Positions 1 through 64,000 of a stretch of 64,000 nucleotides of DNA are shown piece by piece. Position numbers and translations under genes: made by a program. This DNA is from Oerskovia turbata (lineage in GTDB: Bacteria > Actinomycetota > Actinomycetes > Actinomycetales > Cellulomonadaceae), in contig NZ_JOFV01000014.1 of NCBI RefSeq assembly GCF_000718325.1, forward strand, positions 28,001 through 92,000, read 5' to 3'. Under the pieces are notes generated by a model. That model did no database searches and was not told the origin of the DNA. It saw only the letters and a program-made list of their open reading frames with translations. Numbering within the stretch: the first letter of the stretch is position 1; the number at the start of each line of letters is the position of its first letter.

Positions 1-2
1 GC

Positions 3-854
3 GGCAACCAGTCGAAGCTGCTCTACGACGCCAAGGGTGAGCGCGTGCAGTCGCAGGTCTCTCGGCGCGTGCGCAACGCGCAGCAGCGCCTCGACACGCT
101 CCAGGCCGAGCAGGTGCGCAGGCCGCCCGAGCCCCTGCGGTTCGCGCCGCCGCACCTCGTGCGTGAGCGTGCGACGGGCTCGTCGCCGGGTCGCTCGGGC
201 GGCCGGCGCGGCTCCCAGGGTGCGTCGAACGGGACCGGCGGCCTGGTGCTGTGGGCGCGTGACGTCGTCGTGCAGGGTGGGGCGACCGAGCCGGGTCCCG
301 CCGCCCCTGGGCGCCCCCGGCTCGACCTGCGGGCGGCCGGTGTGCCGTCGATCGATCTCGCGCCGGGCGCCAAGCTGCTCGTGACGGGCGCCAACGGGTC
401 CGGGAAGTCGACGCTGCTGCACGTGCTCGCGGGCGACCTCGCGCCGTCGTCGGGCACGGTGGGGCGCGCGCGAGGCGTCGAGGTCGCGCTGCTGGAGCAG
501 GACGTCCGCCTGCACGACGACGCGCGCACCCCGCGCGACCTGCTCGCCCTCGTCACGGGGCAGGACCCGGCGGACCGCCCGCACGTGAACGCCCACGGCC
601 TCGTGGCGCCCCGGGACCTGGACCGGCCGCTCGGGGTGCTGAGCGTCGGCCAGCGGCGACGGGTCGTCCTCGCGATGCTCGTGACGCAGGCCCCCGACGT
701 GCTGCTGCTCGACGAACCGACCAACCACGTGTCGCTCACGCTCGCGGAGGAGCTCATGGCCGCGGTCGAGACGTGGCCTGGCGCCGTGGTCGTCGCCTCG
801 CACGACCGGTGGCTGCGGCGGACCTGGAAGGGCGACGTGGTGCACCTCGGCTGA
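3..854 (+). CDS. ABC-F family ATPase, C-terminal part (5' end outside window)
   Basis: This is the second nucleotide-binding domain of an ABC-F protein, a soluble ATPase class that acts on the ribosome; some members protect it from antibiotics and others assist translation. The frame is open from the first bases, so the N-terminal ATPase domain lies outside the window. Visible are a Walker A motif (GANGSGKST, about 385-411), the signature LSVGQ (about 640) and a Walker B with DEPTNH (about 700-730), followed by the switch region VASHD. No membrane segment is present, which separates it from transporter ATPases. The stretch before Walker A is Arg/Pro-rich, as expected at the end of the interdomain linker. 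It ends convergently with the PrsW gene, 38 bp away. Whether it is a resistance or a housekeeping member cannot be told from this half. Confidence 0.9.
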   Translation, partial: GNQSKLLYDAKGERVQSQVSRRVRNAQQRLDTLQAEQVRRPPEPLRFAPPHLVRERATGSSPGRSGGRRGSQGASNGTGGLVLWARDVVVQGGATEPGPAAPGRPRLDLRAAGVPSIDLAPGAKLLVTGANGSGKSTLLHVLAGDLAPSSGTVGRARGVEVALLEQDVRLHDDARTPRDLLALVTGQDPADRPHVNAHGLVAPRDLDRPLGVLSVGQRRRVVLAMLVTQAPDVLLLDEPTNHVSLTLAEELMAAVETWPGAVVVASHDRWLRRTWKGDVVHLG

Positions 855-892
855 GGCGACGCGGGGTCGGTCGGCGGCGCCGTCGGCGCCCC

Positions 893-2056
893 TCAGACGG
901 GCAGGGTGAGCTGCGCGCGGATCTCCCGCACGACCTCCTTCTGGACCTCCACGGGGGGAGCCCCGTCGGGATGCAGTCCCAGAAGCGTCGCGAGCCGGAG
1001 CTGGGCCTCCTGCAGGTCGGCCAGCCGTCGGCTCTCCGCGCGCCCGCCCGCGCGCCGGGCCGCCTTGCGCGCTGCACGGCGTCCGTGGACGGTCCGCAGG
1101 GCCTCCCTCTCGCCAGGGGTCACGACGTCGTCGGGCTGGTCGGCGAGCGCCGCCTCGAACCAGCGGTGGTCGACGTGCCGCGCGTACCGGACCACGAGCA
1201 CGAACGCGAGGATCAGGACGACGTACTTGAGGACGACCGACGCGAACGCGCCGGCCTCCGACGACGGGAAGAAGACCTCGGGGGCGTTCCACGCGAAGTG
1301 CAGCACCCAGGCGAGCGCGTAGGCCACGACGGCCACGGTGACGCGCCGCACCGTGGAGACGTGGAACGCCACGAGGGCGTAGGCGATGCCGAAGCCCGCG
1401 ATCGCGGTGAACATCGCGTGCCCGCCCAGGCCGACGAGCACGCGGCTCAGGCCGACCTGGAGAGCCCCCACGGCGTCGGCGTTCGGGTCCGTGATCGCGC
1501 CCTGCACGATGTAGCTGATGTTCTCGCTGACCTCGAACCCCAGGCCGACCATCGCCCCGTAGACCAGGCCGTTGAGCGGGCGGGTCACGTGCGCGCGGCC
1601 CGCGTACAGGACCAGGACCACGCCGAGGAGCTTGATGAGCTCCTCGTCGGTCGGCCCGACGACGGCGGCGGCCCAGGAGGCGAGGCCCACCCGCTCGAAC
1701 ACGGAGATGAGGTGGTCGTTCGCGACCACGACGAGCGTCGGCGCGACGACGAAGCCCCACGCGTAGGCCGCGACGAGCATGCCGCCCGGCTCGTCCTCGA
1801 ACAGGTCGAGCCGCCGGATGATCGCCGTGAGGAGCAGCGTGACGACGGCCGCGAGCAGGATCCCGATCCCCAGGCCCTCGGGCGTGAGGAACACGTCCTG
1901 GACGGCGACCCGGAGCATCCCGACGCCGGCGACGACGAGGCACACCCCGTACAGCCACGTCGCCCACTGGTAGGGGGGGAAGAGGCCGCGCCGCCGCCGC
2001 CCGGGGGCCCTCGTGGGGAGGACCACGGGGACGTTGCGCGGGCCCTGCTCGGTCAT
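893..2056 (-). CDS. PrsW-family intramembrane metalloprotease
   Basis: A polytopic membrane protein of 387 residues of the PrsW family, whose Bacillus founder cleaves an anti-sigma factor inside the membrane. The three family signatures are visible: EExxK in DEELIKLL (residues 138-144), ExxEN in FEVSEN (about 174-179) and the conserved His of GGHAMF (213), spread over about eight hydrophobic segments. The C-terminal 80 residues are charged and probably cytoplasmic. The ATG at 2056 is chosen because it overlaps the stop of the upstream gene as ATGA; the longer open frame upstream is a shadow of that gene. The coupling suggests that the two proteins are made together. The substrate is unknown; no anti-sigma factor is next to it. 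Confidence 0.85.
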   Translation of the reverse strand: MTEQGPRNVPVVLPTRAPGRRRRGLFPPYQWATWLYGVCLVVAGVGMLRVAVQDVFLTPEGLGIGILLAAVVTLLLTAIIRRLDLFEDEPGGMLVAAYAWGFVVAPTLVVVANDHLISVFERVGLASWAAAVVGPTDEELIKLLGVVLVLYAGRAHVTRPLNGLVYGAMVGLGFEVSENISYIVQGAITDPNADAVGALQVGLSRVLVGLGGHAMFTAIAGFGIAYALVAFHVSTVRRVTVAVVAYALAWVLHFAWNAPEVFFPSSEAGAFASVVLKYVVLILAFVLVVRYARHVDHRWFEAALADQPDDVVTPGEREALRTVHGRRAARKAARRAGGRAESRRLADLQEAQLRLATLLGLHPDGAPPVEVQKEVVREIRAQLTLPV

Positions 2057-2679
2057 GAGATCGTCACCGCCTCCACCAGGTCCGCCACGGCCCCGGCCTG
2101 CGCCTGGAGGTCCGACGCCGTCCCGTACGCCAGGATCGACACCCCGCCCTGGGCGTGCTGCGCCGTGACCTTGACCGAGAGCGTGGCAGCCTCGGGGCCG
2201 CCCGACCGGAAGACGCCCGAGACCTCGGCCGGGTCGCCCTCGGACACGATCTGCGCGTCGTACAGGGTCGTGCCTGTCGCCAGCTCGGCGAGCCGGGCCC
2301 GCCGCGTGAAGAACACGTTCGGGTTCTCGACGCCGGAGACGACCTCGATCTGGACCTCGACGCCCCGGCGGTCGACCGTGAGGCTGCCGCCCTCGAACGT
2401 CGACTCGCTCGCGTCGCCGGACGCGCTGATGTCGGCCGTGGTGGACCATCCCGCGGGGAACCGGATCGTCGCGGTCGAGACGCCGTCGGACACCGTGACG
2501 ACCCTGCCCGCGGGGATCTCCGTCTCGGTGGGCGGGGTGCCTTCGTCGACCGCGGTCGGGACGAGCCACAGGGCGATCATCGCGAGCAGCACGACGGCCG
2601 TCGCGACGGACCCCACGCGGTCCATGCCGAAGCGCCCGCGGCGCTCGGGCCGCAGCAGCGGGGGAGGTTCGGGGCGCAT
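2053..2679 (-). CDS. membrane-anchored protein of unknown function, coupled to prsW
   Basis: A 208-residue protein with one transmembrane segment near the N-terminus (about residues 20-43) and an extracytoplasmic domain of about 160 residues without cysteines. I do not recognise the domain; it looks like a small beta-rich, lipoprotein-sized module. The start at 2679 is preceded by AAGGAG at a good distance; a longer reading to 2790 lacks such a site and would enter the promoter region. Its stop overlaps the start of the PrsW-type protease, so it may be a partner or a substrate of that enzyme, but this is inference from position only. Confidence 0.7.
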   Translation of the reverse strand: MRPEPPPLLRPERRGRFGMDRVGSVATAVVLLAMIALWLVPTAVDEGTPPTETEIPAGRVVTVSDGVSTATIRFPAGWSTTADISASGDASESTFEGGSLTVDRRGVEVQIEVVSGVENPNVFFTRRARLAELATGTTLYDAQIVSEGDPAEVSGVFRSGGPEAATLSVKVTAQHAQGGVSILAYGTASDLQAQAGAVADLVEAVTIS

Positions 2680-2833
2680 CTGCTCTCCTTCGGCTCGTCC
2701 GGGTCGGACGTCACCTGATGCAAGCATCGGGACGTCAGGTCCGCGACCGGGGCGCCCGCGGACGCCGCGGGGAGGTGACGTGGACGACACGTGCTGATCC
2801 GCCCCTCACGTGGTGGGTGTGGGCGGCGATGCC

Positions 2834-2845
2834 TAGGGTCGAGGC
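2834..2845 (+). promoter_or_regulatory. leaderless promoter box for the YbaK-like gene
   Basis: TAGGGT followed by six bases and then the ATG at 2846. There is no Shine-Dalgarno sequence, so transcription is expected to begin at or next to the start codon. The same TANNNT-N6/7-ATG layout recurs at several other genes in the window. Confidence 0.6.
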
Positions 2846-3325
2846 ATGAGCGAAGAGCGGGCACGCGCCGCACTGGAAGCGTCCGGGATCGACGTCACGA
2901 TCACCCGTCACGGCCCGGTGAACTCTCTCGAGGAGGCGGCGGCGGCGCGGGGGATCGACCCGGCGAACATCGTCAAGACGCTCGTGGTGCGCCGCGGGGA
3001 CGACGACTACCTGTTCGTCCTCGTCCCGGGCGACCGGACCATCTCGTGGCCCAAGCTGCGGACCTTCCTGGGCGTCTCGCGCCTGTCCATGCCGGACAAG
3101 GAGGTCGCCCGCGAGGTCACGGGGTACGAGCGAGGGACGATCACCCCGTTCGGCGCGACGACGGCCTGGCCCGTCGTCGCCGACTCCCGCGTCGTCGACC
3201 GGGAGGGGACGTCCCCGCTCGTGTCGATCGGCGGGGGTGCTTTCGGCGTCGCGGCGAGCGTCGACGGCGCGAGCCTCGCGGCGACGTTGGGCGCGCAGGT
3301 CGCGGACGTGACCGAGCCGGTCTAA
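2846..3325 (+). CDS. YbaK/EbsC-family aminoacyl-tRNA deacylase
   Basis: A 159-residue cytoplasmic protein of the YbaK/ProX fold, which hydrolyses mischarged aminoacyl-tRNA (Cys-tRNAPro or Ala-tRNAPro type editing). Family features are the IVKTLVVR strand with the conserved Lys, the VLVPGDRTIS segment, and the glycine-rich TPFG and SIGGGAFG loops. Length is normal for a free-standing editing domain. The substrate cannot be read from the sequence. It has its own leaderless promoter and is divergent from the prsW pair. Confidence 0.88.
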   Translation: MSEERARAALEASGIDVTITRHGPVNSLEEAAAARGIDPANIVKTLVVRRGDDDYLFVLVPGDRTISWPKLRTFLGVSRLSMPDKEVAREVTGYERGTITPFGATTAWPVVADSRVVDREGTSPLVSIGGGAFGVAASVDGASLAATLGAQVADVTEPV

Positions 3326-3444
3326 CCTCTCAGAGTTTGACCTTCACGGATCCCGACCGCGGGAACACCGTTCATTGCCCGATCGTTGACCAGGAGGACG
3401 GTCCGCGAGGCCACCCTCACCGACTGACGGAGCACGAGAAGAGC

Positions 3445-3789
3445 ATGACCATCCCCAGTACGTACGACTCAGGCATCAGCTACGAGGCGACCCCCGAGGG
3501 GTCGCTCATCTCCCTGTGGGGAGAGATCGACGCAGCGCTGCGGGACCGCGCGAGCGACGCCATGGCGCAGGTGCTCACGCACCCGGGACCGGTGACGATC
3601 GACGTCGGGCGCGTGACGTTCATCGACTCGTCGGGCATCGCCTTCATCCTCCAGGTCTACATGCTGGGTTCCGAGGACGGGCGCCCCGTGGTCCTGCAGG
3701 ACCCGACGACCTCGCTCGAGGACCTGCTCGACATGATCGGCATGGGCGGGACCATCCCCGTCGTGCGGACCGCGACCGCAGGGTCGTAG
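3445..3789 (+). CDS. STAS-domain anti-sigma factor antagonist
   Basis: A 114-residue single STAS domain like SpoIIAA/RsbV, proteins that release a sigma factor by binding its anti-sigma kinase. The phospho-acceptor region reads FIDSSGIAF, with D61, S62, S63 and G64; the serine is the usual site of kinase control. The strand 'LISLWGEID' before the first helix is also typical. No anti-sigma kinase or sigma factor gene lies beside it, so the partner is encoded elsewhere. The upstream 119 bp contain GTTTGA and GGGAAC words, but their 20-bp spacing does not fit a SigB promoter. Confidence 0.85.
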   Translation: MTIPSTYDSGISYEATPEGSLISLWGEIDAALRDRASDAMAQVLTHPGPVTIDVGRVTFIDSSGIAFILQVYMLGSEDGRPVVLQDPTTSLEDLLDMIGMGGTIPVVRTATAGS

Positions 3790-3877
3790 CCCGCAGGGCC
3801 CTCACGGCCTGCACGGGGTGACGACGAGGTCGCCCCCGGGCCTGGGGCTCCGTCGCAGGGCTGTGGGTGGCGCCCGC

Positions 3878-3890
3878 TACCGTTCGGGTC
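3878..3890 (+). promoter_or_regulatory. leaderless promoter box for sbcD
   Basis: TACCGT, seven bases, then ATG at 3891, with no ribosome binding site. This box supports the start at 3891 rather than the in-frame GTG at 3867. Confidence 0.55.
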
Positions 3891-5174
3891 ATGCGCATCC
3901 TGCACACCTCGGACTGGCACCTCGGTCGCACGCTGCACGGCGTCGACCTGCTGGACCACCAGGCTGCGTACCTGGACCACCTCGTGGACGTCGTCCGCTC
4001 GGAGGGGGTCGGGGCGGTCCTGGTCGCGGGCGACGTGTACGACCGCGCCATCCCGCCCGTGGACGCCGTGAACCTCCTCTCGGACACGGTCGCACGGCTC
4101 GCCGAGCACGCGGACGTCGTGCTCACGCCGGGCAACCACGACTCGGCGATCCGGCTGGGGTTCGGGGCGTCGCTCATGCGTGCGGGCGTCCACTTCCGGA
4201 CGCGCGTGCCCGACGTCGGCACGCCCGTCGTCCTGGACCCCGCCTCGCGCGGTGGCTCGGGCGGGCGTGTCGCGGTGTACGCGATGCCCTACCTCGACCC
4301 GGACGCCGTGCGGTGGGAGCTCGCGGACGGGTGCGGCTGTGGTGGAGACGGCGAGGTGCCGGGCGAGCCCGGGCGAGAGCACGGGCGTGCACCCTTGCCG
4401 CGCTCGCACGAGGCTGTGACCGCGGCGGCCATGCGACGGGTCAGGACGGACGTCGCGCGCCGCCGTGAGGGTGGCGGCGCCCCGCTGCGGAACGTGGTCG
4501 TGGCGCACGCGTTCGTCGTCGGTGGGCAGGCTTCGGAGTCCGAGCGGGACATCCGGGTGGGCGGTGTCGACTCGGTCCCTGCCGGGGTGTTCGGGGGAGC
4601 GGGCGTGGACTACGTGGCACTGGGTCACCTGCATGGCCCGCAGACCGTCACGTTGCCCGGTGTTTCACGTGAAACCACAGGTCACGATCGCGACGGGACG
4701 ACCACGGCCCGCTACTCCGGGTCGCCGCTCGCGTACTCGTTCTCGGAGATGCACCAGAAGAAGTCGACCGTCCTGCTGGACCTCGACGCGACCGGGGACG
4801 CCCGGACGGAGCTGCTCCCGGCGCCGGTCCCGCGCCGTCTCGCCGAGGTCACCGGGACGCTCGACGACCTCCTCGGGGCTTCCGGTGACCCGCACACCGA
4901 CGACTGGCTGCGCGTGTTCGTCACTGATCCCGCCCGGCCCACCGAGATGTACGCGCGCGTCCGCGCACGGTTCCCGCACGCGCTCCAGGTCCAGCACCGC
5001 CCACCGGTGACGGCCGAGCGCGAGGTGATCTCCGTCGTCGGGCAGGGGCGCGACCCGCTCGAGGTGACCCACGAGTTCGTCCAGCACGTCACGGGGACGG
5101 GCCCCGACCAGGCCGAGAGGGCCGCGCTGCGCACCGCGCTCGAACGTGCCCTCGCGAGCGAGCGGAGCGCCTGA
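3891..5174 (+). CDS. sbcD: SbcD, nuclease subunit of the SbcCD DNA-end processing complex
   Basis: A 427-residue Mre11-type calcineurin-like phosphoesterase that cuts hairpins and blocked DNA ends together with SbcC. Metal-binding motifs are in order: SDWHLGR (D8, H10), AGDVYDR (D48), PGNHD (N82, H83, D84), VVAHAF (about 205) and GHLHG (about 245). The C-terminal capping part is present. Compared with typical SbcD there is an insert of about 40 variable residues around 150-190, rich in Gly and Arg. The stop overlaps the sbcC start by one base (TGATG), showing tight coupling. A parS-like 16-mer falls inside the coding sequence. Confidence 0.95.
   Translation: MRILHTSDWHLGRTLHGVDLLDHQAAYLDHLVDVVRSEGVGAVLVAGDVYDRAIPPVDAVNLLSDTVARLAEHADVVLTPGNHDSAIRLGFGASLMRAGVHFRTRVPDVGTPVVLDPASRGGSGGRVAVYAMPYLDPDAVRWELADGCGCGGDGEVPGEPGREHGRAPLPRSHEAVTAAAMRRVRTDVARRREGGGAPLRNVVVAHAFVVGGQASESERDIRVGGVDSVPAGVFGGAGVDYVALGHLHGPQTVTLPGVSRETTGHDRDGTTTARYSGSPLAYSFSEMHQKKSTVLLDLDATGDARTELLPAPVPRRLAEVTGTLDDLLGASGDPHTDDWLRVFVTDPARPTEMYARVRARFPHALQVQHRPPVTAEREVISVVGQGRDPLEVTHEFVQHVTGTGPDQAERAALRTALERALASERSA
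4661..4676 (+). other. parS-like ParB binding site inside sbcD
   Basis: The palindrome TGTTTCACGTGAAACC differs from the canonical chromosomal parS sequence (TGTTTCACGTGAAACA) only in the last base. It is read in frame as V-S-R-E-T within SbcD. Sites this close to consensus are rare by chance. In most bacteria they cluster around the replication origin, so the window may be in the origin-proximal part of the chromosome (inference). Confidence 0.65.
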
Positions 5175-8100
5175 TGCACCTGCACACCCTGACCCTCCAG
5201 GCGATCGGGCCGTTCGCCGGGCGCCACGTCATCGACTTCGCCGAGCTCGCGACCTCGGGCATCTTCCTGCTCGAGGGCCCCACGGGCGCCGGGAAGTCGA
5301 CCATCATCGACGCCGTCGTCTTCGCGCTGTACGGCAAGGTCGCGTCCGAGGCCGCGAGCGAGGACCGGCTGCGCTCGGCGTACGCCGCCCCCGACGTGGA
5401 GTCGTTCGTGGACCTCGTCTTCGAGACCGGGTCCGGGGTCTACCGCGTGCGACGGACCCCCGAGTTCCAGCGCGCCAAGAAGCGCGGCACCGGGACCACG
5501 ACCCAGCAGGCCGGAGTGAAGCTCTGGCGGCTCGCGGGCGCGGACCAGGCCGTCGCGGCGCCGGGGGCCGACGCCGACGACGTGCCCGGCGAGCTGCTCT
5601 CGACGCGGCTCGACGAGGCCGGGCTGGAGATCCAGCGAGCCGTCGGGCTCGACCGCCGACAGTTCGTCCAGACCATCGTCCTGCCGCAGGGCGAGTTCGC
5701 GAACTTCCTGCGTGCGGACCCCGAGCACCGTCGCAGCCTGCTCCAGAAGGTCTTCGGCACCGAGATCTACGACCGCGTCCAGACCGAGCTCGCAGCCCTG
5801 AACCGCGAGGCGCAGGGGTCCGTGTCCGCCGCGAAGGGGGCAGCGACCGGAGCCGTCGAGAACTTCGTCGGCGCTGCGGGGCTCACGAGCGAGGCCGCGG
5901 CGACCCTGCGCGAGGCCGCGCGCGACGAGACGCGCCTCGCGGGGCCGCTCGACACGGCCGAGGAGCCCGTGGGCGAGAGTGACGGTGAGGGGGACGGACA
6001 CAGCGGCGGGGCTGGTGGAGCGGGCGAGGCCGGCCAGGCCGGCGCCGACACCGCCCACGTCGCGGCCGTCGCCGCCCAGGACGAGTCCGTCGCGGCTGCT
6101 GCCGCACTGCCCTCGGTCCGGACCCTCGTCCACCGGCACGTCGCGGCCATGCAGCGGACGGCCGACGAGCTCGGCGCGCGCGAGATCTCGGCCAACAGCG
6201 CGCTCGTCGCGGCCCGTGACGCCTTCGAGGCGGCGCGCACGCTCAGCGCAGCGGTCGTGCGCCGCGACGCCCTGCTCGCCGAGCAGGCGGCGCTCGACGC
6301 CGCCGCCGACCAGGTGGCCACCGACCGGGAGGTCCTCGCCGCCGCGCGGCGGGCCGCCGTCGTGGAGCCCGTGCTCGCGGGTGCGCGCCGCGCCGCGACG
6401 GAGCACGCCGCCGCGCGCGAGCGGCTCCTGCTCGCCCGCACAGGGGTGCCGGAGTCGCTAGCGACGGCCGACGTCACGGCCCTCGACGTCCTGCGATCGA
6501 GCCTCGCGGCGGCGAGCACGCGCCTCGCCCGGCTGCTGCCCGTCGGGGAGTCGTTGCCGATCCGGGAGCGCGACCTCGTCGACGGCCGCAAGGAGGTCGA
6601 GCGCGACCGCGAGGAACGCGCACGGGTCCTCGCCGACCTCGCCGCGCGCCCCGCGGGACGGGCCGAGCGGGAGTCGCGTCGCGACGAGCTCGCCGACGTC
6701 GCCGGACGGCTCGGTGAACGGCAGGAGAAGGTCCTCACGGCCGAGTCCGTGCTGCGCGCGGCCCGCCAGGCCGTCGAGACAGGTACCGCCCTCGACGCCG
6801 CCCGGGTGGGTCAGGAGCAAGCGGTCGCCGCTGCCCGCGCCGCGTCCGATGCCGAGCACGCGCTGCGCACGGCCTGGCTCGGCGGGATCGCGGGGGAGCT
6901 CGCGGAAGGCCTGGAGCCCGGGGACGCATGCCCGGTGTGCGGCGCGCACGAGCACCCCGCGCCCGCCCGGACGAGCGACGAGCACGTGAGCCGGGACGAC
7001 GTCGAGACCGCGGAGGCCGCGCGCCGGAACGCGGAGGAGGTCGTCGCGGCCGCGTCCGCCGAGGTCGCCACCCTCGCCGAGCGCCTCGACGGGTTCCAGC
7101 GGGCGGCCGGAGGCGTGGGCGTCGGCCAGGCGCAGGCTGCGCTCGCCGCGGCCAAGGAGCTCGTGTCGGCATCCGCTGCGGCCGCCACCGCACGGGCCGA
7201 GGCGACCGCGGCTCTCGCGGCCTTCGACGCCGAGACCGCGCAGCTGACGACCCTGGCCTCGACCCTCGCCGAGCGGATCGCGGGCGAGAGCGCACGCCTC
7301 GACGCCCTCGCCGCGGGGATCGCGCAGGACCGCCACGACATCGTCACCGAGCTCGACGCGACCGGACCGCTCCTCGCCGACGCCGACCTCCCGGACCCGT
7401 GGGCCGACCAGGGCGCGTCCGCCAACCCCGTCGCGGTGCTCGCGGCAGCGCTGCGCGACCGCGACCTCGCCGTGAGCACCCTGCTCGACGCCGAGGCCGC
7501 CGTCGCGCGCACGTCGGCCGCGGTCGAGGCACGAGCCGCCGAGGTCGCTGCGGTCCTCGCCGAGGCCGGGTTCGACGACGAGCAGCAGGTGGTCGACGCG
7601 CTCGTGCCGGCCGAGCGACGAGAGGAGCTCGAACGCAGCCTCCGCATGGTCGACGCGGACACCGAGCGCATCAGGCGGGGCCTCGCCGAGGAGGCGATCG
7701 TCGCCCTGCCCGCGGACGTGGACGTCGACCTCGACGGGGCGCGCGACGCCGTCGGGCAGGCAGAGGACGCCGAGCGGATGGCCGCCCTCCAGGCGAACGG
7801 CGCGTCCCGGCGGGCGACCGCCGCGGCGACCGCCGCGACGGAGATCGAGTCGACCGTGGCGGCCTGGGGCCGTGCCCGCGAGGACGCGGCACCCGTCGCC
7901 CGCATGGCCGCGCTCGCCGCCGGATCCGGCGCCGACAACGCCAAGGCACTGTCCCTCGCGACGTTCGTGCTGGTCAGGCGCTTCGAGGACGTCGTCGCGG
8001 CCGCCAACGAACGGCTCCGTGAGATGTCCGACGGCCGGTACGAGCTCGAACGGTCCGACGAGAAGGAGGACGTCCGCACGCGCCGGACCGGCCTCGCGAT

Positions 8101-8440
8101 GAAGGTCCTCGACCACCGCACCGAGCAGGCGCGCGACCCTCGCACGCTCTCGGGCGGCGAGACCTTCTACGTGTCGCTGTGCCTCGCGCTCGGCATGGCC
8201 GACGTCGTGACCGCCGAGGTCGGCGGCGTGGACCTCGGGACGCTGTTCGTCGACGAGGGCTTCGGGACGCTCGACCCCGAGACCCTCGAAGCGGTGCTCG
8301 GTGAGCTCGGCAAGCTCCGCGCGGGGGGCCGCGTCGTCGGCGTCGTGTCCCACGTCGACGCGCTCAAGGCGTCCATCGCGGAACGCGTCGAGGTGCGGCG
8401 GCTCGCGAACGGGTCGAGCACGCTCACGGTGCGGGCGTAG
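5174..8440 (+). CDS. sbcC: SbcC, SMC-like ATPase of the SbcCD complex
   Basis: A 1088-residue Rad50-type ATPase that clamps DNA ends and controls SbcD. The N-terminal ATPase half has Walker A GPTGAGKST (about residues 35-43) and the PQGEFANFL Q-loop region. Long Ala/Glu/Arg-rich coiled coils follow and meet at the zinc hook CPVCGAHEH (C585, C588). The C-terminal half has the signature LSGGE (about 992) and Walker B LFVDEGFG (about 1025). An unusual low-complexity insert (Gly/Glu/Ala-rich, about residues 255-290) interrupts the first coiled coil. Slightly longer than many family members. Co-translated with sbcD. Confidence 0.95.
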   Translation: MHLHTLTLQAIGPFAGRHVIDFAELATSGIFLLEGPTGAGKSTIIDAVVFALYGKVASEAASEDRLRSAYAAPDVESFVDLVFETGSGVYRVRRTPEFQRAKKRGTGTTTQQAGVKLWRLAGADQAVAAPGADADDVPGELLSTRLDEAGLEIQRAVGLDRRQFVQTIVLPQGEFANFLRADPEHRRSLLQKVFGTEIYDRVQTELAALNREAQGSVSAAKGAATGAVENFVGAAGLTSEAAATLREAARDETRLAGPLDTAEEPVGESDGEGDGHSGGAGGAGEAGQAGADTAHVAAVAAQDESVAAAAALPSVRTLVHRHVAAMQRTADELGAREISANSALVAARDAFEAARTLSAAVVRRDALLAEQAALDAAADQVATDREVLAAARRAAVVEPVLAGARRAATEHAAARERLLLARTGVPESLATADVTALDVLRSSLAAASTRLARLLPVGESLPIRERDLVDGRKEVERDREERARVLADLAARPAGRAERESRRDELADVAGRLGERQEKVLTAESVLRAARQAVETGTALDAARVGQEQAVAAARAASDAEHALRTAWLGGIAGELAEGLEPGDACPVCGAHEHPAPARTSDEHVSRDDVETAEAARRNAEEVVAAASAEVATLAERLDGFQRAAGGVGVGQAQAALAAAKELVSASAAAATARAEATAALAAFDAETAQLTTLASTLAERIAGESARLDALAAGIAQDRHDIVTELDATGPLLADADLPDPWADQGASANPVAVLAAALRDRDLAVSTLLDAEAAVARTSAAVEARAAEVAAVLAEAGFDDEQQVVDALVPAERREELERSLRMVDADTERIRRGLAEEAIVALPADVDVDLDGARDAVGQAEDAERMAALQANGASRRATAAATAATEIESTVAAWGRAREDAAPVARMAALAAGSGADNAKALSLATFVLVRRFEDVVAAANERLREMSDGRYELERSDEKEDVRTRRTGLAMKVLDHRTEQARDPRTLSGGETFYVSLCLALGMADVVTAEVGGVDLGTLFVDEGFGTLDPETLEAVLGELGKLRAGGRVVGVVSHVDALKASIAERVEVRRLANGSSTLTVRA

Positions 8441-8470
8441 CACCGGCCTCCTGCTCGTCGGCGCAGGGCG

Positions 8471-9226
8471 TCAGCGGGCGAGTTCTCGTGCCCTCAGCAG
8501 CACCGCGTCGAGCATCTCGGGCGTCAGCCGACCCGTGAACGTGTTCTGCTGGCTCACGTGGAAGCAGCCCAACAGGGTCAGGCTGCGCCCGTCGGGGTGC
8601 GCGAGGCGCACCTCGGCCCCGTGACCGAACACCGGCCGCGGCCGCGGCACCGCCCACCCCTGGTCGGTCAGCGTCGCGAGCAGCGCCTGCCAGCCGAACG
8701 CCCCGAGCACCACCGCGACGCGTGGGCCGACGAGCTCGAGCTCGCGCCCCAGGTACGGCGCGCACGTGCGACGCTCGGTCGGGGTCGGCTTGTTCGCGGG
8801 TGGGGCGCAGCGCACCGGAGCCGTGACGCGGATACCGGTCAGCACGAGCCCGTCGTCCGCGCCCACCGACGTCGGCTGGTTCGCGAACCCCGTGCGGGAC
8901 ATCGACGCGAACAGGAAGTCCCCCGACCGGTCGCCCGTGAACATGCGTCCCGTGCGGTTCGCGCCGTGCGCGGCAGGCGCCAGCCCGACGACCAGGACCG
9001 CGGCCCGCTCGTCGCCGAACCCCGGCACGGGCCGCGCCCAGTAGGTCTCGTCACGGAACGAGGCCCGCTTCTCCGCCGCGACCCGTTCGCGCCACGCGAC
9101 CAGGCGCGGGCAGGCCCTGCACCCGACGAGCACCTCGTCGAGCGCCGCGACGCTCCCGGCGGGACGGACCTGGAGGGGGTACGTGGCGTCGTCGGGCCCG
9201 ACGACGGCGCTCACCTCACGCGGCAC
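8471..9226 (-). CDS. family 5 (UdgB-type) uracil-DNA glycosylase
   Basis: A 251-residue DNA repair enzyme that removes uracil and other deaminated bases. The family 5 active-site motif GLAPAAHGANRTGRMFTGD (residues 81-99) lacks the catalytic Asp/Glu of family 1-4 enzymes, as expected. The second motif HVSQQNTFTG (about 223-232) is typical. Four cysteines, C36, C39, C140 and C155, are placed to hold a [4Fe-4S] cluster. The GTG start at 9226 has a strong GGGAGGTGAC site before it. It lies 34 bp behind the glyoxalase gene on the same strand and is convergent with sbcC. Confidence 0.9.
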   Translation of the reverse strand: MPREVSAVVGPDDATYPLQVRPAGSVAALDEVLVGCRACPRLVAWRERVAAEKRASFRDETYWARPVPGFGDERAAVLVVGLAPAAHGANRTGRMFTGDRSGDFLFASMSRTGFANQPTSVGADDGLVLTGIRVTAPVRCAPPANKPTPTERRTCAPYLGRELELVGPRVAVVLGAFGWQALLATLTDQGWAVPRPRPVFGHGAEVRLAHPDGRSLTLLGCFHVSQQNTFTGRLTPEMLDAVLLRARELAR

Positions 9227-9260
9227 GTCACCTCCCGAGAACCTCGCCCGACCGTTGCCG

Positions 9261-9632
9261 TCACGCCTGCGGGACGATCTGCTGCAACGCCCACGTGTTG
9301 CCGTCGGGGTCCGCGAAGTACGTGAACCGGCCCCACGGCAGGTCCTCGACGGGAGGGGCGTCGACGCCGCGGTCGAGGAGGTGCTGACGGGCCTCGTCGG
9401 CGTCGGGCACGACGATCTGCAGGCCGCGCTGCGCGCCCGACGGCATGTCGGTCATGTTGACGTCGAGCACGATCGAGCAGGCGGAACCCGGTGGGGTGAG
9501 CTGCACGAACCGCAGCTCGTCGTTGACGGGGATGTCGTGGTCGGCGTCAAACCCGACCTGGTCGACGTAGAACGCCTTGGCCCGGTCGATGTCCGACACG
9601 GGCACGGGGATGAGCTCGAGCTTCCAGTCCAT
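9261..9632 (-). CDS. glyoxalase/VOC-superfamily protein
   Basis: A 123-residue vicinal-oxygen-chelate fold protein. The paired beta-alpha-beta modules are recognisable from PVSDIDRAKAFYVDQVGF near the N-terminus and the closing motif YFADPDGNTWAL. Members include lactoylglutathione lyases, dioxygenases and resistance proteins; the exact reaction cannot be assigned. The ATG at 9632 follows AGGAG at about seven bases, and the longer open frame upstream runs into the palindromic repeat. Probably co-transcribed with the downstream uracil-DNA glycosylase. Confidence 0.85.
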   Translation of the reverse strand: MDWKLELIPVPVSDIDRAKAFYVDQVGFDADHDIPVNDELRFVQLTPPGSACSIVLDVNMTDMPSGAQRGLQIVVPDADEARQHLLDRGVDAPPVEDLPWGRFTYFADPDGNTWALQQIVPQA

Positions 9633-9755
9633 GGTCGTCGCTCCTGCTGATCGGCTGGTGACCTGCACGGCCCGCCGGGGGGGCGGGCAGATCTCCACCG
9701 TACGAAGAGAAGCGGCCAACCGCTGACCGGGACTCCCCGCGGCACCCCCGTCGGT

Positions 9756-9837
9756 GCCGAACATGCGGTGGGTGTCGGAATCCGGGGGAATCCGGACGCC
9801 GACCGCATGCTCGGCAGACGCCGACCGCATGCTCGGC
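9756..9837 (+). repeat. palindromic repeat element, copy 1 (one left arm, two right arms)
   Basis: The 21-bp unit GACGCCGACCGCATGCTCGGC occurs twice in tandem (9795-9815 and 9817-9837). An inverted copy with three mismatches lies at 9756-9776, separated from the pair by 18 bases. The transcript could fold into a long hairpin. The mirror-image arrangement of the same unit is found at 36089-36170. It fills the gap between two diverging genes. Confidence 0.85.
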
Positions 9838-9910
9838 GAGCCATGATCGGGACGACCAACCCCGCAGGTCACAGATGTGCAACGGCCAGGCATCGTCCAG
9901 ATTCGGCACC

Positions 9911-9922
9911 TAGTGTGGGCGG
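9911..9922 (+). promoter_or_regulatory. leaderless promoter box for the LmeA-like gene
   Basis: TAGTGT, six bases, then the ATG at 9923; no Shine-Dalgarno sequence is visible. Confidence 0.55.
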
Positions 9923-10609
9923 ATGAAGCGATGGTGGTGGGTGGTCGGTGGGCTCGTCGCCCTGGTGCTCTTGCTCGTGGTGGTCGACCGGGTCACGGTG
10001 CGCATCGCCGAGGCGACCGCGGTGCGGTCCATGGAGCAGGGGGACGTCGAGCTGACCGACGCGAACCTCGACATCCGGGGCTTCCCGTTCCTGACCCAGG
10101 TCTCAGGTGGCGAGCTGGACCACGTCACGGGGTCCGCCGCGACGGCGACGTTCGGCGGGTACACCGTGACCGACCTGCATCTCGACGCCCACGGCGTCTC
10201 CACGAGCGACCCCTACGTCGTGCGGTCGGGAACCGCGACGGGCCTTCTCGCGCCCTCGTCGCTCGACGCGGTCGTGAGCGAGGCGGCCGGCGACCAGGTC
10301 ACGTTCAGCACCGCGGGGGACCTGCTCGTCGCGAGCATGGACGTCCTGGGGGTGCCGCTTTCCGCGAGGCTCGCGCCGCGCGTCGACGGGAGCGCGATCG
10401 CGGTCGACGTCTCCGCGCTCACCCTGGGCCCCGCGACCATCACGATCTCGGACCTCCCGGCGCCCATCGCGATGCTCGTGACGAACCTGACGGTCCCGCT
10501 CGACCTCCCGCCCGGGGTGAGCCTGACGTCGGTCGGGGTGACCGACGGGGCGATCCGGGTCGAGCTGTCCGGGAAGGACGTCGCGCTCGCGGACCTCGCG
10601 GTGTCGTGA
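9923..10609 (+). CDS. DUF2993 (LmeA-like) membrane-anchored lipid-binding protein
   Basis: A 228-residue protein with an N-terminal transmembrane anchor (about residues 4-23) and an extracytoplasmic DUF2993 domain. In mycobacteria the DUF2993 protein LmeA binds phosphoinositides and is needed for lipomannan maturation. The features seen here are the 'LDIRGFPFLTQV' segment, the repeated Val/Asp-rich strands and the closing 'VELSGKDVAL'. No cysteine lipobox is present, so it is anchored by its helix. It stands alone between a palindromic repeat and a convergent exporter operon. A role in cell-envelope lipid handling is inferred from the family. Confidence 0.8.
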   Translation: MKRWWWVVGGLVALVLLLVVVDRVTVRIAEATAVRSMEQGDVELTDANLDIRGFPFLTQVSGGELDHVTGSAATATFGGYTVTDLHLDAHGVSTSDPYVVRSGTATGLLAPSSLDAVVSEAAGDQVTFSTAGDLLVASMDVLGVPLSARLAPRVDGSAIAVDVSALTLGPATITISDLPAPIAMLVTNLTVPLDLPPGVSLTSVGVTDGAIRVELSGKDVALADLAVS

Positions 10610-10621
10610 GCGGGCGCCGGA

Positions 10622-10667
10622 CCGAGGCGGGCCGGGCGGCTCTACCGACCCGCCCGACCCACCTCGG
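10622..10667. terminator. bidirectional stem-loop between convergent genes
   Basis: 18-base arms (10622-10639 and 10650-10667) pair with two mismatches around a 10-base loop. No T-tract is visible, as is common in high-GC actinobacteria. The hairpin lies in the 68-bp gap between two convergent genes. Confidence 0.6.
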
Positions 10668-10677
10668 GTGCGACCCC

Positions 10678-12582
10678 CTACGCGTACGCGCCCGCCTGGA
10701 GGCCGAACAGCTCCGCGTACAGGTCGCCGCGCGCCATGAGGGCCGCGTGGTCGCCGTGCTCGCGGACCTTCCCGGCGTCGAGCACCACGATCTGGTCCGC
10801 GTCCCGCACGGTCGAGAACCGGTGCGACACGAAGCACGTGATCGCGCCCCCGGCCCGCCCGGCCTCGTCGGCCGTCGCGACGAACCGCTCGAACAGCGCG
10901 TGCTCGGCCGCGGCGTCGAGCGCTGCGGCGGGCTCGTCGAGGACGAGCAGCAGCGGCTCGCGGCGCAGGAGCGTGCGCCCGAGCCCGAGGGTCTGCCACT
11001 GGCCGCCCGACAGCTCGACACCGTTCCCGTACCCGTGCCCCAGGAGCTGGTCGAGACCGCCCGGCTGCTTCTCGACGATGCTGCGACCGCGCGCCCGGTC
11101 GAGCGCGGCCCACAGGTCCTCGTCGACGTCGAGCGACGCGAGCCGCCCCACGCCCACGTTCTCGCGGATCGTGAGCTCGAACCGTGCGAAGTCCTGGAAC
11201 AGGGTCGCGGTGCGCGCCTGCCACTCGGCGTCGTCGAGGTCGCGCAGGTCGACGCCGTCGACGAGGATCCGCCCCGACGTCGGCCGGTAGAGCCCGCACA
11301 GCAGCTTGACGAGCGTGCTCTTGCCCGCGCCGTTGTCGCCCACGACCGCGAGGGTCGACCCCGCGGGCACGTCGAGGCTCACGCCGTCGAGGATGACGCG
11401 GTCCGTGTCGGGGTACGTGAACGTCACGTCCTCGAACCGGATGCCGCGCGTGAGCCTCGCCGGGACACCGCCCGAGCCCGCGGGTTCACCCACGGGCACG
11501 GTCACGGTGCCCGACGACGCGGTCACCGGGTCCTCGCCGACCAGGGCGCCGGACGCACCCTGGTGCGCGGCGCCGTCGGGCACGGGCTGTCCAGGTCCCG
11601 CCGCCGAGGCAGGTCGCGCGACCGCCGCACGCAGCTCCTCGACGTGCGTCACCGTGCGCCCGACCCCCTGCAAGGTACCGAGCAGTGCGAGCGCGCCCGA
11701 GACCTGGACGCTCACCTGGACCGCGAGCGTGATGACCAGGACGACCTGACCCACGTTCGCGGACCCCGTGACGGCCTGGCGCACGACGAGGAACACCGCG
11801 ACGCCGTACGCGCACGCGAACCACGCCTGCCCGGCCGCGCGCAGCAGGGCGCTGCGACGGTGCGCCGACCACACGCGGGCCGTCGTCGCCGACCACGCCG
11901 CACGCTGGCGCGCGACGATCGGGGCCTGCGCGCCGAACAGGCGCACCTCCTTGGCGGAGCTGCCCGTGGTCGCGAGCGAGACGAGGTGCGTCGAGAGCTG
12001 GATCTCGTGCGCGGACGCGTCGCGTGCGGAGTCGAGCACCTTCTGCGCCGTGTTGTTGAGGAGGACGGGCGGCAGCGCGGCGAGCGGCAGCAGCAGCAGC
12101 CACGGCTCGACCATCGCCAGGATGACGGTCGTGATCGTGACCTGGAGCAGGAGCCCGCTGAGCTGGAGCGTCGCCTCGAGCGCGGACCGCACCCGCTGCA
12201 GCCCCTCGGTGACCAGGGTCAGGAGCTCGGCGAACCGCGGCCGGTCGAACTGGTCGATCTGCGGGTTGCCGTGCGCGAGCCTCGTGACCTCGTCGGTCAG
12301 CTCGAGCTGCTGCAGGTCCGCGAGCTCGAAGTAGTACAGGTGCGCGAAGTGGCCCATCATGAGCTCGAAGATCAGCAGGACCGCGACGCACACGCCCAGG
12401 CTGACCGCGAGGCTCGTCCGCTGGTCGAGCGCGGCGTTGGTCAGCGCGCCGAGCGCGACGCCCACGAGCGGCCCGGCGAGGTAGCCGATCGTCATGAGGA
12501 TCGCCGCCGTGAGCAGGCGGCGCCTGTCCGTGCGGTAGCCCAGGACGAGGAAGAAGCGTGCGGCTCCGAGCATGGTCCTCAC
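10678..12582 (-). CDS. ABC transporter, fused permease-ATPase half-transporter (downstream partner)
   Basis: A 634-residue type IV (exporter-fold) ABC half-transporter. About six membrane segments fill residues 1-320. A Ser/Pro/Gly-rich linker precedes an ATPase domain with Walker A GDNGAGKST (about 412), the signature LSGGQW (about 523) and LVLDEPAAALD. In the Walker B/D-loop region the usual DEPT is DEPA. Its GTG start at 12582 overlaps the upstream gene's stop as GTGA, with GAAGGAG in front. The upstream gene codes for a similar protein, so the two most likely form a heterodimer. Transporters with LSGGQW are often found in natural-product or peptide export, but no such cluster is visible here, so the substrate is unknown. 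Confidence 0.88.
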   Translation of the reverse strand: MRTMLGAARFFLVLGYRTDRRRLLTAAILMTIGYLAGPLVGVALGALTNAALDQRTSLAVSLGVCVAVLLIFELMMGHFAHLYYFELADLQQLELTDEVTRLAHGNPQIDQFDRPRFAELLTLVTEGLQRVRSALEATLQLSGLLLQVTITTVILAMVEPWLLLLPLAALPPVLLNNTAQKVLDSARDASAHEIQLSTHLVSLATTGSSAKEVRLFGAQAPIVARQRAAWSATTARVWSAHRRSALLRAAGQAWFACAYGVAVFLVVRQAVTGSANVGQVVLVITLAVQVSVQVSGALALLGTLQGVGRTVTHVEELRAAVARPASAAGPGQPVPDGAAHQGASGALVGEDPVTASSGTVTVPVGEPAGSGGVPARLTRGIRFEDVTFTYPDTDRVILDGVSLDVPAGSTLAVVGDNGAGKSTLVKLLCGLYRPTSGRILVDGVDLRDLDDAEWQARTATLFQDFARFELTIRENVGVGRLASLDVDEDLWAALDRARGRSIVEKQPGGLDQLLGHGYGNGVELSGGQWQTLGLGRTLLRREPLLLVLDEPAAALDAAAEHALFERFVATADEAGRAGGAITCFVSHRFSTVRDADQIVVLDAGKVREHGDHAALMARGDLYAELFGLQAGAYA

Positions 12583-14570
12583 GATGCGGTCTCCTTCTCT
12601 GCGGTGGAGCGGCTGGGGTCGTCGGTCTCGGCCGACGTGGTCGCGCCCACGGACGCCGTGTCGCGGAACCGTTGCGCCTGGAGCTCGAACAGGTCGGCGT
12701 ACCGGCCTCCGAGGGCGACGAGCTCGACGTGGTCGCCGCACTCGACGACGCGGCCGTGCTCGATGACCGCGATCCGGTCCGCGTGGCGGACCGTCGAGAA
12801 GCGGTGCGAGATGACGACGCTCGTGATGTCCTCCGCGGTCGCGAGGAAGCGGTCGAAGAACTCCGCCTCGGCACGCACGTCGAGCTGCGCCGTCGGCTCG
12901 TCGAGGACCAGGACGGACGAGCCGCCCTGGATCGCGAGGAGCGCCCGGGCGAGCGCGACCCGCTGCCACTGCCCGCCCGACAGGTCGCGCCCGCCGGGGT
13001 AGCGGCGCGACAGCGTGGTGTTGAGCCCCTCCGGCAGGCCGCTCAGGGCGTCGAGCGCCCCGGCCCGGCGGGCCGCGGCCGTGATGGCGTCACGGTCGTC
13101 GAGCAGCGCAGGCGCACCCAGGCCGATGTTCTCCGCGGCCGTGAGCTCGTAGCGCACGTAGTCCTGGAAGATCAGCGCGAGCTGCCGCTGCCAGTCCTGC
13201 GTGTCGAGGTCGCGCAGGTCGACGCCGTCGACCAGGATCCGGCCCTCGACCGGTGCGTAGAGCCCGGCGAGGAGCTTGACGAGCGTGGTCTTGCCTGCGC
13301 CGTTGAGCCCCACGATCGCGGTGGAGCGCCCGGCACCGAGCTCGAGGTCGAGACCGTCGAGCACCCACGGGGCGTCGTCGGCGTAGCGGAAGCGCACGCC
13401 TTCGAAGCGGATGCCCTGCTCGGGGCGCCGCACGGCGACGGGGGCCGCCGGGCGCACCGGGCGTGCCGACGCGATCTGCTGCTCGAACGTCCGCAGTGCG
13501 TGGAACGAGTGCAGGCCGAACTGGGTCTGCACGTCGGCCTCGGGGAAGTACACGCCGAACCGCATGGGGATCAGCACGGCCTGGATCGCGACCCCGAGCT
13601 GGAACAGGTTCAGCCGGCCGGCCGCGGCGGCGTCGGCCAGGAGCGCGAGGACCACGGCACCACCCACGAGGCCCACGCACGAGAGCCCGATGATCGGCCA
13701 GAACTGGAGCTTGCGGCTCCCCGCCCAGGCGGGCTCGTAGGCGGCCATGGTGTCCGCACGCAGGCGGGCCCGCACCCACGGGAGCAGTCCCAGCAGGCGG
13801 ATCTCCTTGGCCGCCCGGGCGCTCGTGGCGAGGTCCCGCAGGTAGAAGACCCTGCGGCGCGATCCCGACAGCGCGTCCCACATGTCGGCGAACTTCCCGA
13901 GGGTCCCGCGCACCCCGAACCGCATCGAGAGCCCGGTCGCCAGGATCACGACCCCTGCGAGGGGAGAGATGACGACGCCCACCAGCACGATCGCGCCGAG
14001 CAGCTGGACGTAGCGCGACAGGAGGGAGAGCAGCGCGGCGGCCGCGTCGCCCGGCGGGCGGGCCTGACGCGCGAACGCGGCACGCGCCTCGGCCAGCAGG
14101 TCGAGGGCCTCGGGGCTCTCGAGCGCGTCCAGCGGTGCGTCGTGCAGCGCGGCGCTCATGAGCCGGTCGATGCAGTGCTCGTCGACGCGGCGCGCGATGA
14201 CCTCGGTGACGCCCGCCTGGAAGGGCGCGAGGACCTGCTGGACCACGAACACGCCGACCGCGAGGGCGAGCGTCGTGAGCAGGTCGGACCATCCGGGAGA
14301 CGCTCCTGCGGAGGCCGAGCCGGCGGAGGCCGCGACCTGCGGGACGAGGTACAGGACGTAGCCGATGAGGACGATGAACGCGAGCGGCAGCAGCCCCAGG
14401 AGGACGTTGAGCAGCGCGGCCGCGGCGACGAGCGGCCTGCCGGCCTGCGGCAGGAGCTGCGCGAGGTCGATCCAGCGCGAGGCACGGGCGGCGAGCACGG
14501 CCTTCAGCGAGCTCGTGCGGGGGAGGGGCGCTGCGGCGTCGGGATCGTGCGCGGGCGGGTCGTCGGTCAT
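12579..14570 (-). CDS. ABC transporter, fused permease-ATPase half-transporter (upstream partner)
   Basis: A 663-residue half-transporter with the same layout as its downstream neighbour. It has six membrane segments (about residues 45-330), then Walker A GLNGAGKTT (about 420), FQDYVRYELT with the Q-loop, LSGGQWQRVALARAL (about 527) and LVLDEPTAQLD followed by VISHRFSTVR. Both NBD signatures look intact, so this subunit should be catalytic. The ATG at 14570 follows GGAGG at a good distance; a longer reading to 14642 lacks a site. First gene of a two-gene operon on the minus strand. Substrate unknown. Confidence 0.88.
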   Translation of the reverse strand: MTDDPPAHDPDAAAPLPRTSSLKAVLAARASRWIDLAQLLPQAGRPLVAAAALLNVLLGLLPLAFIVLIGYVLYLVPQVAASAGSASAGASPGWSDLLTTLALAVGVFVVQQVLAPFQAGVTEVIARRVDEHCIDRLMSAALHDAPLDALESPEALDLLAEARAAFARQARPPGDAAAALLSLLSRYVQLLGAIVLVGVVISPLAGVVILATGLSMRFGVRGTLGKFADMWDALSGSRRRVFYLRDLATSARAAKEIRLLGLLPWVRARLRADTMAAYEPAWAGSRKLQFWPIIGLSCVGLVGGAVVLALLADAAAAGRLNLFQLGVAIQAVLIPMRFGVYFPEADVQTQFGLHSFHALRTFEQQIASARPVRPAAPVAVRRPEQGIRFEGVRFRYADDAPWVLDGLDLELGAGRSTAIVGLNGAGKTTLVKLLAGLYAPVEGRILVDGVDLRDLDTQDWQRQLALIFQDYVRYELTAAENIGLGAPALLDDRDAITAAARRAGALDALSGLPEGLNTTLSRRYPGGRDLSGGQWQRVALARALLAIQGGSSVLVLDEPTAQLDVRAEAEFFDRFLATAEDITSVVISHRFSTVRHADRIAVIEHGRVVECGDHVELVALGGRYADLFELQAQRFRDTASVGATTSAETDDPSRSTAEKETAS

Positions 14571-14796
14571 CGGTGCCTCCGGTCGGTGGGACGTGTCGAT
14601 GCGAAGGAAGGGGCGCGGGCTGCGCGGGGCGCGGACGGCCACCGCCGGTGGCGGCCGTCTGTCGGGTGCGCGCCGACAGTAGCGCAGGTGGTTGGTGAGG
14701 GGCGCTTCCTTTTCGGAGCGCGGTCTGCTGAGGGGCCTGGGCGGGCGAGGTGCCGAACCGAAACCCCTCCGTGACGCGAGCGAGACGTATCACCCC

Positions 14797-14802
14797 TAGA
14801 GT
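14797..14802 (+). promoter_or_regulatory. candidate -10 box before the amino-acid transporter
   Basis: TAGAGT lies 36 bp before the ATG at 14839, and a GGAG sits just before the ATG. No clear -35 hexamer was seen. Confidence 0.35.
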
Positions 14803-14838
14803 GGCGCGCCTCGACGTACCCACCCGATCGGAGCTCTC

Positions 14839-15768
14839 ATGCGCAAGATGCCACTCCTCGTCGCGGTCACGGCCGCGGCGGCCCTGGCCCTCACGGCCTG
14901 CACGGACGCCTCGCAGCCTGCCGACTCCTCGCCTGCCGCAGGATCGGGCGCGACGGCTGCGGTGACCCCCTTCGATCTCACGTCGGTGCAGAAGGACGAC
15001 GCCGCGGCGGCGTTGCTGCCGGCCGAGATCGCGAGCGCGGGCAGGCTCGTCGTCGCGTCGAACACCGAGTACGCGCCGGCGGAGTTCATCGCGGCCGACG
15101 GCTCGACGCCGGTCGGGTACGACATCGACATCATCTCGGCCGTGGGCGCGGTCCTGGGGCTCGAGGTCGTCGTCGAGTCGGCGGACTTCCCCGGCATCAT
15201 CCCGGCGCTGGGGACCAAGTACGACGTCGGGATCTCGTCGTTCACGATCACGGCCGAGCGCATGGCCGAGGCCAACATGATCAGCTACTTCAACGCGGGC
15301 GAGGCGTTCTCGGTGCAGAAGGGCAACCCGAAGGACGTCGACCCGACGAACATCTGCGGGCTGACCGTCGCGGTCCAGACGGGCACGGTCGAGGACGAGG
15401 GCGCAGCCGAGATCAGCACGACCTGCGAGGAGGACGGCGAGGCGCCGCTCCAGATCCTGCGCTACGACAACCAGGCCGACGCGACGACCAACCTCGTCGG
15501 CGGCAAGGCCGACATCATGTACGCGGACTCGCCCATCGTGTCGTACGCGATCGAGCAGACGAAGGGCCAGATCGAGCAGATCGGCGAGGTCTTCGACTCG
15601 GCGCCCCAGGGCATCGTGACCGCCAAGGCCGACACCGAGCTCGCGGCCGCGATCCAGGCGGCCCTCACGGTCCTCATGGAGGACGGCACGTTCACCGACA
15701 TCCTGGCCTCGTGGGGCAACGAGGAGGGCGCTCTCGACGAGGCCGTGGTCAACCCGCCGGCATCCTGA
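14839..15768 (+). CDS. amino-acid ABC transporter substrate-binding lipoprotein 1
   Basis: A 309-residue family 3 periplasmic-type binding protein. The signal peptide ends in the lipobox LTAC (C21), so it is anchored to the outer face of the membrane. The ligand-binding signature GYDIDIISAVG and the phrases VGISSFTITAERM and AVQTGTV are typical of polar amino-acid receptors. Its close paralog lies 185 bp downstream, before the single permease and ATPase. A hairpin terminator separates the two receptors, so this one could be expressed independently or at a higher level. Exact ligand unknown. Confidence 0.9.
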   Translation: MRKMPLLVAVTAAAALALTACTDASQPADSSPAAGSGATAAVTPFDLTSVQKDDAAAALLPAEIASAGRLVVASNTEYAPAEFIAADGSTPVGYDIDIISAVGAVLGLEVVVESADFPGIIPALGTKYDVGISSFTITAERMAEANMISYFNAGEAFSVQKGNPKDVDPTNICGLTVAVQTGTVEDEGAAEISTTCEEDGEAPLQILRYDNQADATTNLVGGKADIMYADSPIVSYAIEQTKGQIEQIGEVFDSAPQGIVTAKADTELAAAIQAALTVLMEDGTFTDILASWGNEEGALDEAVVNPPAS

Positions 15769-15779
15769 CACGGGGCAGG

Positions 15780-15816
15780 ACGGCGGCCCGCGGCGGACGG
15801 CGGGGGCCGCCGTTTT
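15780..15816 (+). terminator. intrinsic terminator after the first binding protein
   Basis: A perfect 10-bp stem, ACGGCGGCCC (15780-15789) with its complement at 15804-15813, is followed by TTTT. It lies 12 bp after the stop codon. Confidence 0.8.
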
Positions 15817-15953
15817 GCCAGTCCGGCCGCCCGCGCGGGAAACTGGGAGGGCAACGGTGCGGCGCCGCTCCGTGCTGCCCGCGTTGCGCGGTGCACGACC
15901 CACCCCCCTGAGGCCGGCGCCGGAGATCACCACCACGAAACGAGAGACCCCCC

Positions 15954-16877
15954 ATGCGCAGGCTGCCCGTCCTCACCGCCCTCACCGCCGTCGCCGCGAC
16001 CCTCGCGCTCACGGCGTGCACCGACGCCTCCTCGGGCTCCGGTGCCTCGCCCACCGAGGGCGGCTCGTCCGCCGAGGCGTTCGACCCGTCGACCATCGCC
16101 AAGGACGAGACGATCGCCGCGATGCTCCCGGCCGACGTGGCCGAGGCCGGCACCCTGACGGTCGGCACCAACGCGACGTACGCCCCGGCCGAGTTCATCG
16201 GCGACGACGGCAAGACCATCGTCGGGTACGACGTCGACCTCGCCACGGCGATCGGGGCGGTCCTGGGCCTCGACGTCGAGGTCGCCAACGCCGACTTCGC
16301 GTCGATCATCCCGGCGATCGGCAGCAAGTACGACATCGGCGTCTCGGGCTTCACGATCACCCCGGAGCGCATGGCCGAGGTCAACATGGTCAGCTACTTC
16401 CGCGCGGGCGAGGCGTTCGCCGTGGCCAAGGGCAACCCGAAGGACGTCGACCCGTCCGACGTGTGCGGCCTGAGCGTCGCCGTCCAGACCGGCACGGTCC
16501 AGGACGACGCGCTCGACGGGCTGATGGCGGACTGCGAGGCCGCGGGCAAGGCGGACATCACGCCGCTGCGCTACGCGGGCCAGGCCGACGTCACGACGAA
16601 CCTGGTCGGCGGCAAGGCCGACGTCATGTACGCGGACTCGCAGGTCGTCGCGTACGCCGTGACGCAGACCGGCGGCCAGATCGAGCAGCTCGGCGACATC
16701 TTCGCCGACTCGCTGCACGGCATCGCGATCGCCAAGGACGACACCGCGCTCGCGCAGGCCGTCCAGGCCGCGGTGCAGAAGCTCATCGACGACAGCGACT
16801 ACACGACCATCCTCGACGCCTGGGGCAACACCTCCGGTGCGGTGACCACGGCCGAGCTCAACCCCGTGGTCTCCTGA
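15954..16877 (+). CDS. amino-acid ABC transporter substrate-binding lipoprotein 2
   Basis: A 307-residue paralog of the preceding gene; the two share most of their mature sequence, including TYAPAEFI/EYAPAEFI, GYDxD, SGFTIT and KGNPKDVDP. The lipobox LTAC puts the acylated cysteine at C22. A GAGAG site precedes the ATG. It is followed after 29 bp by the permease, so it belongs firmly to the transporter operon, whereas the first receptor is behind a terminator. The differences cluster in the linker and surface residues, so a shifted ligand preference is possible but not shown. Confidence 0.9.
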   Translation: MRRLPVLTALTAVAATLALTACTDASSGSGASPTEGGSSAEAFDPSTIAKDETIAAMLPADVAEAGTLTVGTNATYAPAEFIGDDGKTIVGYDVDLATAIGAVLGLDVEVANADFASIIPAIGSKYDIGVSGFTITPERMAEVNMVSYFRAGEAFAVAKGNPKDVDPSDVCGLSVAVQTGTVQDDALDGLMADCEAAGKADITPLRYAGQADVTTNLVGGKADVMYADSQVVAYAVTQTGGQIEQLGDIFADSLHGIAIAKDDTALAQAVQAAVQKLIDDSDYTTILDAWGNTSGAVTTAELNPVVS

Positions 16878-16906
16878 GCTGATCCCCTGACAGAACAGAG
16901 GTAGCC

Positions 16907-17946
16907 ATGGCCCCGCCGCCCAGCACCCCGACTCCCGACGGTTCCCCGAGCGGTGGCTCTGCGAGCCACCGCTCGGCGACCAAGCCCGCAGACCGGATAC
17001 CGGACCGCATCCACGCGGTCCCGGTGCCGCGGCCGGGGCGATGGGCGGCGGCCGTGGTCCTCCTGGTCCTCGCGGCCATGGCCGTGCACGGCCTGGTCAC
17101 GAACGAGAAGTTCCGGTGGGACGTCGTCTGGCTCTACCTGCGGGACGTGCAGATCATGCGCGGCGTCGGGTGGACGCTCATCCTGACGTTCTCCTCGATG
17201 GCGATCGCGGTCGTGCTCGCGGTGATCCTGGCGATCATGCGACGCTCGGACAACCCGGTCATGCGCGCGACGAGCTGGTTCTACATCTGGTTCTTCCGCG
17301 GCACCCCGATCTACACGCAGCTCGTGTTCTGGGGCCTCATCTCGGTCCTGTACCCCAAGCTCAGCCTGGGGATCCCGTTCGGTCCCGAGTGGTTCGTGTT
17401 CGACACCGCGGACCTCTTCACGGCCGCGCGCGCCGCGATCCTGGGCCTGGCGCTCAACGAGGCCGCGTACCTCGCGGAGATCGTCCGCGCGGGCCTCGGC
17501 TCGGTGGACCCGGGCCAGGCCGAGGCCGCCAAGGCCCTGGGCATGAAGGACGGCAAGATCCTGCGGCGCATCATCCTGCCGCAGGCCATGCGCGTGATCG
17601 TGCCGCCGACGGGCAACGAGACGATCTCCATGCTCAAGACCACGTCGCTGGTCCTCGCGGTGCCGTTCAGCCTGGACCTGACGTTCGCGTCCAACGCGAT
17701 CGCAAACCGCATCTTCCTCCCGATCCCGCTGCTCATGGTCGCGGCGATCTGGTACCTGCTGATCACGAGCATCCTCATGGTCGGCCAGCACTTCATCGAG
17801 CAGTACTACGGGCGCGGTTTCGGCACGTCGACGGGCTCGTCGCGTCGTCGCAAGCCGGGCAAGGGCCCGAAGAAGCCGAGCAAGCAGGAGGCGATAGCGG
17901 CGTCGGGCACGACCGCGAACGCCGACCCCTTCCTGGAGGTGACCCC

Positions 17947-17950
<4 letters not shown>
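16907..17950 (+). CDS. amino-acid ABC transporter permease
   Basis: A 347-residue HisM/GlnP-type inner-membrane permease with about five to six hydrophobic segments. The EAA loop is [21 protein letters not shown] (split by family position), followed by EAAKALGM. A proline-rich cytoplasmic N-terminus (about 45 residues) and a Lys/Arg/Ser-rich C-tail of about 40 residues extend beyond the usual core. There is only one permease gene, so a homodimeric channel is expected. It overlaps the ATPase gene as GTGA. Confidence 0.9.
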
Positions 17951-18801
<851 letters not shown>

Positions 18802-18842
18802 GCGCGACGGCGCGTGCGCGTGCCGCTCGTTCTGAGACGACT

Positions 18843-18874
18843 GCGGCCCCTGGATCTCCGGATCCAGGGGCCGC
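18843..18874 (+). terminator. strong stem-loop after the amino-acid transporter operon
   Basis: A perfect 14-bp stem (18843-18856 and 18861-18874) closes a TCCG tetraloop, 41 bp after the stop codon. A short T-rich stretch (GTTTC) follows. Confidence 0.8.
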
Positions 18875-18908
18875 GGCTCGTTTCTCGGGGTGCGCGGCAC
18901 CTTCGGGG

Positions 18909-19018
18909 GTGTGGGGCGACACCGTCGGCGGGTCCGGACGTCACCCTCGGCGGGGCGGGACGTCACCCTCGGCGGGGCGGGACGTCACCCTCGGCGGGTC
19001 GGGGCGTCACCGTCGGCG
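18909..19018. repeat. tandem 22-bp repeat, five units
   Basis: Five head-to-tail 22-bp units end directly at the stop codon of the excalibur gene: 18909-18930 (degenerate), 18931-18952, 18953-18974, 18975-18996 and 18997-19018. Units three and four are identical and share the core GACGTCACCCTCGGCG. The array lies between two convergent genes. There is no spacer, so it is not a CRISPR. It could be a minisatellite or an array of binding sites. Confidence 0.85.
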
Positions 19019-20056
19019 TCAGCGTTCGCAGGCGACGCCGTTGCCGTCCCAGTCGAGCGCCGGGTTGAAGCCGGCGTCGCCCTGCTTGAGCGGGGCCTTG
19101 CCGTCGCGCTTCGCGGCCTCGCACGTCAGGTAGATGCCGTTGACCTTGCCGTCCTGCCAGCCGCCGCCGTCGTTCCCCGCCTCGGACTCCTTCTCCGCGA
19201 TCGCCGCCTCGCGCTCGTCGAGGGCGATCTGCCGCTCGTCGAGCTCGGTCTCGCGCGCGGAGACCGCGGTCTCCCGGGCGGCGACCGCCTCGGTCGAGGC
19301 CGCGATGCCTGCGAGCTGGGTGTCGAGGTCGGCGCGCTCGGCGTCGAGCTTGGCCCGTTCGGCCGCCATCTGCTCGGTCGTCTGCGCTGCGGCTGCGGTG
19401 GCGTCGCCGGCCTCCGACTGCGCCTTGAGCGTCACGCCAAGCCCCAGGATGAGCCCGACGGCGACACCACCGACACCGATGCCCAGCGGCAGGAGCCAGC
19501 GCAGGTACGAGCGCTCCTCCCGGGGCTCGTCGTCCGCCGAGAAGATCGCGAGCGGGCCGTGCGCCGACGCGGCAGGGCCGGCCGAGGGCGCGGGGAGCGG
19601 GACGGCGGGACCGGTCGCGTGCCCGGCGGTGCCGGTGCCCCCAGCCGCCCCGGGGGCACCGCTGACGACCGGCAGGACCATGGTCGACGACGGCGACTCG
19701 GCCGGTGCGCCGCCGTCGCTGCCCACGTCGCGCAGCGAGCGGCGCGTCGGCCCGGACGGTGGGCCCGCCGGTGACGGTTCCGAGGGGGGCGCGGCCCCGT
19801 GCCCCGACGTCACCGGGACGATCGCGGTCGGGAAGTGGAGAGGGATGCCGCCGCCCGGCGTCTGCCGCGACCACGCTTCGGCCCCTGCGGTGGGCGGTGA
19901 GGGGGCGGGTGCGGGCGGGGGCGTCGGTGCCGCCTCGACCCAGAAGACCCAGCCCGCGGGTGCGGCCGGCCAGGCCGGGTCCGGGTGCCAGTCCGACGAC
20001 GGGGAGAAGCCGGGAGGTACCAACCAGCCGGGCGGCGGATTGAACTGTACGGCCAT
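19019..20056 (-). CDS. membrane protein with Pro-rich N-terminus, coiled coil and excalibur domain
   Basis: A 345-residue protein. The N-terminus carries the actinobacterial PPGW...DPAWP..PAGW pattern and a long Pro/Ala/Gly-rich, probably disordered stretch. One transmembrane helix follows (about 182-207), then an Ala/Glu/Arg coiled coil (about 215-290). The last 45 residues form an excalibur calcium-binding domain, with CEAAKRDG, GDAGFNP and LDWDGNGVACE, including the DxDxDG loop and the two cysteines. Topology suggests that the coiled coil and the calcium domain face the cell wall. The ATG at 20056 follows GAAGGAG. Function unknown; secreted excalibur domains usually sit in envelope-associated proteins. 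Confidence 0.8.
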   Translation of the reverse strand: MAVQFNPPPGWLVPPGFSPSSDWHPDPAWPAAPAGWVFWVEAAPTPPPAPAPSPPTAGAEAWSRQTPGGGIPLHFPTAIVPVTSGHGAAPPSEPSPAGPPSGPTRRSLRDVGSDGGAPAESPSSTMVLPVVSGAPGAAGGTGTAGHATGPAVPLPAPSAGPAASAHGPLAIFSADDEPREERSYLRWLLPLGIGVGGVAVGLILGLGVTLKAQSEAGDATAAAAQTTEQMAAERAKLDAERADLDTQLAGIAASTEAVAARETAVSARETELDERQIALDEREAAIAEKESEAGNDGGGWQDGKVNGIYLTCEAAKRDGKAPLKQGDAGFNPALDWDGNGVACER

Positions 20057-20298
20057 GGGAGCTCTCCTTCGACGGTTCCTGCGCGCTCACTATGCTGCAG
20101 AACCGCCCGGATGTGCCAATTCCGGCGCGTTGAGCCGTCCCGTCGCCGTGGGCCTCCGCGCCGCCCGGGCGCGGCCCCGGTCCACGTGTGGGCGGCGCCC
20201 GGTAGAAAGGAACCGGGTCGGACGAGCGTCACGGCTCTCGATCGGCCGCGGTCGGCGTCGTCCGACGGTGATCGCCGCAGGAGGTACGAGGAGTCGCC

Positions 20299-23200
20299 GT
20301 GTTCCTGATGGACCAGCAGGACCCGTCCACCGAGCCTCTGCTCGTGTTCTCGGCGAGCGACCTCGTCGCGGCGAGCGAGTGCGAGTACCGCTTGCTGCGC
20401 ACGCTCGACGAGAAGGTGGGGCGTGCCGCGCACGCCGCGGTCGAGGTCGACGACATGCTCGAACGCACCGCGACCCTCGGGGACGTGCACGAGCAGCAGG
20501 TGCTCGCGGGCTTCGTCGACCTCGTGGGGGCCGACGCGATCCGTGAGGTCCCGGTGCCGCGCACGGTGCGGCGCGCGGACCTGGAGGCCGCGCACGCCGC
20601 GACGCTCGACGCTCTGCACGACGGCGTCGACGTGGTCTACCAGGGCTCGTTCTTCGACGGACGCTTCCACGGGCGCGCGGACTTCCTGATCCGCACCGAC
20701 AGCCGGGCGGCCCACGCCTGGCCCCGCGCGGCCGGCCCGACGGCGTCGGGCACCCTGGGAGTGCCGGGCACCGGCGGGCCGGAGTACGCCGTGTACGACG
20801 CCAAGCTCGCGCGCCGCGCGAAGGTGCCCGCGCTGCTCCAGCTCGCCGCGTACGCCGACCAGCTCCTCGCGGCCGGGGTCGAGACGTCACCGGTGCTGCA
20901 CCTCATCCTCGGGACGAGGGCCGTGACCGACCACCGGCTCGCGGACGTCCTGCCCGTCTTCCGCGAGCGGCGCACCGAGCTGTTGCGGCTCCTGGACGCG
21001 CACCGGGCGAGCGGCGAGCCCGTGGCCTGGGACGCGCCCGGCCTGCGACAGTGCGGCACGTGCGCGTACTGCGCGCAGCAGGTCACCGAGCACGACGACG
21101 TGCTGCGCGTCGCGGGTCTGCGCAGCACCCAGCGCGTGCGGCTCCGCGCGGCCGGCATCACGACCATGACCCAGCTCGCGACCGCCACGTCGGCACCCCA
21201 GGGGCTCGCGGCGCGCACGTTCGAGACGCTGCGCGTCCAGGCCAGGCTCCAGGCCGGGCTCGTCGACGTGCCGACGGGCGGGGGAGGGGTGCCCGACGTC
21301 GGGCCCGGCCCCAGCGGGTCGGTCACGTGGAGCACGCCCGCGGTCGGAGGCGAGGCGGGCAGGGGTGACGGAGACGCTGCCGGTCCCGAGGGCACGGCCG
21401 AGCCCGAGCAGCACACGCTGTCCTACGTCGTCGTCGACCCCGCCCCGCTGCGCGACCTGCCGCGACCGGACCCGGGCGACGTGTTCTTCGACTTCGAGGG
21501 CGACCCCCTGTGGTCCGTCACGGACCCCGCCACGCGCGACATCACATGGAACATCGACTACCTGTTCGGGCTCGTCGAACGACCGGGCAGCCCCGGCGAG
21601 AAGCCGCCCTTCACCGCGTTCTGGGCGCACGACCTCGACCAGGAGAAGCAGGCGCTCGTCGACTTCGTCGACTACCTCGCCAAGCGCCGCGCCCAGTACC
21701 CGGGGCTGCACGTCTACCACTACGCGTCGTACGAGAAGACGCACCTGCTCTCGATCGCGGCCCGGCACGGCGTGTACGAGCAGGAGGTCGACGACCTCCT
21801 GCGCCAAGGCGTCCTCGTGGACCTCTACGCGACCGTGCGCCACTCGCTCAAGGTCTCGGCGCCGTCGTACTCGATCAAGAAGCTCGAACCCCTCTACATG
21901 GGCGACCAGCTCCGTGGCGGGGACGTCACGGACGCGGCGGCGTCCGTCGTCGCGTACGCGACGTACTGCGCGGCGCGCGACGCAGGCCGAGCCGAGGAGG
22001 CCGAGCGCCTGCTGCACGGCATCGCCGACTACAACGAGTACGACTGCCTCTCGACCCTGCGCCTGCACGAGTTCCTCCTGGGGCTCGCGGGGCGTGCCGC
22101 TCCCGCGACCTCCGCCCCGGGCCTGCTCGCGACACCCCTCGGCAACGGCTGGGAGGACGACCTGCCGCCCGCGCTCGAGCTCTCCGACGCGGAGGTCGCG
22201 CGGCGCGCCAAGCGTGCCGAGGCCGAGCAGGTCGAGCTCGACGTCAGGGCGCTCGCGGGCGGCGTGGACGGTCGCTCGGGGGACGGACGGAGCGACGACG
22301 AGGAGGCCGTCGCGCTCCTGGGCGCGGGCGTCGGGTACTACTGGCGCGAGGCCAAGCCGTTCTGGCAGGAGTTCTTCGCGCGTCTCAAGGAGCCGGTCGA
22401 CCAGTGGCAGACGCCGCGCGCGTACTTCCTGGTGGAGCGCGCCGAGGTGATCGAGGACTGGGCGAGGGCCACGCCGCGCAGCAACCCGTCGCGGCGCCTG
22501 CGCCTGTACGGCGAGCTGCCGGACGGCTCGGAGCTCAAGGCCGGGTACGACGGCGCCACGGCGCTCTTCGACGGACCGGCACCCGACGGGATCGAGCCTG
22601 CCCGCGGCGCGGTGCGCTGGTCGACGGGGAGCGTGCGCGTCCACGGTGTCGAGCGGGGCCGTCTCGGGAACGGGCGCGAGGTCGACGTCCTCGACGTGCG
22701 CCTGCCCGTGCCCAAGGGGGTCTCACCGCACGACGCGCTGCCCATGGCGCTCGCGGTCGGGCAGGTGCTGCCGACGCCGCAGCAGGAGGCGTCGATCCGG
22801 GCGCTGGCCATGGCGGTGCAGGCGCAGAACCCCGGCGGCCCGCAGGCGCCCCTGGTGCTCCCGGACCACCCCGCGCTCGACCTGCTCCGTCGTCGTCCGC
22901 CGCGCACGGTGTCGGGTGCCCCGCTGCCCGTCCTGGGCGACGGCCCCGAGCGGTACATCGACGCCGTGACCGATGCGGTCAGGGACCTCGACGGCTCCTA
23001 CCTGGGTGTCCAGGGGCCGCCCGGCACGGGCAAGACGCACCTCGCGTCGAAGGTCGTCGGTCGCCTCGTCGCCGAGGGGTGGCGCGTGGGCGTCGTCGCG
23101 CAGTCGCACGACGTCGTCGAGAACGTCCTCGCCGGGGTCATCAGCAAGGGGGGCGTGCCCGCGGACCGCGTGGGCAAGAAGGCCTCGGGTCCCAAGGGCC

Positions 23201-24243
23201 GCGACGTGTCGGCCGTCGGTCGCGACGAGGGTACGGGCCTGCCCGACGACGTCGCGGCCGCCGCCCTGCCCGACGGCTCGCGGCTCGTTCCCTGGCGCCT
23301 CGTCGACTCCCCGCAGACCGCGGCCTTCGTCGCCGAGGGGCCCTGCGTCGTCGGGGGGACCGCGTGGGACTTCGCGCACGCCGAACGGTTCGGCGACGGC
23401 GAGCTCGACCTGCTCGTGATCGACGAGGCCGGGCAGTTCTCGCTCGCCAACACCGTCGCGGTCTCCCGGGCCGCGCAACGTCTCCTGCTGCTCGGCGACC
23501 CGCAACAGCTCCCGCAGGTCTCGCAGGGGCAGCACCCCGAGCCCGTCGACCAGTCGGCGCTCGGGTGGCTGACCCGAGCGGGCGGCGGCCACGACGTGCT
23601 GCCGCCCGAGTTCGGCTACTTCCTGGCCCGCTCGTGGCGCATGCACCCCGCGCTGTGCGACGCCGTGTCCGAGCTCGCGTACGAGGGCCTGCTGCACGCC
23701 GAGGCCGCCGCAGGCGAGCGGCTCCTCGTGGGCGTCGAGCCCGGAGTGCACGTCGCCCTGGTCGAGCACGCGGGCAACGCGGTGTCCTCGGTCGAGGAGG
23801 CCCAGGAGATCGTGCGGCAGGTCAAGGCCCTGCTCGGGACGACGTGGTACCCGGGAGGGCCCGCGGCCGGGGCGCGTCCACTGGACCAGGACGACTTCGT
23901 CGTCGTGGCCCCCTACAACGCGCAGGTGTGGACCGTGCGCCACGCGCTCCAGGCCGCGGGCCTGGGGGACGTGCGGGTGGGCACGGTCGACAAGTTCCAG
24001 GGCAAGGAGGCGCCCGTCGCGATCGTCTCGATGACGGCCTCGGCCCGCGAGGACGTGCCGCGCGGCATGGAGTTCCTGCTCTCGCGCAACCGGGTCAACG
24101 TCGCGGTCTCGCGCGGCCAGTGGTGCGCCGTCGTGGTCCGTTCGCCCCGGCTCACGGACTACCTCCCGAACCATCCCGAGGAGCTCGCCGAGCTGGGGGC
24201 GTTCATCGGGCTGTGCCGGTCGGGCGTGGAGCCCCTCCGCTGA
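20299..24243 (+). CDS. TM0106-type RecB-like nuclease / DEDD exonuclease-like / SF1 helicase fusion
   Basis: A 1314-residue protein with three enzymatic modules. Residues about 15-260 form a RecB/Cas4-like PD-(D/E)xK nuclease, with GRADFLIR (about 125), YDAKLAR (about 167), QLAAYADQL and a Cys cluster CGTCAYC (about 251-257) that may hold an Fe-S centre. Residues about 395-600 contain a DEDD RNase H-like fold with FFDFEGDPLW, HYASYEKT and YNEYDCLST. From about 900 an SF1 (Dna2/Upf1-like) helicase has GPPGTGKTH, VIDEAGQF, GDPQQLPQ, SWRMHP, VGTVDKFQGKEA and NVAVSRG. All catalytic motifs look intact. GTG start with AGGAG upstream. Stands alone; a nucleic-acid repair or RNA-processing role is likely, and no defence partner is next to it. 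Confidence 0.88.
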   Translation: MFLMDQQDPSTEPLLVFSASDLVAASECEYRLLRTLDEKVGRAAHAAVEVDDMLERTATLGDVHEQQVLAGFVDLVGADAIREVPVPRTVRRADLEAAHAATLDALHDGVDVVYQGSFFDGRFHGRADFLIRTDSRAAHAWPRAAGPTASGTLGVPGTGGPEYAVYDAKLARRAKVPALLQLAAYADQLLAAGVETSPVLHLILGTRAVTDHRLADVLPVFRERRTELLRLLDAHRASGEPVAWDAPGLRQCGTCAYCAQQVTEHDDVLRVAGLRSTQRVRLRAAGITTMTQLATATSAPQGLAARTFETLRVQARLQAGLVDVPTGGGGVPDVGPGPSGSVTWSTPAVGGEAGRGDGDAAGPEGTAEPEQHTLSYVVVDPAPLRDLPRPDPGDVFFDFEGDPLWSVTDPATRDITWNIDYLFGLVERPGSPGEKPPFTAFWAHDLDQEKQALVDFVDYLAKRRAQYPGLHVYHYASYEKTHLLSIAARHGVYEQEVDDLLRQGVLVDLYATVRHSLKVSAPSYSIKKLEPLYMGDQLRGGDVTDAAASVVAYATYCAARDAGRAEEAERLLHGIADYNEYDCLSTLRLHEFLLGLAGRAAPATSAPGLLATPLGNGWEDDLPPALELSDAEVARRAKRAEAEQVELDVRALAGGVDGRSGDGRSDDEEAVALLGAGVGYYWREAKPFWQEFFARLKEPVDQWQTPRAYFLVERAEVIEDWARATPRSNPSRRLRLYGELPDGSELKAGYDGATALFDGPAPDGIEPARGAVRWSTGSVRVHGVERGRLGNGREVDVLDVRLPVPKGVSPHDALPMALAVGQVLPTPQQEASIRALAMAVQAQNPGGPQAPLVLPDHPALDLLRRRPPRTVSGAPLPVLGDGPERYIDAVTDAVRDLDGSYLGVQGPPGTGKTHLASKVVGRLVAEGWRVGVVAQSHDVVENVLAGVISKGGVPADRVGKKASGPKGRDVSAVGRDEGTGLPDDVAAAALPDGSRLVPWRLVDSPQTAAFVAEGPCVVGGTAWDFAHAERFGDGELDLLVIDEAGQFSLANTVAVSRAAQRLLLLGDPQQLPQVSQGQHPEPVDQSALGWLTRAGGGHDVLPPEFGYFLARSWRMHPALCDAVSELAYEGLLHAEAAAGERLLVGVEPGVHVALVEHAGNAVSSVEEAQEIVRQVKALLGTTWYPGGPAAGARPLDQDDFVVVAPYNAQVWTVRHALQAAGLGDVRVGTVDKFQGKEAPVAIVSMTASAREDVPRGMEFLLSRNRVNVAVSRGQWCAVVVRSPRLTDYLPNHPEELAELGAFIGLCRSGVEPLR

Positions 24244-24297
24244 GTGCGGAGTACTTGTCGTCGTTCGGGGCTCTCGGCGACAAGTACTCCGCACTCA
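24241..24297. terminator. 20-bp perfect inverted repeat starting at a stop codon
   Basis: Arms 24241-24260 (TGAGTGCGGAGTACTTGTCG) and 24278-24297 are perfectly complementary around a 17-base loop. The first three bases are the stop codon of the nuclease-helicase gene. It lies between convergent genes and probably terminates both transcripts. It resembles the element at 25101-25155. Confidence 0.8.
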
Positions 24298-24307
24298 GGC
24301 GTTGGAC

Positions 24308-25021
24308 TCAGAAGTCCCCGAAGCCGCCGAAGTCCCCGCCACCGAAGTCACCGAAGCCGCCGAAGTCGCCGCCGGCTTCGGTGAAGTCGCCGCCGCCCGC
24401 GTCGCCCGCTCCCGGGTCGGTCTCGCCGCCGGCCTCGGTCGCACCGGGGTCCCCCTCGCCGCCCGTCCCGCCGTCGCCCGCGAGGTCCGCGGTCGGGTCG
24501 CCGAACATCGGACCGAACATCATGTTGGCGACCGCGGAGCCGATCACGACGCCCGCGATGGTGCCGAGCATGCTCGAGCCGATCATCGAGCCCATGCCAG
24601 GGCCGCCAGGGCCGCCAGGGCCGCCGACCCCCTGCCTGCCGCCGAACGACCGCTCGAGCGTGCCGGGGTTGCGCATCTCGGCGCGGGTCGCCATGCGGGC
24701 GAGCGACCGCGGGTCGTCGGCGGTCGCTCGCTCGGCGGGCGGCAGGTTCTCGCCGAGGTCGGTCAGCACGCGGCGCCGCTGCTCGGGCGTGAGCCGCTCG
24801 AACGCCTCGGCGTGCGCCTGCTCGACGGCCTCGGGCGGAGCCGTGCGCAGCAGGTAGCGGTAGCGGTCGATCGCGACGTCGTCCTCGCTGCGTCCCGGAC
24901 CCGTGGGGGCGGGGGGCGGGGTGCCGTACACGGGGGACTCGTGGCCGGCGTAGGTCGCGTGGCGGCGCGGCGTCCCCTCGTCCTGCGGGGTGCGGCCGAG
25001 GAGGCGGTCGAGGAATCCCAT
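24308..25021 (-). CDS. hypothetical protein with Gly/Asp/Phe-rich repetitive tail
   Basis: A 237-residue protein that I recognise only as an actinobacterial conserved type. The N-terminal 115 residues are helical and charged (MGFLDRLLGR start, then EDDVAIDRYRYLLRTAPPEA and ERLTPEQRRRVL). A glycine-rich hydrophobic stretch follows (about 130-175) that could insert in or touch the membrane. The C-terminal 60 residues are acidic and end in repeats of GGFGDF/GGDF. GAAGGA precedes the ATG. The stop is 11 bp from the palindromic terminator. Such FG-like tails can be aggregation-prone or mediate assembly; no function is assigned. Confidence 0.65.
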   Translation of the reverse strand: MGFLDRLLGRTPQDEGTPRRHATYAGHESPVYGTPPPAPTGPGRSEDDVAIDRYRYLLRTAPPEAVEQAHAEAFERLTPEQRRRVLTDLGENLPPAERATADDPRSLARMATRAEMRNPGTLERSFGGRQGVGGPGGPGGPGMGSMIGSSMLGTIAGVVIGSAVANMMFGPMFGDPTADLAGDGGTGGEGDPGATEAGGETDPGAGDAGGGDFTEAGGDFGGFGDFGGGDFGGFGDF

Positions 25022-25100
25022 GAGCGTGTCCTTCTGGTCGAACCGTCGAGGGCGGGCGCCCTCACCGGTTCAACGCGGTGAGCCGCCCCTCCGTTCCGTC

Positions 25101-25155
25101 GAGTGCATGGTTCGGCAGCGACACGCCCGGCGAGTCGCCGCAGAACCATGCACTC
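25101..25155 (-). terminator. inverted repeat overlapping the stop codon of the next gene
   Basis: 22-base arms (25101-25122 and 25134-25155) pair with two mismatches, 13 bp of them perfect at the outside. On the minus strand the element begins with TGAGTGC, where TGA is the stop of the gene at 25154-25531. The same TGAGTGC opening is seen in the hairpin at 24241. Confidence 0.75.
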
Positions 25156-25531
25156 AGCGCTGAGCGCGCACCGGTTCCGGCGCCGGGCCGACCCCGCCGA
25201 GCAGCCGCACGTTGAACCCTTGGCCCTCGACCTCGAGCGCGTGGTACTGCTCGTGCACCCGCACCGGGGTCCCGGTGCCGAGGGCGAGCGCCGTGTGGTG
25301 CCACACCCGGCACGCTCCCTCGCCCGTCGCGTACTCGACGACGACCTCGACGCCGCCGTCGCGCGCCCGCACCGCGAGCACGACGCCCTCGCGCCAGCCC
25401 CAGGGCCGGTTGCGGAGCATGCGCTCGTGGACGGGGTGCAGGAGGTGCCCGGTGCCGTACCGGTCGCACGCGGCGGGAGGGGGGCAGGCGACGACCGTCG
25501 CCAGGTGTTCCATGACGCGCTCGGCGGCCAT
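25154..25531 (-). CDS. hypothetical protein
   Basis: A 125-residue soluble protein that I do not recognise. The ATG at 25531 follows GAAGGAG; the longer frame upstream has no site. It has no signal peptide or membrane helix. The sequence alternates short strands with conserved-looking HPVHERMLRN, ARDGGVEVVVEYATGEGACRVWHH and HEQYHALE, suggesting a small beta-rich fold. Its stop codon opens a long hairpin, and the gene downstream on the same strand is the FGDF-tail protein. Confidence 0.6.
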   Translation of the reverse strand: MAAERVMEHLATVVACPPPAACDRYGTGHLLHPVHERMLRNRPWGWREGVVLAVRARDGGVEVVVEYATGEGACRVWHHTALALGTGTPVRVHEQYHALEVEGQGFNVRLLGGVGPAPEPVRAQR

Positions 25532-25582
25532 GGGGGCTCCTTCTCTCCGTGCCCGACGGCGGAGCTCGCCCCCGTGCGCACG

Positions 25583-25666
25583 CTCACCCGGGAGGGTCCC
25601 CGGGTGAGGGGCGCGAGGAGGCGCCCTACGACGTCGGGCCTCGCTCTTCCCCCACGGTCGTGGGGG
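25583..25666. other. two hairpins in a 346-bp gene-free stretch
   Basis: The stretch 25532-25877 holds no convincing gene. It contains a perfect 10-bp inverted repeat (25583-25592 and 25599-25608) and a 7-bp GC stem with a GGTC loop (25649-25655 and 25660-25666), besides the cold-shock terminator. They could shape the leader of the hypothetical gene that starts at 25531. Confidence 0.5.
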
Positions 25667-25808
25667 CGGGTCTTCCTCCGGGAGCACCGTGCGCGTCGCG
25701 CGGTTGCCGGACCAGCACGCCGGAGGGCGGATCGCTGGTCCTCTGGACCGTTCTCAGTTCTACCACGGCGTCACCGACCGGGCACAGGGGCTCGTGGTCG
25801 TGGACGCA

Positions 25809-25843
25809 CGAGTGCCCCCGACCGAGACGGTCGGGGGCACTCG
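25809..25843 (-). terminator. terminator of the cold-shock gene
   Basis: A perfect 16-bp stem (25809-25824 and 25828-25843) with a three-base loop, 35 bp downstream of the cold-shock gene stop. Confidence 0.8.
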
Positions 25844-25877
25844 TTCAATGATCAGCTACGCCCGGAGGCGAGTGAGA

Positions 25878-26081
25878 TCAGAGCGGGCGGATGTTCTCCG
25901 CCTGCGGGCCCTTGGGGCCCTGCGTCACGTCGAACTCGACGCGCTGGTTCTCCTCGAGCGAGCGGAAGCCCTGCGTCTGGATGGCGGAGTAGTGCGCGAA
26001 CACGTCGGCGCTGCCGTCCTCAGGTGCGATGAAGCCGTAGCCCTTTTCGCCGTTGAACCACTTCACGGTTCCCAATGCCAT
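25878..26081 (-). CDS. CspA-type cold-shock protein
   Basis: A 67-residue single cold-shock domain, a nucleic-acid-binding beta barrel that melts RNA structure. RNP1 is KGYGFI and RNP2 is VFAHYSAI; the [14 protein letters not shown] opening is invariant for the family. AAGGAG precedes the ATG. As in many csp genes, a leader of up to about 180 nt without a gene lies upstream and could act as a temperature-responsive 5' UTR. A clear hairpin terminates it. Confidence 0.95.
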
Positions 26082-26263
26082 GGGGATCTCCTTCTAGAGT
26101 TTCAAACAGCTCCATGATCTGGAGCCGAACATCACGGTGTTCGTCGTCAACTCTTGGGTAACAAGGTTCGCGGTGGCATGGGGCCGTTGCGCAAGGACAA
26201 GCGAGGCACTGCAATCTCACCGGCTACGGTACAGGGGTTACTCCGACTGTGCTAGCCCTGATG

Positions 26264-27808
26264 CTAACGATTGAAGTACGTCTGCCCGCCAACCAGGTCA
26301 GGGCCGAGCAAATCGGGCACCGTCACCAGCGTGTACCCGGCGGCCCGCAGCCCGTCCACGATGCCCGGGACGGCGTCCACGGTCGAGCCGTGGATGTCGT
26401 GCATCAGGAGGATCGCCCCAGGTCGGGCGCCTGCGAGGGCCCGCTCGGTCGTGGTGGCCGTGTCCTTGTCCTTCCAGTCCTCGGTGTCGACGTTCCACAG
26501 GATCGACGGCTCGTTCCGCTGGGAGAGGACGCTCGTCACAGTGTCGCTGGTCGCGCCGTACGGAGGACGCACGAGCGTCGGCCGGACGCCCGACGCCGCC
26601 TCGATCGCGTCGGCCGTCGAGCCGAGCTCGTCGGTGATCTGGTCCGTGCCGAGCTTCGAGAGGTCCGGGTGGGACCAGGTGTGGTTCCCCACCGCGTGCC
26701 CCTCGGCGACCAGGCGACGGACCAGGTCCGGGTGGGACTCGACGGAACGGCCGACGAGGAAGAACGTCGCGCCGACCTGCTTCTCGGCGAGCGTGTCGAG
26801 CAGTCGCGACGTGTGCTTGCCCGGGCCGTCGTCGAAGGTCAGGGCCACGCACCGCAGCACCGAGCAGTCGGGGGCGCCGGACGGGTCGGGCACGGCCGGC
26901 GGGGTCACGGGCGGCGGCTCGACGGGCGGCGGAGCGATCCCCACGAACGGGGTGCCGCTCGCCGCGGCGTCCGCGACCTGCTTCCCGACGGCGGACAGGA
27001 CGGTCCGCGTCGCGTCCGGCTCGACGCGCACGGCCAGCTCGCCGTCCGAGCGTGCCGAGACCAGGCCGGGCGAGAAGACCAGGGTCGCGGCGCCGTCGGG
27101 CCCGAGACGCACGTCCCGGAACGTGTCCTGCGACGACGGCACCGGCTCGTCGAACCCCAGACCGGCCGAGCCGAGCGCCGCGTCGACCCACTGCGCGGCC
27201 TGCGTGCGGCCGTCGGCCGTGAAGAGGTCCGACGACCACGTCGTGGTCGCACGGGCGAGGTCGGTGTAGAACGTCTGGGCGCCGACCTCGCCGTTCGCCC
27301 CGCCCGTGAAGGCGTACGTCGTGGCGCGCACACCCAGCACGTCGCCCTGGGCGAGCACCAGGTCCCACCCGACGTTGAGCTCGTTGCCCACCGCGTCCGG
27401 GTCGATCGCGGCGTCGTACGCCCTCTCCGTCGCGTCGACGAACCGGCCGAAGGCACGCGCGAGCGAGCGCTCGCCCGGGATCGAGACCGTCGAGATCGAA
27501 CGCGCGTCACCGGCGTCCGCGGTCGACTCCTGGTCCACCGCGAGATTCTCGACCGACGCAGGGTCCAGGACCTCAGGCGGGTCGACCCGCTCGGCAGGCG
27601 CCAGGGTCTGCGCGGGCGACGGCGCGCTCGTGGGGGAGGGCGTCCCCGACGGCTGCGCCGACGCACGCGTCAGGTAGAACATGACCCCCGCGGCGACGAC
27701 CAGGAGCGGCACGATCACGGCGAGGACCCAGACGGCACGGTTCCGCGGGCGCGCCGGAGCGGAGCCGCCCGGCGTCTGGTCGCGGGTCGGAGGAAGGGGC
27801 TGGGGCAC
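26264..27808 (-). CDS. membrane-anchored NodB-type polysaccharide deacetylase
   Basis: A protein of about 514 residues. One transmembrane helix near residues 25-48 is followed by a Pro/Ser/Thr-rich linker, a middle domain like the RsiV/DUF3298 region (about 130-290), and a C-terminal NodB domain. The NodB motifs are TFDDGPG (catalytic Asp and metal Asp), NHTWSHPDL (metal His pair), RPPYG, DTEDW and LLMHDIH. It should deacetylate peptidoglycan or another wall polymer outside the cell. The GTG at 27808 is the most sensible start, but no strong ribosome site supports it and the frame is open to 28030. Divergent from the aldo/keto reductase. Confidence 0.8.
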   Translation of the reverse strand: MPQPLPPTRDQTPGGSAPARPRNRAVWVLAVIVPLLVVAAGVMFYLTRASAQPSGTPSPTSAPSPAQTLAPAERVDPPEVLDPASVENLAVDQESTADAGDARSISTVSIPGERSLARAFGRFVDATERAYDAAIDPDAVGNELNVGWDLVLAQGDVLGVRATTYAFTGGANGEVGAQTFYTDLARATTTWSSDLFTADGRTQAAQWVDAALGSAGLGFDEPVPSSQDTFRDVRLGPDGAATLVFSPGLVSARSDGELAVRVEPDATRTVLSAVGKQVADAAASGTPFVGIAPPPVEPPPVTPPAVPDPSGAPDCSVLRCVALTFDDGPGKHTSRLLDTLAEKQVGATFFLVGRSVESHPDLVRRLVAEGHAVGNHTWSHPDLSKLGTDQITDELGSTADAIEAASGVRPTLVRPPYGATSDTVTSVLSQRNEPSILWNVDTEDWKDKDTATTTERALAGARPGAILLMHDIHGSTVDAVPGIVDGLRAAGYTLVTVPDLLGPDLVGGQTYFNR

Positions 27809-27950
27809 CGGACCACCGTGCCACCCGCACCCGGTGCGCGTCGCGACCGGCGCGGCCGATGAGAGCAGCGCCACAGCCGTCCTCGCCGACGAGGCCGTCC
27901 GTCGCCGGGACAGGTGGTGCGCACCGCAGGCGCCGGGGTAGAAAGGGGTG

Positions 27951-28802
27951 ATGGTCTCTCCCACGCAGGTTCCCGACGTCGTGCTCAACAACGGCGTCAC
28001 CGTCCCGCAGGTCGGGCTCGGCGTCTTCAAGGTGCCCGACGACGCGACCCAGCAGAACGTCGAGCAGGCGCTCGAGGCCGGCTACCGGCACATCGACACC
28101 GCGGCCGGCTACTACAACGAGGCCGGAGTGGGAGCCGCGCTGCGCGCGAGCGGCCTGCGCCGCGACGAGATCTTCGTGACGACCAAGCTCCGCAACGGCG
28201 ACCAGGGGTACGAGTCGGCGCTGCAGGCGTTCGAGGACTCGCGCGAGGAGCTCGACGTCGAGTTCGTCGACCTGTACCTCGTCCACTGGCCCGTCCCCAG
28301 CAAGGACCTCTACGTCGAGACCTGGCGGGCGTTCGAGAAGCTCTACGCCGACGGCGCGGCCCGCGCGATCGGCGTCTCCAACTTCCTGCCCGAGCACCTC
28401 GCGCGCCTGCTCGCCGAGACCGACGTGGTGCCGGCCGTCAACCAGATCGAGGTCCACCCGACCTACCAGCAGCGCGCGACCCAGGCCGCGACCCGGGCCG
28501 CCGGGATCGCGGTCGAGGCGTACTCGCCGCTCGGCCGCGGAGCGGACCTCGGCCACCCTGCGGTCGCCGCGGTCGCCGACGCCCACGGCGTCACGCCCGC
28601 CCAGACGATCCTTCGCTGGCACGTCCAGAGCGACCGGATCGTGATCCCCAAGTCCGTGGACCCCGAACGCCTCGCGAGCAACATCGACCTGTTCGGCTTC
28701 GCGCTCTCGCCCGACGAGGTCGCGGCGATCGACGCGCTCGACTCCGACGCGCGGCTCGGCTCCGACCCCGCGACGGCCGCGTTCTCCCAGTACCCGGCCT
28801 GA
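27951..28802 (+). CDS. aldo/keto reductase
   Basis: A 283-residue NADPH-dependent (beta/alpha)8 oxidoreductase of the 2,5-diketo-gluconate reductase type. The catalytic tetrad is visible as Asp and Tyr in HIDTAAGYYNE, Lys in TTKLRN and His in LVHWP. The cofactor-binding segment VIPKSVDPERLASN is intact. Native substrate unknown. The ATG at 27951 follows GAAAGG, and a TAGAAA box six bases before it suggests a leaderless or near-leaderless start; a GTG three bases earlier is possible. The stop codon lies inside a tandem 13-bp repeat. Confidence 0.9.
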   Translation: MVSPTQVPDVVLNNGVTVPQVGLGVFKVPDDATQQNVEQALEAGYRHIDTAAGYYNEAGVGAALRASGLRRDEIFVTTKLRNGDQGYESALQAFEDSREELDVEFVDLYLVHWPVPSKDLYVETWRAFEKLYADGAARAIGVSNFLPEHLARLLAETDVVPAVNQIEVHPTYQQRATQAATRAAGIAVEAYSPLGRGADLGHPAVAAVADAHGVTPAQTILRWHVQSDRIVIPKSVDPERLASNIDLFGFALSPDEVAAIDALDSDARLGSDPATAAFSQYPA

Positions 28803-28857
28803 CCACCCGGCCTGACCACCCGGCCTGACCACCCGGCCTGACCACCGGGCCTGACCC
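28793..28857. repeat. tandem 13-bp repeat spanning a stop codon
   Basis: Four exact units of CCCGGCCTGACCA (28793-28844) and a fifth degenerate one (28845-28857). The first unit contains the TGA stop of the aldo/keto reductase, and every later unit repeats that TGA in a shifting frame. Confidence 0.85.
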
Positions 28858-29170
28858 GGCGGCCCGTCCGCCGCTCCCGTACCGGATCGAGACGGTCTCG
28901 TGACGGCCCCGTCACGAGGGACGGAGTCTCGCGTAACACGGCCCGCGTACGTTCCAGGAACTCAGGTCGCCGGACCCGGGGTCCAGGACCACAGGGGCCC
29001 CGTCCGGTTCGCCGCGTATGAGCCCGTGGTTGCGATTGTGCATCTGGGGTTTCGCGCTGGTCCGACCTGTGCCATCGTCAGCACGTTATTCAGTGCTGAA
29101 TATCAGGTGATCCACCGCGGGTGCGAGGTCTCCGAGCGCCCGGGTGCGATCTGGCGCACGGAGGTTCGGA
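28858..29170. other. gene-free leader of the branched-chain amino-acid operon
   Basis: No reading frame here looks coding. The last 130 bp are clearly less GC-rich than the surroundings and include an inverted repeat, ATTCAG/CTGAAT, at 29088-29101. GGAGG at 29160-29164 is the ribosome site of the next gene. The operon promoter must lie here, but I cannot fix its hexamers. Confidence 0.5.
29088..29101. promoter_or_regulatory. operator-like inverted repeat upstream of livJ
   Basis: ATTCAG and CTGAAT flank a two-base centre within an AT-rich patch 70 bp before the gene. It may be a repressor or activator site; no regulator gene adjoins it. Confidence 0.35.
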
Positions 29171-30412
29171 ATGCAACGCACAGCACGTCGAACGACGGGT
29201 GGTCTGGCTCTCGCGCTGGCAGCCGCCCTCGCCATCACCGCATGCGGTACCCAGTCTCAGGGGGACGACGGAGGATCGACGGAGTCGTCGAGCGAGTCAG
29301 GGTCGGCCGATCTCAGGATCGTGCCGTCCGTCCAGATCGACATCGACGGTGCCGAGGTCCCGGTCGAGGCCTCGGGAGACCCCGTCGACCCGGCCGGTGA
29401 CGGTGCGGCCGAGTGTGCCGAGGGCACCTCGATCGCCATGGCCGGTGCTCTGACCGGCCCCAACGCCGCGCTCGGGCAGAACATCCTCTACGGTGCCAAG
29501 GTCGCGGTGGACGCGTTCAACGCGGCGAACGCGGGCTGCCAGGTCACGATCAAGGAGTTCGACACCGAGGGCGACCCGCAGAAGGCGACGCAGGTCGCAC
29601 CGCAGATCGTCGGTGACGCGAGCATCGTCGCGCTCCTCGGCCCGGCGTTCTCCGGGGAGACGTCCGCGACGGGCGACGTCTTCAGCCAGGCGGGCCTCCC
29701 GTCGGTGTCGGCGTCGGCCACCAACCCCGACCTCACCACGAACGGCTGGAAGACGTTCTTCCGCGGTCTCGCGAACGACGCCGTCCAGGGTCCGGCCGTC
29801 GCCAAGTACATGGTGGACACGCTCGGGTACGAGAAGATCTGCGTGGTCCAGGACAACTCGGACTACGGCGTCGGGCTCGCCAACGAGATCACGGCAGGCC
29901 TCGGTGACGCGGCGGACGACTCGTGCTCGGCCGAGGTCAAGGTCGGCGACAAGGACTTCGCGGCCGCGGTGCAGCTCATCTCGAGCTCCGAGGCCGATGC
30001 CGTCTTCTACGCCGGCTACTACGCCGAGGCCGCGCCGTTCGCGCAGCAGCTGCGCGACGCGGGCGTCGACATCCCGTTCGTGTCCGCGGACGGTACGAAC
30101 GACCCGCAGTTCGTCACGCAGGCGGGGGCTGCGTCCGAGGGTGCGATCCTGTCCTGCCCGTGCGGTCCGGCGCCCGACGAGTTCGCGGCGACGTACGAGG
30201 CGCTCAACGGTCAGGCTCCGGGCGTGTACTCGGTCGAGGGCTACGACCTGGCGACGATCATGCTCACGGGCATCGCGTCGGGCGTCACGGACCGTGCCGG
30301 GATGCTCGACTACGTGGCGGGCTACGACGGCGAGGGCCTGGCCCGCACGTACCAGTGGGACGACACGGGCGAGCTCTCGTCCGCGCTGATCTGGATCTAC
30401 GAGGTCCAGTAG
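29171..30412 (+). CDS. livJ: branched-chain amino-acid ABC transporter substrate-binding lipoprotein
   Basis: A 413-residue LivJ/LivK-type receptor. The signal peptide ends in ITAC (C25), the lipidated cysteine, followed by a Gly/Ser/Asp linker and an acidic region. The Leu/Ile/Val-binding fold is recognisable from SIAMAGALTGPNAALGQN, GPAFSGETSA and VEGYDLATIML. GGAGG stands six bases before the ATG at 29171. A 50-residue acidic stretch before the domain is longer than usual. Ligand could be branched-chain amino acids, amides or urea. Heads the five-gene importer operon. Confidence 0.9.
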   Translation: MQRTARRTTGGLALALAAALAITACGTQSQGDDGGSTESSSESGSADLRIVPSVQIDIDGAEVPVEASGDPVDPAGDGAAECAEGTSIAMAGALTGPNAALGQNILYGAKVAVDAFNAANAGCQVTIKEFDTEGDPQKATQVAPQIVGDASIVALLGPAFSGETSATGDVFSQAGLPSVSASATNPDLTTNGWKTFFRGLANDAVQGPAVAKYMVDTLGYEKICVVQDNSDYGVGLANEITAGLGDAADDSCSAEVKVGDKDFAAAVQLISSSEADAVFYAGYYAEAAPFAQQLRDAGVDIPFVSADGTNDPQFVTQAGAASEGAILSCPCGPAPDEFAATYEALNGQAPGVYSVEGYDLATIMLTGIASGVTDRAGMLDYVAGYDGEGLARTYQWDDTGELSSALIWIYEVQ

Positions 30413-30422
30413 CCGCCGAGCG

Positions 30423-30467
30423 GACCGCGGTGCGCCCGCCTCCTCGGGGGGCGGGCGCACCGCGGTC
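30423..30467 (+). terminator. strong hairpin between receptor and permease genes
   Basis: A perfect 18-bp stem (about 30423-30440 and 30450-30467) with a nine-base loop, starting 10 bp after the receptor stop. It sits inside the operon, so it is more likely to be a partial terminator or a 3'-end stabiliser that raises receptor mRNA over the rest. Confidence 0.75.
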
Positions 30468-30502
30468 GGCCGACCGCCCGCCCACCGGCTCGAAGGAGCA
30501 GC

Positions 30503-31533
30503 ATGTCGATGCTCGTCCACGACGTCCTCGCCGCAGACCCACTCATCGGATTCGACCTCGCGGCGCTGGGCCGCAACTTCTGGGCCCTCACCGTCGACGG
30601 CCTGACCTACGGCGCCGTCTACGCGCTCGTCGCGGTCGGCTACACGCTCGTCTACGGCGTGCTGCGCCTCATCAACTTCGCCCACTCCGAGATCTTCATG
30701 CTCGGCATGTTCGGGCAGTACGCCACGCTCCTCGCCCTGGGCTTCTACCCGAGCGGCGACGCGTTCGACAAGGGCATCCTGCTCACGGTCCTGTACCTGG
30801 GGATCGCGATGATCGGTGGCATGGTGGTCGCGGGAGGGGCCGCCGTCGGGCTCGAACGTGTGGCCTACAGACCGCTGCGCAAGCGCGGGGCCCCGTCGCT
30901 CGTCTTCCTCATCACCGCGATCGGGGCGTCGTTCGTCATCCAGGAGTTCGTGCACTTCGTGCTCCCGGCCCTGACGGGTGGTGAGCTGGGCGGCGTGAAC
31001 GCCGAGCAGCCGATCAGGCTGGTCGAGCCCGAGGTCCAGTTCACGCTCTTCGGCGCCAACGTCACCAACGTGACCCTCATCATCGTGCTCTCGGCGCTGA
31101 TCCTGGCGCTCGCGACCGACATGTTCATCAACCGGACCAAGTTCGGCCGCGGCATCCGGGCGGTCGCGCAGGATCCCGTGACGGCGACCCTCATGGGGGT
31201 CTCGCGCGAGCGCATCATCATGCTGACCTTCCTCATCGGCGGCATCCTCGCCGGGGCCGCGGCGCTGCTGTACACGCTGCGCGTCCCCAACGGGATCATC
31301 TACTCGGGCGGCTTCATCCTCGGGATCAAGGCGTTCTCCGCGGCGGTCCTCGGCGGCATCGGCAACCTGCGAGGCGCGCTGCTCGGCGGTCTGCTGCTGG
31401 GCGTCATGGAGAACTACGGTCAGGTCGTGTTCGGCACCGAGTGGCGCGACGTGGTCGCGTTCGTCCTGCTGATCGTGGTCCTGATGTTCCGCCCGACCGG
31501 CATCCTCGGCGAGTCCTTGGGGAGGGCACGAGC

Positions 31534-31537
<4 letters not shown>
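30503..31537 (+). CDS. livH: branched-chain amino-acid ABC transporter permease LivH
   Basis: A 344-residue membrane permease with about eight hydrophobic segments. The N-terminal family signature GLTYGAVYALVAVGYTLVYG and the NFAHSE motif are clear. The cytoplasmic coupling loop reads RGIRAVAQDPVTATLMGVS. GGAG precedes the ATG. Its stop overlaps the livM start as ATGA. Confidence 0.92.
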
Positions 31538-33957
<2,420 letters not shown>

Positions 33958-33971
<14 letters not shown>

Positions 33972-34677
33972 GATCACGGACATGACGGTCGCGTACGGGC
34001 GGATCGAGGCCGTGCGCGGCGTGTCGATCACGGTCGAGGAGGGCGAGCTCGTGACCCTCATCGGGGCCAACGGTGCCGGGAAGACGACGACCATGCGCGC
34101 GGTCTCGGGGATCCGGCCGCTGTCGCGCGGGAAGATCGTGTTCGACGGCAAGGACATCACGCGCATGAAGCCGCACCTGCGGGTCCTGGAGGGGATCGTG
34201 CAGGCGCCCGAGGGGCGCGGGATCTTCCCCGGCATGACGGTCCTGGAGAACCTCGAGATGGGGGCCTACGGGCGCGCGTTCGAGAACAGGGCCGTGCACG
34301 ACGAGACGCTGGCCCGGGTCTTCGAGCTGTTCCCGCGGCTCGAGGACCGTACGTCGCAGGTGGGCGGGACCATGTCCGGGGGCGAGCAGCAGATGCTCGC
34401 GATCGGGCGCGCGCTCATGGCCAGGCCGCGGCTCATGCTGCTCGACGAGCCGTCGATGGGCCTGGCGCCCATGGTCATCCAGCAGATCTTCCGGATCGTC
34501 TCGGAGATCAACGCGCAGGGCACCACGGTCCTGCTCGTGGAGCAGAACGCGCGGCAGGCGCTCTCGCGCTCGCACCGCGCGTACGTGCTCGAGACGGGGG
34601 AGGTCGTGCGTTCCGGGGGCGGTCGGGAGCTGCTCGCGGACCCGAGCATCAAGGAGGCATACCTCGGGGTCGCGTGA
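33958..34677 (+). CDS. livF: branched-chain amino-acid ABC transporter ATPase LivF
   Basis: A 239-residue LivF-type ATPase with Walker A GANGAGKTT, the family hallmark PEGRGIFPGMTV, signature MSGGEQQMLAIGRAL and Walker B LMLLDEPSMGLAP. Length is normal. A GAGGGAG site lies inside the end of livG. It is the last gene of the operon; a palindrome and a DnaA-box-like cluster separate it from the convergent NagZ gene. Confidence 0.93.
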
Positions 34678-34681
34678 CCTC

Positions 34682-34763
34682 GTCACCCGGGTGACTGTCC
34701 CCAGACCTGTGGATAACTTTGTGGACAGTTCTGGGGACAAGGTGTGGAGCACGGTGTGGACAG
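34682..34763. other. convergent intergenic region with palindromes and DnaA-box cluster
   Basis: The region starts with a perfect 14-bp palindrome GTCACCCGGGTGAC (34682-34695). A 10-bp inverted repeat TGTCCCCAGA follows (34696-34705 with 34730-34739). Its loop holds TGTGGATAA (34708-34716), an exact complement of the DnaA box TTATCCACA, and TGTGGACA at 34720. Two further TGTGGA words lie at 34743 and 34755. The four words fall in two pairs, each pair 12 bp apart. The hairpins may terminate both neighbours; the boxes may bind DnaA. Confidence 0.6.
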
Positions 34764-34780
34764 GTGCGACCGGCGGTCCT

Positions 34781-35992
34781 TCATGACCCCAGGCGCTCCT
34801 TGGCCGCCAGCACCCGCAGCACCGCGGCGTCGACCTTGCCGGCGAAGGCGGGGTCGGCCTGCGCGCGCTCGACGAGGGCGGTCGCCATCTGGGGGATCAC
34901 GGTCGGGTCGGCCGAGGCGAGCACCAGGTCGCCCCCTGCCGCGATCGTCAGGACCGCCCGCTCGCCGGGCGACCACGCCTGCACCTGCTCGGCCGCCGAG
35001 ACGTCGTCGGTGACGACGACGCCCCCGAAGCCGAGGTCGCCGCGCAGCAGCCCGTCCACGACCACGGGCGAGAACGCCGCGGGGAGGCTGCCGTCGATCT
35101 GGTCGTAGATCGCCGTCGACGTCATGACGAACGCCGCGCCCGCCTCGATCCCGGACCGGAAGGCCGCGACCGACGGGTCGTCGCGCGTCGTCACGGTGTC
35201 GCGCACGTCCGCGGTCGTGTCGGTGTTGCCTCCGACGCGTCCCAGCCCCGGGAAGTGCTTGATCGCGACGTCGACGCCGCTCGCCTCCATGCCCGCGCTG
35301 AACGCGTTCGCGTGCGACGTCACGCTCTCGACCTCGAACCCGTAGTTCCGTTCGAAGTACCCGATCGGCGCGTTGGTCGCCGCCGTCCCGGGGCTCGTCA
35401 CGACGTCCATGACGGGTGCGAGGTTGAGGCCGATCCCCGCGTCGGCGAGCTCTCGGCCCCACGTGGTCGCCTGGCCCTGGAGGTCCGCGGGGGCGAGCGC
35501 GGACTGCTCCATGGCGCTCGGCACGTCGGAGAAGCCGGGTCCGCGGAGCACCTGGACCCTGCCGCCCTCCTGGTCGGTCGCTACGAGCATCGGCGTCCCG
35601 TGCGTCGTCTCGTCGGTCACCAGGGCCGTGAACGAGTCGACGAGGTTCTTGACCGGTGCCACGCCGGCCTGGGTGCGCCCCGCGAGGAACACGTTGCCCA
35701 CGTGGTGCTGGTGGACCGCGTCGTAGCTCGCCTGGTCGATCTTCCCCACGTCGACCCCGACCATGAGGAGCTGGCCCACCTTCTGCTCCAGGCTCCACCC
35801 GGCGAGAGGGTCCGGGGCGTCGGTGGTCGGGTCGGGTGCGGGGGCGGGCGTCTCGGTCGCGGTGGGAAGGGTCGTGCCCGACGGCGGAGCGCTCGTCGGG
35901 GAGGGCGTCCCACCTCCCGGCGAGCACGCGGCGAGCAGCAGGACGGTGGTGAGCAGGGTGGCGCTCGTGGCGCCTCGACGGGACGGCCTCAT
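34781..35992 (-). CDS. NagZ-like glycoside hydrolase family 3 lipoprotein
   Basis: A 403-residue exported enzyme expected to remove beta-N-acetylhexosamine from wall fragments. The signal peptide ends in LLAAC (C23), followed by a Pro/Thr/Ser-rich linker of about 40 residues. GH3 motifs are ATDQEGGRVQ, KHFPGLGR (about residue 243) and the nucleophile region VVVTDDVS (about 326). The usual NagZ sequence KHFPGHGD..DSH reads KHFPGLGRVGGNTD here, so the catalytic His of the Asp-His dyad may be missing. It has a leaderless promoter box. Convergent with livF. Confidence 0.85.
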   Translation of the reverse strand: MRPSRRGATSATLLTTVLLLAACSPGGGTPSPTSAPPSGTTLPTATETPAPAPDPTTDAPDPLAGWSLEQKVGQLLMVGVDVGKIDQASYDAVHQHHVGNVFLAGRTQAGVAPVKNLVDSFTALVTDETTHGTPMLVATDQEGGRVQVLRGPGFSDVPSAMEQSALAPADLQGQATTWGRELADAGIGLNLAPVMDVVTSPGTAATNAPIGYFERNYGFEVESVTSHANAFSAGMEASGVDVAIKHFPGLGRVGGNTDTTADVRDTVTTRDDPSVAAFRSGIEAGAAFVMTSTAIYDQIDGSLPAAFSPVVVDGLLRGDLGFGGVVVTDDVSAAEQVQAWSPGERAVLTIAAGGDLVLASADPTVIPQMATALVERAQADPAFAGKVDAAVLRVLAAKERLGS

Positions 35993-36004
35993 GCTTCGAC
36001 CCTA
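35993..36004 (-). promoter_or_regulatory. leaderless promoter box for the GH3 lipoprotein
   Basis: On the minus strand TAGGGT is followed by six bases and then the ATG at 35992; no ribosome site is visible. Confidence 0.55.
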
Positions 36005-36088
36005 GGACGGTACCCGGGTGCACCGCGTCGCAGGTCGGCGCCAGGGGCGTGTTCTTCGCGTCACGTGCTGGTTGCGGGGGGCTCCGCT

Positions 36089-36170
36089 GCCGAGCATGCG
36101 GTTGGCGTCGGCCGAGCATGCGGTTGGCGTCCGAGATCGGCCGAAAAGCGACGTCAACCGCATGCTCGGC
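36089..36170 (+). repeat. palindromic repeat element, copy 2 (two left arms, one right arm)
   Basis: GCCGAGCATGCGGTTGGCGTC occurs twice (36089-36109 and 36111-36131). After 18 bases an inverted copy with one mismatch follows at 36150-36170. The order is the exact mirror image of the element at 9756-9837, including the one-base gap between the tandem units and the 18-base loop. It lies between divergent genes. Confidence 0.87.
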
Positions 36171-36273
36171 ACCGAGAGGGGGCGCAAGATCACCCTCCCG
36201 CTCCCTCGCGGGCGCGCGCCCGCGGGTCTAGCGTCGACAACAGGTACGCCCGTCGATCGACCGGGGGGATCTC

Positions 36274-37815
36274 ATGTGGGCGATCCGTGGACGCGTCGTC
36301 GCACTCTCGGACGACCGGTCGGTCGCGCCGTCCGAGTCCGCGGCCTTCACGGGCCGCGTGTGGATCGACGACGACGGCCGCGTCGCCGACGTCACCCGGA
36401 GCACGGCGAAGGGCCCCGCACGCTTCGACGGCTGCCCGGTCGTCGACGTCGGCACCTCGCTCGTCCTGCCGGGCCTGATCGACCTCCACAACCACCTGGC
36501 CTACGACACGCTGCCCCTGTGGACCGAGCCGTCCCAGGCCGTCCCGTTCGCGCACCACGACTCGTGGCCCCGTGCCAAGACCTACGCCGCGAGCACCACG
36601 TGGCCCGCGTACGCGTTCATCACCGCGAGCCCGCACGAGCTCCTCGCGTACGTCGAGACCAAGGCGATCGTGGGCGGCACGACCTCGATCCAGGGCTCGC
36701 CGCCCATGAACCGTCCGCGCGACGGGTGGCTCGTGCGCGAGATCGACGACGAGAGCTTCGGGACGGGCAACCGCAACATGGTCCTCGCGTCGGTCCTCAC
36801 GGCCAAGCCCGCCGACCTCGCGGACCGCGCCAACCGTATGCGCGCCGGCTCGCTGTTCGTCTACCACTGCGCCGAGGGGCAGCCCGGCAGCCTCGTCGCG
36901 CGGGAGTACACCGACGCCGAGTCGGCCGGCTGCCTCCAGCCCCGGTTCGTCGCGGTCCACGCGACCGCGGTCGACGCGACCGGCTTCGCCCGGTGGACGG
37001 ACCCCGGCGCCGTCGTCTGGTCGCCCTTCTCCAACCTCTGGCTCTACGGCGTCACCACCGACGTCCCCGCGGCGAGGGCAGCGGGACTCGACGTGTGCCT
37101 CGGGGCCGACTGGGCGCCGTCGGGCTCGAAGAACGTCCTGGGCGAGCTCAAGGCCGCGCGCCTCACCGCCGACCACGCCGGGTGGAACCTCACCGACGAG
37201 GACCTCGTGCGCATGGTCACGTGCGTGCCAGGCGACGTCCTCGCACGCGGCTGGGGGCGGCAGACCGGGCGCCTGCAGCCCGGGGCGCTCGCGGACGTCC
37301 TCGTGCTGCGCGCCGAGCGACGCGCCGACCCGTTCCGCACGGTCGTCGCCGCGACCGAGGACGACGTGGACCTCGTCGTGATCGACGGCGTCGCCCGCTA
37401 CGGGACGCCCGCGCTCATGGCAGCGGCCGGCGCGCCCGACCGCACGCCGCTGACGGTCGGCTCGCGCGACATGCGCCTGAGCCTCACTCACCCCGACGAC
37501 GGCACGACACCCTGGGAGTGGGGCGACGTCGTCGACCGGCTCGAGGCCGTCCGCGCCGACCCGCAGGCCGAGATCACCACGGCCCAGGCGCACGCCGCGG
37601 CATGGGCCGGGAGCATGAGCGACGAGGGCGCGCCCCTGCGCCTCGCGCTCGACATGCCCACGGGCGTCGGCCCGGTCGGCGGGCTCCCGCGCGACCTCGG
37701 GACGATCACCGTCCCGCCGCTCGAGTCCCTGATGCCCGACGACGCCTGGCTCGCCCAGGTCGTCGGGCGCGGCTTCCACGCGGGCGTGCTCGACGGCCTG
37801 CGCGCCTACTACTGA
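36274..37815 (+). CDS. amidohydrolase-superfamily metal-dependent hydrolase
   Basis: A 513-residue cytoplasmic TIM-barrel hydrolase. Metal ligands can be placed as H72 and H74 (DLHNHL), K130 (VETKA), H198 (YHCAEG), H229 (AVHATAV) and D279 (LGADWAPSG). A small beta domain from both termini (GRVWIDDDGRVADV; LQPGALADVLVL) completes the urease-like fold. Families of this type deaminate or hydrolyse cyclic amides and nucleobase analogues; the substrate cannot be told. GGGGGGATCTC precedes the ATG, and a TAGCGT box lies 40 bp before it. First of three closely spaced genes. Confidence 0.85.
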   Translation: MWAIRGRVVALSDDRSVAPSESAAFTGRVWIDDDGRVADVTRSTAKGPARFDGCPVVDVGTSLVLPGLIDLHNHLAYDTLPLWTEPSQAVPFAHHDSWPRAKTYAASTTWPAYAFITASPHELLAYVETKAIVGGTTSIQGSPPMNRPRDGWLVREIDDESFGTGNRNMVLASVLTAKPADLADRANRMRAGSLFVYHCAEGQPGSLVAREYTDAESAGCLQPRFVAVHATAVDATGFARWTDPGAVVWSPFSNLWLYGVTTDVPAARAAGLDVCLGADWAPSGSKNVLGELKAARLTADHAGWNLTDEDLVRMVTCVPGDVLARGWGRQTGRLQPGALADVLVLRAERRADPFRTVVAATEDDVDLVVIDGVARYGTPALMAAAGAPDRTPLTVGSRDMRLSLTHPDDGTTPWEWGDVVDRLEAVRADPQAEITTAQAHAAAWAGSMSDEGAPLRLALDMPTGVGPVGGLPRDLGTITVPPLESLMPDDAWLAQVVGRGFHAGVLDGLRAYY

Positions 37816-37860
37816 GGGCAGCCACCACCGCAGGACCCACCGACCGGGGGAGGGAGCACG

Positions 37861-39630
37861 ATGACCGGGAGCGAGAGCCCCGACCCGCGCGACGCCCGCG
37901 TCCGGCGCCTCCTCGCCGAGGCCGTCACGGCCACGACCCTCGCCGACGTCCCCGCGGCCGCGCACCTCGACGGCGGCGAGCGGCTCCAGGTCCTCGACAC
38001 GTTCGTCACCGTCCTGGGCGGCCTCTACTCCCACCTGCCCGCCAAGCGCGCGGCCTACGCGAGCGACCCCGTGCAGGCCCTCGTCCTGCTGCGCCGCCGC
38101 GCCGTCGACCTGACCGACGCCGAGTTCCACCTCGCCCTCACGGGCATCCTCACCGGGCTGCGCGACGCACACACCCGGTACGTCGGGCCCGTCGCCGCAC
38201 GCGGACAGGTCGCGACGCTGCCGTTCCTCGTCGAGGCCCACGGCTCCGACCGCGACCCGCACTTCCTCGTGACCAAGGTCGGCCCCCGCGCCACGACCGA
38301 CAGGTCGTTCGTCCCGGGCATCGACGTCCTCGCCTGGAACGGCGTGCCCATCGCCCGCGCGGTCGAGGTCCACGCCGACCGCGAGACCGGCGGCCGGCCC
38401 GACGCTCGGCGCTCGCGGGCGCTCGAGTCCCTGACGTTCCGTGCCCTCGACTACGGCCCGCCGCCCGACGAGCACTGGGTCGTCGTCGAGTACCGGACGC
38501 GCCGCGGGGCGACCCGGGAGACACGTTTCGACTGGACCGTCGTCGCGCCCGGGCGGGCCGGGACCGCCGTCGCCCGGGCCACGCGGGCCGCGCTCAAGAT
38601 CGCGGTCGACCCTGCTGCCGACGCCGTGCGCCGCGCCAAGAAGCTCACGTTCGCGCCCGAGCTGTGGGCCACCGAGGACGAGCCGGAACCCCCGGCGACC
38701 CCGCCCGCACAGGCCGCTCGGCCACTCGACGTGCCCCACCGCGCGACCCGGTCCGCCACGGCCCTCACCGGGGTCGCGGACGAGGGGCGCGCCGCGCCGT
38801 CGGGCCGCAGGAACGGCACGGACGTGGACACGGCCTGGATCCCCACGCCGCTCCAGGACCTCCTCGCCGCGCGGGCGCTCGACGCCGAGCACGGCCTGCT
38901 GCGCCTGTGGTCGTTCGACGTGGGCGACGACGCCGCCTACCTCGACGAGATGACCCGGCTCCTGGGGCTGCTGCCCACGGGCGGGGTCGTCGTGGACCTG
39001 CGTGGCAACCCCGGCGGGCTCGTCTGGGCCGCCGAGCGCGCGCTGCAGCTCTTCACGGACCACCCCGTCGTGCCCACGCGCTTCAGCCTCGTCGCCACGC
39101 CGCTCACCCGGCTCATGGCCGCGAGCCCGTTCAACCGGCTCGAGCTCGAAGCCTGGAACGGTTCCCTCCAGGACGCCGTGTCCACCGGCGAGCAGTACGC
39201 CCAGCCCCTGCCGCTGACCGAGCCCGCGTGGTGCAACGACCGCGGGCGCGCCTACCCGGGGCCCGCGGTCGCGGTCGTCGACCCGACCACGTACTCGTCG
39301 GGCGACCTGTTCGCCGCCGGGTGGGTCGACAACGACGTGGGGCCGCTCGTCGCCGTCGGGCAGGCCACCGGGGGCGGCGGGGCCAACGTCTGGACGCTGT
39401 CCCAGGTGCGCGACGCGCTCGCGGGCACCGAGCGCGCGCTGCCGCCCATGCCCGCCGGGACGTCGCTGACCGTCGCGGTGCGGCGGACCATCCGCTCGGG
39501 CCGGGGCGACGGCATCCCGATCGAGGACCTCGGGATCGGCGGCGTCCCCTACGACATGACGCGGGACGACCTGCTCCAGGGCAACGTCGACCTCCAGGCG
39601 TTCTGCCTGGGCCTGCTCCGTGGCAGCTGA
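37861..39630 (+). CDS. S41-family (tail-specific protease-like) peptidase
   Basis: A 589-residue protein with a C-terminal processing-peptidase fold. VVVDLRGNPGG (about residue 380) and TYSSGDLFAAGW (nucleophile Ser near 480) are the hallmark segments. A PDZ-like stretch GIDVLAWNGVPIARAV precedes them. A Pro/Ala-rich segment of about 50 residues (about 280-330) looks like a flexible insert. No signal peptide is visible, unlike most S41 proteases, so it should act in the cytoplasm. GGGAGG lies before the ATG. 45 bp after the amidohydrolase and 23 bp before the UDG-like gene. Confidence 0.82.
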   Translation: MTGSESPDPRDARVRRLLAEAVTATTLADVPAAAHLDGGERLQVLDTFVTVLGGLYSHLPAKRAAYASDPVQALVLLRRRAVDLTDAEFHLALTGILTGLRDAHTRYVGPVAARGQVATLPFLVEAHGSDRDPHFLVTKVGPRATTDRSFVPGIDVLAWNGVPIARAVEVHADRETGGRPDARRSRALESLTFRALDYGPPPDEHWVVVEYRTRRGATRETRFDWTVVAPGRAGTAVARATRAALKIAVDPAADAVRRAKKLTFAPELWATEDEPEPPATPPAQAARPLDVPHRATRSATALTGVADEGRAAPSGRRNGTDVDTAWIPTPLQDLLAARALDAEHGLLRLWSFDVGDDAAYLDEMTRLLGLLPTGGVVVDLRGNPGGLVWAAERALQLFTDHPVVPTRFSLVATPLTRLMAASPFNRLELEAWNGSLQDAVSTGEQYAQPLPLTEPAWCNDRGRAYPGPAVAVVDPTTYSSGDLFAAGWVDNDVGPLVAVGQATGGGGANVWTLSQVRDALAGTERALPPMPAGTSLTVAVRRTIRSGRGDGIPIEDLGIGGVPYDMTRDDLLQGNVDLQAFCLGLLRGS

Positions 39631-39653
39631 TCCCGGACGACAGGAGAAGTGAC

Positions 39654-40433
39654 ATGAGCACCGACCACGACCCCGGACCGCCGCCCCGGATCGCCGAGAT
39701 CTTCGAGCGCCTCCCGGGCTACGGCGAGCACGCCGCGCTGTTCTGGCACGACTGGGGGCCTGTGTTCTACCGGGGCCGCCTCGACGGGTCCGCGCGCCTG
39801 CTCGTCATCGCGTCCGACCCCGGCCCCACCGAACGCATCGCGGGCCGCTCGCTCGTGGGCAACGCGGGCCAGCGCGTCCAGGGCTTCCTCACCAAGCTCG
39901 GGCTGACGCGCAGCTACGTGTGCCTCAACGCCTACGCGTACGCAACGCTGCCCTCGCGCGCGGACGAGGCCGCGCGCGAGATCCTGCGCGCCCCCGAGCA
40001 CACGCGTTGGCGCAACGAGCTGTTCGACGCCGTCACAGGGCCCGACCTTCAAGCGATCGTGGCGTTCGGGGCCCAGGCGCGCGATGCCCTGCGCCGCTGG
40101 GAGAACGCGCCCAACGTGCCCGTCCACAAGGTCCCGCACCCCTCGAGCCGCGACCCGCAGGCGCTGCTCGACGCGTGGCGCGACGCGGTCGGCGACCTGC
40201 GCGGCGTCGTGACCCCGGACGCCGACGGCGACGCGACCGTCCCGACCTACGGTGCGACCTTCGAGGAGAGCGACTACGCGCCGATCCCGCGCGGCGACCT
40301 GCCCTACGGCATGCCCGCCTTCTTCGGGGACGACGCGTGGATCCGGGCGCTCGGCGAGAACGGCGCCGTGCAGCGGCCGCGCAGCGACCCCCGGCACACG
40401 CTGGAGTGGAGGGCGCCGGGCGGGGACGGCTGA
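39654..40433 (+). CDS. uracil-DNA glycosylase superfamily-like protein
   Basis: A 259-residue soluble protein. The region LLVIASDPGPTERIAGRSLVG followed by GFLTKLGLTRSYVCLNAYAY is the superfamily fold with its first active-site loop (IASDPG, like GEDPG of family 4/6). The second motif is VHKVPHPSSRDP, resembling the HPS motif. The loop residues differ from known active families and no Fe-S cysteine set is present, so base-excision activity is uncertain. AGGAG stands before the ATG. It shares an operon with an amidohydrolase and an S41 peptidase, an uncommon combination. Confidence 0.72.
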   Translation: MSTDHDPGPPPRIAEIFERLPGYGEHAALFWHDWGPVFYRGRLDGSARLLVIASDPGPTERIAGRSLVGNAGQRVQGFLTKLGLTRSYVCLNAYAYATLPSRADEAAREILRAPEHTRWRNELFDAVTGPDLQAIVAFGAQARDALRRWENAPNVPVHKVPHPSSRDPQALLDAWRDAVGDLRGVVTPDADGDATVPTYGATFEESDYAPIPRGDLPYGMPAFFGDDAWIRALGENGAVQRPRSDPRHTLEWRAPGGDG

Positions 40434-40470
40434 CGAGGCGGACGATATGACTGTCCTCCAGGGCCCTTCA

Positions 40471-40525
40471 CTATGACGAGATCTGTCGCCACAACGGCTC
40501 GATCTGAATGCTGAGCTCGTCATAG
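40471..40525. repeat. inverted repeat at the left edge of the accessory patch
   Basis: CTATGACGAG (40471-40480) is repeated in reverse complement at 40516-40525, 35 bp apart, with partial matching beyond. It lies where base composition drops, between the UDG-like gene and the nuclease remnant. Confidence 0.55.
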
Positions 40526-40540
40526 GTGAACGGAGCATCC

Positions 40541-40840
40541 ATGAGCGGCTACAGGATCGACCGACAACGCGGCTGGTCGCCATCGAACTTGAAGAACATG
40601 CGTCGCATCGCGGAGGTCTGGCCGACTCCCGATGAGTTCGGCCAACAACCTGTTGGCCGATTGCCCTGGGGGCATGTCGTCGTCCTCTTGGAGCGGCTCC
40701 AGTCGCGCGGGGAGCGCGATTGGTATGCGGCTCGCGCTGCCCAGGACGGCTGGTCACGCGCCGTGCTTGAGCACCAGATCAAGGCCAACGTGCGCTCGGC
40801 GCTCGGTGGGGCGCCGACGAACTCTCACCGATACATCTGA
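40541..40840 (+). pseudogene. remnant of a YhcG/DUF1016 N-terminal domain
   Basis: A 99-residue frame whose sequence follows the DUF1016 N-terminal domain: GWSPSNLKNMRRIAEVWP, then QQPVGRLPWGHVVVLLERL and DGWSRAVLEHQI. Full-length YhcG proteins are about 350 residues and carry a C-terminal PD-(D/E)xK nuclease; both the extreme N-terminus and the whole nuclease are missing. GGAG precedes the ATG, so a short protein could still be made. The stop codon lies next to the toxin-antitoxin operator. Confidence 0.7.
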
Positions 40841-40865
40841 TGTTTATCCGATGTAGGCTGGCGCC
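40832..40865 (+). promoter_or_regulatory. leaderless promoter and operator of the toxin-antitoxin pair
   Basis: TAGGCT (40854-40859) plus six bases leads to the ATG at 40866. An inverted repeat TACATC/GATGTA (40832-40837 and 40850-40855) overlaps the box, as expected for autoregulation by an antitoxin. Confidence 0.55.
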
Positions 40866-41309
40866 ATGACGACCGCAACCCTGACCGAGTTCCTGCGTAC
40901 CCCGAACGCGGTGATCGCGAAGACCGACGAAGGTGCCGTGCGGATCACGCGCCGCGACGCGGCAGACCTGGTGGTTCTGCGCGCCGATGACCTGGAACAT
41001 CAGCAGGAGGGCATCGGCCTCTCGAGTCGGCTCATGCGCGCGGTCTTGGCCGCCGAGGGCGACATGCGTGTTGCAGTGAGCAGCGTGTGCGCCTGGTCCT
41101 CGCTGCTCTCGGCCACCGAGCTCGACGCGTTCGCCGCCGCCATGGACAAGCATCTATGGAGCTCAACCGAGCTTGGTCACTATGAGGCGCTGCTGCTCGA
41201 ATTTGGACGCTGGCGTGAGACGGCCGAAGCCTATGCCGCAGGCCTGCCCCGCGGGTCCGGTGAAGATCTGACCTGGCTCGACGAAGCAGCCGACGTCCAG
41301 GAGCCGTGA
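40866..41309 (+). CDS. Phd-like antitoxin (probable)
   Basis: A 147-residue protein. The first 45 residues have the look of a Phd/YefM-type DNA-binding antitoxin (TEFLRTPNAVIAKTDEGAVRITRRDAADLVVLR). The remaining helical part is larger than in classic Phd proteins and should bind the toxin. The following gene overlaps it as GTGA, the usual antitoxin-first order. A leaderless promoter with an overlapping inverted repeat suggests self-repression. Lower GC than the neighbouring operons, consistent with gain by transfer. Confidence 0.68.
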   Translation: MTTATLTEFLRTPNAVIAKTDEGAVRITRRDAADLVVLRADDLEHQQEGIGLSSRLMRAVLAAEGDMRVAVSSVCAWSSLLSATELDAFAAAMDKHLWSSTELGHYEALLLEFGRWRETAEAYAAGLPRGSGEDLTWLDEAADVQEP

Positions 41310-41689
41310 ACGTGGCTAAGGATGCCTCTGGCGACATCGAGCGACCCCTCAAGATCACCGAGTACCGGCTGCGGTTCGCTACCCGCGAGGCTGAGAAGGG
41401 GTGGCGCGACCTGCGCGCGACGGCGCGCAACGCAACCGTCGACGCCTGGGACTTCTTGACCAAGACCCCGCACGAGGAAGGCGGGGGCTGCTACCGCCTC
41501 CTGGGTGACCTCGCCGTCGTTCGCATCGACGGCACCGACTTCGACCGGTGGCAATACAAGCCCACCGGCGGCGGACGCATCTGGTACGCCATCCTCCCGC
41601 CCACCAAAGGCAGCAAGGAACCCGGACTCGTACTCCTTGAACGCGTCACAACCGGGCACCCCAACCAGACCCTCAAGAACCACAGGTAG
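41306..41689 (+). CDS. RelE/ParE-like toxin (probable)
   Basis: A 127-residue basic protein. The order YRLRFATREAEKGWRDL, then CYRLLGDLAVVRIDG, WQYKPTGGGRIWYAIL and the end VTTGHPNQT matches the small RelE/ParE-type fold of actinobacterial type II toxins. A target (mRNA on the ribosome or gyrase) cannot be assigned. GTG start at 41306 overlaps the antitoxin stop; a second GTG at 41312 is possible. Confidence 0.65.
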   Translation: MNVAKDASGDIERPLKITEYRLRFATREAEKGWRDLRATARNATVDAWDFLTKTPHEEGGGCYRLLGDLAVVRIDGTDFDRWQYKPTGGGRIWYAILPPTKGSKEPGLVLLERVTTGHPNQTLKNHR

Positions 41690-41695
41690 CCGACG

Positions 41696-42364
41696 ATGAC
41701 TCGTTCCATCCACGCGCTACTGCGGGACGCGCTCGCGTTTAACCCCGACTTGCCGTTGCGCGATGGGCTGTCTCAGGACGCGACCGGTCTTGCTCGAGGG
41801 TGGATCGAGAATGTGCGGGCTAGTGCCCGTGCCGCGGCACTTCTCCATCGCAAGGGTCTTACTGCTGCAGCGGCACCGATCCGTCGATCGATACTTGAGC
41901 ACGCGCTGGCCCTTGCCTACCTGGCCCACGACCCAGAAGGTGCGGCACGGGCCTACGTTCGCAAGAGCAAGGAAACTCTGGAGAAGAAACTCTTGCCGGG
42001 GCTGGTGGCAGGGGACTGGAGCGCGCGTGATGTTGCTGCTGTCGCACTGGAAGCCCTGACGGCTGCTGACGCCGCGAACGAGTTACAAGGCGCGGTCCAC
42101 ACTCACAAGGTCGCCTTCGCCCATGCGCTCAAGGCCTACGGTGATGGCGACAACCTCGCCGTCGTCTACGCCTATGAGTCCAACCTGTCCCACCCGTCAC
42201 TCACCAGCGCCAAGGCCAGACAGCGCGGTGACGACGAGAGCATGGTGCTGGCATTGCTGATGATCGCCTACGAAGGCTTCAGCCCGCTGCTGGCCCAGGA
42301 CGCATGGCGCACGCAGATCGACAAACTGGTAGAGGACTTCGCTGCAACCATCAACACGAAGTGA
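41696..42364 (+). CDS. helical protein of unknown function downstream of the toxin-antitoxin pair
   Basis: A 222-residue, mainly alpha-helical soluble protein, seven bases after the toxin. It has RSILEHALALAYLAHDPEGA and a long Ala-rich second half, reminiscent of the DUF5677 type, but the match is not firm. AGGTAG precedes the ATG. The close spacing suggests co-transcription with the toxin-antitoxin pair. No catalytic motif is recognisable. Confidence 0.6.
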   Translation: MTRSIHALLRDALAFNPDLPLRDGLSQDATGLARGWIENVRASARAAALLHRKGLTAAAAPIRRSILEHALALAYLAHDPEGAARAYVRKSKETLEKKLLPGLVAGDWSARDVAAVALEALTAADAANELQGAVHTHKVAFAHALKAYGDGDNLAVVYAYESNLSHPSLTSAKARQRGDDESMVLALLMIAYEGFSPLLAQDAWRTQIDKLVEDFAATINTK

Positions 42365-42554
42365 CGCCGAGCCCAGCAGCGCGGCCATGGTTCGCCATAG
42401 CCTCTGGCCGGATGCACATTGTGAAAGCAGGCAACCAGCCACCGGGCACCAGCCCTAGACGGAGAACCTTAACGAAACTACCGGGAGTCAAACAGGTCAG
42501 GCGCTACGTCGCGGACGAAGTTGCCTCGCGCCGGACTGGTTCACTCGTCGACGC

Positions 42555-43313
42555 CTACCGGTGGTAGTGCGCGGTGGGGCGGCCGTCGATGTGGTGCACG
42601 GTGCAGGGGGTGTCGAAGATCGACGTCAGCACGTCGTCGCGCATGATCTCCTCGACGGTCCCGGCCGCGGCGATCCGACCGTCGCGCAGCGCGACGATGC
42701 GGTCGGAGTACGCGGCCGCGAAGTTGATGTCGTGGATGATGAGCACGATCGTCTTGCCCAGCTCGTCCGCGGCGCGCCGGAGCTGGCGCATCATGAGCAC
42801 CGAGTGCTTCATGTCGAGGTTGTTGAGCGGCTCGTCGAGCAGGACGTAGTCCGTGTCCTGCGCGAGGACCATCGCGACGTACGCGCGCTGCTTCTGACCG
42901 CCCGAGAGCTCGTCGAGGAACCGGCCCTGGAACTCCTCCAGGTTCAGGAACGCGACGGCCTCGTCGATCTTGACCTGGTCCTCGGGGCCGAGGCGCCCTT
43001 TCGAGTACGGGAAGCGCCCGAAACCCACGAGGTCCCGGACCGTGAGCCGCGCCGTGAAGTGGTTCTCCTGCCGCAGGATCGACAGCCTCTTCGCGAGGAC
43101 GTCGGACTTCGTGGTGTGCACGTCGAGGCCCGCGACCGAGATCTCGCCCGACGACGGCTGGAGCAGGCGGCCGATGATCGTCAGGAGCGTCGACTTCCCG
43201 GCGCCGTTGGGCCCGACGAGCGACGTGATGCCGCCCTCGGCGATCGTGCCGGAGACAGGACCCAGGACACGCTGGTCGAGGTAGTCCTTGGTGACGTTGG
43301 CGAACTCGATCAC
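42555..43313 (-). CDS. iron-siderophore ABC transporter ATPase
   Basis: A 252-residue FecE/FepC-type ATPase: Walker A GPNGAGKST, Q-loop ILRQENHF, signature LSGGQKQRAYVAMVL and Walker B YVLLDEPLNNLD, where DEPLNNLD is typical of siderophore and cobalamin importers. GTG start at 43313 overlaps the upstream permease stop. Last gene of an IdeR-controlled operon. Confidence 0.92.
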   Translation of the reverse strand: MIEFANVTKDYLDQRVLGPVSGTIAEGGITSLVGPNGAGKSTLLTIIGRLLQPSSGEISVAGLDVHTTKSDVLAKRLSILRQENHFTARLTVRDLVGFGRFPYSKGRLGPEDQVKIDEAVAFLNLEEFQGRFLDELSGGQKQRAYVAMVLAQDTDYVLLDEPLNNLDMKHSVLMMRQLRRAADELGKTIVLIIHDINFAAAYSDRIVALRDGRIAAAGTVEEIMRDDVLTSIFDTPCTVHHIDGRPTAHYHR

Positions 43314-44371
43314 AGAGCGCCCCTTCGCAGGAGGAGGAACAGGAAGACGATGCCGCCGACGAACTCGATGATGACCGTCAGCAGGCCCGCGGCGTAGAAC
43401 ACGTGCTGCATGACGAACTGACCGACGACGAGCGTCGCGAGCCCCAGCAGGAAAGCCATGGGCAGCACGAACTGGTGCTGGTGGCTGCCCGTGAGGCGGT
43501 ACGCGAGCGTCGCGACCACGAACCCGAAGAACGTCATGGGGCCCACGAGCGCGGTCGACATCGAGATGAGGAGCGCGACGAGGATGAGCACGATCGTCAG
43601 CTCGCGCTTGTGGTCGATCCCGAGGTTCGTCGCGGTGTCCCGGCCCAGCATGAGCGCGTCGAGCCGGAAGCGCCGGCGCCACACCACGACCCCGACGCCG
43701 ACGCACACGAGCACCGCGAACGGCAGGTGGTCGGCGTCCACGTTGCTCATCCGGCCGAACAGCCGCGTCGAGAGCAGGTCGTAGTCCGTGGGGGACAGCA
43801 GGCGTTGCAGGAAGGTCGAGACGCTGCTGAAGGCCATGCTGAGCACGACCCCGACGAGCAGCAGCACGTACAGGTTCCCGAAGCGCCCCGAGAACAGCCA
43901 CCGGTACAGCAGCGTCGCGAACGCGACCATGAGCAGGGTCTGTGCGATCACCTTGGGCAGGCCCTCGGTGCGTGCGAGGACCTCGCCGCCGAACACCACG
44001 ACCATGAGGGTCTGCATGAGCGTGTAGAGCGAGTCGAAGCCCATGATCGACGGCGTGAGGATGCGGTTGTTCGTCACCGTGTGGAACAGGACGGTCGCGA
44101 CGCCCTGCGTGAACGCCGCGATCACCATCGCGCCCAGCATCGTGGCCCGGCGCTCGATCACGAACTCGAACCCGCCCCGGATGAACAGCAGCAGGAAGCA
44201 GGCCGTCGCGACCACGACCACGGCCGAGACCAGGGCGAGGCGGACGCCCGGGGTGAGCGGGCGTCGTCGGGCGCGCTGCTTCGTCCCGCCCGACGGCGCC
44301 AGGTCGCCCCGCGTCCCCGGCTCGGCGGACGCCGTGGTCGGCACGGCCGGTGAGACTTCAGTACGTGACAT
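43310..44371 (-). CDS. iron-siderophore ABC transporter permease 2
   Basis: A 353-residue FecCD-type permease with about nine hydrophobic segments and a proline-rich N-terminal tail of about 45 residues. Family features are TNNRILTPSIMGFDSLYTL, GRDTATNLGID and GPMTFFGFVVATLAYRLTG. Its start lies 14 bases inside the preceding permease gene. Pairs with the upstream permease to form the channel. Confidence 0.92.
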   Translation of the reverse strand: MSRTEVSPAVPTTASAEPGTRGDLAPSGGTKQRARRRPLTPGVRLALVSAVVVVATACFLLLFIRGGFEFVIERRATMLGAMVIAAFTQGVATVLFHTVTNNRILTPSIMGFDSLYTLMQTLMVVVFGGEVLARTEGLPKVIAQTLLMVAFATLLYRWLFSGRFGNLYVLLLVGVVLSMAFSSVSTFLQRLLSPTDYDLLSTRLFGRMSNVDADHLPFAVLVCVGVGVVVWRRRFRLDALMLGRDTATNLGIDHKRELTIVLILVALLISMSTALVGPMTFFGFVVATLAYRLTGSHQHQFVLPMAFLLGLATLVVGQFVMQHVFYAAGLLTVIIEFVGGIVFLFLLLRRGAL

Positions 44372-45371
44372 GACGACGCTGCCTGAGGACGAGGACGATG
44401 AAGCCCACGGCGCCCACGGTGCCGAGCACCACCGAGACCGGGAGCTCCAGGGGGGCGATGACGACGCGACCGATCAGGTCGCAGACCAGGATGAGTGCGA
44501 CCGACACGAGCGCGACCCACGGGAGGTTCTTGCGCACGTCGTCGCCGCGGACCATCGAGACCATGTTCGGGACGATGAGCCCCAGGAACGGCAGGAACCC
44601 GACGACGACGCTCGTGACGCCCGTCGCGACCGCGACCACGAGCGTCCCCAGGAGCACGACGCGCTCGTACCGCAGGCCCACGTTGGTCGCGAGGTCCCGG
44701 CCGAGGCCCGCGACAGTGAGGCGGTCGGCCAGGAAGAACGTCGCGACGGTCGTGCCCGCGACGATCCACAGCGGCTCGTAGGCACCGCGCACGATGCTGC
44801 TGAACCCGCCCGAGCGCCACGTGTCCATCGCCTGGAGCAGGTCGAACGTCGCGGCCAGGTACGTCGTCACCGCGCTCACGACCGCGCCCAGCATGATGCC
44901 GATGAGCGGGACGACGATCGAGGACTGGAGCGAGACCCTGCGCACGATCGCCATGAACGCGAGCGTGCCCGCGAACGCGAACACCGTCGCGACCGTCATG
45001 CGGAGCATCATCGACGCGCCGGGCACGAGGATGAGCATCACGAGGATGCCGAAGCCCGCCCACTGGCTCGTGCCGATCGTGGTCGGCTCGACGAAGCGGT
45101 TCTGCGTCAGGACCTGCATGATGACGCCCGCGACGGCCATCGCGACGCCCGCGAGGACGAGCGCGAGGGTCCGGGGCACGCGGGAGATGAGGAACATGTT
45201 CCACGCGTCGGCCGTGAAGAGGTTCGCGAACGTGATGTCGTACCCGCCGACCATGAGCGACGTCACGAGCAGGGCGAGCACGAGGAGGGCCGTCGCGGGC
45301 AGGGCCAGGCGGCGCACGGCGGCGCGAGCGCCAGGACGGGGCCCGACGGCGGAGCGGGGGGTGAGGTTCAT
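44358..45371 (-). CDS. iron-siderophore ABC transporter permease 1
   Basis: A 337-residue FecCD-type permease with about nine hydrophobic segments. RVPRTLALVLAGVAMAVAG (TM2 start), LTQNRFVEPTTIGTSQWAG and GFLPFLGLIVPNMVSMVRG are the family signatures. The ATG at 45371 gives a normal length; a GTG at 45419 is also open but has no ribosome site. It is 67 bp after the binding-protein gene. Confidence 0.9.
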   Translation of the reverse strand: MNLTPRSAVGPRPGARAAVRRLALPATALLVLALLVTSLMVGGYDITFANLFTADAWNMFLISRVPRTLALVLAGVAMAVAGVIMQVLTQNRFVEPTTIGTSQWAGFGILVMLILVPGASMMLRMTVATVFAFAGTLAFMAIVRRVSLQSSIVVPLIGIMLGAVVSAVTTYLAATFDLLQAMDTWRSGGFSSIVRGAYEPLWIVAGTTVATFFLADRLTVAGLGRDLATNVGLRYERVVLLGTLVVAVATGVTSVVVGFLPFLGLIVPNMVSMVRGDDVRKNLPWVALVSVALILVCDLIGRVVIAPLELPVSVVLGTVGAVGFIVLVLRQRRHVTY

Positions 45372-45438
45372 GGGACGTGCCGCCCGGTGCCTCTCGCAAG
45401 GGGTCGCGGCGAGGTGCACCGGGCGAGCAGCCGTGCGA

Positions 45439-46419
45439 TCAGGCCGCGAACTTCGCGCTGATCTGGTCGAACGCCTGGGTGTAGGCGTGGATGCCCTCGG
45501 TGATGTAGAAGTTCGGCTCGAGGTAGATGACCTGGTCGTTCGTGGTGAACGTGGTCTCGGCCCAGGCGGCCTGCGAGGCGAAGATCTCCTGGGCGGGCGT
45601 GAACTCCTCGTCCGAGGTCGCCGCGTCGCGGTCGAAGACGATGACCCAGTCCGGGTTGGCCTGCGCGACCGTCTCCGGGGCCAGGCCCTGGTCGGTGTGG
45701 TGCGAGCCGTCGTCGAGCTTCTCGGAGTCGACCGCGAACACGTCGGTGAGGTCGAGCGGCTCGATGATGCGGGCCAGGCGCCCGGCGGCGTTGTCGACCC
45801 GGCCCACCGAGGTCGACGCGAGGAACACGGACTCGCCGTTGGTGGCTCCGGCGGCCGCAGCGGTGGACTTCTCGAGGTCGGCGACCAGCTTCTCGGCCTC
45901 CTCCTCCTTGTCGAAGATCTTGCCGAGCGTGAGCGTCTGGGCCTTGAGCGCCTCGACGTAGCCGCCCTCGGAGTCGTCGGCCGGTGCGATGTCGATCGTC
46001 GTCGCGATCTTGCTCAGGTCCTCGGTGTAGTCCGCGAAGCGGTACCCGCCGATGATGAGGTCGGGAGCGGCCTCGCTCACGGCCTCGAGGTCCGGCTCGC
46101 GGTGGCTGCCGGCGTCGAGGACGTCCGCGTCGTCGACCCAGGCCTCGAAGCCCGTCGAGGGCAGCAGCGGCTTGGGAGCGACCACGGGCTCGATGCCGAA
46201 GGCCAGCAGCGTCTCGAACGCCGTGCTGTCGAGGGCCGCGACGCGCACGGGCTCGACGGGGACCTCGACGTCGCCGTTGTTGGTCTCGACCGTGATCGTG
46301 GTGGCGGCGGGCGCCTCCTCGGCCTCGGCGCTGGACGAGCAGCCGGTCAGCGCGATCGCTGCGGCGATGCCGGCGCCCGTGAGGGCGGTCCACCTGCGGG
46401 GGCTGGTCGTGAGCTTCAA
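45439..46419 (-). CDS. iron-siderophore ABC transporter substrate-binding lipoprotein
   Basis: A 326-residue FepB/FecB-type receptor (two lobes joined by a long helix). The signal peptide ends in ALTGC (C27). ALDSTAFETLLAFGIEPV and PDLIIGGYR are typical of the ferric-siderophore family. TTG start at 46419, seven bases after AGGAG. First gene of the operon; an IdeR/DtxR iron box lies 81 bp upstream, so synthesis should rise when iron is scarce. Confidence 0.92.
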   Translation of the reverse strand: MKLTTSPRRWTALTGAGIAAAIALTGCSSSAEAEEAPAATTITVETNNGDVEVPVEPVRVAALDSTAFETLLAFGIEPVVAPKPLLPSTGFEAWVDDADVLDAGSHREPDLEAVSEAAPDLIIGGYRFADYTEDLSKIATTIDIAPADDSEGGYVEALKAQTLTLGKIFDKEEEAEKLVADLEKSTAAAAGATNGESVFLASTSVGRVDNAAGRLARIIEPLDLTDVFAVDSEKLDDGSHHTDQGLAPETVAQANPDWVIVFDRDAATSDEEFTPAQEIFASQAAWAETTFTTNDQVIYLEPNFYITEGIHAYTQAFDQISAKFAA

Positions 46420-46499
46420 GGCGTGTCTCCTGGTCGGTCGTCCGGCACGGTGCTGTGCTGTCGGTGGCGCAGCGGAGGGTGCCTCCGGCCGCGCCTGGA

Positions 46500-46518
46500 T
46501 CAGGTTAGCCTAACCTGA
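46500..46518. promoter_or_regulatory. IdeR/DtxR iron box
   Basis: TCAGGTTAGCCTAACCTGA is a 19-bp near-perfect palindrome matching the IdeR/DtxR consensus TTAGGTTAGSCTAACCTAA. It overlaps a TAGGCT box on the minus strand and precedes the siderophore operon. Confidence 0.93.
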
Positions 46519-46594
46519 CTCAGGAAAGTGCACGCGTGTCTCAGGTGGACGCCTCACGTGCCGGAGGTCCGGGTGAGCCGGGCCGTTCGTCCCG

Positions 46595-46801
46595 TCAGAG
46601 GTTGAGGAGCGCGCCCGCGCCGATGCCCGCGAGGACGCCGAGGGCCATGGTCGCGGACGTGAGCGCGACCGGGTGCGACGGGCTGCTGTGCAGGCGCTGC
46701 CAGAGGCTCGGGGCAGGGGCGGAGGTCTGGGCGTGGTGGATCTCGCGGCGCGAGAGCCCGGCCGTGACGGGGGCGGGCTCGGTGACCTGCTGCGTGCTCA
46801 T
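46595..46801 (-). CDS. small single-pass membrane protein
   Basis: A 68-residue protein with a polar N-terminus containing SRREIHHAQ and one hydrophobic C-terminal helix (about residues 45-67). GGAGG precedes the ATG at a good distance. I do not recognise a family. It lies between the GntR regulator and the iron box and may belong to neither system. Confidence 0.6.
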   Translation of the reverse strand: MSTQQVTEPAPVTAGLSRREIHHAQTSAPAPSLWQRLHSSPSHPVALTSATMALGVLAGIGAGALLNL

Positions 46802-46955
46802 GGTGCGTACCTCCGGGGTTGTGCGTTCACCACGGTAGACACGGTTGCGGGGCCCACGTGACGCGAGATGCGCGTGAAGAGAGTCACGTGGCCCCCGGTG
46901 GCGAGGCGTGCGGGGCTGGGGTATCGGCGCACCGCCAGGGCCCCGCCGGCCCGCC

Positions 46956-47720
46956 TCAGAGCCCCGGCGACTCGATCGGGTCGAGGCGCATCGTCGCCGC
47001 GGGCTGCGGCTCCTCGAGGGTCTCGACGTCCGCGGCCTGCGGGGCCAGGAGGCGCTCGACCGCGCCGTCCAGGTTCGCGGTGATCGCGGCGACCAGGCCG
47101 TCGGCGTCGCGGGCCTCGAGGCGGTCGACGATGTCCTCGTGGTACTCGGCCGAGTCCTTGCGCACGGCGTACTCGCCGCTCACCGTGAAGCTCGCGACGC
47201 GGACCTCGACGATCAGGGTCGTCATGTACCGCAGGAGCCACGGGTTCCCGCTCGCGGCGACGAGGGTCCAGTGCACGTTGAGGTCGGCGTCGCCGATGCG
47301 GCGGGCGTCCTCGCTGCGGCCGGCGGCCACGAGGTCGTCGTGCGCGGCGCGCACGGCTGCGACCTCGGTGTCGCTCGCGTGGGCCACGGCGAGCCGCGCG
47401 GCGGCCGTCTCGACGGTCCGGCGCGCCTCGTAGAGCGCGGGGACGCGGTCGAGCCCGATGCGGACGACGCTGAGGCCGCGCCCGGGGGTCGCGGTGAGCA
47501 GGCCTTCCTGGACGAGGCGTTGTGCTGCCTCGCGGAGCGGTCCGCGGCTCACGCCGAGCTGTCCGGCGATCTCGATCTCGCGCAGGGGTGACCCGACGCG
47601 CAGGACGCCCGAGTAGATGGCGTTGCGGAGCTCGACGGTGATCAGGTCGACGGTGGACGGACGGGTCACCGGGGACATGAGGGGGGCGGTGCCGAGTGGT
47701 GCCCGTGACGTCGGGGCCAT
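46956..47720 (-). CDS. GntR-family (FadR/FCD subfamily) regulator
   Basis: A 254-residue repressor-type protein. The winged helix (about residues 20-85) includes LREIEIAGQLGVSRGPLREA and the wing PGRGLSVV. A C-terminal FCD ligand domain of helices follows, with RRTVETAAARLA and metal-type residues D and H in ADLNVHWTL and YHEDIVDRL. The ATG at 47720 has AAGGAG before it; the longer frame to 47840 lacks one. Divergent from the ehu operon with a palindromic operator between, so it most likely controls that importer. Confidence 0.88.
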   Translation of the reverse strand: MAPTSRAPLGTAPLMSPVTRPSTVDLITVELRNAIYSGVLRVGSPLREIEIAGQLGVSRGPLREAAQRLVQEGLLTATPGRGLSVVRIGLDRVPALYEARRTVETAAARLAVAHASDTEVAAVRAAHDDLVAAGRSEDARRIGDADLNVHWTLVAASGNPWLLRYMTTLIVEVRVASFTVSGEYAVRKDSAEYHEDIVDRLEARDADGLVAAITANLDGAVERLLAPQAADVETLEEPQPAATMRLDPIESPGL

Positions 47721-47850
47721 CGACTCTCCTTTCGATTCGGTCACGATCTGGTCTCTCATCATCCTCGGTTCCGGGCCGGGAGGCACCACCGTGACGGGTG
47801 CGTCAGGTGCGGGATCCTGCGGTTGTTCCTCGATGACCACCTCAGTGTAG

Positions 47851-47904
47851 ACAATCCGACAGTCGGATCTGCCGATTGTTCAATGGTCCGACACGCGCTA
47901 GCGT
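47851..47904 (+). promoter_or_regulatory. promoter and operator of the ehu operon
   Basis: TTGTTC (47876-47881), 17 bp, TAGCGT (47899-47904) form a plausible sigma-70 promoter. A 13-bp palindrome TCCGACAGTCGGA (47855-47867) and an outer inverted repeat ACAATC/GATTGT (47851-47856, 47874-47879) overlap or touch the -35 box and would suit a GntR dimer. Confidence 0.65.
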
Positions 47905-47971
47905 GGCCGACCATTCAGCCGTTACGCCCCGGGGCCCGGTCCAGCCCGAGCCCCGGAACCCGAAGGGAACC

Positions 47972-48940
47972 ATGTCCTCCTCGCACCACGCCCCCACCCG
48001 CCGCCCCGCCTCCTCGGCCCCCCGCGCACGCCGGTCGCGCTCGCTGGCCGTCACGGCGACGGTCCTCGCGCTCGGTCTCACGTCGGCGTGCACGAGCACC
48101 TCGTCGGAGACCGGGAGCAGCAGCGCGCTCGACCGGCTGCGCGAGTCCGGGACCGTGACCGTGGGCTTCGCGGGCGAGGCGCCCTACAGCTACGAGGACG
48201 GCGGTGAGCTCACCGGCGCCACCGTCGCGCTGCACCGCGAGATCTTCGCCGAGCTCGGGATCGAGACCGTCGAAGGCGTCAACACCGAGTTCGGTTCCCT
48301 GATCCCGGGCCTGACCGCGAGCCGCTTCGACGCCGTGAGCGCGGGGATGTCGATCCTCCCCGACCGTTGCGAGCAGGCCGCGTTCAGCGAGCCCGAGTTC
48401 ATGTACACGACCGCCCTGCTCGTGCCCGAGGGCAACCCCGCCGGCCTCACCGACATGCAGTCGGTCCAGGACGCGGGGATCAAGCTGGCCACCATGAGCG
48501 GCGCGATCGAGGGGGACTACGCCCGGGCGCTCGGTCTCGACCACCTCGAGGTCGGGACCCCCCAGGACGGCCTCGACGCGGTCGTCGCGGGTCGCGCCGA
48601 CGCGTTCGCCCTGACCGGCATCTCGCTCAACAACCTGGCCGAGGGCACGTCCGCCCCGGTCGAGGTCACGGAGTCCTTCGTGGCTGAGATCGACGGCGTG
48701 CCGCAGATCGGCGCCGGTGGCACGGTGTTCCGGACGAACGACACCGAGCTGCTCGAGGCCTACAACGAGAAGCTCGCGGAGATCGTCGCCGACGAGGAGC
48801 GCTACCTGGGGATCGTCGGCGAGTACGGGTTCACGGCGGCCGAGCGTCCCGTCGACGGCCTGACGACCGAGGCGCTGTGCGGCGGCGACCTGGACAAGGT
48901 CGCGCAGGACCTCGCGGCGGAGCTCGGGCTGGAAGGCTGA
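47972..48940 (+). CDS. ehuB: EhuB-like ectoine/amino-acid binding lipoprotein
   Basis: A 322-residue family 3 binding protein. The signal peptide ends in LTSAC (C40) after an Arg/Pro-rich start. The EhuB hallmark block TEFGSLIPGLTASRFDAVSAGM and the phrase DRCEQAAFSEP, then MSGAIEGDYARA, follow ectoine/hydroxyectoine receptors closely. ATG at 47972 has GAAGGGA before it. Ectoine is the best guess for the ligand; other compatible solutes or amino acids remain possible. Confidence 0.82.
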   Translation: MSSSHHAPTRRPASSAPRARRSRSLAVTATVLALGLTSACTSTSSETGSSSALDRLRESGTVTVGFAGEAPYSYEDGGELTGATVALHREIFAELGIETVEGVNTEFGSLIPGLTASRFDAVSAGMSILPDRCEQAAFSEPEFMYTTALLVPEGNPAGLTDMQSVQDAGIKLATMSGAIEGDYARALGLDHLEVGTPQDGLDAVVAGRADAFALTGISLNNLAEGTSAPVEVTESFVAEIDGVPQIGAGGTVFRTNDTELLEAYNEKLAEIVADEERYLGIVGEYGFTAAERPVDGLTTEALCGGDLDKVAQDLAAELGLEG

Positions 48941-48953
48941 GAGGCCGCTGCGG

Positions 48954-49682
48954 ATGTCTGACGATCTCCAGACCCTGGTCGACGCGCTCCCGAGGCTGGG
49001 CGACGCGATCCTGGTCACCCTCCAGCTCACGGTCGGCGGTGCGGCGCTCGCGTTCGTCGTCGCGCTGCTCCTGGGGCTCGGGTCGCGGACCAGCTCCCTG
49101 CTCGTCCGTGGCCCGTCGCGCGTCGTCGTCGAGCTCCTGCGCGGCACCTCGCTCGTGGTGCAGCTCTTCTGGCTCTTCTACGTCCTGCCGGTCTTCGGGT
49201 TCCGGCTCGAGTCGCTCGTGTGCGGGATCCTCGCGCTCGGGCTCAACTTCGGGGCGTACGGCGCGGAGGTCGTGCGGGGCTCGCTCGCGGCGGTCCCGAC
49301 CGGCCAGTGGGAGGCCGCGGTCGCGCTCGACCTCGGTCCGGTGCACCGCATGCGGCGGGTCATCTTTCCGCAGGCCTGGCCGCTCATGATCCCGATGTTC
49401 ACGAACCTCCTCATCCAGCTCGTCAAGGGCTCCGCCCTCGCGACCTACATCCTGCTGCACGACCTCAACTACTTCATCGAGCAGCTGCGCCGCAGCACGC
49501 AGGACACGGTCTTCTCCTACGGCGTGGGCCTCGTGCTGTACTTCGCGCTCGCCTACGCGCTGACGCTCCTGATGAACGCGCTCGAGGTCCGGGCCAAGCA
49601 CCGGGTCGGTGCGGGCCCGTCGCTGCGGCAGGTGCTCTCGTTCGCACCTCGTCCGCGGCTGGCGAAGGCAGGTGTCGCATGA
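48954..49682 (+). CDS. ehuC: EhuC-like ABC permease
   Basis: A 242-residue polar amino-acid-type permease with about five hydrophobic segments. The EAA loop reads FGAYGAEVVRGSLAAVPTGQ followed by WEAAVALDLG. Begins 13 bp after ehuB and overlaps ehuD as ATGA. Order and sizes match the known ehuBCDA arrangement. Confidence 0.85.
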   Translation: MSDDLQTLVDALPRLGDAILVTLQLTVGGAALAFVVALLLGLGSRTSSLLVRGPSRVVVELLRGTSLVVQLFWLFYVLPVFGFRLESLVCGILALGLNFGAYGAEVVRGSLAAVPTGQWEAAVALDLGPVHRMRRVIFPQAWPLMIPMFTNLLIQLVKGSALATYILLHDLNYFIEQLRRSTQDTVFSYGVGLVLYFALAYALTLLMNALEVRAKHRVGAGPSLRQVLSFAPRPRLAKAGVA

Positions 49683-50320
49683 GCGACGTCTGGAGCTGGC
49701 AGCGGGCGGCCGACGTCCTGCCGTTCATCCTCGAGGGCTTCAGGATCACGCTCCTCGCGACGCTCGTCGGCACGGCGATCGCCGCGGTGCTGGGCCTCGT
49801 GGTCGCTCTCGCCCGACGCTCGTCGAGGCGTTGGCTGACCGTGCCGCTGGGCATCGCGGTCGAGTTCGTGCGTTCGACCCCGTTGCTCGTGCAGCTCGTC
49901 TTCGCGTACCTGCTGCTCACGGACCTGTCGGCCATGACGATCGGGTTCGCCGTCCTGGGGATCCACTACGCGACGTACATGTCCGAGGTCTACCGGGCGG
50001 GGATCGACGCGGTGCCTCGCGGCCAGTGGGAGGCAGCCAAGGCGCTCAACCTCCCGCGTGCCCGGACGTGGCGTGCGGTGGTCCTCCCGCAGGCGATCCG
50101 CAAGACGCTCCCGGGGCTCGGCAACTATGCGATCTCCATGTTCAAGGAGACGCCGTTCCTCTTCGCGATCGGTGTGGTCGAGATGTTCACGGCGGCCGAG
50201 CAGTACGGCAGCCGCACGTTCGTCTACACCGAGGCGCTCACGCTCGTCGGGATCCTGTTCCTGGTCGCGAGCTATCCGACGTCCCTGCTGGTGCGCAGAT
50301 TGGAGACCCGCCTTGCGTAG
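49679..50320 (+). CDS. ehuD: EhuD-like ABC permease
   Basis: A 213-residue permease with about five hydrophobic segments and the EAA loop IHYATYMSEVYRAGIDAVPR, then GQWEAAKALNL. ATG fixed by the ATGA overlap with ehuC. Forms the heterodimeric channel with EhuC. The next gene starts inside its end. Confidence 0.85.
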   Translation: MSDVWSWQRAADVLPFILEGFRITLLATLVGTAIAAVLGLVVALARRSSRRWLTVPLGIAVEFVRSTPLLVQLVFAYLLLTDLSAMTIGFAVLGIHYATYMSEVYRAGIDAVPRGQWEAAKALNLPRARTWRAVVLPQAIRKTLPGLGNYAISMFKETPFLFAIGVVEMFTAAEQYGSRTFVYTEALTLVGILFLVASYPTSLLVRRLETRLA

Positions 50321-51239
50321 CACGCCCCCTTTCCCGATCCCTCCGGCCGACGCCCCGGTGGCTCCCGCCGTGAGTCCTTCCCGTCCGACGGCGCCGCTCG
50401 CCCCGCGCCCTCCCGTGTCCGGGGCGGTGGTCGCCCCGGACGGGGCGGTGTCGTCGTCCGGGGTCGTGGCACCTCCGGCGATCGAGATGCGCGGGATCGT
50501 CAAGCGCTTCGGTGCGAACACGGTGCTCGACGGGCTCGACTTCTCGGTCGCGAAGGGGGACCGGGTCACGCTCATCGGCCCGTCGGGCTCGGGCAAGACG
50601 ACGATCCTGCGGCTCCTCATGACGCTCGAGGAGTCGGACGCGGGTCTGATGCTGGTGGACGGTGACCCCTACACGCACGAGATGAGGGGGCGTCGTCGGG
50701 TCGCGTTGAGCGAGCGGCGCCGCAGCCAGGTCCGCAAGCGGGTCGGGATGGTGTTCCAGCAGTTCAACCTGTTCCCCAACATGACGGTCCTGGAGAACAT
50801 CGTCGAGGCGCCCGTGCACGTGCTGGGCATCTCGAAGGAGCAGGCCGTGCACCGTGCGAAGGAGCTGCTGGACCAGGTGGGCCTGGCGGACAAGGCCGAC
50901 GCCCGGTGCACGCAGCTCTCGGGCGGGCAGCAGCAGCGGGTCGCGATCGCGCGGGCGCTCGCGATGGACCCGGAGATCCTGCTGCTCGACGAGGTGACGA
51001 GCGCGCTCGACCCCGAGCTGGTCGCGGACGTGCTGGGTGTGCTGCGGGAGGTCGCGGAGACCACGGACATCACGATGCTCATCGTGACGCACGAGATGCA
51101 GTTCGCTCGTGACGTGTCGAACCGTGTGCTGATGTTCGACCACGGGCGCATCGTCGAGGAGGCGGACCCCGAGACGATGTTCAGCTCTCCCCGCGAGGAG
51201 CGCACGCAGGAGTTCCTCAAGGCGGTCCTGGCGGGCTGA
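50313..51239 (+). CDS. ehuA: EhuA-like ABC transporter ATPase
   Basis: A 308-residue ATPase with a Pro/Ala-rich N-terminal extension of about 55 residues before the domain. Walker A is GPSGSGKTT, followed by ILRLLMTLEE (where most GlnQ proteins have ILRCIN), Q-loop VFQQFNLFPNM, signature [15 protein letters not shown] and Walker B ILLLDEVTSALD, with Val for Pro in DEPT. The TTG at 50313 follows GGAGA at seven bases; an internal ATG at 50487 would give only the core. Convergent with the LacI gene. Confidence 0.85.
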   Translation: MRSTPPFPIPPADAPVAPAVSPSRPTAPLAPRPPVSGAVVAPDGAVSSSGVVAPPAIEMRGIVKRFGANTVLDGLDFSVAKGDRVTLIGPSGSGKTTILRLLMTLEESDAGLMLVDGDPYTHEMRGRRRVALSERRRSQVRKRVGMVFQQFNLFPNMTVLENIVEAPVHVLGISKEQAVHRAKELLDQVGLADKADARCTQLSGGQQQRVAIARALAMDPEILLLDEVTSALDPELVADVLGVLREVAETTDITMLIVTHEMQFARDVSNRVLMFDHGRIVEEADPETMFSSPREERTQEFLKAVLAG

Positions 51240-51273
51240 GCCGCCTGCACCGTTCCCGGCCCGTCGCGCGGCG

Positions 51274-52293
51274 TCAGCCCGCGGCGGGCCTTCCTGTGCT
51301 CCCACGCACCACGAGGCTCGTCGCGAGGTCCATGCGCGTGTTCGTGACGTCGCCGTCGCGCGCCTTGAGGACGAGTCGCGCGGCGGCCTGGCCCATCTCC
51401 TGGAGCGGCTGGTGGACCGTGGTCAGCGCGGGGCTGGACCAGCGGGCCACGGGGACGTCGTCGTACCCGACGATCGAGAGGTCCTCGGGGACGCGCAGCC
51501 CGTGGCGCCGGGCGGCCTCGAGCACGCCGAGGGCCTGGAGGTCGGAGCCCGCGAAGATCGCGGTGGGTGGCTCGGGCAGGCTCAGGAGCTCCTCGGCGCG
51601 GTCGGTGCCGCCCTGCGGGTGGAAGTCGCCGAACCGCACCAGGTCGGGGTCCGCCGCGATGCCTGCCGTGCCGAGCGCCGACCGGTAGCCGTCGAGCCGG
51701 GCGAGCGAGCACATCATGTCCTCGGGGCCCGTGATGACGCCGATGCGGCGGTGGCCGAGCTCGATGAGGTGGCGCGTGGCCATGAGCCCGCCCTGCCAGT
51801 TCGCGGAGCCGACCGACGGCACGTCGGGTTCGGGGTCCCCCGCGGGGTCGATGACCGCGAACGGTATGGCCCGTGAGCGGAGCTGTTCCTTGACGGCTGC
51901 GGGCAGCGTCGAGAAGACGAGCACGACGCCGAGCGGCCGGCGGGCGAGGACGCCCTCGATCCACTCGGGACCGGGGGCGTGCCGGGTGCCCGACTCGGTG
52001 AGGACGACGCTCGCCCCGTGCTCGCGCGCGACGTCCTCGACGCCGCGGATGAGCTCCATGGCCCAGATGCTCTCGAGCTCGTGGAACACGATCTCGATGA
52101 GCGGCGCGGAGGCGGTGGGGCTCTTGCGGCGCCGGTAGCCGTGCTGGACGAGCAGCGCCTCGACCCGGTCGCGGGTCCCTGCGGACACGTCGGTGCGCCC
52201 GTTGAGCACCTTGGACACGGTCGAGAGGGACACCTGGGCCTCGGCCGCCACGGCGGCGAGAGTGACCCGGCCGGGAAGAACGTCGTCGGTCAT
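51274..52293 (-). CDS. LacI-family regulator of the xylosidase operon
   Basis: A 339-residue LacI-type repressor. The N-terminal helix-turn-helix and hinge helix region VTLAAVAAEAQVSLSTVSKV lies at residues 10-29. The periplasmic-binding-like domain has GVVLVFSTL, RRIGVITGPEDM and TAIFAGSDLQALGVL, then SIVGYDDVPVARW. ATG at 52293 is supported by a leaderless TACGCT box seven bases upstream. Divergent from the sugar operon, which carries two palindromic operators. Confidence 0.9.
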   Translation of the reverse strand: MTDDVLPGRVTLAAVAAEAQVSLSTVSKVLNGRTDVSAGTRDRVEALLVQHGYRRRKSPTASAPLIEIVFHELESIWAMELIRGVEDVAREHGASVVLTESGTRHAPGPEWIEGVLARRPLGVVLVFSTLPAAVKEQLRSRAIPFAVIDPAGDPEPDVPSVGSANWQGGLMATRHLIELGHRRIGVITGPEDMMCSLARLDGYRSALGTAGIAADPDLVRFGDFHPQGGTDRAEELLSLPEPPTAIFAGSDLQALGVLEAARRHGLRVPEDLSIVGYDDVPVARWSSPALTTVHQPLQEMGQAAARLVLKARDGDVTNTRMDLATSLVVRGSTGRPAAG

Positions 52294-52306
52294 GCGGGTC
52301 AGCGTA
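52294..52306 (-). promoter_or_regulatory. leaderless promoter box for the LacI regulator
   Basis: On the minus strand TACGCT, seven bases, then the ATG at 52293, with no ribosome site. Confidence 0.55.
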
Positions 52307-52399
52307 GCGCCTCGGGCGGAAAGTTTCGATGGGTGCTCCGCGGGGTCTCGGACGGAGGTTCCCAGGCTTCTCGCAGCAGATAACAGTTCGGCCTCAGTG

Positions 52400-52428
52400 T
52401 TGACCGCGAGGAATTCGCGTCTTAGAGT
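52400..52428 (+). promoter_or_regulatory. sigma-70 type promoter of the xylosidase operon
   Basis: TTGACC (52400-52405), a 17-bp spacer and TAGAGT (52423-52428). Transcription should start near 52435, just before the operators. Confidence 0.75.
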
Positions 52429-52445
52429 CCAGGGCAACCGAGTAC

Positions 52446-52475
52446 TTTCGGCGTAGACGCCGAAACTTTCGAAAG
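52446..52475 (+). promoter_or_regulatory. tandem LacI-type operators
   Basis: TTTCGGCGT and ACGCCGAAA (52446-52454, 52457-52465) make one palindrome. The perfect palindrome CTTTCGAAAG (52466-52475) abuts it directly. Both lie downstream of the expected transcription start and before the ATG, a position for roadblock repression. A half-site, GAAAGTTTCG, occurs at 52320-52329 near the regulator gene. Confidence 0.8.
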
Positions 52476-52481
52476 GGTTCG

Positions 52482-53792
52482 ATGATGAACACAAGAACGC
52501 GGAAGTCGCTCACGGCCGCGGCCGTGGCGTCGGCACTGGTCCTCCCGCTCGCAGCGTGCGCGAGCGGCGACTCCGGTGGGTCGAGCCGCCCCGAGAACGA
52601 GATCCACGTGATGGTCTACGGGGACGCGACCAACAAGGTCGAGCAGCAGATGGTCGACACGTTCAACGCGACCTCGGACGTCAAGGTCGTCCTCGACACC
52701 ATCCCCGGCGCCGACTACCAGCAGAAGCTCCAGACGATCATCGACACCAACGCGGCGCCGGACGTCTTCTTCAACTGGGGCGGAGGCTCGATCGAGCCCT
52801 TCGTCGACGCCGACCTGCTGCTGCCCCTCGACGACTTCATCGCCGAGGACCCCCAGCTCGAGGACGCGTTCCTGCCCGCGGTGTTCAACTCGGCCGTGAT
52901 CGACGGCAAGCCCTACGGCATCCCCATGCGCGGCACCCAGCCCGTCATGCTGTTCCACAACAAGCAGGTCCTCGCGGACGCAGGGCTGGAGGCCCCCGAG
53001 ACCTGGGACGAGCTCCTCGCAGCGGTCGAGACCCTCAAGGCCCAGGGCGTGACCCCGATCGCCCTCGGCGGCGCCGACCAGTGGCCGACCCTCATGTGGT
53101 ACCAGTACGCGTTCGACCGCGTCGCGGGCCCCGAGCTCTTCGAGAAGGCCCTCGCGGGCGAGAGCGACGTGTGGGACTCGGCCGAGAGCCACGAGGCGCT
53201 CGACAAGCTGTCCGAGCTCATCGACGCCGGCGCGTTCGGCACCAACTTCGACTCGGTCAAGTTCACCGACGGCGGCTCGCCCGCGCTCCTGCGCACGGGC
53301 AAGGCCGCGTTCGAGCTCATGGGCTCGTGGAACTACTCGACGCACTACGACGTCGAGCCCGAGTGGACCGACGCCAACCTCGGCTACACGGCCTTCCCCG
53401 CGATCGACGGCGGCAAGGGCGACGCGGCGAACATCACGGGCAACACCAACAACTTCTACTCGGTGCTCGCCAAGACCCGCTACCCGGACGCCGTGCGTGA
53501 CTTCCTCAAGCTCATGTACTCGGACGAGTTCGTCGAGGCGCAGCTCGCGATCGGCAACCTGCCGACCACGACCAACACCGAGCAGTTCCTGGACCAGGCC
53601 GCGAGCCCCGAGTACGCCGCCTTCCAGTTCGACCTCGTGAAGAACGCGCCGCACTTCCAGATGTCCTGGGACCAGGCCTTCCCCCCGGCTGCCGGCACCC
53701 CGCTCAAGATCGCGGTCCAGCAGTTCTTCAGCGGCCAGATCGACGCCGACGGCTTCATCGCTGCGATGAAGTCCCTGCCGGCCTCGCGCTGA
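52482..53792 (+). CDS. sugar ABC transporter substrate-binding lipoprotein (xylo-oligosaccharide type)
   Basis: A 436-residue family 1 binding protein. The signal peptide ends in LAAC (C26). The fold markers are QQKLQTIIDTNAAPDVFFNWGGG and GIPMRGTQPVMLFHNKQVL, with conserved aromatic residues (WNYSTHY) in the sugar cleft. The neighbouring GH3 and GH43 genes point to xylobiose or related beta-xylosides, as in the bxlEFG system of Streptomyces. Start ATG at 52482 or 52485; GAAAGGG is upstream. Confidence 0.88.
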   Translation: MMNTRTRKSLTAAAVASALVLPLAACASGDSGGSSRPENEIHVMVYGDATNKVEQQMVDTFNATSDVKVVLDTIPGADYQQKLQTIIDTNAAPDVFFNWGGGSIEPFVDADLLLPLDDFIAEDPQLEDAFLPAVFNSAVIDGKPYGIPMRGTQPVMLFHNKQVLADAGLEAPETWDELLAAVETLKAQGVTPIALGGADQWPTLMWYQYAFDRVAGPELFEKALAGESDVWDSAESHEALDKLSELIDAGAFGTNFDSVKFTDGGSPALLRTGKAAFELMGSWNYSTHYDVEPEWTDANLGYTAFPAIDGGKGDAANITGNTNNFYSVLAKTRYPDAVRDFLKLMYSDEFVEAQLAIGNLPTTTNTEQFLDQAASPEYAAFQFDLVKNAPHFQMSWDQAFPPAAGTPLKIAVQQFFSGQIDADGFIAAMKSLPASR

Positions 53793-53817
53793 CCCGGTCC
53801 CCCGGACGGAGATCGTC

Positions 53818-54738
53818 ATGACCACCCGCGCACCCCAGGGGCGCACGCGCCCGGGCGCCGCCGACCTCCAGGTCGGACGCCCGGGCGTGGTCTGGGCCCT
53901 GCCCGCCGCCCTGTTCTTCGGGCTCTTCGCCCTCCTGCCCATGGTCCTCGTGCTCGTGCTGTCGTTCACGCAGTGGAGCGGCCTGGGCAGCCCCGAGCTC
54001 GTCGGGACCGAGAACTGGTCCCGCCTCATCGACGACCCCGTGATGCTCAAGAGCATCGGTCTCTCGCTCGTGCTGACGGCGCTGGGCGTCGTGACCCAGA
54101 CCCCGGTCGCGATGCTGCTGGGCGTGTGGGCCGCAGGGCACCAGTGGAACCGTGCGGTGCTCTCGGCGATCTTCTTCGTGCCGCTGCTGCTGTCCGCGGC
54201 CGCGGTGTCGGTCCTGTGGCGCGCGGTGCTCGACCCGAACTTCGGCGTCCCGGCCCAGATGGAGTGGCTGTTCGGCGACGGCAACCTGTTCGGCAACCAG
54301 TCGACCGCGATCGCGGTGCTGGTGTTCGTGAGCCTGTGGCAGTTCACGCCGCTGCACGCCCTGATCTACCAGGGCGCCGCGAAGGCTGTGCCGCCCATGC
54401 TCTACGAGGCGGCCGAGATCGACGGCGCCGGGCGCGTGCGCTCGTTCTTCGCGATCACGCTCCCGCAGCTGCGCAACACCATGATCACCTCGGTGATCCT
54501 CATGGTCGTCGGCGGCCTGACGACGTTCGACACCGTCCTCATCCTGACCAACGGCGGGCCCGGCACGGACACGACCATCACGGCCTTCTACATGTACCAG
54601 AAGGCGTTCCGCGGCTTCGACTTCGGGCTCGCGTCGGCGATCGCCGTGGTCCTGGTCGTCGCGGCGACCGCGATCTCCCTGGTCATGGTCCGCCTGTCCG
54701 GTTACGACAAGATGCGCAGCGAGCTGGAGGGCGTGTGA
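53818..54738 (+). CDS. sugar ABC transporter permease 1
   Basis: A 306-residue MalF/UgpA-type permease with six hydrophobic segments. The EAA loop is MLYEAAEIDGAGRVRSFFAI, followed by TLPQL. Begins 26 bp after the receptor with GGAG before the ATG. The stop overlaps the next start (TGATG). Confidence 0.9.
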   Translation: MTTRAPQGRTRPGAADLQVGRPGVVWALPAALFFGLFALLPMVLVLVLSFTQWSGLGSPELVGTENWSRLIDDPVMLKSIGLSLVLTALGVVTQTPVAMLLGVWAAGHQWNRAVLSAIFFVPLLLSAAAVSVLWRAVLDPNFGVPAQMEWLFGDGNLFGNQSTAIAVLVFVSLWQFTPLHALIYQGAAKAVPPMLYEAAEIDGAGRVRSFFAITLPQLRNTMITSVILMVVGGLTTFDTVLILTNGGPGTDTTITAFYMYQKAFRGFDFGLASAIAVVLVVAATAISLVMVRLSGYDKMRSELEGV

Positions 54739-55700
54739 TGAGCAACGACCTGAGCGTCACCCCCGCGGAGCAGGTCTCCGGCCCGACGACGTCACCCGCC
54801 TCGGGTGGTGCGACCCGCCCGGGTGGGACGCAGGACGGCGGCGCGCGGCGCCGTCGGGCAGGTGGCCGGGCAGGGAAGGGCAGCCGCAACCGGCCCAACT
54901 GGGGCGCGGGCGTCGCGGTCACGATCTGGCTCCTGATCGTCGCGATCCCCCTCTACGTGCTCGTCACCGCGTCGTTCCAGACGCAGGCCGGGTACGCGCA
55001 GGGCGGCCCCCTGTCCCTGCCGACCACGTTCACGCTCGACAACTTCACCAACGCGTTCGACCAGGGCTTCGGCCGCTACTTCCTCAACACGCTCGTCGTG
55101 ACGGTCGCCGTGGTCGGGATCGTGGTACTGCTCGTGCCGCCGCTGTCGTACGCGATCGTGCGCAACCGCTCGCGGGCCACCACGGGCATCTTCCGGATGT
55201 TCCTCCTGGGCCTCGCGGTCCCCGCGAGCGCCGTGATCGTCCCGATCTTCTACGTGATCTCGGTCGTGGGCCTGTACGACAACCTGATCGGCGTGATCCT
55301 GCCGACCGCGGCGTTCTGCCTGCCGATCTGCACCATCATCCTCAGCGGCTCGATGCGTGACATCACCAACGAGCTCTACGAGGCCATGGCCCTCGACGGC
55401 GCGTCGCCCAGGCGGGTGTTCCTGAGGCTCGTGCTGCCGCTGTCCAAGGGCGGCGTCGCGACGATCGTCGTCTACTCGGCGCTGCAGGCGTGGAACGGGT
55501 TCCTGTTCCCGCTGATCCTCACGCAGTCCGAGGCGACCAAGGTCATCACCCTCGGCCTCTTCAACTTCCAGACGCAGTACGGCGTCAACATCCCCGGCCT
55601 CCTCGCGGCGGTCGTCATGTCGATGATCCCCATCCTGCTCGTGTACCTGTTCGCCCGGCGTGCCCTGGTCCAGGGCCTCATGGGCGTCGGCGGAAAGTAG
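54738..55700 (+). CDS. sugar ABC transporter permease 2
   Basis: A 320-residue MalG/UgpE-type permease with six hydrophobic segments after a Gly/Arg-rich tail of about 55 residues. The EAA loop reads ELYEAMALDGASPRRVFLRL, followed by VLPLSKGG. Start fixed by TGATG coupling. As in most such importers, no ATPase gene is in the operon; a shared MsiK-type ATPase is expected elsewhere. Confidence 0.9.
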   Translation: MSNDLSVTPAEQVSGPTTSPASGGATRPGGTQDGGARRRRAGGRAGKGSRNRPNWGAGVAVTIWLLIVAIPLYVLVTASFQTQAGYAQGGPLSLPTTFTLDNFTNAFDQGFGRYFLNTLVVTVAVVGIVVLLVPPLSYAIVRNRSRATTGIFRMFLLGLAVPASAVIVPIFYVISVVGLYDNLIGVILPTAAFCLPICTIILSGSMRDITNELYEAMALDGASPRRVFLRLVLPLSKGGVATIVVYSALQAWNGFLFPLILTQSEATKVITLGLFNFQTQYGVNIPGLLAAVVMSMIPILLVYLFARRALVQGLMGVGGK

Positions 55701-55707
55701 CTCCACC

Positions 55708-58188
55708 ATGACTCTTCAGACGAACCAGACCGACCTGCCCGTGTGGTCCGACCCGACGGTCGGAACCGCCACCCGCGTCAAGGCCCTCATGTCCGAGATG
55801 ACGCTGCGCGAGAAGGTCGCCCAGCTCTTCGGCGTGTGGGTCGGCGCGTCGGCCGAGGGCGGCGAGGTCGCCCCGCACCAGCACGACATGGAGGACGGCG
55901 TCGACCTCGACACGATCCTGCCCGACGGGCTGGGGCAGCTCACGCGGCCCTTCGGGACCAACCCGGTCGACCCGGCCCTGGGGGCGCTGTCGCTGCTGCG
56001 CACGCAGGAGCGCGTGCGCTCGGCGAACCGCTTCGGCATCCCGGCGCTCGCGCACGAGGAGTGCCTCGCGGGCTTCTCGGCGTGGGGCGCGACGGCCTAC
56101 CCCGTGCCCCTGTCGTGGGGTGCGACGTTCGACCCCGCGCTCGTGCGCCGCATGGCGACGCGGATCGGGCAGGACATGCGCTCGGTCGGCGTGCACCAGG
56201 GCCTGGCGCCCGTGCTCGACGTCGTGCGCGACGCCCGCTGGGGCCGCGTCGAGGAGACCATCGGCGAGGACCCCTACCTCGTCGGGACCGTCGCCACGGC
56301 CTACGTCCAGGGCCTGGAGTCTGCCGGGATCGTCGCGACGCTCAAGCACTTCGCCGGGTACTCGGCCTCGCGCGGCGGACGTAACCACGCGCCCGTCTCG
56401 ATGGGCTCGCGCGAGCGCGCCGACGTGATCCTTCCGCCGTTCGAGATGGCCGTCCGCGAGGGCGGCGTGCGCTCGGTCATGCACGCCTACACCGACACCG
56501 ACGGCATCCCCTCGGCCGCCGACCGCGAGCTCCTGACCGGGCTGCTGCGCGACACGTGGGGCTTCGACGGGACCGTCGTCGCCGACTACTTCGGGATCGC
56601 GTTCCTCAAGATCATGCACGGCGTGGCCGGGGACTGGGCCGAGGCCGCCGCGACGGCGCTCGCGGCCGGGGTCGACGTCGAGCTCCCGACCGTCAAGACG
56701 TTCGGCGAGCCGCTCGTCGCGGCCCTCGAGGCCGGGGAGGTCGACGTCGCGCTCGTGGACCGCGCGCTGGAGCGCGTGCTGCGCCAGAAGGTCGAGCTCG
56801 GCCTGCTCGACGCCGGCTGGGACCCCGTCCCGGCCGTGCTGCGGGACGTGCCCGCGGACGTGCTCGCCGCCGTGTCCGGGGCGGGGTCCGCCGCGCAGGA
56901 CATCGATCACGCCGCGCTGCGCGGGACCGTCGACCTCGACGGACACGCCAACCGGGCCCTGGCCCGCGAGGTCGCCGAGCAGGCCGTGGTCCTGCTCGCG
57001 AACGACGGCGTGCTCCCGCTCGGTCCGGACGTGCGCCGGATCGCGCTCGTCGGCCCGACGGCCGAGGACCCCATGGCCGTGCTCGGCTGCTACTCGTTCC
57101 CCGCGCACGTGGGACTGGCCCACCCCGAGATCCCGCTCGGGATCTCGCTGCCCACGCTCGCCGAGTCCCTGCGTGCCGAGCTGCCGGGCGTCACGGTCGA
57201 CGTGCTGCCCGCGATCACGCTCGACGGCACGAGCGACCCGTCCTCGACCGGGGCCGTGAGCACGGCCGAGGTCGCGGCCGCCGACGCCGCGGGTATCACC
57301 GCGGCGGTGAACCTCGCCCGCGAGGCCGACGTCGTCGTGGTCGCCCTGGGCGACCGGGCCGGGCTGTTCGGCCGCGGCACGAGCGGTGAGGGCTGCGACG
57401 TCGAGTCGCTGCGCCTGCCCGGCGCCCAGCAGGACCTGCTCGACGCGCTGCTCGCCACGGGTCGCCCCGTGGTCGCGACGATCCTCTCGGGTCGACCCTA
57501 CGCGCTCGGCGCGGCCGCGACCCCGGCGCCCGGTGAGCCCGGCGCCGCGGCGATCGTCCAGGCGTTCTTCGCGGGCGAGGAGGGGACCCGCGCGGTCGCG
57601 GGCGTCCTGTCGGGGCGCGTGGCGCCGTCGGGCCGGCTGCCCGTGAGCGTGCCCGGGACCGAGGGCGCCCAGCCGACCTCCTACCTGGCCGCGACGCTCG
57701 CGCAGGCGACCGACGTGTCGAACATCGACCCGACCGCGGCCTTCGCGTTCGGCCACGGGCTCACCTACACGAGCTTCGACTGGTCGGACCTCGTGGTGGG
57801 CGCGGCCGAGGCCGCGCCCGACGGGGCCTTCGAGGCGTCGTTCGTCGTGCGGAACACGGGCGGGCGCGACGGCGTCGAGGTCGTGCAGGTCTACGCGCAC
57901 GACCCCGTGGCGTCGGTCGTGCGGCCAGTGCAGCGGCTCGTCGGGTACGTGCGCGTGCCGCTCGCCGCGGGCGCGTCGGCGCGCGTGAGCGCGACCGTGC
58001 CCGCCGACGTGCTCTCGTTCACGGGGCGCGACGGCCGCCGGATCGTCGAGCCGGGCGCGATCGAGCTGCGGTTCGGGGCGTCGAGCGCCGACGTGCGGCT
58101 CGTGGCCCAGGTGTCGCTCGTGGGCGACGTGCGCGTGGTCGACCACACGCGCGAGCTGCACGCACCGCTCGTGGTGGGCAAGGTCTGA
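55708..58188 (+). CDS. glycoside hydrolase family 3 enzyme, probable beta-xylosidase/glucosidase
   Basis: An 826-residue cytoplasmic GH3 enzyme without signal peptide. The N-terminal TIM barrel includes GRVEETIGEDPYLVG, KHFAGY (about 212) and the nucleophile in TVVADYFGI (D293). The alpha/beta sandwich contains RIALVGPTA and VVVALGDRAGLFGRGTSGEG, where the acid/base Glu is expected, and a fibronectin-like C-terminal domain ends the protein. It would cleave imported oligosaccharides from the non-reducing end. ATG eight bases after the permease stop. Confidence 0.9.
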   Translation: MTLQTNQTDLPVWSDPTVGTATRVKALMSEMTLREKVAQLFGVWVGASAEGGEVAPHQHDMEDGVDLDTILPDGLGQLTRPFGTNPVDPALGALSLLRTQERVRSANRFGIPALAHEECLAGFSAWGATAYPVPLSWGATFDPALVRRMATRIGQDMRSVGVHQGLAPVLDVVRDARWGRVEETIGEDPYLVGTVATAYVQGLESAGIVATLKHFAGYSASRGGRNHAPVSMGSRERADVILPPFEMAVREGGVRSVMHAYTDTDGIPSAADRELLTGLLRDTWGFDGTVVADYFGIAFLKIMHGVAGDWAEAAATALAAGVDVELPTVKTFGEPLVAALEAGEVDVALVDRALERVLRQKVELGLLDAGWDPVPAVLRDVPADVLAAVSGAGSAAQDIDHAALRGTVDLDGHANRALAREVAEQAVVLLANDGVLPLGPDVRRIALVGPTAEDPMAVLGCYSFPAHVGLAHPEIPLGISLPTLAESLRAELPGVTVDVLPAITLDGTSDPSSTGAVSTAEVAAADAAGITAAVNLAREADVVVVALGDRAGLFGRGTSGEGCDVESLRLPGAQQDLLDALLATGRPVVATILSGRPYALGAAATPAPGEPGAAAIVQAFFAGEEGTRAVAGVLSGRVAPSGRLPVSVPGTEGAQPTSYLAATLAQATDVSNIDPTAAFAFGHGLTYTSFDWSDLVVGAAEAAPDGAFEASFVVRNTGGRDGVEVVQVYAHDPVASVVRPVQRLVGYVRVPLAAGASARVSATVPADVLSFTGRDGRRIVEPGAIELRFGASSADVRLVAQVSLVGDVRVVDHTRELHAPLVVGKV

Positions 58189-58189
58189 G

Positions 58190-59845
58190 GTGACCTTCAC
58201 GAACCCCGTCCTGCCCGGGACGCACCCCGACCCCAGCATCTGCCGGGTCCCCGGGGTCACCCGGGCGGACGGGACCGTCGCACCCGACGACTACTACCTC
58301 GTGACCTCGACGTTCGAGTACTTCCCGGGCCTGCCGGTCTTCCACAGCCGCGACCTGGTCACGTGGACGCAGGTGGGCCACGCGATCCACCGCACCGACC
58401 AGGTGGACCTGTCGACCGTGCCGTCGTCGGGCGGGCTGTACGCCGCGACGATCCGGCACCACGCCGGGACGTTCTCCGTCGTCACGACGCTCGTCCACAC
58501 CCAGGGCCAGGGAGGGCACCTCCTCGTGACCGCGACCGACCCCGCCGGACCCTGGTCCGACCCGGTGTGGCTCGAGGGCGACGGGATCGACCCGTCGCTG
58601 TTCTTCGACGACTCGACCGGGCGCGTGTGGCTCACCGCGACCCGCCTCGCCGACCCGGGGGAGTGGGACGGCCAGACCGAGGTGTGGCTGCGCGAGCTCG
58701 ACCTCGCCGCGGGCGCGCTCGTCGGCCCCGAGCACGTCCTGTGGCGCGGCGCGCTGCGCGGCGCGGTCTGGGCCGAGGGCCCGCACCTGTACCGGGTCGG
58801 CGACCACTACTACCTGCTCGCCTCCGAGGGCGGCACCGAGCACCACCACGCGGTCTCGGTCGCACGCGCCGACACCGTCACCGGCCCGTACACGGGCAAC
58901 CCCGCGAACCCGATCCTCACGCACCGCCACCTCGGCAAGGACTTCCCCGTCGTCGGCGTCGGGCACGGGGACCTCGTGGAGACCGCTGCCGGCGAGTGGT
59001 GGACGGTCCTGCTCGGCAGCCGCCCCTACGGCGGCTACTTCCCCAACCTGGGGCGCGAGACGTTCCTCGCGCCCGTCGTCTGGGAGGACGGGTGGCCCGT
59101 GGTCGCCCCGGCCGTGGGCCACGTCGCGGGGGACTTTCCCCTGCCCGACGTCGGAGCGCGGCGTCCGGGGAGCGGCTCACCGGCTGAGGCGGGCCAGCCT
59201 GCCGGGGTGGGCTCCGTCGTCGTGCACGAGACGTTCGACGGTCCTGACCTCGACCTCGCGTGGAACCAGGTGCGGACCGGGGAGCGCTTCTGGTCGCTCA
59301 CGGAGAGGCCCCGGCACCTGCGGCTCCCGCTGCTGCCCGCGACGCTGTCCGACGTCGCGACCCCCGCGTTCCTGGGGCGCCGCCAGCAGCACCGGGACAT
59401 GGACCTCACGGTGCGCGTCGACGTCGACCCGGCCGGGCCCGACGAGTGGGCCGGGCTCGCGGTGCGCCAGTCCGAGGAGGCGTGGATCGCGGCGGTCGTG
59501 ACGCGGGCGGTGCCTGCTGCTCCTGGTGGGCTCGGCAGGCGCGAGGTGCTCGTGGTCGAGCGCTTCGGCGGCGAGGAGGTCGTCGTGGGGCGCGCGGCGC
59601 TCGGGCCGCTGGGGCTGGCCGAGGGGCCTGTGGACGTGGTGCTGCACGCCACCGGTCAGGAGTACGCGCTCGGGGTCCGGACGTTGCGTGGCTTCCACGC
59701 CGTCGCGACCGTGCACGGCGGGCGGCTCAGCTCACCCGAGGCGGGCGGGTTCCTGGGCGTGTGGCTCGGCCCGTACGCGACGGGCCGCGGGACGACGACC
59801 GCGACGGTCGCGGACGTCGAGTGCGTGGAGTACCGAGGGCGCTGA
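58190..59845 (+). CDS. glycoside hydrolase family 43 beta-xylosidase
   Basis: A 551-residue cytoplasmic enzyme. The five-bladed propeller carries the general base in HPDPSIC (D14), the pKa-setting Asp in GIDPSLFFDD (about 133) and the general acid in VWAEGPHLY (E196). The C-terminal beta-sandwich (about 345-550) is the usual second domain of GH43 xylosidases. GTG start one base after the GH3 stop, so translation is coupled. The last codons (CVEYRGR) lie within a 26-bp sequence repeated at 61450-61475, showing that foreign DNA entered at the end of this gene. Confidence 0.9.
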   Translation: MTFTNPVLPGTHPDPSICRVPGVTRADGTVAPDDYYLVTSTFEYFPGLPVFHSRDLVTWTQVGHAIHRTDQVDLSTVPSSGGLYAATIRHHAGTFSVVTTLVHTQGQGGHLLVTATDPAGPWSDPVWLEGDGIDPSLFFDDSTGRVWLTATRLADPGEWDGQTEVWLRELDLAAGALVGPEHVLWRGALRGAVWAEGPHLYRVGDHYYLLASEGGTEHHHAVSVARADTVTGPYTGNPANPILTHRHLGKDFPVVGVGHGDLVETAAGEWWTVLLGSRPYGGYFPNLGRETFLAPVVWEDGWPVVAPAVGHVAGDFPLPDVGARRPGSGSPAEAGQPAGVGSVVVHETFDGPDLDLAWNQVRTGERFWSLTERPRHLRLPLLPATLSDVATPAFLGRRQQHRDMDLTVRVDVDPAGPDEWAGLAVRQSEEAWIAAVVTRAVPAAPGGLGRREVLVVERFGGEEVVVGRAALGPLGLAEGPVDVVLHATGQEYALGVRTLRGFHAVATVHGGRLSSPEAGGFLGVWLGPYATGRGTTTATVADVECVEYRGR

Positions 59846-59846
59846 G
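59821..59846 (+). repeat. direct repeat, left copy (end of GH43 gene)
   Basis: 26 bp that match 61450-61475 with two differences; 21 of the last 22 bases are identical. It encodes the last residues and stop of the GH43 enzyme. Confidence 0.85.
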
Positions 59847-59878
59847 ACTTGCTTCGTGGTGGCGCGAATGTCCTCTGG

Positions 59879-61171
59879 CTACCGGAAGCGCCAGTCCGGT
59901 GCGCTCGAAGCGCCCTGTTCCCATTGCCTGCCGTCTGGCGGGGGGCCGCCTGGTGGCTGCATGCCAGCGTAGAACCAGTGCGCGGACGGATCGGACCGCG
60001 CTCCAATGCCGAGCACCAGTCCGCTTGGTGTGCGCCGCCATGCGTGCCAAGACCTGCCACCTTTGGTGACGGTCATCTGGATCCCGTGATCTGGGGGTAG
60101 GCCCTTCTGGGGGAAGTCCCCGAGCACATGCAGAAGGTCCGCTCGATAACGCCCACGGTTGCGATGATGCCCCATGTGGCACAGGGCGAGCCACTGCAAG
60201 GCTTCGCGAGTCTCACCTAGCTCGCGTTGGTCGAGTTGACGCCCATCCAGATCGACGCCCCTCACGCCGGCAAATCGGCGCAGGCGTTGCGCGGCGAGCG
60301 CAGGCTGGGCACGCCGACGATCTCGCTGCCTGCGGTAGACGCGCACAGCATCCCATGTCTCGCGCCAAGTCCCGGTACGGGCGATGACCTGCAGGTCGTC
60401 GTGACGGTTCGACAGGTCATGAGCGGTTCGCAGATCCGGACCTAGTGCCACAACCGTAGCGACGCGGGTCTTCAGGGGGGCCGGAACCCCGAAGATTGGC
60501 ATACGCAGGCGGCGGAGGAGCGTGTCGTATGACAGGTAGAGAGCCAGAAGCCACACGAATGGCAAGATCCCGAGCGGCAGCCAAATTGACAGCGCGAGCC
60601 CCAGGAGCGTCTGACGCACGTCAAGCGTCTCCAAGTTCGCCGTGAGTTGGCGGACGGTTAGGGTGATCAAGGTGAGGCCGACGAGCACATTGAGCGTGAC
60701 TAGAAGTCGCCTCGCTGACATGTGGCGAGGGTCGCGTTCAGAGAAGGCGATGAGCGCGACGAGAAGGATGAGGCCGAGTTGAAGCATCACCTCAACGAGG
60801 TAGTTGAACGTGCGTAGGTTCATCGCATACTGGATGAATACAGCCATCCCGACCGCTTGTTTGATCGCCGTTGCAAAGTACCGGTCGCGCTTCGCGGCGC
60901 TCAGTGCGGCGAAGATCGTCCCGAAACCTGATACGACGAACCAGACGACCGTGTCCTTGACTAGTCCAGAATTCCAGAGACCGAGGTGCGAGGCGCCTAT
61001 GACGAGTGCGGCCACCCACACGGTAAGCGCAACGAGTGGGATGACGATGGCCCCACTCGAAGCCCCTCGCAGAAGTTGCGGGACGTGCTTGCGAGTACTT
61101 GGGATCGAGAGCACGACGACGGCGAAGATGATTAAAAGGGTGAGAATTGCCCACTCGCGTGAGTTCAGCAC
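59879..61171 (-). CDS. polytopic membrane protein of unknown function with soluble C-terminal domain
   Basis: A 430-residue protein I do not recognise. About seven hydrophobic segments fill residues 6-215. The C-terminal 210 residues are soluble, Arg-rich in the middle (WDAVRVYRRQRDRRRAQP) and end with WHAWRRTPSGLVLGIGARSD and a Pro/Gly-rich tail. No catalytic motif is obvious. GTG start 12 bp after the small upstream gene. Codon usage is less GC-biased than in all flanking operons. Membrane protein plus small partner within a recombinase-less insertion fits a cargo such as defence, immunity or toxin, but nothing in the sequence proves it. Confidence 0.65.
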   Translation of the reverse strand: MLNSREWAILTLLIIFAVVVLSIPSTRKHVPQLLRGASSGAIVIPLVALTVWVAALVIGASHLGLWNSGLVKDTVVWFVVSGFGTIFAALSAAKRDRYFATAIKQAVGMAVFIQYAMNLRTFNYLVEVMLQLGLILLVALIAFSERDPRHMSARRLLVTLNVLVGLTLITLTVRQLTANLETLDVRQTLLGLALSIWLPLGILPFVWLLALYLSYDTLLRRLRMPIFGVPAPLKTRVATVVALGPDLRTAHDLSNRHDDLQVIARTGTWRETWDAVRVYRRQRDRRRAQPALAAQRLRRFAGVRGVDLDGRQLDQRELGETREALQWLALCHMGHHRNRGRYRADLLHVLGDFPQKGLPPDHGIQMTVTKGGRSWHAWRRTPSGLVLGIGARSDPSAHWFYAGMQPPGGPPPDGRQWEQGASSAPDWRFR

Positions 61172-61183
61172 GCCCGACGCCGA

Positions 61184-61372
61184 TCAGGCCGCAGTCGCGG
61201 AGAAAGTGAGCAGTTCGGCACTCAGAGGAGGTGTCCGCGCCAGTGCCTCCACGGCTGCGCCGTCAACGACTGGAATCGCAGAGAGCCCGGCGTGCACGAG
61301 CGCCTCGGCGAGTTCACGCTGAATGCTCGGAGATGCGGGCGGTTCGACGGGCAATCTCCGTGTCTCTGACAT
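61184..61372 (-). CDS. small protein upstream of the membrane protein
   Basis: A 62-residue soluble protein with a short Pro-rich start and one Ala/Leu-rich helical region (RELAEALVHAGLSAIPVVDG). No known domain. The ribosome site is weak, so the start is uncertain. Its position 12 bp before the membrane protein gene, within the same insertion, suggests a two-gene unit. Confidence 0.5.
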   Translation of the reverse strand: MSETRRLPVEPPASPSIQRELAEALVHAGLSAIPVVDGAAVEALARTPPLSAELLTFSATAA

Positions 61373-61449
61373 GAGAGCAGGTAACCATGCCCCACCGACA
61401 GCACGTGTCGTGACAACAGTGTGAGGTTGGAGGGGACAAGACGAAGTAG

Positions 61450-61475
61450 GTGTGTGGAGTACCGAGGGTGCTGAG
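61450..61475 (+). repeat. direct repeat, right copy
   Basis: Second copy of the GH43 gene end: GTGGAGTACCGAGGG is identical to the left copy and the rest differs in two bases. It is followed by the VanZ-like gene on the other strand. Confidence 0.85.
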
Positions 61476-61501
61476 GTCCCGCTACGTCCTCAGGAAAGGT
61501 G

Positions 61502-62083
61502 TCACCCGCGCTGCGCCGCGTCGACCTCGGCTCCGCGGACCTCGACCTCGTGCCAGCGGAACCGGTCGACGACGGCGCTGACGGACGGGACCTTCACGAG
61601 CGCCGAGAACACCGCGAAGCCGACCGCCCCACCGGTGATGTTGAAGATCAGGTCGTTCACGTCCGCGATGTGCCCCCCACCGAGCAGGTGCGCCGTCACG
61701 AGCTGGGTGGCCTCGATCGTCAGGCTGAGGACCGCTGCTGCTGCCACGGCCCGTCGCCACGAGGCCCGGGGCACGAGCAGCGGCACGAGGACGCCGACCG
61801 GGACGAAGACCAGCACGTTCATGACCGCATCGGCGACCTCGTAGTCCGCGAACGGCACGACGGCGAGATGGCTGGCCCAGGGGGCGCTGCTGACGGGCTT
61901 GTCGAGGAAGACCGGGAAGACGGTGTTCGCGACGATCCCGGCGACGTAGACGCCGAGCGCGAGGGCGACCGCGGCTCGCGGCACGGAGAAGCGCCTGCTG
62001 CGGATCAGCGACCACATCAACCCCGCGAACACCGCCGCGGCCAGAGGGACGACGACCGGGAGGACCGGGACCTGGTGGAACAC
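61502..62083 (-). CDS. VanZ-like membrane protein 1
   Basis: A 193-residue protein with about five hydrophobic segments. The VanZ-family core is visible as NVLVFVPVGVLVPLL and the polar helix SLTIEATQLVTAHLLGGGHIADVNDLIFN (given here as family position, residues about 110-140). The E and the D..DL..N residues are the conserved ones. VanZ itself gives low-level teicoplanin resistance, but most members have no known role. GTG start at 62083 is the best placed; the frame is open further up. Confidence 0.75.
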   Translation of the reverse strand: MFHQVPVLPVVVPLAAAVFAGLMWSLIRSRRFSVPRAAVALALGVYVAGIVANTVFPVFLDKPVSSAPWASHLAVVPFADYEVADAVMNVLVFVPVGVLVPLLVPRASWRRAVAAAAVLSLTIEATQLVTAHLLGGGHIADVNDLIFNITGGAVGFAVFSALVKVPSVSAVVDRFRWHEVEVRGAEVDAAQRG

Positions 62084-62247
62084 GGGTGATCTGCACCTTT
62101 CTCCGAGACGTGTGCTGTGGCTGGTGCCGCGGCTCCACGCCACAGTGCCCGTCGTGCCAGGAGCTCGGCATCCGTCCGTGGTCGGACCCGAGGAGACAGC
62201 GAGTACGACCGTCGCCGTCACCCGGGCGTGCTCGCGCGGCCCCCGGA

Positions 62248-62986
62248 TCAGGCGGACGGGGCGTCGGGCCGGTCGAGCAGGCGGCGAAGGCGGGTCTTCT
62301 TCTCGTTCTCGCGCACGATCCACGCCACGTCCGGGTCGTCTGAGCCGCGCAGCGCGGCGAAGCGCGGCAGACCGGCTGCCGGGTCGCCCGCGACGGCGAC
62401 GCTCCAGCAGTACCCGAGGGCCTGGCGCAGCGACCCGACGCCCGTGTCGCGGCGGGTGTCGGGCGCGAGCGCACGGATCGAGGCGGTGGCGACCTCGCAG
62501 GCGTCCAGGGCGGCCGTCGCGGTGGCGGGGGTGCGCAGGAGGCGCGGCTCGCAGATCCCGGCGACCGCGGCGCGGCGGACCAGCGGGTCCTGGTCGTCGA
62601 CCCAGGAAGCCACGAGCGAGCGGAGGGTGGCGGGCTCGGCGTCACCGATGCGCTGCAGCCCCATCGCGACGGCCTCGCGGACGCGCCACGACCCGTCGGC
62701 CGCGCGGACGCGCAGCAGGTCGGTCAGGTCGGTGCGTGCACCGCTGGGGACGTCGACGACGAGCCGGCCCAGGCCGACCGTCCCGCAGCAGCGCAGGTAC
62801 TCGTCGGGGGGAGTCGGCCAGGGCGAGCACGAGGCCCGCCGGCGCGACGTCGGCGAACGCGCCGATCAGCTCGAGGTTCGCCCGAGGCCCGGGCAGCCCT
62901 GAGCGGGTCGAGAGGTACACGCGCACGGCGGCCGCATCGCCGTCGAGCGCGCGCAAGGCGGCCCGGTGCTCTTCACGCACGCTCAT
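62248..62986 (-). pseudogene. HEAT-repeat protein with a frameshift in a G6 run
   Basis: Two adjoining frames code for one protein of about 245 residues if one G is removed from the six-G run at 62806-62811. The first part starts MSVREEHRAALRAL at 62986; across the run the sense continues as YLRCCGTVGLGRLV and then VREAVAMGLQRIGD. The repeated helix pairs (LRSLVASWVDDQDPLVRRAA) are HEAT/adaptin-like. A leaderless box TAGCGT lies seven bases before the ATG. It could be a true mutation, slippage during translation or a sequencing error. Confidence 0.75.
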
Positions 62987-62999
62987 GACCAGCACGCTA
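62987..62999 (-). promoter_or_regulatory. leaderless promoter box for the HEAT-repeat gene
   Basis: On the minus strand TAGCGT, seven bases, then the ATG at 62986. Confidence 0.5.
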
Positions 63000-63051
63000 T
63001 GGCTCCCGTCCCGGCTGGGGTAGGGCCGAAAGGCCTCCTCGGGCCCGAGGC

Positions 63052-63609
63052 TCAGGCGCGTGCCGCCTCGTCGGAGGATTCTGGCTCGTGCGACGGCCAC
63101 CGTCGTACGGCCCAGATCGCGGCACCGGCCAGGACGGCGCCGATCGCGGCCCCGATCGAGTTGGTGAGCCAGTCGTTCGTGTCGCACGACCGTCCGAGGG
63201 CGGGGAGGAGTGCCTGGACCAGCTCGACCGCGGCGGAGCCCCCGACGCCGCCGAGGAACGCGACGAACGGGCGACGGCTCGCGATCGCCGCGAGCAGGAC
63301 GGGCGGCACGAAGAGGATCACGTTGGCCATGAGCTCGACGCGGCCGAACGTCGGCAGAGCCCAGGCGACGGTGCACCGCTCGACGATCTCCCGGCTGGAG
63401 GGGACGAGCGTGAGCAGCGCGATCGGCACGAGCGAGATCCCGCACAGCGTCCAGGCGATCCGTGGGCGCCCGTACAGCCACCTTCCCGCGACCGGGCCGA
63501 CGATCACGAGCAGAGCGAGGACCGCCGGGGAGAACCACGGGTACTGGACCAGGAGGGTAGAGATCACGGTGCGAGGACGCTCCAGCTCGATCGGGCACGG
63601 GCGCCCCAC
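63052..63609 (-). CDS. VanZ-like membrane protein 2
   Basis: A 185-residue protein with about five hydrophobic segments and the VanZ-type core: MANVILFVPPVLLAAI, GSAAVELVQALLP and CDTNDWLTNSIGAAIG, where E, D and N are the conserved polar residues. It resembles the gene at 61502 in layout. The start may be the GTG at 63609 or an internal GTG nearer 63570. The two VanZ-like genes flank the HEAT-repeat gene on the same strand. Confidence 0.75.
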   Translation of the reverse strand: MGRPCPIELERPRTVISTLLVQYPWFSPAVLALLVIVGPVAGRWLYGRPRIAWTLCGISLVPIALLTLVPSSREIVERCTVAWALPTFGRVELMANVILFVPPVLLAAIASRRPFVAFLGGVGGSAAVELVQALLPALGRSCDTNDWLTNSIGAAIGAVLAGAAIWAVRRWPSHEPESSDEAARA

Positions 63610-63723
63610 CGTAGCCGTATGCGCAACCTGGACGCGCAGGGGCCTCCGTCCCCAGCGCGGCGAGTGAGACCGGGCGCCTTGGAAGGGACTAGGTGTACCC
63701 GGTCACGAGGTTGGTGTCAGTTC

Positions 63724-63789
63724 GGGTTGTGGAAGGGAGGACCTCCGGGCTTAGTGGAGATGTCGAAGTCTTCACAACCCGGAGGTCCT
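63724..63789. repeat. nested inverted repeats before the transposase fragment
   Basis: GGGTTGTG (63724-63731) pairs with 63773-63780, and AGGACCTCCGGG (63738-63749) pairs with 63778-63789. They lie just upstream of the IS481-type start codon and probably belong to the element's left end. Confidence 0.6.
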
Positions 63790-63790
63790 C

Positions 63791-63925
63791 ATGTCCCACG
63801 CTAATGCCCGCCTGACCGTTCGCGGCAGGAAGCTGATCATCGAACGCCGCCGTGATGGCTGGAAGCAGGCCCACATCGCTGCCGCGATCGACGGGCCTAG
63901 CTGTACTGACTCGTTGCGTTGTTGA
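63791..63925 (+). pseudogene. IS481-family transposase, N-terminal fragment
   Basis: MSHANARLTVRGRKLIIE and DGWKQAHIAAA are the opening of an IS481-type transposase and its first helix-turn-helix. Homology ends near 63894, after about 35 of the expected 300 or more residues, where the end of another IS481 element begins on the opposite strand. The frame then stops at 63925. This copy cannot make a transposase. Confidence 0.8.
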
Positions 63926-63998
63926 CTCGGTCGATGGGTCGTAGGCCGCCGATGCCGAGGTGGGGTCGTTCTAGGTTGTAGTGCTGGAGCCAGGTAGG
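63897..63998 (-). CDS. IS481-family transposase, C-terminal end (continues outside window)
   Basis: The last 33 residues of a second transposase: TWLQHYNLERPHLGIGG and LRPIDRVNNATSQYS. YN..RPH..(L/I)GG..P..R is the standard ending of the DDE domain in IS481/IS3-type enzymes. It runs on the minus strand from beyond the window edge. Its end sits exactly where the first fragment is cut, so this element probably inserted into the other. Confidence 0.85.
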   Translation of the reverse strand, partial: PTWLQHYNLERPHLGIGGLRPIDRVNNATSQYS

Positions 63999-64000
63999 CA

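Follow-up and report, generated by a model that had tools for sequence, protein, structure and literature searches.

A slot for exchanged cargo behind a xylosidase gene of Oerskovia and the probable remnant of a two-gene membrane-effector operon within it

Comparison of a 64,000-nucleotide stretch of the Oerskovia turbata genome (hereinafter, the window) with the corresponding loci of related species indicates that the interval between a GH43 β-xylosidase gene and a VanZ-like gene is a gene-exchange slot of a kind already described, occupied in the window by a cassette that resembles a CIME. Several different cargos are found at this one site, the cargo of the window includes the relic of a partner gene, and its membrane protein shares a module with soluble proteins. 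This cargo is most likely a so far undescribed membrane-effector system in decayed form, for which a role in defense is predicted. Taken as a whole, an exchange slot with a decayed two-gene defense cargo is the best explanation of the locus, and we hold it with slightly better than even confidence. Under this scenario, accessory blocks would replace one another between Oerskovia species in the small GH43/VanZ-like interval, swapped most likely via homologous recombination in the flanking genes, the unit itself being free of a recombinase. A 26-bp direct repeat would mark the event by which the cassette was first inserted at the GH43 3' end, having been produced either as an att-like duplication by a recombinase that is now lost or acts in trans, or through a duplication of the gene end by illegitimate recombination. 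The cargo would be the remnant of an operon with two products, a ~232-residue partner and a ~430-residue membrane effector. When intact, this operon most likely mediated phage defense by abortive infection, with the C-terminal module of the effector or the partner sensing infection and the membrane part damaging the envelope. The partner underwent an in-frame deletion in Oerskovia, its relic perhaps being kept as a translational leader.

The cassette (Table 1) differs in base composition from its surroundings. Its GC content (0.628) is lower than that of GH43 (0.749), the VanZ-like gene (0.711) and the window on average (0.720), and lower than that of all 312 segments of 1,603 bp sampled each 200 bp along the window. 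A preliminary description of this DNA had noted about 1.6 kb of lower-GC DNA between two repeats and had named a composition equal to that of the flanks as a result that would speak against an insertion; the composition is lower, with 0 of the 312 segments as low as the cassette. Two open reading frames are present, both on the minus strand (61372-61184 and 61171-59879), and a scan of these two ORFs yielded no match to recombinase, integration or transfer families for either, in agreement with the original view of the unit as lacking a recombinase.

Table 1. Features of the slot and its flanks, in window coordinates
Feature	Position	Strand	Basis or remark
GH43 β-xylosidase gene, conserved left flank	58190..59845	+	Pfam Glyco_hydro_43 1.4e-79, GH43_C2 4.6e-31; in 7/7 Oerskovia genomes
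Last 81 bp of GH43 before stop	59762..59842	+	Left edge of low-divergence tract within or near
Left copy of 26-bp direct repeat	59821-59846	+	Spans last codons and stop of GH43
Cargo cassette	59847..61449	.	GC 0.628; below all 312 sampled segments
Membrane protein gene (430 residues), GTG start, apparently intact	59879..61171	-	Open in G000 and G001
C-terminal soluble module, ~residues 262-430	59882..60388	-	Common to soluble RX4H proteins; hhalign 99.9%, E 1.2e-34
N-terminal membrane module, ~residues 1-223	60503..61171	-	Hydropathy, model
62-residue relic of partner gene	61184..61372	-	tblastn and alignment to intact partner
Right copy of 26-bp direct repeat	61450-61475	+	24/26 identical to left copy
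VanZ-like gene, right flank	61502..62089	-	Pfam VanZ 1.7e-19

Seven Oerskovia genomes were compared, one per species, including that of the window (G000) and that of O. merdavium (G001). Four different contents are found behind GH43 in this set. G000 and G001 carry the membrane gene; G002 and G005 carry a toxin-antitoxin-like pair, consisting of an antitoxin-like protein with a match to HTH_31 and a toxin-like protein without a Pfam match, the latter missing an internal stretch in G005; G003 and G004 carry a small gene judged by eye to be DUF1801-like; and G006 carries GNAT-like and NAD-kinase-like genes, also judged by eye. The VanZ-like gene comes after the cargo in G002, G003, G004 and G005 and was not seen in G006 within the 6 kb fetched. 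In the G001 assembly, the slot is interrupted by contig ends, and the VanZ-like gene is located near the end of another contig; we infer that the two contigs are neighbors. In this genome, the relic is separated from the right repeat by a nested insert with outer ends GGTGTTCTCACCAG in inverted orientation and a middle part missing from the assembly. In G002 and G005, a piece that matches the NAD-kinase-like gene sits at the VanZ end of the slot. No ICE or IME was recognized behind GH43 in the stretches from the seven genomes, that of G001 including the assembly gap.

The preliminary description had proposed that relatives would show the site unoccupied, with the VanZ-like gene straight after GH43 and a single copy of the repeat, and had suggested looking there for other cargo. 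The latter is what the relatives contain, namely the toxin-antitoxin-like pair, the DUF1801-like gene and the GNAT/NAD-kinase-like block; no empty site was observed among the five non-carriers, each of which has other content there. Furthermore, the DUF1801-like gene of both sister species of the carriers is absent from the window DNA between GH43 and VanZ, that is, cargo replaces cargo.

The repeat at the edges of the cassette, including its coordinates, its two differences and its overlap with the last codons and stop of GH43, had been described correctly. The alignment of the two flanks of ~280 bp scores 20 at the repeat, compared to a maximum of 12 in 40 shuffles. With the GH43 end of each genome as the query against its own interval behind GH43, a second copy was detected in both cassette carriers, at 24/26 in G000 and 20/26 in G001, where the search covered the terminal 200 bases of the VanZ contig; none of 200 shuffled queries performed equally well. 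A repeat in relatives without the two genes had been named beforehand as evidence against an insertion. None of the five non-carriers contains a second copy above chance: with queries that begin one base later, the best candidates reach 14-16/26 and are matched by 66 to 196 of 200 shuffles. Given its presence in both carriers and in no non-carrier, the second copy is best interpreted as a footprint of the insertion of the cassette.

Between the right copy of O. merdavium and the left copy of the same genome, 6 of 26 positions are different, and between the two right copies, 9 of 26, followed by 8 differences in the next 29 bases, compared to 56 differences in 1,500 positions between the two cassettes; the 34-base stretch directly before the O. 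merdavium right copy has two differences from the window. Position 16 of the repeat is identical within each genome (A/A in one carrier and G/G in the other), a single site that slightly favors two separate insertions. Two readings of the origin of the repeat stand: an old single insertion that would have duplicated the gene end, with subsequent drift of the right copies and a later exchange of the interior, or two separate att-like insertions.

The latter reading forms part of an alternative account of the entire locus, under which the cassette is a CIME-like, site-specific unit left behind by an integrative element that had an integrase with the GH43 3' end as its target; the repeats would be attL and attR, the integrase would be lost or supplied in trans, and the cassettes of G000 and G001 would have entered separately. 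The repeat indeed holds the gene end and preserves the stop, the second copy is confined to carriers, position 16 is concordant within genomes, the young tract of the cassette (see below) is sharp-edged, and some relatives of the cargo are located near integrases. Moreover, the toxin-antitoxin-like cargo of G002 and G005 meets GH43 at base 59846, exactly as the cassette does. However, this cargo has no second copy of the repeat, and neither an integrase match in the unit nor an empty site in the five non-carriers was seen. The divergence of the G001 right copy from its own left copy fits poorly as well, and there are no flanking repeats above chance at three loci of relatives. Finally, despite seven PF00589 matches elsewhere than in the cassette, the O. 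turbata genome contains the repeat sequence in just two copies (no third copy at ≤2 mismatches over 19 bases), and no recombinase acting on it was found. We regard this account as possible, if on the doubtful side. It is close to the pattern of gene-end integrases, with a cargo cassette or satellite, that the preliminary description had proposed, of which the tie between repeat and cargo has survived, whereas the two genomic copies and the lack of border repeats at the three relatives' loci weigh against the remainder. As outlined in the available description of CIMEs (PMC5704250), these elements lack integration and transfer genes and have repeat copies at both ends, one of them at a gene end. 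The cassette is similar in having end repeats, one at a gene end, and no integration or transfer match in its two ORFs, but differs from the elements so described in that no parent ICE or IME is seen, the att activity is only putative, and the cargo is just 1.6 kb.

The evidence for exchange comes from the comparison of the cargos with the species tree and with the adjacent genes. In the genus tree, built from rpoBC, gyrB and an additional type II topoisomerase region (alignment of 10,968 columns; branch supports 98-100), the two carriers fall on opposite sides of the genus, G001 together with G004 and G000 together with G003; the lineages of G005 and G002 are placed beside G000/G003, and G006 lies outside them. 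The sisters of the two carriers, G003 and G004, hold the DUF1801-like cargo, and it follows from the topology that none of the three pairs sharing a cargo are sister species, although the sharing between G002 and G005 could reflect descent with later loss. Synonymous divergence (dS) was computed with codons near indels masked. For G000 and G001, it is 0.059 in the membrane gene, 0.201 in GH43 and 0.136 in VanZ (cargo versus GH43, p 8e-7; versus VanZ, p 0.016); for G003 and G004, the respective values are 0.038 in the DUF1801-like gene, 0.219 and 0.148 (p 3.5e-5 and 0.006). For G002 and G005, dS is 0 in the antitoxin-like gene, 0.080 in GH43 and 0.042 in VanZ (p 0.003 and 0.09), the VanZ value being neither significantly below that of GH43 (p 0.18) nor significantly above that of the cargo (p 0.09). 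The cargo is younger than GH43 in all three species pairs.

Along the locus, the differences between G000 and G001 become sparse over the final 81 bp of GH43, a segment with 1-3 differences to G001, G002, G003 and G005 and 10 each to G004 and G006, and increase again at the right repeat. In the divergence profile for G002 and G005, VanZ has 11 differences in 540 positions, with more beyond it. Given that three cargos are shared by non-sister species with a lower dS than GH43, we read the exchange as probable homologous recombination at the flanking genes; the young tract of the cassette stops at the cassette edges, which fits site-specific insertion equally well. These shared cargos also bear on a simpler scenario, in which foreign DNA was joined via short homology by an illegitimate or replication-linked duplication and the slot has no special mechanism. 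The imperfect repeat, the absence of a recombinase and the rearranged neighborhood, as seen in the NAD-kinase-like piece at the VanZ end in G002 and G005, are compatible with such events, but three low-dS cargos that cross species boundaries call for a recurrent route of exchange, which makes this scenario unlikely.

Hotspots of gene exchange, as presented by Oliveira et al. 2017 (PMC5635113), often contain no mobility gene, and exchange by recombination at the flanking core genes has been proposed for them. Where such a hotspot is recognized by different accessory genes in the same place between conserved genes, the Oerskovia slot shows four contents in seven genomes. It is comparable to the integrase-poor hotspots in that account in the fixed site between conserved genes and the lineage-specific cargo; in contrast to those, which are described within species, the slot operates between species, a repeat footprint accompanies one cargo, and the recombination at the flanks is deduced. 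The locus is a compact case of cargo exchange without a recombinase in the unit, with three shared cargos, each with a dS below that of the adjacent gene, in seven genomes.

The 62-residue ORF of the cassette, initially described as a protein, is, as judged by alignment to the intact partner, a deletion relic of a ~232-residue protein rather than an independent protein: ~43 N-terminal and ~17 C-terminal residues are fused in frame, and ~163 residues are missing. The same deletion is present in O. merdavium, where the start codon is lost as well. In G099, a 270-residue partner ORF is located directly upstream of a gene whose product is 67% identical to the membrane protein. The partner family has 46 database matches, longer forms among them. 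In five partner/membrane pairs, the size of the longest contig is the same (18255, 7358, 13030, 4130 and 2987), so that both genes are probably on the same contigs; together with the G099 arrangement, this points to an operon. The relic stops 12 nt ahead of the GTG start codon of the membrane gene and may thus survive as a translational leader only.

The intact partner is nearly all helical in the predicted structure, possibly with a winged helix at its end. Its comparison with the Abi_alpha profile gives a weak probability of 47%, and 3 of 40 partner relatives score weakly (best E 0.026); none passes the curated Pfam cut-off for PF14337, with 0 families for P0025 and P0027. Assignment to Abi-alpha takes a PF14337 match above the cut-off and premature lysis of phage-infected cells. 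In the description at hand (PMC6356687), Abi-alpha (DUF4393) acts as a single gene. The partner is similar to it in helicity and size, apart from the weak profile similarity, but differs in its pairing with a membrane protein and in scoring below the threshold for membership. Relatives of the partner are found in six viral contigs and four plasmids.

The family to which the membrane protein belongs is sparse and has no name. The protein itself produced one weak, sub-threshold Pfam match and none in NCBIfam, PADLOC or PHROGs, as the preliminary description, which saw no recognizable family, had anticipated; fold searches gave no convincing match, and PADLOC 2.0 assigned 0 families to the window proteins and the G099 pair. 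The description as a candidate for an undescribed system holds in this respect, but not for the unit as a whole, which is not a pair of intact genes given the decay of the partner. There are 24 homologs by sequence; the distribution is patchy, with matches, some of them partial, in 9 of 221 genomes in the taxonomic family, and in 13 of 396 genomes sampled from the order (profile search). Between G000 and G001, the dN/dS of the gene is 0.50, compared to 0.21 for GH43, which suggests weak constraint.

The protein comprises two modules. The N-terminal one is a membrane domain, for which the seven segments counted initially find loose support: there are six hydropathy peaks, and a model of moderate quality (mean pLDDT 73.8) has eight helices in residues 1-223. 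This module stands alone in relatives of 283 and 315 residues (G296 and G544). The C-terminal module also ends soluble proteins, such as a 413-residue Micrococcus plasmid protein that has 149 database matches, and aligns with the profile of 14 soluble relatives over 166 columns (hhalign probability 99.9%, E 1.2e-34). A type IV pilin-like fold is at most a tentative candidate for this module. In an alignment of 26 soluble relatives, chosen from the 120 among the matches listed, the motif SRHGxxHG is present, with R232 and H237, four residues apart, invariant in 26/26. HEPN ribonucleases possess a conserved RX4-6H motif. The RX4H of the soluble relatives, as distinct from the window protein, is presumably this HEPN signature; a search with the 26 soluble members detected no HEPN-named Pfam family up to E 1. 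The membrane form is also encoded on a haloarchaeal plasmid. The unnamed module accordingly unites a membrane effector, as predicted, with a HEPN-like family, and is found in bacteria and on one haloarchaeal plasmid.

These relationships suggest a broader, tentative hypothesis, which we consider quite possible yet short of probable: a family of anti-phage effectors, as yet undescribed, would use the C-terminal 'WRRT' module as its sensor or trigger and combine it with exchangeable killing parts, namely a multi-pass membrane domain in one branch and a HEPN-like RNase in the other. In the Cellulomonadaceae, the membrane branch would act together with an Abi-alpha-like winged-helix partner and move between species via recombinase-free slots like that of the window. 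Should the intact operon confer protection from phage, it would represent a new defense family, and the Oerskovia copies would show the decay of such a system as cargo. By analogy, the operon is reminiscent of Pycsar (PycTM) and CBASS membrane effectors, being small and including a likely membrane effector; unlike these systems, it contains no cyclase, and the membrane proteins scanned have no match to PycTM or another effector. That the cargo encodes an ordinary membrane protein or transporter and a regulator, rather than a defense system, would accord with the fold searches, yet it sits badly with the patchy distribution, the module held in common with RX4H proteins and the defense and integrase genes near some distant relatives, and appears rather improbable to us.

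The latter genes come from a survey of 15 stretches fetched around members of the family or carriers of the C-terminal module (L057-L064 and L093-L099), with chosen neighbors scanned in 10. A recombinase, transposase or PADLOC match is present beside the relatives in 6 of the 10 stretches scanned, a raw count with no background control. The neighbors include a TIR/ThsB-like protein and PDC-S06 in G036; PycC, PycTM and DUF4365 in G342, with the PycTM and PycC genes within ~4 kb; an integrase, HIRAN/PDC-M03B and a Mutator transposase in G067; integrases in G544 and G266; an ISL3 transposase in G097; an integrase match below the Pfam cut-off in G090; and a DUF6119 protein in G296.

In the second cassette-bearing genome, that of O. 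merdavium, the cassette is split by a nested insert that spans parts of two contigs (stretches L037 and L052), the adjacency of which is inferred. The ends of this insert, GGTGTTCTCACCAG, are inverted relative to each other. Within the insert, the end sequence occurs a third time, as a similar copy in direct orientation. The insert also contains a 469-residue open reading frame, for which a Pfam search (E 0.01) produced no match.

Coordinates of the nested insert and of the replaced VanZ-like gene ends
Feature	Location	Genome	Remark
Nested insert	L037 (about 1999-3990); end of L052	O. merdavium	Cassette split by insert
Replaced VanZ-like gene end	L038, about 1730-1781 in the orientation analysed	G002	
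Replaced VanZ-like gene end	L041, about 1622-1661 in the orientation analysed	G005	

The last 81 bp of the GH43 gene (window positions 59762-59842) show merely 1-3 base differences from those of four other Oerskovia species. On the opposite side of the slot, in G002 and G005, the two Oerskovia genomes with toxin-antitoxin-like cargo, the end of the VanZ-like gene is replaced by a piece of roughly 40-50 bp matching an NAD-kinase-like gene that is present elsewhere in G005 and in G006. The antitoxin-like gene is identical in these two cargo-bearing genomes, and the toxin-like open reading frame of G005 carries a large internal deletion. In G002, the GH43 stop codon is altered, such that the frame continues into the cargo.

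Among the soluble RX4H proteins that share the C-terminal module of the window's membrane protein, the one encoded by the Micrococcus plasmid pJD12 adjoins a protein (L070, 2224-3978) whose start, by eye, looks like a restriction-type nuclease. Another family member, P0191, is labelled Vibrio cholerae, a label that may be wrong; the other named members among those listed are actinobacterial. Finally, window positions 63780-64000, which also form the contig end, appear on visual inspection to be insertion-sequence-like DNA.
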